The position numbers and the translations under genes were made by a program. From Spirulina subsalsa FACHB-351 (GTDB lineage: Bacteria; Cyanobacteriota; Cyanobacteriia; Cyanobacteriales; Spirulinaceae), in contig NZ_JAIHOM010000045.1 in assembly GCF_026130165.1 (NCBI RefSeq), positions 1-37,555 on the forward strand: a DNA stretch of 37,555 nucleotides, read 5' to 3'. Shown here one piece after another: positions 1 through 37,555 of this stretch (its first letter is position 1; each line of letters opens with the position of its first letter). The notes beneath the pieces are model-generated. The model saw nothing but the letters and a program-made list of their open reading frames with translations, was not told where the DNA came from and did not search any database.

Positions 1-134
1 CATTAAGTACGGTAGGGCATACCGGATCTAAAGCTTGGGGAGATTTGCCCTCTAGCCTGGTTGGAGCAATCCTGCTAGGTTATGGCGAGTCTGTGAACCA
101 AGAATCCTCGTGCCTTTAGGCCGAGGAGTGTCAA
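1..134 (+). mobile_element. Probable 3' remnant of a TnpB-type IS200/IS605 element
   Basis: There is no open frame of useful length here. The stretch closes with a hairpin (110-134: AAGAATCCTCG, loop around CTTTAGG, CGAGGAG) that ends in TGTCAA, which is how many cyanobacterial tnpB-only elements end. The 100 bases before it are GC-rich and structured, as expected for the omega-RNA that overlaps the tnpB 3' end. The tnpB body would lie left of the window, so this is inference. Near-identical solitary hairpins occur at 8759-8800 and 31666-31702. Confidence 0.45.
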
Positions 135-199
135 AATCTCGGGCAATCAAGGCGCGGGGATTCTTCTCTCAAGGAATCATCGCCCGATATGACTGGAGT

Positions 200-227
200 T
201 TGCTGTAGGCTTTGAACTCAAGTACAA
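200..227 (+). promoter_or_regulatory. Possible sigma70-type promoter of the binding-protein operon
   Basis: A TACAAT box (222-227) matches the -10 consensus at five of six positions. A weak -35 (TTGCTG, 200-205) lies 16 bases upstream, and the ATG of the first gene follows 25 bases after the -10. An alternative pair, TTGAAC (212-217) and CATATT (235-240), would leave almost no leader. Confidence 0.3.
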
Positions 228-252
228 TCATAGTCATATTTTAAACCGCGTC

Positions 253-1653
253 ATGTCCAAGCAGAATGAAACCAAAACCCTTTTAATTGCCTTCCTGCTC
301 ACCAGTGCCGTGTTAGTGGGAGGGGTTTGGTGGGTGCGAGAATCGGGGATTTTGATGGGTTTGATCGATTCTCCCAACGGCCCTGGGACATCACCTCTAG
401 GGGCTTCCCGGTCGGCTGTGGCTTTGAGTGGGGGGGAGCAATTGCTGCTCGGGGGAAGTTCAGACCTTCAGGGGGCGGTTGAATTAATTGCAAATCGTCA
501 ATATAGCCAAGCGGTTCAACAGCTAGAGGCTTTTCTACAACAGAATCCCAATGAGCCGGAAGCCTTGATTTATCTCAATAATGCCCGCATTGCTCAAGGT
601 CGTTCCTATCCCATTGCGGTGGCGGTGCCGATTACAGGGAGTGAGAATTCCGCTAAGGAAATTTTACGGGGGGTGGCTCAAGCGCAACAGGAAATTAACC
701 AACGGGGGGGCATTAATGGGGTTCCCCTCAAGGTGATTATTGCCGATGACCACAATAGCCCGGAGATGGCGCAACAGGTAGCTGAGGCTTTGGTGAAAAT
801 GCCGGAAATTCTGGCGGTGGTGGGGCATTTTAGTAGTGATGTGAGCCAAGCGGCGGCGGCGATTTATCAACAGCAGGGTTTAGTGATGATTTCTCCCTCT
901 AGTACCTCTGTTACCTTGTCCCAAGCGGGAAATTATATCTTTCGCACGGCACCGAGTGATGCGTTTACGGCTAAGGCGTTGGCTCAGTATCAATTGACGG
1001 AATTAAATCTCAATCAGGCGGTGATTTTTTATAACGGCCAGAGTGATTATAGTCTGTCGCTGAAGGGACAATTTACAACGGAATTGTTTACCAGTGGGGG
1101 CAGTGTTTTACAGGAATTTGATGTGTCTCTCCCTGATTTTAACCCCAGTGAGGCGGTGGCAGAAGCTCGACAGCAGGGGGCTGAGGTGTTGGTTTTACTG
1201 ACTAATACTCCGACGCTGGATCAAGCGTTACGGGTGATTCAACTCAATCGTCAAGGGTTGCCTTTGTTGGGGGGGGATAGTCTCTATAATCCCCGATTGT
1301 TACAAGTGGGGGCGCAGGATGCTCAGGGGATGGTGGTGGCGGTGCCGTGGCATATTTTAGCCCATCCCGATGCTCCCTTTACTCGGACTTCGGCGCAATT
1401 GTGGCGGGCGGAGGTGAACTGGCGGACGGCGATGGCCTATGATGCGACTCAGGCGTTGATTGCGGCGTTGGGGGAAACGCCTACTCGGTCGGGGGTGCAA
1501 GGGGCTTTAGGTCGTTCAGGATTTACGACGGCCGGGGCTTCGGAGGTGATTCGGTTTTTGCCGTCGGGCGATCGCAATCAAGCGGTCCAACTGGTGGAAG
1601 TCGTACCCGGAACTCGTTCTGGGTTTGGTCAAGATTTCAACCCAATTCCCTAG
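253..1653 (+). CDS. Membrane-anchored ABC-type substrate-binding protein (branched-chain amino acid/receptor family)
   Basis: This 466-residue protein has a short N-tail (MSKQNET), one hydrophobic segment at about residues 9-28 and a Gly/Ser-rich linker. A TPR-like helical hairpin follows at about 73-113 (QAVQQLEAFLQQNPNEPEAL), then a type I periplasmic-binding fold from about 120 to the end, with the typical IAVAVPITG start and GVAQAQQEINQRGGINGVPL. Known members of this fold bind amino acids, amides or urea outside the membrane. Here the anchor looks uncleaved, so the domain probably stays tethered in the periplasm. It is first in a three-gene operon, 24 bases before a close paralogue. No permease or ATPase gene is adjacent, so a sensory or receptor role is as likely as transport. 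The ligand cannot be read from the sequence. Confidence 0.85.
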   Translation: MSKQNETKTLLIAFLLTSAVLVGGVWWVRESGILMGLIDSPNGPGTSPLGASRSAVALSGGEQLLLGGSSDLQGAVELIANRQYSQAVQQLEAFLQQNPNEPEALIYLNNARIAQGRSYPIAVAVPITGSENSAKEILRGVAQAQQEINQRGGINGVPLKVIIADDHNSPEMAQQVAEALVKMPEILAVVGHFSSDVSQAAAAIYQQQGLVMISPSSTSVTLSQAGNYIFRTAPSDAFTAKALAQYQLTELNLNQAVIFYNGQSDYSLSLKGQFTTELFTSGGSVLQEFDVSLPDFNPSEAVAEARQQGAEVLVLLTNTPTLDQALRVIQLNRQGLPLLGGDSLYNPRLLQVGAQDAQGMVVAVPWHILAHPDAPFTRTSAQLWRAEVNWRTAMAYDATQALIAALGETPTRSGVQGALGRSGFTTAGASEVIRFLPSGDRNQAVQLVEVVPGTRSGFGQDFNPIP

Positions 1654-1677
1654 TAATTTCCACGGAAAGCAGCAATC

Positions 1678-3048
1678 ATGACTCAAAAAAACGAAACTAA
1701 AATTCTCTTACTCTCCCTTGTCGTCACCGGAGCGCTCTTAGCTGGGGGCGGATGGTGGGTCTATCAGGCGGGTTTCTTGGGTGGGAATACTAGCGTAACG
1801 GGTGGTCGGGGTTCAGATGGTAATTTAAGCGCGGGGGGGAAACTCTTAACCCGAGACGCACCGGAGAAACGGGCGGCGGTGGAGGCGATCGCCCAAAATG
1901 ACTTTTCCGGTGCCGTGAGTCGCTTGGAAGCCTATCTGCAAAACAATCCCAATGATCCCGAAGCCCTGATTTATTTAAATAATGCCCGCATCGGCAACCA
2001 AAATGTCCCCACCATTGGGGTGGCGGTGCCGATTACCGGAAACCTTGATGCGGCTCAGGAAATTCTCCGGGGAGTGGCCCAAGCGCAAAAGGAAATTAAT
2101 GAGCAGGGCGGGATTAATGGCACTCCCTTAAAGGTGATCATTGGCGATGATCAAAATACCCCCCAAGGCGCTAGTAGTTTAGCCCGCGCTTTTACCCGTG
2201 AACGCCTCTTAGGGGTGGTGGGACATTTCAGTAGTGAAAATAGCCAGGCCGCCGCTTCAGTTTATCAAGAGTCGGGTCTGGTCATGATCTCCCCCACTAG
2301 CACATCTGTTCCTCTTGCCCAAAGTGGTGACCATATCTTCCGCACTGTTCCCAGTGATGCTTTTACGGCTAAGGCGATGGTGCAGTATCAACTGAATGTT
2401 TTAAACCAACAACGGGCGGCTGTGTTTTTTAATAGCCAAAGTGACTACAGTCAGTCGTTGAAAAATCAGTTCACTCAAGAACTGTTTTCCAGTGGGGGGA
2501 ATGTGGTAGGGGAGTATGATGTATCGAGTAACTTTAATGCTCGTAATGCTCTGCAAGATGCCCAAAGTAAGGGCGCTCAAGTGCTGATTTTAGCCACTAA
2601 CTTTAATACCTTGGATCAAGCGGTGCAAGTGATCCAAGTCAATGATCGCAATCTGCCTCTATTGGGGGGAGATAGCCTCTATACGCCCCGTTTGTTACAG
2701 TTAGGGGCTGATAATGCGGTGGGGATGGTGTTGGCTGTGCCGTGGCATATTGACGGGAATCCTAACGCGGGGTTTGTGACTCGTTCCCGTCAACTGTGGC
2801 GGGCGGATGTGAACTGGCGCACGGCGATGGCCTATGATGCCACTCAAGCCTTGATTGGGGCCCTGCGACAAAATCCAACCCCCCAAGGGGTTCAACAAAC
2901 TCTGAGTAACCCCAGTTTCCAAGCGAGTGGAGCGGCGGCGGAGATTCGTTTTTTGCCTTCGGGCGATCGCAATCAAGCCGTACAATTAGTTAAAGTAGAG
3001 GCAGGCTCTCGCTCTGGATTTGGTTATGATTTTGTTCCCCTACCTTGA
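1678..3048 (+). CDS. Membrane-anchored ABC-type substrate-binding protein, paralogue of the preceding gene
   Basis: The 456-residue product repeats the architecture of its upstream neighbour: N-tail MTQKNET, hydrophobic anchor at about residues 9-28 ending in GGGWW, Gly-rich linker, TPR-like segment at about 66-106 (LEAYLQNNPNDPEALIYL), then a type I periplasmic-binding domain. The two align along their whole length, with shared stretches such as VNWRTAMAYDATQALI and EIRFLPSGDRNQAVQLV, so they arose by tandem duplication. The linker and parts of the ligand-binding region differ, which leaves room for different ligands. The start is 24 bases after the previous stop and the stop is 6 bases before the next gene, so co-transcription is very likely. 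Confidence 0.85.
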   Translation: MTQKNETKILLLSLVVTGALLAGGGWWVYQAGFLGGNTSVTGGRGSDGNLSAGGKLLTRDAPEKRAAVEAIAQNDFSGAVSRLEAYLQNNPNDPEALIYLNNARIGNQNVPTIGVAVPITGNLDAAQEILRGVAQAQKEINEQGGINGTPLKVIIGDDQNTPQGASSLARAFTRERLLGVVGHFSSENSQAAASVYQESGLVMISPTSTSVPLAQSGDHIFRTVPSDAFTAKAMVQYQLNVLNQQRAAVFFNSQSDYSQSLKNQFTQELFSSGGNVVGEYDVSSNFNARNALQDAQSKGAQVLILATNFNTLDQAVQVIQVNDRNLPLLGGDSLYTPRLLQLGADNAVGMVLAVPWHIDGNPNAGFVTRSRQLWRADVNWRTAMAYDATQALIGALRQNPTPQGVQQTLSNPSFQASGAAAEIRFLPSGDRNQAVQLVKVEAGSRSGFGYDFVPLP

Positions 3049-3054
3049 GGTTTT

Positions 3055-3945
3055 ATGACCGCGAAAAATGAAACCCTGCCCCTGATTCTCTCCTTCGTCA
3101 TTACCGCAGGTATTCTCGGCGCTGGCTATTGGTGGTTTACCCGTTCTGCTAATACTCCCCTAGTGGGCGATTCTAACCCCACCTCGTCCCCCAATCCCGC
3201 GCCAGCCTTTGCCGCACCTGTCACCGTCCCTAGTGGCACGATTTTACGCCTTGATGGGGCCACCAGTTTAGCGCAAGTGAATGTCGCCCTGAAACGCGGC
3301 TTTGAGGAAAAATTTGCTGGAACTTCGGTGACGCTACAAGCCAATGGTAGTGAACGGGGGTTAACTTCCCTCCTAGCGGGCAGTATCGACATCGCCGCCC
3401 TATCTCGACCTTTAACGTCCCAAGAACAAGCCCAGAACTTAGTGGCGGTTCCAGTCACTGAAGATGCGATCGCCATTATTATTGGAGTTAACAACCCCCT
3501 GCGCACCGGATTAAGCTCTCAACAAGTGCAACAAATTTTTACCGGACAACTCACCAACTGGTCCCAAGTGGGGGGACAAAACAGCGAAATTCGGGTCATT
3601 AACCGTCCCGACCATAGCGGCACTCATCAAGCCTTTAAAGAGATAGTGTTACAAGGTCAATCCTTCGGCACCACCCCCAACATTACCACCCTCATCAACG
3701 ATGAAACCACCGGATTAATCCGTCAACTTGGCGACAATGGCATTGGTTACGCCACCTACGCTCAAGTTGCCACCCAACAAACCGCCCAAGTTTTACCCAT
3801 TGACGGGACTACTCCCCAAGCGGCCACTTATCCCTATAAACGAACACTGTTTTATGTCTATAAAAACCCCCCCAGTGAAGCCGTCAAAGCCTTTTTAGGC
3901 TACAGCACCTCGGGCGAAGGCAAAAGTTTAATCGGTAATAGGTAA
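3055..3945 (+). CDS. Membrane-anchored PstS-like substrate-binding protein
   Basis: This 296-residue protein has the same anchor as the two genes before it (MTAKNET, hydrophobic stretch to about residue 27, then GYWW) and a Pro/Ala/Ser-rich linker. A type II periplasmic-binding domain of the phosphate/PBP-like-2 kind follows. Features of that fold are the opening LRLDGATSLAQVN, the SRPLTSQEQAQ segment, VFTG-like QIFTGQLTNWSQVGG and RPDHSGTHQAFKE. Known relatives bind phosphate or related oxyanions. The fold is unrelated to that of its neighbours, so the common anchor must come from domain shuffling and argues for a shared membrane partner. It overlaps nothing and follows the upstream stop by 6 bases. 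No pstCAB genes are present. Confidence 0.82.
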   Translation: MTAKNETLPLILSFVITAGILGAGYWWFTRSANTPLVGDSNPTSSPNPAPAFAAPVTVPSGTILRLDGATSLAQVNVALKRGFEEKFAGTSVTLQANGSERGLTSLLAGSIDIAALSRPLTSQEQAQNLVAVPVTEDAIAIIIGVNNPLRTGLSSQQVQQIFTGQLTNWSQVGGQNSEIRVINRPDHSGTHQAFKEIVLQGQSFGTTPNITTLINDETTGLIRQLGDNGIGYATYAQVATQQTAQVLPIDGTTPQAATYPYKRTLFYVYKNPPSEAVKAFLGYSTSGEGKSLIGNR

Positions 3946-4141
3946 TTATCAATGTGCAGATCGTTGGCATCGAGTCCGGGCAAAAGTAATGGATGAATTC
4001 TGGCCACTCCACTGAGTAATCTGTTTAAATCCTTCTTGTTTACCTTTTCGCAGCGAAACTTCCCACCAAACCTCTCGCCCATTTTCGGGAAACCCAAAAT
4101 TAGCACCGGATCAATCCCTTCGTAACAATTTAAGTGAACTA

Positions 4142-4169
4142 CCCCACCCTGCCGTTGGCGAGGATGGGG
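4142..4169. repeat. GC-rich hairpin resembling an IS200/IS605 element end
   Basis: CCCCACCCT and AGGATGGGG form an arm with one mismatch around GCC-GTT-GGC. The flanks (GAACTA before, CTTCCTGATTCAACG after) look like those of cyanobacterial IS605-family hairpins, recalled rather than searched. No transposase is attached. Confidence 0.4.
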
Positions 4170-4245
4170 CTTCCTGATTCAACGGGAACTGCATCTAACA
4201 AAACCGATGTTTTGCCAGGTTGTCCACAAGAATCCACCAACACGA

Positions 4246-4279
4246 CCCAAGGGGGTACGGAATCCCGCACCCCCTTGGG
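4246..4279. terminator. Perfect 11-bp stem hairpin, possible terminator below ycf35
   Basis: CCCAAGGGGGT (4246-4256) and ACCCCCTTGGG (4269-4279) are perfect complements around a 12-base loop. The hairpin lies 60 bases downstream of the ycf35 stop on the minus strand. It has no U-run on its exit side (the T-run precedes it), so it may instead act as an RNA end stabiliser or be a repeat. Confidence 0.4.
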
Positions 4280-4339
4280 GAGAAAAAAGGGTTAACCTGT
4301 AAACAGTCAACCCATGAGCTTTGGAACGCGCAGCCAAAA

Positions 4340-4693
4340 TTACTTTTGAACAACCAACTTCACATTGGCATTTTGCAGACCGCGTTGTTTTACTTCCGCT
4401 AAGGTTTTGTTGACCGCATACTTCTGGTTGATGGAGTTGATCAACTCAGTTTGGTTGTGCTTTTTAGCAACACCCCAAAGGTCAGCGATCAAGTCAAACG
4501 TACCATCAGCATTGTGGGACCAACCGAGATCATATTCACCGTCGAGAACAGCAACCAAGTCGGCGCGCACACGCTGACCGTTGTAGCCGCGAACATCGGC
4601 CTCGGTTTTCACAGAGATCCCCAAGTCACGCAAAGAAGCTTTGAGGATTTCGACATCGGTGATTTTGGTCCGTAAGGTGCTGAAATGAGACAT
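4340..4693 (-). CDS. ycf35: Ycf35 / DUF1257 family protein
   Basis: The 117-residue product starts MSHFSTLRTKITD and has the conserved middle DLGWSHNADGTFDLIADLWG. These are the hallmarks of the Ycf35/DUF1257 family, which is found in cyanobacteria and red-algal plastids and has no established biochemical function. Length and both ends fit the family. No membrane segment or signal peptide is visible. It lies on the same strand as ycf46, 151 bases downstream of that gene's stop, and the two may be co-transcribed. The intervening bases hold no obvious terminator. Confidence 0.88.
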   Translation of the reverse strand: MSHFSTLRTKITDVEILKASLRDLGISVKTEADVRGYNGQRVRADLVAVLDGEYDLGWSHNADGTFDLIADLWGVAKKHNQTELINSINQKYAVNKTLAEVKQRGLQNANVKLVVQK

Positions 4694-4844
4694 GGGATTT
4701 TCCTCTTTGAATTAAACGACAGTTGTTGATTTTGAGTGCCGCCTGATTTGAGCAAGAAGGCGGTTTTTCTTTTGCTGCTAGTCTAGGACGGACTAGCCTT
4801 TGCTTCTGCCCCTACCCCAAGGTCAAGGCACAGAAGAAAGCCTG

Positions 4845-6398
4845 TTAAAACTCCAAGCGCTGGTATTCCGCCGTGGAGGACGCCGCAGGTCTGGCGCGGG
4901 TTCGCGCCCAATCTCGTAGGGCTGTTACCTGCTCGGTCATGGTGCGAGATAAGGGAAGGGTGGCTTTAATCGTTGCAATGATGTCCAGTTGGGTGAATTC
5001 CCGATCCTGGGCAAAGGCTTCATACATTGCGGCAATAATGGCCTGTTCAATCTCGGCACCGGAAAAGCCTTCGGATATTTTGGCTAGCTGGTCGAGGTCG
5101 AAGCGGGAAATATCATCCCGTCGCTTGCCTAAATGAATTTGAAAGATCGCTTGCCGTTCTTCAGGGGTGGGCAAGTCTACAAAGAAAATTTCATCAAACC
5201 GACCCTTGCGTAAGAACTCACCGGGTAAACGCTCAATGCGGTTAGCAGTGGCCATGACGAACACGGGGGAGGTTTTTTCCTGCATCCAAGTCAGGAATGA
5301 ACCGAAAATTCGGCTAGAGGTACCGCCATCGGAATCGGCTGACCCGGTTCCACCGGCAAAGGATTTGTCTAGTTCATCAATAAACAAAATGGCGGGGGAG
5401 ATGGATTCGGCGGTTTTTAAGGCGTTGCGTAAGTTGGCCTCGGAACGCCCCACCATTGACCCATCATAGACACGACCCATATCAAGACGGAGGATGGGTA
5501 AACCCCAGAGGCGAGATGTGGTTTTGGCAATTAAGGATTTCCCACAACCGGGAACCCCTAGAATAAGCATTCCTTTGGGTTGAGGCAAACCGTACTCTCT
5601 CGCTCGTTCGGTGAAGGCGTTGGAACGTTGTTTGAGCCAGCGCTTCAGTTCTTCGAGGCCGCCTATCGCCTCAATGGTTTCGTCTTCTTCGATGTACTCC
5701 AGAATGCCATTGCGCCGAATGAGTTGCTTTTTCTCAGACAGAACAATTTCCACTTCTTCTTCCGTTAGGCGACCTGCTTTGACGTAGGCTTTACGATACA
5801 CTTTCTCGGCTTCGTCTTTGGTCAGGCCTAATGCCGCTTTGAGGAGTTTTTCCCGGACTTCGGTGGTGATGCGTCGTCCTTTGACTTTATCCAGTTGACG
5901 GGACAGAACTTGATTCAGTTCTGACATATCCGGTAAGGGAAAGTCTAACACTACGACATCTTTTTCCAGTTCGATGGGAACCTGCTGCACGGGGGACATG
6001 AGAATCATAATCTTCTCAGTACCTTTGGCGGCTAAGATGGCATCCCGTAACGCCCGTTTCACTCCTGCATCAGCGATGAAGTCGTGTAAATCTTTAAAAA
6101 TAAATAGCCCGGGTTCTCTTTGCTGAATCACCCATTGAATGGCGGCTTCTGGAGAGATGGTATTGTGTTGGGGGGAAGGGCGAGTCTGACCGTACTCCAC
6201 CATGCCACGAGTCATGGTCCAAACAAAAACCCGACTGTATTGAGAATTCGAGGGGTTGCCGGAGTTGGCGGCTGCGTTGGTAGTGCTACCCAATTGGGCA
6301 ATTTTGGCGATCGCCTGCTCTGCTCTCTCTTCCTCGGGGGTCACGAGGTAGATTAGGGGATATTGAGCTTGTATGAGAATACTTAACTCTTCTTTCAT
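4845..6398 (-). CDS. ycf46: Ycf46-type AAA+ ATPase
   Basis: The 517-residue protein begins MKEELSILIQAQYPLIYLVT, as Ycf46 proteins do. Residues 1-230 form the family-specific N-terminal domain, followed by an AAA+ module with Walker A GVPGCGKS (281-288), Walker B ILFIDELD (337-344), a sensor-1 region MATANR and the FRKGRFDEIFFVDLP second-region motif. Ycf46 is conserved in cyanobacteria and plastids of red algae and has been linked to photosynthetic carbon acquisition in Synechocystis (recalled). The active site is complete, so an active ATPase is expected. An acidic/Gly-rich insert (about 348-361) separates Walker B from the following helix. A 16-bp tandem repeat lies about 160 bases upstream of its start. 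Confidence 0.92.
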   Translation of the reverse strand: MKEELSILIQAQYPLIYLVTPEEERAEQAIAKIAQLGSTTNAAANSGNPSNSQYSRVFVWTMTRGMVEYGQTRPSPQHNTISPEAAIQWVIQQREPGLFIFKDLHDFIADAGVKRALRDAILAAKGTEKIMILMSPVQQVPIELEKDVVVLDFPLPDMSELNQVLSRQLDKVKGRRITTEVREKLLKAALGLTKDEAEKVYRKAYVKAGRLTEEEVEIVLSEKKQLIRRNGILEYIEEDETIEAIGGLEELKRWLKQRSNAFTERAREYGLPQPKGMLILGVPGCGKSLIAKTTSRLWGLPILRLDMGRVYDGSMVGRSEANLRNALKTAESISPAILFIDELDKSFAGGTGSADSDGGTSSRIFGSFLTWMQEKTSPVFVMATANRIERLPGEFLRKGRFDEIFFVDLPTPEERQAIFQIHLGKRRDDISRFDLDQLAKISEGFSGAEIEQAIIAAMYEAFAQDREFTQLDIIATIKATLPLSRTMTEQVTALRDWARTRARPAASSTAEYQRLEF

Positions 6399-6731
6399 CG
6401 CTGCTGTTTATTGGCTGCTTTCAAATGACTGTACAACTCAGTGGCTCAATGATTGACCCCCTTTGAGATGAGCAATAAGCACTGACGAATCATGATAGTG
6501 TTTGTAACAAATTACAAGTTTCCTGAGAAACTTTTCACTTATTTTTAACCTATCACCGAGACTTTCAAAATTCATGACCTTCAAAATTCATGACTTTCAA
6601 AATTCATGACTTTCAAAATTCACGACTCTCAAAATTCATGACTCGCCAAATTAACTCACCCGAGGGATCACTAATTTTCTGAACACCAATTCCTTGAGCC
6701 TGTCTCGTTAATCAGCGATGCTAACCCCAAT
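6399..6731. other. Upstream region of ycf46 with a tandem repeat
   Basis: This 333-base gap has no gene. It lies between the ycf46 start and the stop of the upstream same-strand gene, so it must contain the ycf46 promoter and leader. Its only clear structure is the 16-bp tandem repeat at 6560-6652; the remainder is AT-rich. Confidence 0.6.
6560..6652. repeat. 16-bp direct repeat, five copies plus a partial sixth
   Basis: The unit GACTTTCAAAATTCAT occurs at 6560, 6576, 6592, 6608 and 6624, with one or two substitutions in some copies (GACCTTC, TTCAC, GACTCTC). A degenerate 13-base copy starts at 6640. Strict 16-bp spacing shows it arose by tandem duplication. Confidence 0.9.
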
Positions 6732-7136
6732 TCAACAGGGAACCAACGTCTCTTCTCCGTGAGAGTCAGACCGGAATCCGACAACTTCCCGAACCTGCTC
6801 TACTGGAATCTCAATCTCTGGATTAAGTTCTGGATTAATTTCCTGACCCATCTCTTGCGGCATTTCCTCTGCTAATACAGCAGGTGGCTGGTCGAGGGCG
6901 ACCATTTCCCCATCACGCTTAACTAGAGGGCTGTGACATTCGGGACAAGAATAGACCCGATGGGTTTTGCCTTGAGAAGCTTCTACATCTTCCACTACTT
7001 CCGGATTCTGTAAGTAGAACGCAATTGCTTTTTCTACCATTGCAGACATGGACTCTACCTCAATGGCGGCTTGAACTTTTAGCCTACGGTGGAGGTTGGG
7101 CGGAAGATAAAGTGTAACTTTCTGCTTGTCTTGCAT
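6732..7136 (-). CDS. Ribbon-helix-helix-like protein with a CxxC element
   Basis: The 134-residue protein starts KVTLYLPPNLHRRLKVQAAIE, followed by a helix with SMSAMVEKAIAFYL. This fits a ribbon-helix-helix (CopG/Arc-type) DNA-binding unit at residues 5-45: a short basic strand, then two helices. Residues 62-80 hold YSCPECHSPLVKRDGEMV, a half zinc-ribbon with a single CPEC pair. The rest is acidic and proline-rich and probably disordered. Known RHH proteins dimerise and bind operators or act as antitoxins. No toxin gene is next to it, so a free-standing regulator is the better guess. The start has no competing upstream ATG. Confidence 0.6.
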   Translation of the reverse strand: MQDKQKVTLYLPPNLHRRLKVQAAIEVESMSAMVEKAIAFYLQNPEVVEDVEASQGKTHRVYSCPECHSPLVKRDGEMVALDQPPAVLAEEMPQEMGQEINPELNPEIEIPVEQVREVVGFRSDSHGEETLVPC

Positions 7137-7345
7137 CTCGCACTAATAAGATATCTACCCGGGTATGTTATGCCATGTTAGTCATTCCTTAGAAGACTGT
7201 CAAGCTGGTATACCAGTATGACGGCATAATTGTTACATTTGTTAACAAAGCAATTCATTTAGGGGGTCGGTTTGGCTCAAGGTGCTAGTGACCAAGATCC
7301 GTCGCCGTGCTGGGTTATACTGCGTTGGCGTTAGTCGGATGAGCG

Positions 7346-7735
7346 TCACAACACGGCGATACAGTCGATTTCGACCTTGACCCCTTTGGGGAGGCGAGAG
7401 ACTTCTACACAGGCACGAGCGGGGGCGCTGCTTTCCTCGAAGAATTGGGCGTAAACTTGATTCATGGGGGCGAAATCGTTTAAGTCGGCGAGGAAGACGG
7501 TGGTTTTGACCACTCGTTTAAAATCGGCTCCGGCAGCTTGTAGGATGGCGGCTAGATTGCGCATCACTTGTTCTGTTTGTTGGCTGATGTCATCGCCACC
7601 GACGATTTCTCCGGTGTGAGGATCGAGGGGAATTTGTCCGGCGACAAAGACGAGGGTTCCTGTGGCGGCGATCGCTTGACTATAGGGACCGACAGGAGCG
7701 GGTGCTTCTTCGGTGTGGATAATTTGCTTGGTCAT
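7346..7735 (-). CDS. ridA: RidA family reactive enamine/imine deaminase
   Basis: The 129-residue protein has the full RidA/YjgF signature: PVGPYSQAI at 14-22, [10 protein letters not shown] at 30-39, and the C-terminal block [23 protein letters not shown]. That block contains the substrate-binding arginine (R107) and the conserved glutamate (E122). Members hydrolyse reactive 2-aminoacrylate and other enamines released by PLP enzymes, in the cytosol. Length is standard. It is a single gene transcribed away from the tRNA on the other strand. Confidence 0.95.
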
Positions 7736-7819
7736 GAGATTTTAGGCGATTGAACGGGTTAACCTCGCTATTTTACTTCTTTTCAGGGGTTCTCTGGTCA
7801 GGGCTTTTTGAGGAGAGGC

Positions 7820-7849
7820 TTGGGAAAATCTAAATAGATGTGTTATGCT
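7820..7849 (+). promoter_or_regulatory. Probable promoter of the tRNA-Arg gene
   Basis: TTGGGA (7820-7825) and TATGCT (7844-7849) each match the sigma70 consensus at four of six positions, with an 18-base spacer. They lie 19 bases before the tRNA. Confidence 0.45.
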
Positions 7850-7868
7850 AGATGATCGCTGAACAAAA

Positions 7869-7941
7869 GGGCATGTAGCTCAGAGGATAGAGCACTGGAT
7901 TCCGGTTCCAGGTGTCGGGGGTTCGACTCCCTCCATGCCCG
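7869..7941 (+). tRNA. trnR-CCG: tRNA-Arg(CCG)
   Basis: A complete 73-base cloverleaf can be folded. The acceptor stem GGGCATG pairs with CATGCCC, the D arm is GCTC...GAGC, the anticodon stem CTGGA pairs with TCCAG around the loop TTCCGGT (anticodon CCG), and the T arm GGGGG/CCCTC contains TTCGACT with one G-U pair. The discriminator base is G and CCA is not encoded. The S4-domain gene starts 21 bases after it. Confidence 0.97.
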
Positions 7942-7962
7942 TTAAATTTTCCCCAGACCCCT

Positions 7963-8742
7963 ATGTTACCGAGAGAAGAACTACTGAAAGGTGTCGAAAA
8001 TCGTCAAGAAGTCGCCCGCGTCATAGACCAAGCTGAACAAGCGATTAAAACCTGGGAAGTGGTGACGACGGATTTTTTGTCCCCTCCGGTGTTGATGGAG
8101 GTGGGGGGGAAGTTTGCCAAGCTTACGGAGGTGGAGTTATTGCCTTGGGGGGGGTATCCCCAAGCGGAACGGCAACGAGTGGCGATCGCACGTTCTGAAC
8201 TGTCCCTTGATTTTACTCAAGTTCCCCTCGCTCTGTTGGATATTGCCGGAAACTTTCTCTTTGACCCGGCCACCCATCGGGACTTTTTGGGGGCTATGTT
8301 AGGCACAGGTTTAGTGCGGGAGAAGGTGGGGGATATTGTCGTGTTGGGAGAACGGGGCGCTCAAGTGATTGTCGCTCCGGAGTTGGTGGACTTTTTAACC
8401 AGTAGTTTAGTTCAGGTGCGTTCTGTCCCGGTGAAAACCCAACAGGTGGAGTTTAGTGAGTTAAAATATCGCCCCCCGACTAAGAAGGAATTAACGACGG
8501 TTGAAGCGTCTTTGCGTTTAGATGCGATCGCCTCGGCCGGTTTGGGAATGTCGCGCAATAAAATGGTGGAAGCCATTAATGGGGGAGATGTGCGGGTGAA
8601 CTGGAAGGAAATCACCCAGCCCAGTTATACCATCCAATCCGGGGATTTAATCTCAGTGCGGGGCAAAGGACGGGTCGAAGTCGGCGAAGTGGTGATTACA
8701 AAAAAAGAACGCTATCGCGTCCAATTAACTCGTTATAAATAA
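7963..8742 (+). CDS. Photosystem II S4 domain protein (YlmH-like RNA-binding protein)
   Basis: The 259-residue product has the N-terminal YlmH-like region (DFLSPPVLMEV, LLPWGGYPQAERQRVAI). A C-terminal S4 RNA-binding domain follows at about residues 184-245 (LRLDAIASAGLGMSRNKMVEAI, then GDVRVNWKEI). The cyanobacterial branch of this family is named photosystem II S4 domain protein, but its molecular role is not settled; bacterial YlmH relatives act on ribosome-associated RNA. An in-frame start at 7912 would lie inside the tRNA, so the ATG at 7963 is chosen. It is probably transcribed with, or just downstream of, tRNA-Arg. Confidence 0.9.
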   Translation: MLPREELLKGVENRQEVARVIDQAEQAIKTWEVVTTDFLSPPVLMEVGGKFAKLTEVELLPWGGYPQAERQRVAIARSELSLDFTQVPLALLDIAGNFLFDPATHRDFLGAMLGTGLVREKVGDIVVLGERGAQVIVAPELVDFLTSSLVQVRSVPVKTQQVEFSELKYRPPTKKELTTVEASLRLDAIASAGLGMSRNKMVEAINGGDVRVNWKEITQPSYTIQSGDLISVRGKGRVEVGEVVITKKERYRVQLTRYK

Positions 8743-8758
8743 CCAGTGATTTGTTTTT

Positions 8759-8800
8759 TTGACACTCCTGGGCCTAAAGGCGTGAGGATTCTTAGACCAA
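8759..8800 (-). repeat. Solitary IS200/IS605-type terminal hairpin
   Basis: Read on the minus strand it is AAGAATCCTCACGCC, TTTA, GGCCCAGGAGTGTCAA, matching 110-134 almost base for base including the closing TGTCAA. No transposase gene is present on either side. Confidence 0.6.
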
Positions 8801-8861
8801 TGAGAAGACAAATTGAACTCGGATTTTCAGTAGAATGCTGAATCCCAGTAAACCGGGCGAA

Positions 8862-9293
8862 TTAACTCGGGTCTATTTGGGTTGCAATCGTTAACAATTC
8901 AAACACTAACAGTTTCTCGCCAGAGGATAAAGAGTTTAATAATTGAATTTCCGCTTCAGGTGTTAGAAGAACTTGATGGTTGGGGTGGAGCCAAAAATGC
9001 TTCCCCTGAATAAATCCTTGATCCTTTAACCTTTGACGAACTAAAGACAGAGCCAACCAATATAAATCTAACTCTGGCATCAGATAATCCGGGTTTTGTA
9101 AAATCCAATCGGCTGTCTCGGGAACATAATCAATTAAACGATAGACCCCTTGAGTTAAGACGACTTCGATTAAACTAGGATTAGGCAACACTGTCAAAAA
9201 ATCTTTCAAAGACTTGACTAAAGCAAAGTTGCGGCTTTTTAAAACATCAACGGTTAATTCTATATAATACTCATCAACCTGACGATGACTCAT
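8862..9293 (-). CDS. Conserved-looking hypothetical protein, 143 residues
   Basis: I do not recognise this family. The protein is soluble and mostly helical by eye, with blocks such as LTVDVLKSRNFALVKSL, PETADWILQNPDYLMPELD and LTPEAEIQLLNSLSSGEKL. There are no Cys/His clusters and no membrane segment. The open frame extends to 9473, but the extra 60 residues are low in sense. The ATG at 9293 is preceded by AAGGAAA (9301-9307, minus strand) seven bases upstream, so the shorter form is chosen; ATG 9317 is possible. It lies 420 bases from the M16 peptidase on the same strand, with an IS-like hairpin between them. Confidence 0.6.
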   Translation of the reverse strand: MSHRQVDEYYIELTVDVLKSRNFALVKSLKDFLTVLPNPSLIEVVLTQGVYRLIDYVPETADWILQNPDYLMPELDLYWLALSLVRQRLKDQGFIQGKHFWLHPNHQVLLTPEAEIQLLNSLSSGEKLLVFELLTIATQIDPS

Positions 9294-9713
9294 GGTGATC
9301 TTTCCTTGCCGAGTCATAGATTCTTGGTAAAGCGTCTCGGCAGGAGAATCCTTCAGCAAACCGGAAGGAGATTCGCCACTGAAGGGTGAAATAGCAATAC
9401 ACTCTGAACAGGAGACACAAGTCATATCAAAAATAGATAGTAAATAAAGTAACAAGCAAGAGAAAGGAGTCATAGGGCATTAGCCTCCTGACTCCTGTAA
9501 CTACCTTGACCTGAGACTTTGTGACCCACAAACTGAAGTTCAACCAATGACTTATTGGGTTACTGTACTCAGTCTAGGAAAAAATTGTGAGGATTTTGTG
9601 AGCAGTTTTCACAATTTAGTGACATCCTCCCGACGCTGACCGAAACGTTACAGCGCGGGGCTGCTCAGAGGTTAGCTAAATTGAAGGCAGAAAATGGATT
9701 GAAACATTTAGGT
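9294..9713. other. Intergenic stretch between the hypothetical gene and the M16 peptidase
   Basis: If the short start of the upstream gene is right, this is a 420-base gap. It holds that gene's RBS, an AT-rich segment at 9530-9620 likely to contain its promoter, and the IS-like hairpin at 9620-9666. Nothing else stands out. Confidence 0.5.
9620..9666. repeat. IS200/IS605-like hairpin, second type
   Basis: TGACATCCTCCCGACGCTGA ... CAGCGCGGGGCTGCT forms an imperfect stem. The arrangement TCCTnCCGACGCT ... AGCGCGGGGC recurs at 21853-21893, which marks it as a dispersed element rather than a chance fold. Confidence 0.45.
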
Positions 9714-11021
9714 TCAGTTTGAGGTTGCGGGTCGAACCACTACCATACCGTAGGCATCGGGGTTTAAATAACATTGGGCGACATTTTGAATATCAGCCGG
9801 GGTGATAGCTTGAATGCGCTGGGGATAGGTTAAGGCGGGTTCTAAATCCCGCAATTTACAGTAATAGTAACCATAAAGACTGGTGCGATCGCTGGGGCGT
9901 TCATTATTAAACACAAACCGATTCGCCACTTGGGTCTGAATACGGGCTAAATCCTTGGGATTGACGGGTTCTTCTTGGAAGGATCTTAAGTGTTGTGCGA
10001 TCGCCTCCTCCACCACCGCCACATTTTCCGTCGGCAACTGGGCTGCCACATAAAACACCCCTTGGAGATGATAGGTCATATTACTCACCCCAATAGAAGT
10101 CACTAACTGGCGTTCCTCCCGCAAATCTCGGAACAAACGGGACAGTTTCCCCTGACCCAACAACGTGGCCAACACATCCAAACCATAGGTTTTCCCCAAC
10201 TCCAACAAACCCGGCACCCGCCACACCATAACTAAACGGGCTTGTTGCACCCGAGAATCTGTCAACTCACGGCGCACAATCCCTTCAAAGGGCGGTTCAG
10301 CGAGAAAATCCTCCCAAGGGGGAGAGTCGGGAACTTCATCCAAAGGGGAGCGGGGTTCATAGACCGCCCCAAAACTCTCTTCCACCTGCTGAATTAACAT
10401 CTCCACAGGCAAATTCCCCACCACAGCGGCCGTCATTTGATGGGGTTGATACCATTGAGCATGAAAATCGCGCATTTGTTGGGGGCGTAACCCTTGAATC
10501 ACCTCCGTTGGACCCAACACCGGACGACGATAAGGCGATCGCTCAAAACAAGTCTCCATCGCCTGCATATAGACCCGCCGACTAGGATTATCCTCAGAAC
10601 GGCGAATCTCCTCCAACACCACCGACCGTTCCCGTTCAAACGCCCCATCAGGCATACAGGCATTTAACACCACCTCCAACTGAAGCGGCAGCAAATCCCC
10701 AAAATCCTGCGCCGCCGCCGTCAAATAATAGTGCGTGTAATCCTGACTTGTAGCCGCATTCGTCACCGCCCCCCGTTCCTCAATCCGACGTTCAAACTCC
10801 CCACTCGGCAAATTCGGCGTACCTTTAAAAATCATATGTTCTAAAAAGTGCGCCATACCATTAATCTCATCGGACTCCAACGCCGACCCCACATTCAGCC
10901 ACAAATTAAACGACACCACCGCCCCCGGCATCTGTTCGGCCACTATCGTTAAACCATTCGGCAATTGATGAATCCTAGGCTGATTTAAAGGCAACGTCCG
11001 GTGCAGCAGTGTAGAGGTCAT
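9714..11021 (-). CDS. M16 family zinc metallopeptidase (processing-peptidase type)
   Basis: The 435-residue protein has the inverted zinc motif HFLEH at residues 58-62 and the third ligand region VVLEEIRRSEDNP, with glutamates at 137-138. The spacing of about 75 residues is standard. The C-terminal half is the non-catalytic M16 domain, with SRLFRDLREERQLVTSIG. Relatives include bacterial PqqL/YmxG-like and mitochondrial processing peptidases, which cleave extended peptides in a closed chamber. No signal peptide is visible, so it is probably cytosolic. It is upstream-adjacent to clpP on the same strand, with a 65-base gap, and the two proteolysis genes may share a transcript. Confidence 0.92.
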   Translation of the reverse strand: MTSTLLHRTLPLNQPRIHQLPNGLTIVAEQMPGAVVSFNLWLNVGSALESDEINGMAHFLEHMIFKGTPNLPSGEFERRIEERGAVTNAATSQDYTHYYLTAAAQDFGDLLPLQLEVVLNACMPDGAFERERSVVLEEIRRSEDNPSRRVYMQAMETCFERSPYRRPVLGPTEVIQGLRPQQMRDFHAQWYQPHQMTAAVVGNLPVEMLIQQVEESFGAVYEPRSPLDEVPDSPPWEDFLAEPPFEGIVRRELTDSRVQQARLVMVWRVPGLLELGKTYGLDVLATLLGQGKLSRLFRDLREERQLVTSIGVSNMTYHLQGVFYVAAQLPTENVAVVEEAIAQHLRSFQEEPVNPKDLARIQTQVANRFVFNNERPSDRTSLYGYYYCKLRDLEPALTYPQRIQAITPADIQNVAQCYLNPDAYGMVVVRPATSN

Positions 11022-11086
11022 AGTTGAATCTCAGAAGGGGCAATCATCAGGAAAAGGGCAGTCAAGGGCAGTTCAAAGGCGAAATT

Positions 11087-11695
11087 CTAGCCTTCATGGG
11101 GAGGAGGATTACTGGCCGAAGGTTTGCGGTCAATCACCTGATCAATCAAACCGTAATCCTTCGCCTCCGCCGGAGACATAAAGAAATCCCGGTCTGTATC
11201 CACCTCAATCCGCTCTATGGGTTGTCCAGTATGATGAGCTAAATGTTGATTTAACAATGCCTTGAGATAGAGAATTTCCTTCGCTTGAATTTCAATATCC
11301 GTCGCTTGGCCTTGCGCTCCCCCTAAAGGTTGATGAATCATAATCCGGGAGTGAGGCAAACTCAACCGTTTCCCCTTCGTCCCTGCACTCAACAAAAACG
11401 CCCCCATACTGGCCGCCAATCCCACGCAAATTGTCGAGACATCAGGGCGCACTTGATTCATCGTGTCAAAAATCCCCAGTCCTGCCGAGACAGACCCCCC
11501 CGGAGAGTTAATGTAGAGGTAAATATCTTTTTCCGCGTCTTCAGCTTCCAAATAGAGCAACTGCGCCACAATCAGGTTAGCAATTTCATCCGTTACAGGT
11601 TGCCCTAAGAAAACAATCCGCTCTTTCAGCAGGCGAGAATAAATATCAAAGGCACGTTCGCCACGGCCGGAAGTTTCAATAACAGTTGGGATCAT
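11087..11695 (-). CDS. clpP: ATP-dependent Clp protease proteolytic subunit
   Basis: The 202-residue protein contains the ClpP triad in correct spacing: Ser96 ([11 protein letters not shown]), His121 ([10 protein letters not shown]) and Asp170 ([10 protein letters not shown]). It also has the oxyanion/handle elements SPGGSV and the N-terminal [22 protein letters not shown] split over residues 10-31. It forms a tetradecameric serine protease that works with ClpC/ClpX ATPases in the cytosol. Cyanobacteria carry several clpP paralogues plus clpR. The catalytic Ser and His exclude clpR, but which paralogue this is cannot be told here. Confidence 0.96.
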
Positions 11696-11969
11696 GGAAA
11701 AGGCTCTATTGATGATGTTGATTGGGTTATTCCCATCAAGTCTAACAGAATATCGCCTGAAGCGGGGGAGAACGGGTCATCGCAAGGCTGACAAGTTAAG
11801 CATGAATGTCCTCTGGTCAAGGTCAGGGAACAATTAATAACTAATAATTATCAATTCCTAAATTTTACTGATTACTGTTCACTGTGAAGGCACACAAGCT
11901 TAACTTGTCAAGGTTGCGCTCATAGCAAGTTAAGCTCCTTGTCAATTCGTACAGCGAATCGGGACCCCC
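11696..11969. other. Intergenic region with GACAAGTTAAGC repeats
   Basis: This 274-base region precedes clpP and follows the glycosyltransferase stop. It has GACAAGTTAAGC at 11790-11801. It also has a hairpin made of AGCTTAACTTG (11897-11907) and CAAGTTAAGCT (11926-11936). The left arm is part of a 22-bp sequence found inverted at 15908-15929. Confidence 0.7.
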
Positions 11970-12941
11970 CTATGGATTGATAGATGGGGAATCGGACTGG
12001 AGTTCAGGAAAAGGTTGAATCTCACGGGCAGCATCGGGTAAAACCGCCTGTTGCTGACCTCTACTCCGAGCGTGGAAGGTGATTAAATCAAGGGGCGTGT
12101 TCATTAAATCAACAGTTTTAGCCTTACCTACTACTAACTTCAACGTAGCAATAGGCAGTTCTTTGAGCAACCAACGACTGAGCCGATAAACGGTTTTTTG
12201 AGGGTTAATTTCCGTACCTAACGCCACACCATGTAAATCATGTAAATAACGGTTAGAACGCCCATAACGCCGCCACTGACTGCGTAATTCGACCAGACTC
12301 GCCCGGTGACGATGCCGAACAACTGCATCCTCGACAAACTCTAATTGCCAGTCGGTTTCCCGTAAAATCCGCCAACAAATATCCGCATCTCCTCCTGTCG
12401 TTAAGTAGGGGCGAAATAGCCCCACATCGCGCAAGGCTTGTTTCCGAATGGCCAGATTTGCCGTCTGTCCGTAGGGGCAAAAGCTATGATTCAGGGTGTG
12501 TTTTTGGGAGAGGGTATCTTTGCGCTCGGCATATTGTTCTAAGAGATTCTCACTCGGTAGGGCGAGAATTTCCCCGACGGCTAAACCGATATTCGCTTGA
12601 CTAAAGGGTTTGAGCAGGTTTTCCAGCCAAGTGGGTTGGGGGCGACAGTCGGCATCGGTAAAGGCGAGTAGTTCGCTCTGGGCGGCACAAATTCCCTTGT
12701 TGCGGGCGGCGTAGGAGCTTTGAATTTTGGGTTCTTGCAGGGGGCGCAGGGTTAGACCTTGTTGGGCAAAGTCTTGACTGGCGGCTTGCAGTTGGTCAAA
12801 AGTGTGATCTGTACTGTTATTATCCACCAGTAAATACTCAACCTGTGAGCCGGGATAGGTTTGGGCTTTTAAGCAGGCTAAGAGGTCCGGTAAGTCTTCG
12901 ATACCGTTGTAAATGGGGATAATAACTGAGGCGTTCAGCAT
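11970..12941 (-). CDS. Family 2 glycosyltransferase
   Basis: This GT-A fold enzyme opens MLNASVIIPIYNGIEDLPDL. It has the nucleotide-binding LLVDNNSTDHTFDQL, the donor/metal DxD-type motif AFTDADCRPQPTW and an acceptor-region GGDADICWRI. It would add a sugar from an NDP-sugar to a glycan or lipid carrier on the cytosolic side. The frame extends 24 codons upstream to 13013, but the fold starts right at M25, so ATG 12941 is chosen. The product is then 323 residues. Its C-terminal 70 residues (after RWLLKELPIATLKLVVGKAK) look amphipathic and may touch the membrane. It may act with the GT4 enzyme at 14754. Confidence 0.88.
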   Translation of the reverse strand: MLNASVIIPIYNGIEDLPDLLACLKAQTYPGSQVEYLLVDNNSTDHTFDQLQAASQDFAQQGLTLRPLQEPKIQSSYAARNKGICAAQSELLAFTDADCRPQPTWLENLLKPFSQANIGLAVGEILALPSENLLEQYAERKDTLSQKHTLNHSFCPYGQTANLAIRKQALRDVGLFRPYLTTGGDADICWRILRETDWQLEFVEDAVVRHRHRASLVELRSQWRRYGRSNRYLHDLHGVALGTEINPQKTVYRLSRWLLKELPIATLKLVVGKAKTVDLMNTPLDLITFHARSRGQQQAVLPDAAREIQPFPELQSDSPSINP

Positions 12942-13013
12942 AAGCGATTGACGAATGGAGTTGTCAATTAGGGTATCGCAAAAGACTGTAACCCGTGGAT
13001 ATCTCTGAATCAA

Positions 13014-13785
13014 GGGTTAGAGTATGGCCAAAGAAGGATAAGTGAAGTGGGGAGGCAACTTTTTAGGCCGATTGATCGACTAAGAGTCTATCTAGTTTGG
13101 CGTTGGGTTTTGGGGGAGGTCATCGGATTTCCCCCTTTTTTTCTGTCGTAAGAGTTATTTTAAGCGATTCTACTTATGGTTATATCGCTTGAATTTCAGG
13201 GTTTTAAAATAGTCTATTTCGGAAGTCATCGCAATACATAGGGCTTGCTTTCTGAGAAAGTCGAAAATTGATCATAAATTATGATATTGTATGCCCTAAA
13301 CTATCCGCAAACCTACTGAAATCAAATAAATTCAAGTAAAAACATGATCGGGATCACAGACTGACTCATTTTCTTGTGATATGGTGGGAAATAGGGGCTG
13401 TTTTTTTTGCGATGAATACTATTAATTGTAGTTTGAATTTTTGTAGTTTAAATTTTAGCCGAATCATGACCCCAATTAAAGCACTGTATGTATTTTTTCG
13501 GACATTCACAGGAAAAAGCCAATTTTTTTTAATCAAATAAAATGGGTGTTGTTGCCCAGTACATGAGAAGCAATGGGGTTTCAAAGGAGTTCATCGCCCT
13601 TCTGTGCTGACTTTTGTTGTCTAGAAAAAAAGAAGGGTTGGAAACTTGCCGAATATTTTGGCTCATTCTCTGTTATTTTTTGGGGTGTATCCAAGATTGA
13701 ATTCCTTTAAACTATAGAGTAAGGAGTTGGGGGGATGGCCTCCGGTTCAAAAAATGGGAGATGAGGAACGTTCATCAGGGAGAGG
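13014..13785. other. Long AT-rich intergenic region
   Basis: About 770 bases separate the divergent glycosyltransferase and HD-domain gene, more if the shorter GT2 start is used. No credible gene is seen: the 72-residue minus frame at 13366-13584 is AT-rich and lacks motifs. The region has a plus-strand terminator-like hairpin at 13112-13142 and long A/T tracts further on. It must hold both promoters, but no clear pair could be assigned. Confidence 0.6.
13112..13142 (+). terminator. Rho-independent terminator with no gene upstream
   Basis: GGGGGA (13112-13117), a 12-base loop and TCCCCC (13130-13135) are followed by seven T (13136-13142). The U-run is on the plus strand only, yet the gene to the left is on the minus strand. 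It may end an unannotated small RNA. Confidence 0.55.
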
Positions 13786-14643
13786 ATGATGTTGCAGGCA
13801 CAACGAACCTCCATTGAGTATTGTATTCAATGCTTGCAGGAGGGCTATCGCAAAAATTACGGTTCTCTCAAGGGGGAATATGCTGAGATTATTGGTGAAG
13901 GGGCGAATCTGGCACTGAAAGCGATCGCCAAAACCGATGCAGCCTATCATGATATAGAACATACCATCCTTGTAGCCCTAACCGGACAGGAAATTCTGCG
14001 GGGAAAACAGTTAAGGGAGGGAGTGGTTTCTTGTGAAGACTGGCTTCATTGCATCCTATCGTTGTTGTATCACGATATTGGCTATCTCAAAGGCATTTGT
14101 CATCAAGATCAACCCAGCCAAAGACGCTACACCACAGGCTACAATCGAGATTTTATTGTTCTCCCTGCCGATGCGACAGATGCCAGTTTAACAGCGTATC
14201 ATGTAGATCGAGGCAAGCGGTTTGTCGCGGAACAATTTGCCGCTCATCCTCAATTAGATATTACCTTGATCCAGCATAATATTGAACTGACTCGTTTTCC
14301 TGTACCTCCCGATGAAGCCCACGAGGATACGATTCATTACCCCGGATTAATGCGGGCAGCTGATTTAATTGGTCAGTTGGCAGATCCCGGTTATTTAGGC
14401 AAACTTCCGGCTTTATTCGCCGAATTTGCCGAAAATGGGACGAATACAACCCTAGGCTATCAAACGCCCGAAGATTTAAAAGCTGGATTCCCGCCTTTTT
14501 TCTGGAATGTAGTGTATCCCTATATTAAAGACAGTCTTTCTTATTTAAAGATGACCTCAAGCGGTCAACAAATTATTACGAATCTCTACGGTAATGTGTT
14601 TACCGTTGAACGAGAGTTAAATCTGTTGTACGAGATGAGTTAG
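13786..14643 (+). CDS. HD-domain metal-dependent phosphohydrolase, Npun_R2479-like
   Basis: The 285-residue protein has an HD-type metal site: YHDIEH at 54-59 and LLYHDIGYLKG at 94-103, with a later helix RAADLIGQLADPGYL that supplies further ligands. HD proteins hydrolyse phosphate esters, often nucleotides or signalling nucleotides. The overall layout resembles a cyanobacterial family annotated after Npun_R2479 (recalled); its substrate is unknown. Two in-frame ATGs are adjacent (13786, 13789). It lies between two glycosyltransferase genes, but 110 bases from the next one and with no shared terminator, so a functional link is only suggested. Confidence 0.8.
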   Translation: MMLQAQRTSIEYCIQCLQEGYRKNYGSLKGEYAEIIGEGANLALKAIAKTDAAYHDIEHTILVALTGQEILRGKQLREGVVSCEDWLHCILSLLYHDIGYLKGICHQDQPSQRRYTTGYNRDFIVLPADATDASLTAYHVDRGKRFVAEQFAAHPQLDITLIQHNIELTRFPVPPDEAHEDTIHYPGLMRAADLIGQLADPGYLGKLPALFAEFAENGTNTTLGYQTPEDLKAGFPPFFWNVVYPYIKDSLSYLKMTSSGQQIITNLYGNVFTVERELNLLYEMS

Positions 14644-14736
14644 GTGTGAATTGTCAAGAGCAAGGACTCCAGAACAAGGCACAATAGAAAGAGTAGAATT
14701 CAGCACATGGTCTGTCACTGAGCAGGATTATATCGT

Positions 14737-14743
14737 GAGGGAG
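14737..14743 (+). promoter_or_regulatory. Ribosome binding site supporting a TTG start
   Basis: GAGGGAG lies 10 bases before the TTG at 14754. No in-frame ATG exists near it, and the GTG at 14735 runs into a stop after four codons. Confidence 0.6.
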
Positions 14744-14753
14744 TATTAAAAGC

Positions 14754-15911
14754 TTGCAGACTACAGACACCCCTATCCATCATGTTTTTGTCTTTCTGGA
14801 AATTTTTGCCCAAGAAGGAGGGATTCAGTCCTATGTTAAGGATATTCTGGAAGGGTATCAAAGCCTAACTGAACAGCCCGATTGTCCCTATCAGGCGGAT
14901 ATTTTTTTGCTGCGCGATTCAGCCGACAGTAAAAATCCCTTTTCTGGGGGGAATCTCACCTTTCACTATTTCCTCTCGGGTACTCCTTGGTTGGGGCGCT
15001 TACGTCTGGCGACTGCATTGTTGAAAACGCTACTCACCCAACGTCCTGACCATGTTTTCTGTGGTCATATTAACTTAGCGCCTTTAATTCATGCTCTCTG
15101 TAAACCCTTGGGGATTCCCTATACTGTCCTGACCTATGGGAAGGAAGTGTGGGACGCTTTGCCTGAACCAAAACGCTACGCATTGCAGGCAGCGCAAGAG
15201 ATTTGGACGATTAGCCGCTATAGTCGCGATCGCCTTTGTGCCGCCAATAAAATTCCCATCAAGCAGGTGCAGTTTTTGCCCTGCATTGTGGACGAAACCC
15301 TTTTCACTCCCGGGGAAAAACCCCCTACCCTGCTGGAGAAATATCACCTCACCGGATGCACGGTTCTCATGACCGTTGCCCGGTTGTGGTCTGGGGATCC
15401 CTACAAAGGGGTAGATGTCACCATTCGCGCCCTCCCAGCCATTCTCAAGGAGTTTCCCGAGGTAAAATACTTGGTCATTGGACGAGGGGATGATCAGCCC
15501 CGTCTGGCTCAACTGGCGCAGGATTTGGGGGTTGCGGAACGGGTGATTTTCGCTGGATTTGTGCGGACAGAAGACCTCAGCGCTCATTATCGGGTGGCGG
15601 ATATTTATGTGATGCCGTCTCAAGAAGGGTTTGGGATTGTTTATTTAGAGGCGATGGTAAGCGGAATTCCAGTGATTTCTGGGGATGATGATGGTTCTGC
15701 GGATCCCTTACAAGATGGCCGGGTGGGGTGGCGTGTTCCCCATCGGGATGTGGATTGTGTGGCTGAAGCTTGTTTAGAGGTACTGAGGAATCTCAACAAT
15801 CCGGCTGAATTACGGTGTAATGGTTCTTGGTTACGGGAACAGACCATTGCCAAGTTTAGTAAAGGGGCTTTGACTCAACAGTTAAAGGTGTTAATTGAGC
15901 AGCAACTTTGA
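14754..15911 (+). CDS. Family 4 (GT-B) glycosyltransferase
   Basis: This 385-residue enzyme has an N-terminal acceptor domain (HHVFVFLEIFAQEGGIQSYV) and a C-terminal donor domain. Donor-domain landmarks are VARLWSGDPYKGVDVTIRAL, LVIGRGDDQPRL, VIFAGFVRTEDLSAHY and the E-x7-E signature SQEGFGIVYLEAMVSG at about 289-304. Such enzymes retain the anomeric configuration and build lipopolysaccharide, exopolysaccharide or glycolipids at the inner face of the membrane. Translation apparently starts at TTG, supported by an upstream GAGGGAG. The stop is followed directly by the 22-bp repeat at 15908. Confidence 0.9.
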   Translation: MQTTDTPIHHVFVFLEIFAQEGGIQSYVKDILEGYQSLTEQPDCPYQADIFLLRDSADSKNPFSGGNLTFHYFLSGTPWLGRLRLATALLKTLLTQRPDHVFCGHINLAPLIHALCKPLGIPYTVLTYGKEVWDALPEPKRYALQAAQEIWTISRYSRDRLCAANKIPIKQVQFLPCIVDETLFTPGEKPPTLLEKYHLTGCTVLMTVARLWSGDPYKGVDVTIRALPAILKEFPEVKYLVIGRGDDQPRLAQLAQDLGVAERVIFAGFVRTEDLSAHYRVADIYVMPSQEGFGIVYLEAMVSGIPVISGDDDGSADPLQDGRVGWRVPHRDVDCVAEACLEVLRNLNNPAELRCNGSWLREQTIAKFSKGALTQQLKVLIEQQL

Positions 15912-15929
15912 CAAGTTAAGCTTGTGTGC
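15908..15929 (+). repeat. 22-bp repeat, inverted copy of 11890-11911
   Basis: The sequence opens TTGACAAGTTAAGC and ends TTGTGTGC. It is the exact reverse complement of 11890-11911, and its core GACAAGTTAAGC also occurs at 11790-11801. The copy overlaps the last codons of the GT4 gene. Confidence 0.85.
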
Positions 15930-15946
15930 ATTTTTTCAATCCCACG

Positions 15947-16615
15947 ATGAAGAAAATTATGAGTATTGCCACCTCGGAACCCCCAGCAACACAATCAACG
16001 AAAGGAGAGCAACGGGTTGTGTTGCGGTGCATTTCTTGGGATGCCTATGTGCAGCTATTAGGACTGTTGCCCCAATCACGGGGGGCGCGTTTGACTTACG
16101 ATCAGGGAGTGCTGGAAATTACGATGCCTTTGGAAGACCATGAGTTTTTTCGCTGTCTGATTGAACGATTTATTATTGTCTTGGTGGAGTTGCTCAATTT
16201 GCCTATCAAAACAATGGGGTCAACGACTCTAAATTATCCCCCATTGCAAAGGGGAGCGGAGCCGGATAATGCTTACTACATTCAGAATCAGCCTTTGGTG
16301 AAGGGGCGGAATGTGGATTTTGCTTCAGATCCACCGCCGGATTTAGTGGTGGAGGTGGATATTACCCACACGGATATTGCGAAAAATCAGTTTTATGCGG
16401 CGTTGGGCGTGCCGGAGTTTTGGCGGTTTAATGGGGAGGTGTGGCGGATTTATAGTCTGCAAGAGGGGGGTTATGTTGAGGTGGATTACAGTCCAACTTT
16501 TTCCCAAGTGCCGAAGGAGTGGCTCTATGATTTTTTGGTGATGGCGAAGGAGGATGAGGTGGGGGCTATGCGGGAGTTACGAGAACGCTGGCGCGCCTGT
16601 TTTGGTGAAAGCTGA
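15947..16615 (+). CDS. Uma2 family (DUF820) putative endonuclease
   Basis: The product, about 222 residues, belongs to the cyanobacterial Uma2/DUF820 family, which has a PD-(D/E)XK nuclease-like fold. Visible elements are ISWDAYVQLL, YDQGVLEITMP, EPDNAYYIQN and the core PPDLVVEVDITHTDI with the conserved D and E-x-D acids. A lysine-type residue follows in QFYAALGVPEFWRF. Cellular function is unknown despite very high copy number in cyanobacteria. The open frame starts at 15926, but that ATG lies in the 22-bp repeat; ATG 15947 or 15959 fits homologues better. It is the most divergent of the three Uma2 genes here. Confidence 0.8.
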   Translation: MKKIMSIATSEPPATQSTKGEQRVVLRCISWDAYVQLLGLLPQSRGARLTYDQGVLEITMPLEDHEFFRCLIERFIIVLVELLNLPIKTMGSTTLNYPPLQRGAEPDNAYYIQNQPLVKGRNVDFASDPPPDLVVEVDITHTDIAKNQFYAALGVPEFWRFNGEVWRIYSLQEGGYVEVDYSPTFSQVPKEWLYDFLVMAKEDEVGAMRELRERWRACFGES

Positions 16616-16633
16616 CCTGCTAGTGGACAATAC

Positions 16634-16657
16634 TCCCCGCTCTAAAGAGACGGGGCT
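16634..16657. repeat. Short GC hairpin between convergent genes
   Basis: CCCCGCTCT, AA, AGAGACGGGG pairs with one bulge between the Uma2 stop (16615) and the aldo/keto reductase stop (16699). It is followed by CTACCAAGC rather than a U-run. It resembles the dispersed IS-end hairpins more than a terminator. Confidence 0.4.
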
Positions 16658-16698
16658 ACCAAGCTTCCGAGTTTTTTTCGTGTCGGGAGTATGGCACA

Positions 16699-17820
16699 TT
16701 ATCCCCACAAACGACGGCGAGAGGTTCCTTTTAACCGTTGATGACTGTCTCGCAAGAGGCGGGGGATGTCTAACTGTTCGGGACAACGGGGGAGACAGTC
16801 GCCGCAGTCGGTGCATTGATCTGCGGTGCGTCCGGGGAACCAATGGCCGGCATTGCCGAACATTCCATAACGATACTGTCCAAATGAGGTCATGTCGTAG
16901 GCGATCGCTAAGTTGCGTAAACGTAAGACTTCGGGGATGGAAATGCTTTCAGGACAAGGTAAACAGGCATAACACTGGCGACATAAATCCGTCCCGAGTT
17001 GTTGTTCTAATACTTGTTCTAGGCGCTGTTGAATCTGGGCTAATTGTGCTGTGTCCCCGGTTTCTAGTTGTAACACTAAGTCTAAATCCTCGGGTTGGGC
17101 GGCCCCTACACTCAGGGTGGTAATACGAGGATCCGCTAAGAGGAATTGATAGTTAAAGACTAGGGGAGAGAGGGGAGAACAAAGTTGTGTTAACTGTTCC
17201 GGGGGTTGGTACAGTTGCCCGCCCTTATCGACGGGGGAGATAATAAACAGACCTAAATCCTGTTCTTGGGCGAGGTCTAAAATGGGGGCGTTGCGTTGGA
17301 AAAAATAGTAGTAGTGGAGATTGACGAAGGAAAAGGCTCCGGTTGCGATCGCTGCTTGAATAAGCTCTAGACGGCCATGAGTCGAAAAACCGATAAATTT
17401 GACCTTGCCTGCTTGTTGTGCGGCTTGTAGGACATCTAAACACCCATTGGGGGCGCAAATCCACTGTAGATGCTCTGGGGTATTGACTCCATGTAAAGCT
17501 AAACCATCTACATAGTCCATTTGTAAACGAGAGAGGGATTGGTTTAACTGGTCTTGAAACTGTTTGGAGTCGGGATGGGGAGGGATTTTGGTGGTAATGT
17601 AAAGCTGTTCTCGGGGCAAGGGGAGTCCAGTTTGTAGCGATCGCCCTAAAAACACCTCACTCTGTCCATACCCTTGGGCTGTCTCCAGATGATTGATTCC
17701 CCCAGCAATGGCGCGCTGTAACGTTTGGTGGAATTGCTCAAAACTGGACAAACAGCGCATAGTCCCCAAGGAAAAAACCGACAAGGGGAGTTCTGTTTTA
17801 CCGAAGCGTCGATAGTCCAT
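16699..17820 (-). CDS. Aldo/keto reductase with C-terminal iron-sulfur domain
   Basis: The 373-residue protein has an AKR TIM barrel: MDYRRFGKTELPLSVFSLGT start, LETAQGYGQSE with the catalytic tyrosine, ITTKIPP with the lysine and LALHGVN with the histidine. An added ferredoxin-like tail carries CRQCYACLPCP and CTDCGDCLPRCPE, that is two sets of four cysteines. The family reduces or oxidises carbonyl/alcohol groups with NADPH, and the Fe-S tail suggests electron transfer to or from a second partner. The usual Asp of the tetrad (DTAxxYG) is Glu here (ETAQGYG). It is probably cytosolic. The bifunctional nuclease gene lies 32 bases upstream on the same strand. Confidence 0.9.
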   Translation of the reverse strand: MDYRRFGKTELPLSVFSLGTMRCLSSFEQFHQTLQRAIAGGINHLETAQGYGQSEVFLGRSLQTGLPLPREQLYITTKIPPHPDSKQFQDQLNQSLSRLQMDYVDGLALHGVNTPEHLQWICAPNGCLDVLQAAQQAGKVKFIGFSTHGRLELIQAAIATGAFSFVNLHYYYFFQRNAPILDLAQEQDLGLFIISPVDKGGQLYQPPEQLTQLCSPLSPLVFNYQFLLADPRITTLSVGAAQPEDLDLVLQLETGDTAQLAQIQQRLEQVLEQQLGTDLCRQCYACLPCPESISIPEVLRLRNLAIAYDMTSFGQYRYGMFGNAGHWFPGRTADQCTDCGDCLPRCPEQLDIPRLLRDSHQRLKGTSRRRLWG

Positions 17821-17852
17821 TATCGCTGTGATCTACCTAGGATCAGGTTTTG

Positions 17853-18356
17853 TTAGGATTCACTACTTTGATGGCGATCGCGCTCAATAAAATCTTCTGG
17901 TCGCAGATTGGCGATAAAATTCCGGAAAGCTTCTCGTTCTTCTTCGTCGGCATCCCGGTCTACAGGGATAGAGGCATCGGCAATCACTTCCTCCATCACC
18001 CAGATCGGGCTACCTGTGCGGAGGGCTAAGGCGATCGCATCACTGGGACGACAGTCTACCTCTCTCGTTTCCTCTCCCTTGGTGAGACACAACACCGCAT
18101 AGAAGGTATTATCTTGTAGGGAGTGAATCACCACCTTAGAAAGGCTCATCTCCCAAGCGTCCAGAATATTGGTTAACAGATCATGAGTTAAAGGGCGGGG
18201 TGGTCGTTGGTTTTCCAGCGCCCCAATAATCGACTTAGCCTGTTCCTGTCCAATATAAATAGGCAAAGCACGCCGATCAGAACCGTCCTTGAGCAACACA
18301 ATCGGACTACGGGTAACAGCATCTAAAGCAATGCCAGCAACTTTCATTTCAATCAT
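17853..18356 (-). CDS. Bifunctional nuclease family protein (DUF151)
   Basis: The 167-residue protein shows the DUF151/BFN pattern: MIEMKVAGIALDAVTRSPIV over the first 20 residues, ALPIYIGQEQAKSI, and REVDCRPSDAIALALRTGSPI. Plant and bacterial relatives have been described as DNases/RNases, but the bacterial role is poorly defined. The acidic tail DADEEEREAFRNFIANLRPEDF is typical. It is 32 bases upstream of the Fe-S aldo/keto reductase and is likely co-transcribed with it. Confidence 0.92.
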   Translation of the reverse strand: MIEMKVAGIALDAVTRSPIVLLKDGSDRRALPIYIGQEQAKSIIGALENQRPPRPLTHDLLTNILDAWEMSLSKVVIHSLQDNTFYAVLCLTKGEETREVDCRPSDAIALALRTGSPIWVMEEVIADASIPVDRDADEEEREAFRNFIANLRPEDFIERDRHQSSES

Positions 18357-18492
18357 GGGCTTTTCATCTCTAAAATACAGTTCGTCTCAGAGTTGAACTC
18401 TAGGCGTGGGGTTGACCCCCCATTTAACCCCAGTTATGACCGTAATAGCCAAAGTATAGCAGTCCTCCATAGCCTAAACCACTTTCTTTGAG

Positions 18493-18522
18493 TTAGGGTA
18501 GGGCGTGGGGAAATTGAGAATT
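18493..18522. repeat. Dispersed repeat, related to 24329-24357
   Basis: TAGGGTAGGGCGTGGGGAAA followed by TTGAGAATT matches GGGTAGGGTGTAGGGAAATT at 24330 with few changes. It lies in the intergenic space before the acyl-CoA dehydrogenase gene. Confidence 0.5.
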
Positions 18523-18530
18523 TATCAACC

Positions 18531-18566
18531 AAGAATCCCCGTCTCGGCAAGAGCGGGGAATATCAA
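18531..18566 (+). repeat. Solitary IS200/IS605-type terminal hairpin
   Basis: AAGAATCCCCGTCTCGGCAA followed by GAGCGGGGAATATCAA has the layout of the 110-134 hairpin (AAGAATCC at the 5' side, GGGA/GGAG then TxTCAA at the 3' side) but a diverged loop. It sits 28 bases before the start of the next gene. Confidence 0.5.
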
Positions 18567-18593
18567 CCACTACTATTTACAAATGACTGTCTG

Positions 18594-19676
18594 ATGGCCA
18601 AGTCTCTGACCTCATCCTCTTCCGTCCTTGCTACCCTAGAAACCGCTCTCGCTGAGATTCCCAGCACCCCAGAAAAACTAGAACAAGATCCCTCCGCCCT
18701 GAGCCAAGCCATTCAAATCTTAGGGCGACATAAATTATTAGCCTTACGAGTTCCCCAACGTTACGGGGGGCGGGAATTGGGGGATTTGGATTGGTTTTGT
18801 TATCAAGAGGCGATCGCACATTATTCCGGAACCCTCGCCTTTGTGCAAACCCAACAGCAAACCGCCGCCGCCTTCCTAGCCGGAGCAGAGAATACCACCT
18901 TAAAACAAGACTATTTAGCCCAAATTAGCCAAGGCACCCTAACATTAGGCGTAGGTTTTGCCCACTTACGCCGAAAAACCCCCCCCTTAAGCGCCGTACC
19001 CACCGAAGGCGGCTATCTCCTCACCGGACAAATTCCTTGGTTAACCGGAGTCAACATTTTCACCCAAGCCATCATTGCCGCCACCCTTCCCGATGCCACC
19101 ATACTCCTCACCATCATCCCCCTACAAACCAGCAGCCAACCCACCGGAGGAACCCTCACCCTCTCTCCCCCCTTAGCCCTCGCCGCCATGTCTGGGAGTC
19201 ACACCGTCCAAGCAGACTTAGTTCAGTGGTTTACACCCCATAGAGAAGTGATTAGCCACAAAGCCGCCAACTGGTTAGCCCAAAAAGACCAACAGGGAAT
19301 TCTTAACCCCACCCCCTTAATTTTAGGCTGTGCGCAAGCCGGATTAAGCATCCTTGAACAAGCCCACCACCAACAAAACTCCCACATCCTACATTCCGCC
19401 CTACAAAAACTAACTCACACAGTCATAGAATGCCGCCAAACCATCCTAGAAGCCCAACAATCTCCCCATTATCCCCTCCAAGAGAAATACAAACTCCGCG
19501 CCCGTGCTATCCACCTAGCCACCCGTTGCGCTCATGCCGCAGTGATTGTATCTAGAGGAGCAGCCAATCTCTCCAACCATCCCGCCCAAAGGATTTATCG
19601 GGAAGCCCTAGTGTTCACCGTAACAGGACAAACAACAGCAGTTTTAGAAGCGACCTTACAGGAACTGGTAGAGTAA
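18594..19676 (+). CDS. Acyl-CoA dehydrogenase family flavoprotein
   Basis: This 360-residue protein has the ACAD layout. There is an N-terminal helical domain with LLALRVPQRYGGRELGDLDW and FVQTQQQTAAAFL, and a middle beta domain with GGYLLTGQIPWLTGVNIFTQAIIAATL. The C-terminal helical domain has ATRCAHAAVIVSRGAANLSNHPAQRIYREALVFTVTGQT. ACADs use FAD to oxidise acyl thioesters, but this subgroup also includes oxygenase-like enzymes. Cyanobacteria generally lack full beta-oxidation, so the substrate is open. The C-terminal catalytic glutamate is not obvious by eye. It is transcribed alone. Confidence 0.85.
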   Translation: MAKSLTSSSSVLATLETALAEIPSTPEKLEQDPSALSQAIQILGRHKLLALRVPQRYGGRELGDLDWFCYQEAIAHYSGTLAFVQTQQQTAAAFLAGAENTTLKQDYLAQISQGTLTLGVGFAHLRRKTPPLSAVPTEGGYLLTGQIPWLTGVNIFTQAIIAATLPDATILLTIIPLQTSSQPTGGTLTLSPPLALAAMSGSHTVQADLVQWFTPHREVISHKAANWLAQKDQQGILNPTPLILGCAQAGLSILEQAHHQQNSHILHSALQKLTHTVIECRQTILEAQQSPHYPLQEKYKLRARAIHLATRCAHAAVIVSRGAANLSNHPAQRIYREALVFTVTGQTTAVLEATLQELVE

Positions 19677-19700
19677 GAGAGAAGTATTTTTGTCCTAATC

Positions 19701-19762
19701 AGAAACCGGGTTTTTAGGATAATCTGGGCAAAAAACGAGCCAATCTCAGCAACCGGGTTTCT
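19701..19762. repeat. Two copies of the AAACCGGGTTT palindrome
   Basis: AGAAACCGGGTTTTT (19701-19715) and AACCGGGTTTCT (19751-19762) lie 36 bases apart. The first is followed by T residues and might also end transcription of the upstream gene. Confidence 0.7.
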
Positions 19763-19844
19763 AGTCTTGACTGGAGAGAAATGGAGAAAAAGTACCTTTG
19801 TCCTAAAGACTTGCTAAACTAAAAAAGATGATTTCCCCTCACCC

Positions 19845-19851
19845 AGAGGAG
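19845..19851 (+). promoter_or_regulatory. Ribosome binding site that fixes the Uma2 start
   Basis: AGAGGAG lies nine bases before ATG 19861. This favours 19861 over the in-frame ATG at 19828, which has no such site. Confidence 0.6.
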
Positions 19852-19860
19852 ATAATTCCC

Positions 19861-20604
19861 ATGACCATTTCCTTGGATTGTGAGATACTCTACCCCGACA
19901 GTGACGGTCAGCCCATGGCAGACAATACCCTACAATTTCGCTGGATTGTCCTGATTAAAGAAAACCTAGACCTGCTGTTTGCTGACCAGCCCGATGTTTT
20001 CGTAGCCGGAGATTTGCTGTGGTATCCCGTGGAAGGACACCCGGAAATCCGCGTCGCTCCTGATGCACTGGTAGCATTTGGCCGTCCAAAGGGAGAACGC
20101 GGGTCTTATAAACAATGGGAAGAGGATAATATTGCCCCTCAAGTGGTATTTGAAATTCTTTCCCCCGGCAATCGTTTAAAAGAGATGAGCAAAAAGCAGC
20201 AATTTTATGACGATTATGGGGTAGAAGAATATTATATTTACAACCCAGACCGCAATGATTTACATGGACTGTATCGCACAGCAGAAGGATTGAGAGCGAT
20301 TGAGGAAATCCAGAATTGGATAAGTCCTCGTTTGGGGATTCGTTTTGTATTGACTGGGACGACTTTAGAACTGTATCGTCCCGATGGGCGACCATTCCTG
20401 AGCTTTTTGCAGTTGGAACAACGGGCCGAGCAGGAACGGCAACGCGCTGAACAGGCTGACCAACGGGCCCAACAAGCCGACCAGAGGGCGGAACAGGAAC
20501 GGCAACGAGCGGAACAGGAAAGGCAACGCGCTGAACAGGAACGCCAACGCGCTGAACGATTAGCGGCACAACTGAGAGCTTTAGGTATTGACCCGGAAAG
20601 CTAA
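19861..20604 (+). CDS. Uma2 family putative endonuclease with a coiled-coil tail
   Basis: Residues 1-180 (247 in all) form the Uma2 domain: LYPDSDGQPMADNTLQFRWI, the APDALVAFGRP acid, QVVFEILSPGN with the core glutamate, and YDDYGVEEYYIYNPD. From about 190 to 240 the chain is heptad repeats of the QERQRAE/QADQRAE type, a long charged coiled coil that probably makes it oligomeric. The corresponding DNA is a 21-bp tandem repeat. It is a close paralogue of the gene at 31004. Its stop overlaps the devA stop from the other strand by three bases. A good RBS precedes the chosen start. Confidence 0.85.
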   Translation: MTISLDCEILYPDSDGQPMADNTLQFRWIVLIKENLDLLFADQPDVFVAGDLLWYPVEGHPEIRVAPDALVAFGRPKGERGSYKQWEEDNIAPQVVFEILSPGNRLKEMSKKQQFYDDYGVEEYYIYNPDRNDLHGLYRTAEGLRAIEEIQNWISPRLGIRFVLTGTTLELYRPDGRPFLSFLQLEQRAEQERQRAEQADQRAQQADQRAEQERQRAEQERQRAEQERQRAERLAAQLRALGIDPES

Positions 20605-21341
20605 CCCCCAGCAGACAAAGATATTTGATGATTAGTCACGGATCCTTTAGCTGTTGGTGGGGTGACTACTTGTTCTGTTAGATGTCCATCTTCCATTTCC
20701 ACAATACGATCGGCTACGTCCAAAATCCGGTTATCGTGGGTCACAAGCAGGATGCTACAGCCTTGTTCTCTCGCTAGTTTCTGCATTAATTCCACTACAT
20801 CGCGCCCGGATTTACTATCGAGGGAGGCGGTGGGTTCGTCGGCTAGGACTAATTTGGGGTGGCTGACTAGGGCGCGAGCAATGGCGACTCGTTGTTTCTG
20901 TCCTCCTGAAAGTTGGGCGGGATAGTAGTTAACATGATCTTCTAGTCCGACGGCTTTTAGGATGTCAATGGAACGCTGTTTGGCTTCTTTTTCGCTGTGG
21001 GGATGGAGTTCAATGGACATCTGGACGTTTTGCCGGGCGGTGAGGGAATTTAACAAGTTGTGAGCTTGGAAAATATAGCCAATGTTGCGGCGAATTTTGA
21101 CCATCTGGCGGCGGTTTGCGCCGACTAATTCTTGAGTGAGGACTTTCAGGCTTCCGCTATGGGGCGATCGCAATCCTCCCATTAAGGTGAGTAAGGTGGT
21201 TTTCCCGGAGCCAGATGGGCCTTTCATAATCACAATTTCCCCGGAATAGAGGGTTAAGTGAATATTAAACAGAATTTGTTTTTTCAGTGCGCCCTGACCA
21301 AAGAAAAAATCTAGATTGTGGATTTCTATAATTGGCTTCAT
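20601..21341 (-). CDS. devA: DevA family ABC transporter ATP-binding protein
   Basis: The 246-residue ATPase has Walker A GPSGSGKT (41-48), signature LSGGQKQR, Walker B LVLADEPT and the switch histidine in LLVTHD. Closest in style is the MacB/LolD/DevA group, with FFFGQGALKKQIL near the start as in DevA proteins. It would energise export through DevC and the DevB adaptor to a TolC-type outer-membrane channel. In heterocyst formers DevBCA exports glycolipids; elsewhere the cargo is unknown. Unusually, it is separated from devC by 567 bases containing an opposite-strand gene, so it may need its own promoter. Its 3' end overlaps that of the Uma2 gene. Confidence 0.9.
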   Translation of the reverse strand: MKPIIEIHNLDFFFGQGALKKQILFNIHLTLYSGEIVIMKGPSGSGKTTLLTLMGGLRSPHSGSLKVLTQELVGANRRQMVKIRRNIGYIFQAHNLLNSLTARQNVQMSIELHPHSEKEAKQRSIDILKAVGLEDHVNYYPAQLSGGQKQRVAIARALVSHPKLVLADEPTASLDSKSGRDVVELMQKLAREQGCSILLVTHDNRILDVADRIVEMEDGHLTEQVVTPPTAKGSVTNHQISLSAGG

Positions 21342-21406
21342 TCGTTTAGGAGAGTCAACTTAAAGCAAAATGGTAGGATAATTTGAGCGTTACGGTATCA
21401 GGATGT

Positions 21407-21457
21407 TAAGCCAAGGGATAAGTTAAGCTGGGGGATAAGTTAAGCCGAGGGATAAAA
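21407..21457. repeat. 17-bp direct repeat, three copies
   Basis: TAAGCCAAGGGATAAGT (21407), TAAGCTGGGGGATAAGT (21424) and TAAGCCGAGGGATAAAA (21441) are adjacent. They lie between the devA start and the start of the knot-like gene, so they fall in the promoter region of both. Confidence 0.85.
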
Positions 21458-21470
21458 GGACTCCAAAACG

Positions 21471-21854
21471 ATGAATTTATGGTTGCGCGGGATAAAAAAA
21501 AGCCGCTGGGTTATTTTAGGATTGATCTTGGGTATTTCCTTATTTTTGCGGTTGACTATTCCCTTATTCGCTCACAGTAGTTTAACCCAGTGCCATTATA
21601 AAAATCAACCCCTCTATGGCAAGGTCAAAATTGTTGAAAATTTACCGGATTTTAAAATCAAAGTGGTTTCTAGTTTTCCCCAACTAAAAGTTCAGTGGGT
21701 AAACGCCTTCCCCAATCGTTGTGGACAATGGCAGTCTGTTGAGCATTTTCCAGATTTTACGGTGCAGTTTGTTGAGCATTTTCCAGATTTTACAGTGCAG
21801 TTTGTTGAGCATTTTCCAGGAATTTCTGCTATATCCGAAAGGGGGAATTCCTGA
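21471..21854 (+). CDS. Probable 7(1) septoil-knot domain protein with signal/anchor segment
   Basis: The 127-residue product has a hydrophobic N-terminus (RWVILGLILGISLFLRLTIP, about 12-31) that looks like a signal peptide or anchor, then Cys-Tyr-Lys and LYGKVKIV. About six units of 11-12 residues follow, of the form V-x-x-F-P-D-F-x-V-Q-F (FKIKVVSSFPQ, LKVQWVNAFPN, RCGQWQSVEHFPD, FTVQFVEHFPD twice, ending FPG). This layout matches, from memory, small secreted proteins annotated as 7(1) septoil knot. Function is unknown. The last units are near-identical 33-bp DNA repeats (21738-21820). It is oriented against devBCA and sits inside that operon. The stop abuts an IS-like hairpin. Confidence 0.7.
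   Translation: MNLWLRGIKKSRWVILGLILGISLFLRLTIPLFAHSSLTQCHYKNQPLYGKVKIVENLPDFKIKVVSSFPQLKVQWVNAFPNRCGQWQSVEHFPDFTVQFVEHFPDFTVQFVEHFPGISAISERGNS
21738..21820 (+). repeat. 33-bp tandem repeat inside the knot-like gene
   Basis: Two full units (21738-21770, 21771-21803) differ at one base and a half unit follows (21804-21820). Each full unit encodes VEHFPDFTVQF. The near-identity indicates recent duplication. Confidence 0.9.
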
Positions 21855-21893
21855 CTTCCTACCGACGCTTTTCTACAGGGAGAGCGCGGGGCA
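21853..21893. repeat. IS200/IS605-like hairpin, second type, at the devC side
   Basis: GACTTCCTACCGACGC ... AGCGCGGGGC repeats the arrangement at 9620-9666. It starts within the stop codon of the knot-like gene and ends 15 bases before the devC stop. Confidence 0.45.
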
Positions 21894-21908
21894 AGTGGCG
21901 CGGATTGC

Positions 21909-23060
21909 CTAAAAAATATCGGCGGGATCGGCTGCATCTAAACGTCGTACAGCAATGACTCCTGAACCAATACACATCACCATGGTTAAGTTAAAAACTA
22001 AACTGGCTTTTTGGAAATCCATTTGCACAGGTAAGCTGGTTGCATCGGCTGTGACAGAATATAAGGTAGTGGAGAGTAAAAAACCGGGAATATAGCCTAC
22101 AACGGCTAAAATAATGGCTTCTTGAAAGACGACTTTAAGTAAATAAGAAGATTTGTAGCCCATTGCTTTTAATGTGGCATATTCGGGCAAATGATCGGAA
22201 ACGTCGGTATAGAGAATTTGGTAAACAATCACCATGCCCACAATAAATCCCATGCCTGCGCCAAGGGAGAAAATAAACCCAATGGCGGTGCTTTCTTGCC
22301 AGTAGGATTTCTCAAAATCAATAAATTCTTGACGGGATAAGACTAAAACATCATTGGGCAGTTGTTCTCTTAAAACATTAATGATCGGCTGAGGATCTGT
22401 CCCGGGATGAACTTTAATCACCCCTACATCAATGACGCTGGGATCTCGTGTTTTACCGAACATCCGAATAAAGTTTAAATCACTGGTAACAATGTTGCCA
22501 TCTGCGCCAAAGGATGCCCCAAGGGGGAATAATCCGCCAACGGTTAAGCGCCGCCCAACGGCTTCGGTGGTGACGGTTTTTCCTTGATTGAACCATTCAA
22601 CTACTGGACCAAATTCGGGGCGGGAACGTTCGTCAAATAACACCACATCGGAGAGTTTAATTTGATCTAAGTTGGCTTCAATGGCAGGGATTTTTAAGAT
22701 GTTTTCATTGGGGTTAATGCCAATAACCATAATGGAGCGAGTGGCGTTAGTTTCAGGATTTTTCCAGAGGGCAAAGTCTAAGTATAAGGGATGGACGGAA
22801 GCGACTCCCTGCACGCCCAAGGCTTGATAAATCCGACGTTTAGAAAAGCTGGCCATTGCGATGAGGGCGTTGGATTCGGGACTCATCAGGAAAATATCGC
22901 CTTCGAGTTGGTTATGCAACACAACAGCACTGGCAAAGAGGGCATCTCTAAAGCCAAACTGCATGAACATCAAAATGTTGGCAAAACTAATGCCTGCTAG
23001 GGCCACCAAAAGGCGGATTTTTTCGTGGGTGAGTTGCAACCAAGCGAGGGGGATTTTCAT
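21909..23060 (-). CDS. devC: DevC family ABC exporter permease
   Basis: The 383-residue membrane protein has the MacB/FtsX-like order. A first transmembrane helix (about 17-38, LVALAGISFANILMFMQFGF) is followed by a periplasmic domain of about 220 residues, then three helices (about 264-285, 315-340, 350-370). MKIPLAWLQLTHEKIRLLVA is the characteristic DevC start. It pairs with DevA (ATPase) and DevB (adaptor). Its start is three bases after the devB stop, so those two are co-transcribed. Between its stop and devA lies a reversed small gene flanked by repeats. Confidence 0.92.
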   Translation of the reverse strand: MKIPLAWLQLTHEKIRLLVALAGISFANILMFMQFGFRDALFASAVVLHNQLEGDIFLMSPESNALIAMASFSKRRIYQALGVQGVASVHPLYLDFALWKNPETNATRSIMVIGINPNENILKIPAIEANLDQIKLSDVVLFDERSRPEFGPVVEWFNQGKTVTTEAVGRRLTVGGLFPLGASFGADGNIVTSDLNFIRMFGKTRDPSVIDVGVIKVHPGTDPQPIINVLREQLPNDVLVLSRQEFIDFEKSYWQESTAIGFIFSLGAGMGFIVGMVIVYQILYTDVSDHLPEYATLKAMGYKSSYLLKVVFQEAIILAVVGYIPGFLLSTTLYSVTADATSLPVQMDFQKASLVFNLTMVMCIGSGVIAVRRLDAADPADIF

Positions 23061-23063
23061 GTT

Positions 23064-24269
23064 TTAAAGTAGGATTCTAACTAAAACTTTGGCGTTGGTG
23101 AGTCCGGCGACTTGTTGACTGGCGGCTGGGGGAAGCATAATATTCACTTCGACTACGCGAACATCGACATCGGCGGCGGGATCGGTGTCTAGTACGTCGC
23201 GTTTACCAATTTGTAGCCCAATGTTGCTGACGATGCCTTGTAATTCTCCCTCAAAGGAACCGCTTTGACTGGTGATGATGGCGCGTTGGTTGGGTTGCAC
23301 TTTGCTAATATCACTTTCATAGACTTCTGCGACTACCATCATTTGGTTGGTTTGCCCGATTTGCACAATGCCTCCGGTTTCTTTGACGGTTTCTCCGGGG
23401 TGGGTGTTGATTTTGAGGATTTGGCCGGGAATGGGCGATCGCACAACCGCTAAGTCTAGATCCGCTTGGGCTTGCAAAAAGGCGGCTTTAGCTTGTTCTA
23501 CTTGGGCTTGGGCTTGACGAATTTCGACGGGGCGGATTTCTTGAATGCGGGCTAAATTGGCTCGGGCTTCTTGGATTTGTTTGTTTAGGGTGGTTAGGAG
23601 ATTCTGGGCGTTGGCTTTGGCTTCTTCTAGGCGTTTGTTGGCGGTTTCGAGGTTGAGACGGAGGCGATCGCGTTCTGAGGCGGAAACGGCTCCATCTTCG
23701 TATAATTGGGCATAGCGTTGATATTCAGTGTTGGCGTTGTTCCCTTCGGCTTCGAGACGTTGTAGGATGGCTCTTTGGCTTTCTTGTTCTAGGGCGAGTT
23801 GGGCGGTGAGGCGTTCAACAGTGGTGCGGGCGACTTCGATTTCTCCCTGTTTAGCCCCCGCTTGGACGATGGCTAGGTTGGCTTCGGCGACGGTAATTTC
23901 CTGTCGGGCGCGTTCGGCACCTGCCATGAGGCGGTTGTAATTATCAAGGACGGCAATCACTTGTTCCGGTTCGACGCGATCGCCTTGTTTCACCAATAAG
24001 CGCGCTACTTTCGCCCCTCCTGTGTTGGAAGGGGGAGCGACGTTAATCACTTCTCCGAGGGGTTCTATGCGTCCTAGGGCGGTGACAGCCTCTATGGTGG
24101 GGGGAGGTGCGCTCTCTTGGGATGAGGGGTTCTCGGCGACGTTAGGGGTCATTCGTAAGGCATACCAAGTGCTTCCTCCGACGGCTGCGATCGCCACTAC
24201 AATCGCACCTACGATCAACCGTTTATCTCCGAGGATTTGCTCTAAGCGGGATTGTAGTTCAGTACCCAT
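23064..24269 (-). CDS. devB: DevB family (HlyD-type) membrane fusion/adaptor protein
   Basis: This 401-residue protein has one N-terminal membrane helix (about 18-38, LIVGAIVVAIAAVGGSTWYA) and a split lipoyl/barrel-sandwich domain (PPSNTGGAKVARLLVKQGDRV before, AVVRSPIPGQILKI after). A long coiled-coil hairpin lies between them (about 115-270, rich in Gln/Ala/Glu), followed by a beta-barrel with GIVQIGQTNQMMVVAEVYESD. It links DevC in the inner membrane to a TolC-like outer-membrane tunnel. It is the first gene of the dev operon; no TolC gene is in the window. Confidence 0.92.
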   Translation of the reverse strand: MGTELQSRLEQILGDKRLIVGAIVVAIAAVGGSTWYALRMTPNVAENPSSQESAPPPTIEAVTALGRIEPLGEVINVAPPSNTGGAKVARLLVKQGDRVEPEQVIAVLDNYNRLMAGAERARQEITVAEANLAIVQAGAKQGEIEVARTTVERLTAQLALEQESQRAILQRLEAEGNNANTEYQRYAQLYEDGAVSASERDRLRLNLETANKRLEEAKANAQNLLTTLNKQIQEARANLARIQEIRPVEIRQAQAQVEQAKAAFLQAQADLDLAVVRSPIPGQILKINTHPGETVKETGGIVQIGQTNQMMVVAEVYESDISKVQPNQRAIITSQSGSFEGELQGIVSNIGLQIGKRDVLDTDPAADVDVRVVEVNIMLPPAASQQVAGLTNAKVLVRILL

Positions 24270-24328
24270 GACACTCTCTATTCTAATTCGGAGTTTTCCT
24301 TAATGTACCACTGTTTTCAAAAGCCGTC

Positions 24329-24357
24329 GGGGTAGGGTGTAGGGAAATTTAGAATTG
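24329..24357. repeat. Dispersed repeat, related to 18493-18522
   Basis: GGGGTAGGGTGTAGGGAAAT followed by TTAGAATTG matches 18493-18522 with few changes. It lies between recQ (3' end) and devB (5' end), just before an AT-rich stretch containing GGTTCACTGTTGAC. Confidence 0.5.
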
Positions 24358-24379
24358 ATAATTTATAATTAATCATTAA

Positions 24380-26527
24380 TTACGGTTCACTGTTGACTTT
24401 ACCTCGCGTTTGCCACCAGCTACAAACCAGACGAATTTCATCATAAGAAAAACTATCATCCAAACATTCTTTAATCGGCGTTAAACGTTCCCCTCCTACT
24501 TTTTCAATAACTTCTATAATCTGTTTTTGTCGTTCCCCACGGACAAAGCGACTGATGTCAATGTCTTGCTGACATTTTATTAGATCACTCAAATGATTAA
24601 CAATTGTTGTAGACTTTAAGTTCCTCTCTTGGGAAATTTGTTCCAAACTTAAGCCCTGCCGATATAACTCAAGGGTTTGCATTTGAGTATCGCTGAGACG
24701 ATTAATGAAACTATTGTTTTGATAACAAAACTCACGAATCGCTGAAACGAACTGTTCCCCATAACGCTCTAACTTTTGCGCCCCTACCCCTGAAATTTTA
24801 GCAAAATCATCTAAATTTTGCGGCGTTTTCTCAGCCATTAACCGTAAACTATAATCCGCAAAAATAACATAGGGCGGCACACCATTTACATCCGCCAGTT
24901 GTTTGCGTAATTTTCGTAATCTTTCAAATAACATCTGGGCATCAGAACTTTGTAACGGTTCCTCTCCTGCCCGTTTTGTTGATTTTTGTGGAGTCACCGC
25001 AATGGAAACTTCGCGCTGTTTCCGTAACACTTCCCAACTTTTTTTATTCAACTTTAAAGTATTATAACCATCTTGGCTTTGATTGATTAATCCCTGATGA
25101 AGTAAAGCACGAGCTAACATTTTCCACTCCTCTTTACTCTTATCTTTACCAATGCCATAGGTCGAGAGTAAATGATGACCATATCCCTCAACTTTCTTAC
25201 TCCGAGAACCCCGTAATACGTCAATAATATGACTCATGCCAAACTTCTCTTTAGTCCGGGCAACACAAGACAGAAACTTTTGCGCTTCAATTGTCCAATC
25301 TTCGATAGGTTTCGGGTCGCGACAATTATCACAATTCTGGCAATTTCCCTTAAACTTTTCCCCAAAATAGCTTAACTGAATAGTGCGGCGGCAAGTTGTT
25401 CCCTCCGCATAATCAATCATTTGTTCTAGTTGTTGGTAAGCAATGCGTTGTTCATTGGGATCGGGTTTTTGGTCGATAAAATATCGTACGCGAAAAATAT
25501 CACTAGAACTATAAAATAAAATACAAGTTGCACTTTCCCCATCCCGTCCAGCCCGTCCTGATTCTTGATAGTATCCTTCTAAATTTCGGGGCAGATCATA
25601 ATGTAGAACAAAGCGTACATCAGGCTTATTAATCCCCATGCCAAAGGCAATCGTAGCGACAATAATTTGCGCATCATCCCGGATAAAACAGGTTTGATTA
25701 TGGTTGCGCAGTTCTGGAGTCATGCCTGCATGGTACGGTAAAGCAGAAATATTATCTCGTTGCAGACGGGCGGCAATTTCTTCAACATTTTTACGACTGA
25801 GACAATAGATAATGCCTGAACCATTAGCATGGTCTTGAATGATCTTGAGAAGTTGGAGATAACTGCGTTTTTCTTTAGGCTGAACGGCGTAGTATAAATT
25901 AGGACGATTAAAGCTGGCAATGTGAAAATGGGGGGCTTGTAGTGCCAGTTGGTTGATGATATCCTGTTGAACTCGTTGGGTTGCGGTGGCTGTGAGTGCC
26001 ATCATGGGAACATCAGGATACCGTTGCCGTAAAAGCCTGAGTTGACGGTATTCCGGGCGGAAATCGTGACCCCATTCTGAGACACAATGGGCCTCATCAA
26101 TGGCAAAAGACGCAAGACCTAGGCGATCGCGCAAAATATCCAAAAACGGGATAAAAGACTCACTCAACAAACGTTCTGGGGCAACATAGAGCAGCTTAAT
26201 AGACCCCGAGAGAATTTGGTGTTCGCGATCGCGCACCTCCTCCCGTTCCAAGCTACTATTTAAAAAAGTCGCCCCAATCCCATTATTCTGTAGCGCATCC
26301 ACCTGATCCTTCATCAGAGCAATCAAAGGAGACACCACAATCGTCACCCCAGACCGCAACAGAGCCGGGAGTTGATAACACAAAGACTTCCCGCCCCCCG
26401 TCGGCATAATCACCAACACATCCCGATTTTGCAGTGCCTCCGTGATAATTTGCCGTTGTCCGGGGCGGAAAGAATCATAACCAAAAAAGTGCTTGAGGGA
26501 ACTTTCAAGGGAATTTAGTTGATACAT
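24380..26527 (-). CDS. recQ: ATP-dependent DNA helicase RecQ
   Basis: The 715-residue protein has all RecQ parts: Walker A MPTGGGKS (41-48), DEAH at 144-147, helicase motif VI YYQESGRAGRDG, a zinc-binding RQC element (CRRTIQLSYFGEKFKGNCQN, then CDNC), a winged-helix RQC domain and an HRDC domain (about 535-610). An extra C-terminal helical/HTH domain (LSLEQISQERNLKSTTIVNHL) follows, as in many bacterial RecQ proteins. It unwinds DNA 3'-to-5' in recombination repair. The start is preceded by only 23 bases before the stop of the next gene upstream, so the two may share a transcript. Confidence 0.96.
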   Translation of the reverse strand: MYQLNSLESSLKHFFGYDSFRPGQRQIITEALQNRDVLVIMPTGGGKSLCYQLPALLRSGVTIVVSPLIALMKDQVDALQNNGIGATFLNSSLEREEVRDREHQILSGSIKLLYVAPERLLSESFIPFLDILRDRLGLASFAIDEAHCVSEWGHDFRPEYRQLRLLRQRYPDVPMMALTATATQRVQQDIINQLALQAPHFHIASFNRPNLYYAVQPKEKRSYLQLLKIIQDHANGSGIIYCLSRKNVEEIAARLQRDNISALPYHAGMTPELRNHNQTCFIRDDAQIIVATIAFGMGINKPDVRFVLHYDLPRNLEGYYQESGRAGRDGESATCILFYSSSDIFRVRYFIDQKPDPNEQRIAYQQLEQMIDYAEGTTCRRTIQLSYFGEKFKGNCQNCDNCRDPKPIEDWTIEAQKFLSCVARTKEKFGMSHIIDVLRGSRSKKVEGYGHHLLSTYGIGKDKSKEEWKMLARALLHQGLINQSQDGYNTLKLNKKSWEVLRKQREVSIAVTPQKSTKRAGEEPLQSSDAQMLFERLRKLRKQLADVNGVPPYVIFADYSLRLMAEKTPQNLDDFAKISGVGAQKLERYGEQFVSAIREFCYQNNSFINRLSDTQMQTLELYRQGLSLEQISQERNLKSTTIVNHLSDLIKCQQDIDISRFVRGERQKQIIEVIEKVGGERLTPIKECLDDSFSYDEIRLVCSWWQTRGKVNSEP

Positions 26528-26550
26528 TTAGACTATCTCCCAACAACCCC

Positions 26551-27120
26551 TTACAATACCTGATGCGTATAAGCGTGTTGTTTCACATTATCTTCCGCAC
26601 TCACCATATTTTCCGCATTCAGCACCCGTTTTTTCTCCGTCGAGTAATTAAAATCCTCCTTCTTCGTCCCCAAAGGAATCAAAACCTGAGCTTCAGGGCG
26701 ACGCTTATAAGTCCGAGAAGCCGCCACTGCCCGTTCCGCAAAATTTTCACACAATTTCGCATCACTCGGAAACTCCGCCGGAATCGTGATTTCATCCGCC
26801 CCAAAAAAATCTCCTAAATTCTTGCCAGAAGCCCATTGATAAGACGTAGGAATCCCCTTCATCAGTGCTTCCAACGCAGAACTAGGAATCGGTTCAATCA
26901 CTTCCACTTGGGAAACTTCCCCCCCATCCCGCACAAAACAAGTCGCTAAACCAAAAACACAATAATCTGTAGCCGAAACATCAGGGGCATTAGGGAATAA
27001 AGTTGCAGAGGCCATATAAGGTGCAGTAATAATTTCTCTCTTCAAGGATCTTATCAGAAATTTCCCTTTTCCAAGACCTACGACCAACCCTTTCCCCCCC
27101 ATTCCATCCACAGCCACCAT
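26551..27120 (-). CDS. Unknown conserved-looking protein divergent from rtcB
   Basis: I do not recognise this family. The 189-residue product starts MVAVDGMGGKGLVVGLGKGK, a Gly-rich strand-loop region. It has no membrane segment and contains DYCVFGLATCFVRDGG and AERAVAASRTYKRRPEAQVL. The frame is open to 27255, but that would overlap the rtcB start. The ATG at 27120 leaves a 133-base divergent promoter region with a TTGACT/TACAAA pair, so it is preferred. The 3' end is 23 bases before recQ. A link to RNA repair through rtcB is suggested only by position. Confidence 0.6.
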   Translation of the reverse strand: MVAVDGMGGKGLVVGLGKGKFLIRSLKREIITAPYMASATLFPNAPDVSATDYCVFGLATCFVRDGGEVSQVEVIEPIPSSALEALMKGIPTSYQWASGKNLGDFFGADEITIPAEFPSDAKLCENFAERAVAASRTYKRRPEAQVLIPLGTKKEDFNYSTEKKRVLNAENMVSAEDNVKQHAYTHQVL

Positions 27121-27167
27121 TAATTCATCGCCACCCCTAGACAATCCCTGAAAATATATGTAACATA

Positions 27168-27197
27168 TTTGTAGTATGTTTTGCGATTCACAGTCAA
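27168..27197 (-). promoter_or_regulatory. Possible promoter of the unknown gene upstream of recQ
   Basis: On the minus strand TTGACT (27197-27192) and TACAAA (27173-27168) are 18 bases apart, matching at five and four of six positions. The predicted leader to ATG 27120 is about 40 bases. Confidence 0.4.
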
Positions 27198-27253
27198 CAC
27201 CTTCCCAAGGCGCAGAATCCCGAAAATCGCTAACCTTATTGGCATAGACCATC

Positions 27254-28435
27254 ATGGCTTACGAACCCTTATCCTTATCCACGCCAACACCTGTATTATC
27301 TTGGGCTGGGCATCCCCTCGCCTCAGATGAACTAAAAATGGCGAAAAACGTCGCCTCCTTACCCTTTGTGTTCAAGCACGTTGCCTTAATGCCAGATGTT
27401 CACCTCGGGAAAGGGGCTTTAGTTGGCTCAGTCATTGCCACCAAAGACGCCGTTATTCCCGCCGCCGTTGGCGTTGATATTGGCTGTGGCATGGCCGCCG
27501 TCAAAATGCCCTTTCATGCCGATCAATTAGAAGGTAAACTCAAGGAAATTCGCCTTGCTATTGAAGCAGAAATTCCCGTTGGCTTCAACCAAAACAAAGA
27601 AGTCGAAAAAGCCGCCACCAACTGGCAAGGCTGGAAAGACTTTAAAGAACTCCATGTAGGAGTCCAACGCTTTGAAAGCCGCGCCCTACATCAAATGGGA
27701 ACATTAGGGGGAGGAAATCACTTCATTGAATTATGTTTAGACAGTGAAAATTCCATCTGGTTAATGCTTCATTCCGGCTCCCGTTATATCGGCAACCAAC
27801 TAGCCCAATGCCATATCAGCACCGCCAAGGAATTAATGAAACTAGCCGGGCAAAAATTACCCGACCCAGACCTAGCCTACTTTGTCACAGAAACCCCTGA
27901 ATTCCAACACTATTGGCGGGACTTACAATGGGCGCAAAATTACGCCCGTTACAACCGGGATGTCATGATGATGCGTTTCAAACGCATTGTAGAAAAATAT
28001 GTTGCTGGAGGAAAACCCACCAAACCCTTATTAACCGTCAATTGTCATCATAACTACGCCGAAAAAGAAATTCATTTTGGCGAAGAAGTCTATGTCACTC
28101 GGAAAGGTGCCGTGCGTGCAACTACCGAAGATTATGGGATTATTCCCGGTTCTATGGGCGCAAAATCCTTTATTGTCAAAGGCAAAGGCAACGTTCACAG
28201 TTACTGTAGTTGTAGTCACGGTGCAGGGCGGAAAATGTCTCGGACTAAAGCGAAAAAGCACTTTTCCGTAGATGATTTAGTCGAACAAACCAAGGGGATT
28301 GAATGCCGAAAAGATGTCCATGTTTTGGATGAAATTCCCGGCGCTTATAAGTCTATTGAGGAGGTCATGAATCAACAAGCCGATTTAGTAGAAATTGTTG
28401 CCACTTTGCGCCAAGTAGTTTGTGTAAAAGGTTGA
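27254..28435 (+). CDS. rtcB: RtcB family RNA-splicing ligase
   Basis: The 393-residue protein has the RtcB core: LMPDVHLGKGALVG (45-58), the metal-binding GVDIGCGM with Cys78, GTLGGGNHFIEL with Asn155/His156, VNCHHNYAE, and the guanylation histidine in HGAGRKMSR. It joins RNA 2',3'-cyclic-phosphate or 3'-phosphate ends to 5'-OH ends using GTP and Mn2+. Length is close to the E. coli enzyme. No archease or rtcA gene is adjacent, so the partner, if any, lies elsewhere. The gene to the left is divergently transcribed. A repeat-rich stretch starts right after its stop. Confidence 0.95.
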   Translation: MAYEPLSLSTPTPVLSWAGHPLASDELKMAKNVASLPFVFKHVALMPDVHLGKGALVGSVIATKDAVIPAAVGVDIGCGMAAVKMPFHADQLEGKLKEIRLAIEAEIPVGFNQNKEVEKAATNWQGWKDFKELHVGVQRFESRALHQMGTLGGGNHFIELCLDSENSIWLMLHSGSRYIGNQLAQCHISTAKELMKLAGQKLPDPDLAYFVTETPEFQHYWRDLQWAQNYARYNRDVMMMRFKRIVEKYVAGGKPTKPLLTVNCHHNYAEKEIHFGEEVYVTRKGAVRATTEDYGIIPGSMGAKSFIVKGKGNVHSYCSCSHGAGRKMSRTKAKKHFSVDDLVEQTKGIECRKDVHVLDEIPGAYKSIEEVMNQQADLVEIVATLRQVVCVKG

Positions 28436-28448
28436 ATCTATTCACCAA

Positions 28449-28511
28449 GAAACCGGGTTTTTGGGAAGGTTTGGGGGGAAAATGAGGGGATGAGTGCAAC
28501 CCGGTTTCTTG
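28449..28511. repeat. Inverted pair of AAACCGGGTTT palindromes
   Basis: AGAAACCGGGTTTTT (28449-28463) and GCAACCCGGTTTCTT (28496-28510) face each other around a purine-rich loop. They sit exactly where the N-terminal half of the following PIN gene should be. Confidence 0.75.
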
Positions 28512-28515
28512 GCTA

Positions 28516-28836
28516 GTGGGGGCACAGGGTTTGCAGATGACGGAGGAGGAATGTGAGATAATTGAGTTTAAGTTAATGTCTTATGATGCTATCAATCTCT
28601 GGCTGAGTTTGTCCAAGATATATCAGAAACTGACACCTAAGATCCGCCTTCGAGCAAAAGCACTGGAAGAGATGGGTATTAAGTCTTTAGATGCTTTACA
28701 CATTGCCAGCGCGGAAGCGTCTGGGAGTGATTATTTTCTCACCTGCGATAAACGTCTGATTAATCGCTGCCAAGGACTAGATTTACCCGTTATGAATCCT
28801 ACCTATTTTATCACGGAGGTTGATTATGAAGGTTGA
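28516..28836 (+). pseudogene. PIN-domain toxin lacking its N-terminal half
   Basis: Only the C-terminal part of a PIN ribonuclease is present: LRAKALEEMGIKSLDALHIA and GSDYFLTCDKRL, which carry two of the acidic residues of the active site. The N-terminal strand with the first catalytic Asp (usually D-T/S-x-x-x within the first 10 residues) is missing, and the bases upstream are the AAACCGGGTTT repeat pair. Intact relatives are about 150 residues against 106 here, and the first 20 of these are probably not original. It should have no nuclease activity. It overlaps the next gene by 11 bases, as in toxin-antitoxin pairs. Confidence 0.7.
28815..28819 (+). promoter_or_regulatory. Strong ribosome binding site of the antitoxin-like gene
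   Basis: GGAGG lies six bases before ATG 28826, inside the end of the PIN frame. This fixes 28826 rather than the ATG at 28820 as the start. Confidence 0.6.
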
Positions 28837-29038
28837 TTTACCGACGGAACAACAAGTTATCAAAGAGGCGCTAAAAATCCTATCTGCTCACATGGCTCCT
28901 GTCAAATTTGCGAGATTTGTTGTGGCTTGTCAACTGGGGGAAGGGGATTATTTGTTGAGTAAAGATGAGATATTTTTGGATGAAACAGTGGATAGTTTAT
29001 ATGAGAAGGTTCGGGCTTTTGAGCAGGGAAAAACTTGA
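28826..29038 (+). CDS. Putative antitoxin-like small protein next to the PIN remnant
   Basis: This 70-residue acidic protein (MKVDLPTEQQVIKEALKILS, then PVKFARFVVACQLGEGDYL and DETVDSLYEKVRAFE) resembles small partners often encoded beside PIN toxins in cyanobacteria, recalled rather than searched. It has no clear DNA-binding motif. The frame is intact although the toxin partner is truncated, which suggests either recent loss of the toxin or a retained independent role. The 11-base overlap with the PIN frame and its GGAGG site indicate translational coupling. Confidence 0.55.
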   Translation: MKVDLPTEQQVIKEALKILSAHMAPVKFARFVVACQLGEGDYLLSKDEIFLDETVDSLYEKVRAFEQGKT

Positions 29039-29211
29039 GGTAGCGTTTACAAAAAAGAATCGCTCGATATCAATCTCCAGTTACCCATTGGGGAGGCGAT
29101 CGCGTGAGTTTCGACCCCCGTCCGCCCGGAGTGGTAACGTTGAAGGGGGACGATAATCTCTAGGGAAGTGGTAAGTCATTTCCAGTGAAGCGATCGCTAG
29201 AGGTCTTCAGC

Positions 29212-29223
29212 AACCGGGTTTCT
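29212..29223. repeat. AACCGGGTTTCT palindrome at the end of the ATPase remnant
   Basis: The copy lies 38 bases beyond the stop of the truncated ATPase gene at 29261. The bases between (29224-29260) are GC-rich and unlike the AT-rich gene, so the junction lies within them or just inside the frame. Confidence 0.7.
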
Positions 29224-29260
29224 CGGTGGCGGGGGTGGGGTAAAATCCCGATGGTATCCC

Positions 29261-30526
29261 CTATCCGGTGTGCGGCGATGGATGAACCCAGAGTGCAGGC
29301 TTATTATCACGAGAAATATACAGTCTGTTCCCGGCTTCTGACTCAACAATAGGAATCGTCAGTAAAGATTCGCGAATGTTGCCGAGTATATTTTTTTTAT
29401 ACCAATCCTCATCAAAATCATCATTAGCAGGAGGACAACTATTCGCAGCAAGTTGATATAAATCAAACCACTCCTGTTCACTAACATACTCCAAAACCTT
29501 TTGATAAAGTAATACACCTCTTTCTATAATTTCTTTATTTCTGTCTACATCAGAACTATCACCTTGTAAATACAGACCATCCCGTTCAGTTTTAGGATTG
29601 AAATTTACACTGTTAAAAACCATAGGAAAAGAAAATGATTCTGTCCCAATCAATGGAAATGCACAAAACAAGCGAGGCGTATTATGTTTTATTGGTTTGA
29701 TTTTATATTTAGAGCCAACTGGTTCAATTTCAATTGCTAGTTCTATTCCTTCTGAATCAGTTGCATAGAGCAAATAAATTTCATCTTCTTGATCACCACA
29801 AAAACAAAGAAACTGTAATATGAACAAGCTATCCGTACAAACAATTTTATCAACTAAAGTGAACTCTGATTCTTTTGAGTTTACTGCATCTTTGATTTTG
29901 ATTGTTCCAATTTGATTTTCTACAAACGCCAATGTATAAAGAATCGATGATTCAAAATCTTCAAGTGTAAGAGTTGCAATTAACTGGTTTGGATTCTTGT
30001 ACAAGAATTTTGTCCAAGGATCTTGGATAGATTTTATCTGAGTCTTCTGGTAACTAGACCAAGAATTTTCAACTCCTTCAATTAATTCTTCTTCCGTAGA
30101 GCCTTGGCGATCAAGAGTAATGCTGAATGAGTATAGGCTTTCTTCATCTGAATATATTCCTTCTACGTCTACTAGTCGAGATAGTGTATGAGTTGTTAAA
30201 AAGCCTGTTCCGAATCGACCAATACTCTTCGTGCCTTCTTTAGACGAAAGTTGATGAACTAAATTGGTGACATTTCTGGGAGAAAAGTGTCCTCCATTAT
30301 GCCTGAATTCTAGTACATCACTCGAAAGGTTGATTTCAATATCAACTGGTCGATCTTGATATGTATCCCTTGCATTTTGTAGCAATTCCCATATCCAACG
30401 ACGTTTATCTTTATCATTGGCATTTGCTAATTGATTTAATCGATTTCTTATTTTCTGTGCAATAGAACGATTGCCGTCTCTCTTGCGTTCTTCCTCAACT
30501 GGATCGTAGTTATCAGGTCTAGACAT
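29261..30526 (-). CDS. Sacsin/HSP90-type ATPase, apparently truncated at the C-terminus
   Basis: The 421-residue product has a GHKL ATP-binding domain: N-box WIWELLQNARDTY (E47, N51), FRHNGGHF (75-81) in the place of the usual DNGxG motif, and GRFGTGFLTTHTLS (103-116). Next comes a domain like those of sacsin N-terminal-type bacterial proteins, with HNTPRLFCAFPLIG and FNPKTERDGL. Relatives are usually above 1000 residues and several lie in defence islands (recalled). This copy stops at WVHPSPHTG near an AAACCGGGTTT repeat, and lacks everything downstream. It is much more AT-rich than its neighbours, so it was probably acquired by transfer. It may still bind ATP, but the effector part is gone. 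Confidence 0.65.
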   Translation of the reverse strand: MSRPDNYDPVEEERKRDGNRSIAQKIRNRLNQLANANDKDKRRWIWELLQNARDTYQDRPVDIEINLSSDVLEFRHNGGHFSPRNVTNLVHQLSSKEGTKSIGRFGTGFLTTHTLSRLVDVEGIYSDEESLYSFSITLDRQGSTEEELIEGVENSWSSYQKTQIKSIQDPWTKFLYKNPNQLIATLTLEDFESSILYTLAFVENQIGTIKIKDAVNSKESEFTLVDKIVCTDSLFILQFLCFCGDQEDEIYLLYATDSEGIELAIEIEPVGSKYKIKPIKHNTPRLFCAFPLIGTESFSFPMVFNSVNFNPKTERDGLYLQGDSSDVDRNKEIIERGVLLYQKVLEYVSEQEWFDLYQLAANSCPPANDDFDEDWYKKNILGNIRESLLTIPIVESEAGNRLYISRDNKPALWVHPSPHTG

Positions 30527-31003
30527 GACTAGCTATTTTCTCCACAAACGATAAAGAGTAAACAAAGTGATTCTAGAAAGGGAAGGATTTTATGACTACT
30601 TCTCTTGAACTGTAAGTCTTCAGAAAATAAAGAGGGCTGTTAAACAGTCTATTTAAAGATGCAACCTCCAAATTATCCCAAACTTTAGATGTTCAGTAAT
30701 ATAGTTTTTCTGAGTATGGCAGTGGATTCAACCAGTTCGAGAAAATCTTACAAAAGCTTAAACAGTATTAAAAAAAAGGTAAAGATTTAGGTGAGGAGTT
30801 GACAAACGAACTGTTTAACACACTTCGCGCCACCCCGGAAACTGAGTCTACCATAGCCTCCCTGCCTTTTGAACAGCGACCCCTCCTTACCGCCCCCCGA
30901 TTCCCTCAGATTTGCGATCGCACCCTAAATCCAGAAATCGGGTTTCTGCCACAACTTCAGCATCCCACTGCCCTCCCCATTCCCGAAGCTGTGAGTTTAA
31001 GGT
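30527..31003. other. Non-coding or decayed stretch between the ATPase and a Uma2 gene
   Basis: These 477 bases hold the presumed promoter of the minus-strand ATPase gene and, on the plus strand, the ghost frame at 30592-30830. From about 30830 to 31003 the DNA is GC-rich with a HIP1-like GCGATCGC site. The open frame running on to 31089 overlaps the Uma2 gene and is not credible as a gene. Confidence 0.5.
30592..30830 (+). pseudogene. Ghost reading frame with four in-frame TAA codons
   Basis: From ATG 30592 (preceded by GGAAGGA) one frame reads MTTSLEL, then TAA (30613), TAA (30628), TAA (30697) and TAA (30769), and continues to about 30830. The text between the stops is protein-like, for example LLNSLFKDATSKLSQTLDVQ, EYGSGFNQFEKILQKLKQY and KKGKDLGEELTNELFNTL, a charged helical pattern. 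Every stop would read as Gln if TAA were CAA. After about 30830 base composition switches to GC-rich host style. No family is recognised. A chance reading of AT-rich DNA cannot be excluded. Confidence 0.35.
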
Positions 31004-31639
31004 TTAGAGTGTATTGGGATCAATGCCCAGTTCCCGGAGTTTGGCAAAAGCGCGATCGCGCTCCTCAAAAACTGCTTCAGGTTCCTTAAATAATTCTCCA
31101 TCAGGATGATACACCGCTAAACCTTCAGGAGAGCATTCAAAACGGATATTCAAAAGGGGAGAAGTCCAGGGAAGATGGAGGGGGGTCAGCAGGGTAAAAC
31201 CCTGATCGGGGCGGGTACGGTGGAAGCCCCAAAAATTATCCTGTTCGGGATCATAAAAAAACATTTCCAACACCCCATATTGTTCATAGAACATTTGCTT
31301 ATTTGTCATTTCTGCCATCGTGTTGCTGGGAGAAATAATTTCAAAAACCACTTGAGGAGCAATGTTATCTTCTTCCCATTGTTTATAGCTGGATCTGTCC
31401 CCGGCAGGGCGGCCCAGGGCAACGAAAACATCAGGGGCTTGGCAGGGGGCGGGGGGTTGCGTAACGGGGACAGGATACCAGAGGAGATCCCCCGCAACAA
31501 AAGCCTGCTGGTCTTTCAGGAGTCGCTTCAGGTTGGCGACGAGGCGCACAATCCAGCGATATTGCAAGGTGTTTTCTGCCATAGGTTGGCCGTCGGTGTC
31601 GGGGTAGAGGGTTTGGGGAGTGATGGGGGTGTGAACCAT
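31004..31639 (-). CDS. Uma2 family putative endonuclease
   Basis: The 211-residue protein is a close paralogue of the gene at 19861: LYPDTDGQPMAENTLQYRWI, FVAGDLLWYPV, APDVFVALGRP, YKQWEEDNIAPQVVFEIISP and QYGVLEMFFYDP are shared almost word for word. It has the same putative acids in the nuclease core, but a short C-terminus with only a stub (EAVFEERDRAFAKLREL) in place of the long coiled coil. The open frame extends to 31711, but the upstream part overlaps an IS-like hairpin, so ATG 31639 (MVHTPITPQ) is chosen. Confidence 0.82.
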   Translation of the reverse strand: MVHTPITPQTLYPDTDGQPMAENTLQYRWIVRLVANLKRLLKDQQAFVAGDLLWYPVPVTQPPAPCQAPDVFVALGRPAGDRSSYKQWEEDNIAPQVVFEIISPSNTMAEMTNKQMFYEQYGVLEMFFYDPEQDNFWGFHRTRPDQGFTLLTPLHLPWTSPLLNIRFECSPEGLAVYHPDGELFKEPEAVFEERDRAFAKLRELGIDPNTL

Positions 31640-31665
31640 GGGGAGAAGGTGGTAGGAGTTTAGAT

Positions 31666-31702
31666 TTGACACTCTCAGGTCTAAAGACGCTGAGATTCTT
31701 GA
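31666..31702 (-). repeat. Solitary IS200/IS605-type terminal hairpin
   Basis: On the minus strand AAGAATCTCAGCGTCTTTAG then ACCTGAGAGTGTCAA gives the same stem, CTTTAG loop and TGTCAA end as 110-134. It lies immediately upstream of the Uma2 start. Confidence 0.6.
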
Positions 31703-31889
31703 ATAGCCCAAAGATTGAGCTTCAAAGGCGTAGTCAAAACACCTCTACTGATTCCACTCAGGTCAAGCCCAAGTGTTACCGCTACCTTTCTTAGGATAGC
31801 GGGGAATCTTCCATGATCAGGTGCGGGGTTGTGTCCTCTCCTTTGGTTTGGCTTAAAATAGTAGATTTAGCTGCACGGGAGATTGCGTG

Positions 31890-32244
31890 GTGAATTGGAG
31901 TGATGTGCAAAACCGGGTAATGGAAGCAGTGGCTCGCTATGGCGATCGCACCGATTTCCTCACCATTCGTCTCGAAACCTCCGAAAGTACCCAAATTGTT
32001 TTGGAATCGCGGCGGTTGGGGGTTTGCCAGTTTTGACCAGTTGGATCAATTGGAGGTGCAGATTTTGGCTAGTGGGGGGAAAGAAACCGGGTTTCAGGGA
32101 TGCTGTAGTGGGAAATGGGTCGGTGCAAGAAACCCGGTTTCAGGTTTGAGGTCGGAAACCTGGGAACTGCCGACGGGGAAACTCAACCAAACTCTGAAAA
32201 AGCATAGTCAAGACGAAACAGTTAATCCGGTGGGGTCAAAATAG
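31890..32244 (+). pseudogene. Frameshifted 5' remnant of a TldD/PmbA-type gene
   Basis: A GTG at 31890, with GGGAGA before it, opens a frame reading VNWSDVQNRVMEAVARYGDR then LTIRLETSESTQIVLES, ending at TGA 32034. In the +1-shifted frame the same region continues RGGWGFASFDQLDQLEVQIL. Together these look like the start of a TldD/PmbA metallopeptidase-like protein (residues 1 to about 90), with about 25 residues missing at the junction around 32010. The shifted frame then runs into two AAACCGGGTTT repeats (32081-32141) and ends at 32244 without further family features. The gene is clearly broken. Confidence 0.5.
32081..32141. repeat. Inverted pair of AAACCGGGTTT palindromes inside the TldD/PmbA remnant
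   Basis: AAGAAACCGGGTTTC (32081-32095) and AGAAACCCGGTTTC (32128-32141) are separated by 32 bases, as at 28449-28511. Confidence 0.75.
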
Positions 32245-32282
32245 GCGTTCCCGTAGCGTCTCACAACGAGAATCGCCCCTCC

Positions 32283-32320
32283 AAAAACCCCATTGCTAGG
32301 GGTGAGAATCCCCCACCCCT
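32283..32320 (-). terminator. Probable terminator of glutamate synthase
   Basis: On the minus strand AGGGGTG (32320-32314), a nine-base loop and CACCCCT (32304-32298) are followed after a few bases by GGGGTTTTTGG. It lies 12 bases after the stop of the large gene. Confidence 0.5.
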
Positions 32321-32331
32321 CATCTCAAGGA

Positions 32332-35300
32332 TTACACCGCAGACAGCGCCTTATCCTCGCTCACCGCTCCCGCTTCGGGACTATCGGCCTCCGACGGGGG
32401 AACCACTTGCCAGAACTTCGGTAAAGCATTCTCCCAATCCCCTAAAATCGCCTTGCCTTTAGGACTCCCCGTTTTCTCAACATGGGCTTCAATTAACCCC
32501 TTGAGTTGTTGCTCCCCGGCCGGAGTAGCAACGCGCTGAATCTTGACGATTTCTGGGTTAACATGACTGGGAAAACGGCCACTTTCATCATAGAAATAAG
32601 CCAATCCCCCCGTCATCCCCGCACCCACATTGCGGCCACAGGAGCCTAACACCACAATCACACCCCCAGTCATATACTCACAACAGTGATCTCCCGCCCC
32701 TTCAATTACGGCCTGGCCCAGGGAGTTCCGCACCGCGAAACGTTCCCCAGCGCGTCCATTGGCGTAAAGAGTGCCACCTGTTGCCCCGTAGAGGCAGGTA
32801 TTGCCCACAATGGCATTATCCGCCGGATTATAAGGCGCGTTGGCGGGAGGGGTGATGATAATTTCGCCCCCGTGCATCCCTTTCCCCACATAATCATTGG
32901 CCTCTCCGGTCAAGTGTAAGATCATGCCGGGGAGGTTAAAGGCCCCGAAACTTTGCCCGGCCGCCCCTTGGAAATTCAAGTTTAGCTGTCCAGCAAACCC
33001 TTGATCTCCGTAGCGTTTGGCAATTTCTCCGGCAATCCGAGCGCCTACACTGCGGTCCGTATTGACAATGTTCACCGTTTTGGTAACAGTGCCTTGGTCT
33101 GTGATTGCACCCATAATCTCAGCATCGGCTAATAGTTCATCATCCAAGACCGGGCCATTACTGTGAACCGCTTCATGGACTAACCAAGACCGATCTTCCG
33201 TCACTGGGGGTAAAGTTAAACAGGTGACATTTAACCCTTGGGTTTTGGTCACAGCATAATGGTCCCGCGCTTTGAGCAAATCAGAACGACCGATGATTTC
33301 CTCTAGGGAACGATACCCTAAACGGGCGAGGAGTTGGCGCACTTCTTCGGCCACAAAATAGAAGAAATTCACCACATCATCGGGGGTACCGGGGAACCGT
33401 TTGCGCAGGCGTTCCTGTTGAGTGGCCACCCCGACGGGACAAGCGTTAGTATGGCAGACCCGAGCCATGATACAACCTTCCGCAATCATTGCCACAGAAC
33501 CAAAGCCGTATTCTTCAGCCCCCATGAGGGCGGCCATGATGACATCGTATCCGGTTTTGATGCCACCATCGGCTCGTAGGAGAACGCGATCGCGCAGATG
33601 ATTTTCCAGTAACGAACGATGCACCTCCGTCACCCCCAATTCCCAAGGCACCCCGGCGTGTTTAATCGAACTCAAAGGAGAAGCCCCAGTCCCCCCATCA
33701 TGGCCAGAAATTTGAATCACATCCGCATTGGCCTTTGCCACCCCAGCGGCCACCGTACCAATGCCAATTTCCGCCACCAACTTAACCGAAACCTTCGCCG
33801 TGGGGTTGATTTGGTGGAGGTCAAAGATCAATTGTGCTAAGTCTTCAATGGAATAAATATCATGGTGAGGAGGGGGAGAAATCAGCGTCACCCCCGCTTT
33901 AGACCGCCGCAACATAGCAATATAATCACTCACCTTTTTCCCCGGCAACTGACCCCCTTCGCCCGGTTTTGCCCCTTGCGCCATTTTGATTTCCACTTGG
34001 TCGCCACTCATCAAATACTCAGGAGTCACCCCAAAGCGTCCCGAGGCCACTTGTTTGACCGCAGAATTGGCCGTGTCTCCCTTGCGCAGGCCTTTCAAAT
34101 AGGGGTGAGAGGGCGATAAACCGTTCTCATCCACATCATCAATCACCCGGTAGCGTAGGGAGTCCTCGCCCCCTTCCCCCGAGTTGGATTTCCCCCCCAT
34201 ACGATTCATCGCCACCGCGAGAGTTTCGTGGGCTTCCGGGGATAAAGCCCCCAAGGACATCGCCCCACTACAGAAGCGTTTGACAATTTCTTCCACCCCT
34301 TCCACGTCATCCAGGGCAATGGGGGAGCGATCGCTGTTAAAGTCCAATAAATCCCGTAAAGCAGTAGCTGGGCGGTCTTCGAGATACTTCAAATACGTCT
34401 CATAATGATCATAGCCCTGTTCAATCAAGGCTTTAGCCCCATTCCCTTCTTCCTGCATGGTTTTAAAGCCACGCACCGCACTATGAAGGGCTTTCGCCAT
34501 CTCCGGCGAATTCATATGATATTCCCCACCGGGTTTATACTTCACAAAACCATAGTTTTCCAGCTTGTTGGCGTGGAGTTCCGGGAAAGCGCGCTGATGG
34601 AAGGTCATGGTTTCTTGAGCCAAATCCGCTAAAGTCATACCCCCCAAACGGGAAGTCGTCCCCTTAAAGCAGAAATCAACCACATCGGGACCCAAACCAA
34701 TGGCCTCGAAAATTTGCGCCCCATGATAGGAGGCCAACAGAGAAATCCCCATTTTAGAGAGAATTTTCAGTAATCCCGCCTCTACCGCCTTGCGATAGTG
34801 GGATTGGGCTTCAGATCGGCTTAATTGCGCAATCTGACCCCGTTCCATCATCTTTTGAGTCTTATCACTCTGCCACCAGTCTCGGACGGTTTCTAGGGCT
34901 AAATAGGGGCAAATGGCAGAGGCTCCATAACCCACTAAACAGGCGAAATGATGGGTACTCCAACATTGAGCCGTTTCCACCACAATAGAGGCCTCTAGGC
35001 GCAGTCCCTCCCGGATAAGATGGTGATGGACAGCCCCCACAGCCAACATGGGAGGAATATAGGTCTGGTCAGCCGGGAGGGGTTCCGTTGCCCCTTGGGG
35101 GGAAATCGCATCACTTAAAATCAGAATGTGACTCCCGCCTTTCACCGCTTCGGCGGCTTGCTGGGTGAGGGTTTCTAAGGCTCTTTGTAACCCGGTTGGA
35201 CCATCGGCGACGGGGTAACGGGTGGAGAGGGGGGCCGGGGCAAAATTGGAGGCTTTAATGGCCGCTAATTCCCCTTCGTTTAACACCGGAGTAGAGACTT

Positions 35301-36996
35301 TCAGCGTGGCCACATCTGACGGTTGCACGTTGAGCAAATTCCCCCGCTTCCCTAATTCCATCACTAAGGACATGACCAAACTTTCCCGTAGAGGGTCAAT
35401 GGGGGGGTTAGTCACTTGGGCAAAACGCTGCTTAAAGTAGTCGTAGACCAGACGGGGTTTTTCTGAGAGAACCGCTAAGGGGGCATCATCTCCCATACAG
35501 AATGTGGGTTCTTTGCCATCTAGGGCCATAGAAATCACAATCATTTCCACATCTTCGGCGGTGTAGCCGAAGCTGGTTTGTTGTTGCAACAGTTCCGGGT
35601 GGCTATAGGTGCGTTGGTCGCCGAATGGTTGCGCGGACAGGGACTGACGATGGGTTTTGACCCATTCCCCAAAGGGTTTAGAAATGGCGATGCGTTCTTT
35701 AATTTCCCAATTTTTCTGAACTTCGTGGGTTTCTAAGTCTACGGCCATCACTTGACCGGGGCCTAAGCGTCCTTTTTCAATAATGCGACTTTCATCAATG
35801 GGAACCACTCCGGCCTCGGAGGCGACAATGACTAACCCATCATGGGTCAGACAATAGCGGGCCGGGCGTAATCCGTTGCGGTCTAAGCTCGCGCCGACGG
35901 TTTTTCCATCACAGAAGACTAAGAGCGCTGGCCCGTCCCAAGGTTCTTGGATACTACTGTAAAATTCGTAAAAGTCGGCAATGTGGGGATAGGGTTCTAA
36001 GTCGGGTTGATTTTTGTAGGCTTCGGGAACCAAAATCATGGCCGCTTCCAAGGGACTGTAGCCTGTACGCACTAACAGTTCCATTGTACTATCTAAGTTA
36101 GCGGAGTCACTATTGGCGGGGTTAACAATGGGGGTGAGGCCTTGGAGTTCTTCCTGAGTCCAGCCGGGTACAGTGAGATGATTTTCCCGGGCGGCCATCC
36201 AGTTAATATTGCCGAGGAGGGTGTTAATTTCGCCGTTATGCCCCAGTAAACGCATGGGTTGGGCGAGATACCATTTGGGCATGGTATTGGTGCTAAAACG
36301 GCGGTGATAGACGGCGAATAGGCTGGTGTATTGGGGGTTTTTGAGGTCGGAGTAAAAGTCGCCGAGGATGACGGAACGCACCATTCCTTTATAGACTAGG
36401 GTGCGGCAGGAGAAGGAGCAGATATAGAAGTCATCGGAGAGTTTTTTTCCGACTCGCGATCGCGCAATATACAAAACCCGGTCCAATTCCGCCCCACTCA
36501 AAGTATCCGATGTCACCATCACCTGTTCAATTCGGGGCATATATTGCCGCGCTTGGGGGCCGAGAACTTCGGGATGAGTCGGCACTACCCGCCACCCCAA
36601 CACCTGCACCCCCACCTGTTGCACCATCTCCTCAATATAAGCCCGTCCGGCTTGGGCTTCGGCTTCTCCTTGGGGCAAGAACACCATCCCTACACCCAAT
36701 TGATCAACTCCGGGCATGGGGATCTGATGTTCGCTAAACCAAGACTCAAACACTAAGCGAGGAATCCCTGTCATGATGCCTGCACCATCGCCGGAATCGT
36801 AATCGGCACTACAGCCTCCCCGATGTTCGAGACAACCTAATGCCCCCAGTGCCTGTTCAATAATTTCATGGTTGACGCTTCCGGTGGTATTGGCGAGAAA
36901 GCCTACTCCACAAGCATCTCGTTCTTCTACTAGCCAAGGCTGACCCGGGTAGGGATGTTCTACTGTAGAAGTATGTTTAAGGGTTTGATTTTCCAT
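32332..36996 (-). CDS. glsF: Ferredoxin-dependent glutamate synthase
   Basis: The 1554-residue enzyme has a class II glutaminase domain whose nucleophile Cys29 ([11 protein letters not shown]) follows a 28-residue propeptide. A central domain and the FMN domain with [13 protein letters not shown] come next, then 3Fe-4S cysteines in [15 protein letters not shown] (about 1172-1186) and the C-terminal beta-helix ([16 protein letters not shown]). It moves the amide of glutamine to 2-oxoglutarate with electrons from ferredoxin. The [10 protein letters not shown] start, [18 protein letters not shown] and the lack of a gltD gene favour the ferredoxin type over the NADH type. Nitrogen control is plausible but only a weak NtcA-like site is seen upstream. 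Confidence 0.93.
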
Positions 36997-37042
36997 ATTG
37001 TGCGTTAACCTGATTGACGGTTGATTTTTTTGATAAGGGTTC

Positions 37043-37072
37043 GTGGACAGTGAAAGGTTTACTGTCCACTAC
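37043..37072 (-). promoter_or_regulatory. Inverted repeat overlapping an NtcA-like site
   Basis: GTGGACAGT (37043-37051) and ACTGTCCAC (37061-37069) are perfect inverted repeats with a nine-base gap. On the minus strand GTA-N8-TAA (37072-37059) is one base short of the NtcA consensus GTA-N8-TAC, and a TATCAA box follows 23 bases later, close to the usual 22. The site lies 63 bases before the glsF start. Confidence 0.35.
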
Positions 37073-37211
37073 TTTAGTGATCTTAAACTCCGATCCGAGA
37101 GATTGATCTAGGCGGAAGAAGCATTTAGTCCACCCTTCATCATGAGGACTTCAGTCCGGGCTGATCACAGGGGGATCGTCCATTATATCGGTCTGGGCTG
37201 AAATTGCAAGT

Positions 37212-37385
37212 CTACAAACCGAATTGCTTGTTGTTGGGCTTTAGCCCTAAAATGCGCGCTGAAGCGCAACTACAAACCGAATTGCTCGTTGTTGGGCTTT
37301 AGCCCTAAAATGCGCGCTGAAGCGCAACTACAAACCGAATTGCTCGTTGTTGGGCTTTAGCCCTAAAATGCGCGCTGAAGCGCAA
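37212..37385. repeat. 58-bp direct repeat, three tandem copies
   Basis: Copies start at 37212, 37270 and 37328, each beginning CTACAAACCGAATTGC, with a partial CTACGAACC at 37386. The second and third are identical and the first differs at one base. Each unit contains two palindromes: GGGCTTTAGCCC and TGCGCGCTGAAGCGCA. Confidence 0.95.
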
Positions 37386-37429
37386 CTACGAACCTTTGAT
37401 GAAATTTTAAAGAAAAATGTACGAGTATC

Positions 37430-37462
37430 TTGACGCTCCCATCGCTAAAAGCGAGGGATTCC
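37430..37462 (-). repeat. Solitary IS200/IS605-type terminal hairpin
   Basis: On the minus strand GGAATCCCTCGCTTTTAGCG then ATGGGAGCGTCAA shares the AATCC/C stem, the TTTAG loop and the GTCAA end with the other copies, but is more diverged. Confidence 0.5.
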
Positions 37463-37555
37463 CTGTTCAACCAGTTACCTTATCTACTAAGCTCTCACCT
37501 AATAGACAGTGGGTAGTCTGTCCGAGGGCTTAAATTCCTGTCCGCCCGACAGTAT

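Follow-up and report, generated by a model that had tools for sequence, protein, structure and literature searches.

Genome comparison suggests that the anchored binding proteins of Spirulina subsalsa FACHB-351 serve a membrane protein kinase as exchangeable sensor heads and are not pump parts

The window, that is, the whole stretch of 37,555 nucleotides analysed here from Spirulina subsalsa FACHB-351, is an entire contig and begins 252 bp before the first of three consecutive open reading frames, all on the + strand and separated by 24 and 6 bp (Table 1), as a preliminary description of this DNA had reported. That description took their products for three orphan proteins; genes 1 and 2 are duplicates with 60% identity, so that there are two lineages and not three, and three independent orphan genes are ruled out. 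The assignment of two type I binding domains and a third, PstS-like domain of type II was confirmed by Pfam (Peripla_BP_6, E 8.5e-39 and 4e-39 for genes 1 and 2; PBP_like_2, E 1.4e-39 for gene 3). No kinase family occurs among the Pfam hits of genes 1–3, and kinase and binding domain are not one chain here. A TPR-like insert had also been proposed for genes 1 and 2. A helical, TPR-like part does exist, with a TPR_19 score in gene 1 below the Pfam cut-off of 25 bits, but the model of gene 1 puts these helices (residues 70–113) ahead of the binding domain, making them a leader and ruling out an insert within the domain.

Table 1. Features at the start of the Spirulina subsalsa FACHB-351 contig
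Feature	Position	Strand	Evidence
Gene 1 (P0001), anchored type I periplasmic-binding protein	253..1653	+	Pfam PF13458, residues 120-451; model pLDDT 91.0
Gene 2 (P0002), tandem duplicate of gene 1	1678..3048	+	Pfam; 60% identity
Gene 3 (P0003), anchored PstS-like type II binding protein	3055..3945	+	PF12849, residues 62-287
NET/GGxWW anchor of gene 1, residues 1-29	253..339	+	Profile E 3e-12; model helix 6-30
NET/GGxWW anchor of gene 2	1678..1764	+	Profile E 5.2e-17
NET/GGxWW anchor of gene 3	3055..3141	+	Profile E 4.6e-15 (type I anchors only in model)
TPR-like three-helix leader of gene 1	460..591	+	Helices 70-80, 84-97, 102-113; TPR_19 20.8 bits
High-copy repeat at contig start, just upstream of operon	1..135	.	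Own-genome matches

All three proteins begin with the common pattern noted earlier, NET at residues 5–7, a hydrophobic stretch and then VGGVWW, GGGWW or GAGYWW; the module as a whole can be written as M-S-Q-K-N-E-T, a single helix and GGG-x-WW. Modelled with AlphaFold2 (mean pLDDT 91.0 and 89.7), the products of genes 1 and 3 have a single N-terminal helix at residues 6–30 and 7–31, respectively, followed by a low-confidence linker and the soluble domain. A profile built from type I anchors outside the genus of the window, with one badly trimmed peptide (L170_4) in its training set, matches the anchor of the PstS-like gene 3 at E = 4.6e-15, and the three window anchors score from 3e-12 to 5e-17. 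Of 1191 ORFs searched with the profile, the only ones to fall below E = 0.06 were binding proteins and a further four ORFs that start in the same way. Moreover, BLOSUM scores among the three anchors are 74–90, while 39 is the highest score among 184 further ORFs that have a hydrophobic stretch at the N-terminus (four ORFs carrying the same motif were set aside). The profile search and this background rule out that the likeness is a trait of any N-terminal helix, and the similarity, whose loss in a statistical alignment the preliminary description had named as a refutation, holds up. Furthermore, the anchor extends well beyond this operon, to 31 of 39 relatives and 35 of the 146 genomes of a phylum sample. 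In loci that were picked by similarity and are not a random sample, it heads 46 type I and 43 PstS-like proteins, a second, PPIV-type anchor heads 5 and 16, and other anchors 3 and 9; thus two anchor types, NET and PPIV-type, each occur on both folds. The NET anchor was also found at the head of one WD40 protein and one protein with an OmpA domain.

As to the binding domains, genes 1 and 2 have the Peripla_BP_6 fold in a LivK/LivJ-like form: the best solved folds for the gene 1 model are LivK, LivJ and GABA-binding proteins, and part of the ligand-contact region resembles LivJ in alignment. Their scores against the NCBIfam branched-chain model (93.1 and 90.6 bits) are far under the cut-off of 477. 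Gene 3 has the PstS-family type II fold (PF12849; best Foldseek matches 9l8j, 4q8r, 1twy and 4gd5), scores 129.7 bits against the NCBIfam PstS model with its cut-off of 206.6, and keeps in alignments all the pocket motifs, G-[SA]-T-S, G-S-x-x-G, S-R and R-x(3)-S-G-T, whose residues we take to be phosphate contacts. The products of genes 1 and 2 may bind an amino-acid-like ligand, and that of gene 3 phosphate or a related oxyanion.

The likely partner of these proteins is a zinc-ribbon (four-Cys) Ser/Thr kinase that carries a membrane domain at its C-terminus. In a genome of the same genus (G001) it is encoded directly upstream of the anchored genes, at a distance of 65 bp. In 14 of 34 genomes the kinase is followed within 1 kb by an anchored gene of the same strand, where 0.0068 would be expected; the count is based on 71 retained rows of the anchor search in relatives, the 10 weakest (E above 1e-5) being left out, and in G027 the neighbour is a second kinase, 41% identical. 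In addition, kinase and anchored gene adjoin in 9 of 20 further stretches. The co-conservation of kinase and binding-protein gene seen among the relatives is repeated in the phylum sample, where 34 of the 35 anchor-bearing genomes have the kinase (Fisher 3.7e-25, ignoring shared descent) and 7 of the 41 kinase-bearing genomes are without the NET anchor; since the 10 best candidates per genome were scored in this kinase search, some kinases may be missed. The sole exception, G148, carries a decayed kinase gene upstream of its anchored gene, with the membrane segment still open. Within the order, the kinase/anchor table is [[31,4],[1,14]] (p 4.4e-8, Fisher, ignoring shared descent). As a control, the PPIV-type anchor on the same folds gave 8/14 (p 0.30), with no link to the kinase. 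Hydrophobic C-terminal segments in the kinase and a helix in the anchor, which may link head and kinase, are both present; from hydropathy alone, four membrane segments of the kinase are counted in a relative and only two above threshold in P0004. With the duplicate loci L178, L181 and L184 set aside, 23 of the 33 kinase loci have an rbcR-like regulator gene within two genes of the kinase.

The window's own copy may be uncoupled from the kinase. Bases 1–135 of the contig, probably the end of an insertion element, recur in 39 other places of the same genome among the matches listed, of which at least 12 start at base 1 of a contig, and the sequence upstream of base 247 is unlike that of the relative. 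In the same assembly the kinase match is cut at residue 357 by the end of another contig (C161), and the last 146 residues of the G001 kinase, its membrane half, found no match there in a search run without a positive control. It is the cut kinase, the unmatched membrane half and the upstream divergence together that suggest uncoupling.

The preliminary description had stated that no permease or ATPase is adjacent. Downstream, the next two window genes encode a DUF1257 protein and an AAA ATPase; upstream the absence of a permease cannot be judged for gene 1, because the window is a whole contig that ends 252 bp before it. More broadly, permeases are not constant companions of the anchor: none of the families represented at least twice among 126 neighbours of 37 clusters is an ABC family (single-member families shown in part; ORFs of <100 or >900 residues and the binding proteins themselves left out; one of the 38 listed loci yielding none), and the adjacent permease and ATPase genes of an ABC substrate-binding protein were not found beside the anchored proteins in the neighbours examined. 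This speaks against the improbable alternative that they are tethered substrate-binding proteins serving distant Pst- or Liv-type ABC transporters, a role that would suit the kept pocket motifs of gene 3 and its nearest solved relative, Sll0540, which is termed a putative phosphate-binding protein and, in a passage of PMC5053081, was up-regulated alongside Pst binding proteins in one producer strain. Also against it are single-chain fusions, kinase-helix-type I in L169, L171, L173 and L189 and kinase-helix-PstS-like in L261, L267 and L268, which together with CHAT-domain fusions of both binding folds point to signalling.

The anchor might instead be a mere signal-anchor or sorting element; the proteins would then be sensors, but with no docking of the anchor to the kinase, and the synteny would arise from shared regulation. 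Its small size and mostly hydrophobic make-up would suit this, as would its occurrence on the WD40 and OmpA-domain proteins, and a plain membrane-sorting role would conserve it too; moreover, in 20 of the 34 kinase-bearing genomes the kinase is not followed by an anchored gene within 1 kb. However, the co-occurrence is specific to the NET type, PPIV-type anchors being found on the same folds with or without the kinase, and polar positions outside the helix are kept in type I anchors (E6 0.79, T7 0.72), so we regard this explanation as unlikely, albeit the strongest of the rivals. A further alternative, in which tandem duplication and the swapping of domains in the operon left the anchors alike passively and with no shared function, would fit the duplication of genes 1 and 2 and the recombination of anchors and heads. 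It is very improbable, given that the anchor is conserved, with a mean majority fraction of 0.56 in type I and 0.57 in gene-3-like proteins, against 0.19 and 0.27 in the diverged linker next to it, and that the kinase is present in nearly every anchor-bearing genome.

The computed observations, namely the shared anchor, its presence on both folds, the co-occurrence and synteny with the kinase and the fusions of both folds to Ser/Thr kinases, are best explained, with a probability of roughly 0.6, if genes 1–3 encode kinase-coupled, membrane-tethered nutrient receptors rather than transporter subunits and the NET anchor is the plug to the zinc-ribbon kinase. The tethered sensing array with a common membrane partner that had been proposed is thereby supported, the kinase being the candidate partner from the G001 synteny and the co-occurrence. 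We infer physical docking through the anchor, and the proteins would never feed a transporter. In this scheme, whose topology, signal direction, ligands and kinase targets we likewise infer, the NET-helix-GGxWW module would set each binding domain in the periplasm and act as a shared plug that lets heads of unlike fold engage a single kinase, whose multi-helix C-terminal membrane domain, encoded just upstream in relatives, would receive them; ligand binding would close the binding domain, and the resulting change, passing through the anchor and the kinase membrane domain, would alter cytoplasmic kinase activity. More tentatively, and with somewhat less than even confidence, the module of ~29 residues may be a docking code, such that any periplasmic head bearing it, an amino-acid-type or phosphate-type binding domain and possibly a WD40 or OmpA-linked one, plugs into a single Ser/Thr kinase at its membrane domain, and ligand specificities could be added or exchanged with the kinase unchanged; the single-chain fusions would then be the hard-wired form of the same receptor. 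The analysis names candidate receptors and candidate ligand classes for a kinase near an rbcR-like regulator gene. If docking via the common anchor is true, several inputs could be fed to a single kinase in modular fashion, and the anchor could be used to search for receptors possibly annotated now as transporter parts.

In the literature searched, which left most subscription journals outside reach, neither the shared anchor nor the split kinase/anchored-head arrangement was found described, and passages of PMC2176072, PMC11863333, PMC10651672, PMC3610870, PMC11221513 and PMC5053081 do not mention them. Among solved structures, Sll0540 of Synechocystis sp. PCC 6803 (PDB 9l8j) belongs to the gene 3 subfamily, being 53% identical over 239 columns with a TM-score of 0.93 on the target. 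It is a Pst-type binding protein by similarity, proposed by BLAST as a fourth potential Pi-binding protein in a passage of PMC5053081; the solved chain starts after any N-terminal anchor, which leaves no anchor to compare. LivK/LivJ-type proteins (PDB 3td9, 1z15, 3ip5) share with genes 1 and 2 the fold and part of the ligand-contact region, but identity is ~22%, and genes 1 and 2 have an added N-terminal helix and TPR-like leader and no permease genes found beside them. Among cyanobacterial kinases, SpkB is listed with pentapeptide repeats in PMC2176072 and is for this reason distinct from the zinc-ribbon kinase in domain make-up; that the latter is one of the cbSTKI-TM kinases of that survey (SpkF, alr3706) would be a guess. 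The cbSTKII kinases with an ANF domain in its Table 1 (CwatDRAFT_0902, alr0344, Ava_2791) join a type I binding domain to a Ser/Thr kinase, like the single-chain fusions found here, but they are single-chain proteins, and separate anchored heads, PstS-like heads and a shared anchor are unmentioned in the passages available. The working mode is best read as resembling GlnH-GlnX-PknG of Actinobacteria, in which, according to PMC6069109 and PMC9769921, a membrane-held periplasmic binding protein controls a Ser/Thr kinase via a membrane protein. Both systems would use a binding domain for sensing, and in both the genes are co-conserved; however, the actinobacterial system combines a lipoprotein, GlnH, with GlnX, a protein in its own right that has four membrane segments and two periplasmic domains, whereas in the system proposed here a membrane helix belongs to the head itself, the kinase includes the membrane domain and the heads are of two folds.

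At the upstream end of the window, which is the complete contig C59 of the 5.26-Mb genome of Spirulina subsalsa FACHB-351, three consecutive genes encode proteins in which an N-terminal module of about 29 residues (NET near residue 5, one hydrophobic helix and GGxWW; the NET anchor) precedes a soluble binding domain, or head, of one of two folds. Genes 1 and 2 share 60% identity. In AlphaFold2 models of genes 1 and 3 (mean pLDDT 91.0 and 89.7, respectively), a single helix at the N-terminus is joined by a linker of low confidence to a soluble domain. For gene 1 (type I) the top solved folds are LivK, LivJ and GABA-binding proteins; for gene 3 (PstS-like) they are Sll0540 (9l8j, 53% identity) and phosphate-binding proteins. 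The phosphate-pocket motifs are retained in the alignment of gene 3 and, judged by eye in alignment with it, in most of 25 second-type PstS-like relatives, the most deviant being L107_7, L160_7, L163_5 and L191_5. All 15 named relatives of gene 3 from public genomes carry names of cyanobacteria.

The three anchored binding-protein genes, with their Pfam domains
Gene	Position	Strand	Length (residues)	Pfam domain
Gene 1	253-1653	+	466	Peripla_BP_6
Gene 2	1678-3048	+	456	Peripla_BP_6
Gene 3	3055-3945	+	296	PBP_like_2

A profile of 30 type I anchors, from which the window and its genus were excluded, was searched against the 1191 unique ORFs in the retrieved loci, and matched gene 1 (E = 3e-12), gene 2 (5.2e-17) and also gene 3 (4.6e-15). 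Binding proteins make up 36 of the 40 non-training matches at E <= 1e-5 (30 PstS-like and 6 type I); the remaining four are a WD40 protein (L159), ORFs of 73 (L158) and 96 residues (L162) and an OmpA-domain protein (L161), after which the best match of another kind has E = 0.06. Since these loci were chosen for holding binding proteins, whole genomes were searched too, using a 25-row profile that combined the anchors of type I and PstS-like proteins; it matched 31 of 39 relatives, and 68 of the 71 places at E <= 1e-5 fall, by eye, in reading frames that genes 1 or 3 match as well. The anchor of type I proteins is conserved, with a mean majority fraction of 0.56, and the linker that follows is not (0.19); for gene-3-like proteins the fractions are 0.57 and 0.27. 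As to the exceptions, the WD40 protein (L159 4990-6138, genome G017) has 382 residues, and the 73-residue ORF (L158 218-439, reverse strand, contig C177 of the own genome) has a clear NET anchor with the same start as the three genes, after which a WD40 repeat seems, by eye, to begin; it adjoins a sigma-factor-like gene and is seemingly a broken gene. The protein at L161 3431-5005 has a NET-like anchor, a weak NMT1 match under Pfam's cut-off and a C-terminal OmpA domain, possibly a link to the cell wall.

A second anchor type (PPIV, SGPPPIV...GGGYWW) also heads both folds. Among the unique ORFs of the fetched loci, type I heads carry NET anchors in 46 cases, PPIV in 5 and others in 3, and PstS-like heads in 43, 16 and 9, respectively; recombination between heads and anchors has occurred. 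In Mastigocoleus testarum, a span of about 4.5 kb (L018 2374-6906) encodes three gene-3-like proteins whose anchors are of the PPIV or a related type.

In the same-genus genome G001 (2 contigs; L089), the three genes are present and a zinc-ribbon (four-Cys) Ser/Thr kinase gene precedes them by 65 bp in the same orientation. The kinase (P0004) has a Pkinase domain and C-terminal hydrophobic segments, two of them above threshold (four in the relative at L107). The kinase is present in 34 of the 39 relatives, and in 14 of these 34 genomes the start of an anchored gene is no more than 1 kb downstream of it in the same orientation, versus 0.0068 expected from chance placement; the 14 include G027, where the adjoining kinase is a second kinase with 41% identity. 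The heads downstream vary by genome, type I in some and PstS-like in others. In a phylum sample, 9 of 20 further stretches likewise have the kinase and anchored genes next to each other. At 23 of 33 loci (e.g. L101, L105, L107 and L160), the kinase has an rbcR-like LysR gene no more than two genes away. At these four and other kinase loci, NnrU-like and thioredoxin-like genes were often seen by eye further upstream.

In the phylum sample of 146 genomes, with the NET anchor called at E <= 1e-6 and the kinase at E <= 1e-90 (best 10 candidates per genome scored), the anchor occurs in 35 and the kinase in 41; 34 of the 35 have the kinase (Fisher 3.7e-25, ignoring shared descent). Likewise ignoring shared descent, the kinase/anchor tables are [[31,4],[1,14]] within the order (50 genomes, p = 4.4e-8) and [[31,3],[0,5]] in the 39 relatives (p = 9.7e-5); the samples overlap. 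The sole NET-anchor genome of the phylum sample in which the kinase was not called, G148, has a decayed four-Cys kinase gene (L251 5803-6513) with a damaged zinc ribbon, an in-frame stop and most of the catalytic part missing, whose membrane segment stays open over 136 residues; the ORF that follows, about 350 bp further downstream, is the anchored PstS-like gene. As a control, the PPIV-type anchor was found in 14 genomes, 8 with the kinase and 6 without (p = 0.30); in this sample the kinase link is specific to the NET-type anchor.

In the own genome, the kinase gene lies at the extreme end of contig C161 and is cut at residue 357, and a search of the assembly for the membrane half, run without a positive control, gave no match. 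Positions 1-135 of the window, just upstream of gene 1, are a high-copy repeat found in at least 39 other places in this genome, at least 12 copies beginning at base 1 of a contig, and are likely one terminus of an insertion element; similarity to G001 starts at base 247.

Single-chain fusions also occur. Kinase, one hydrophobic helix and a type I head are found in one chain at L169, L171, L173 (Pfam) and L189, the last of which starts like the four-Cys kinase and shares 56% identity with P0004 across 319 residues, and kinase, one helix and a PstS-like head at L261, L267 and L268, all in G036. A CHAT domain is joined to a type I head at L168, L170 (with a weak second hydrophobic segment) and L277, and to a PstS-like head at L259 and L017; at L258 CHAT is slightly below Pfam's cut-off and a helix above threshold is absent. 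Kinase and CHAT fusions carry either head, and therefore both folds top the same kinds of signalling module. Elsewhere in the own genome, a 544-residue protein (L175 7121-8755, reverse strand, contig C29) combines an N-terminus that contains Cys, a segment judged hydrophobic by eye and a type I domain with 34% identity to gene 1; a kinase-like gene lies at 777-2543 of the same stretch. A 1570-residue protein of this genome (L176 6485-11197, contig C272) has a type I binding-like domain at its start and, by eye, a nucleotide-cyclase-like one at its end. The 126 neighbours of 37 anchored clusters include 14 kinases and 10 LysR regulators, and no ABC-transporter family with two or more members among the 25 of 142 families listed, so single ABC cases may still occur. 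In the window, the next two genes downstream encode DUF1257 and an AAA ATPase on the opposite strand.

The anchor, the folds, the co-occurrence, the synteny and the fusions are established by computation. We propose that the heads of genes 1 and 2 would bind an amino-acid-like ligand and that of gene 3 phosphate or a similar anion, that the NET/GGxWW helix may bring the heads into contact with the membrane domain of the kinase, and that engaged heads would change kinase activity. Cyanobacterial single-chain kinase-ANF proteins are already listed in Table 1 of PMC2176072; in the literature searched, no published description was found of the anchor module, the split form or the PstS-like fusions. 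The closest known arrangement is GlnH-GlnX-PknG (PMC6069109, PMC9769921), and the anchored proteins and the kinase probably operate like that system, without membership in it being claimed.
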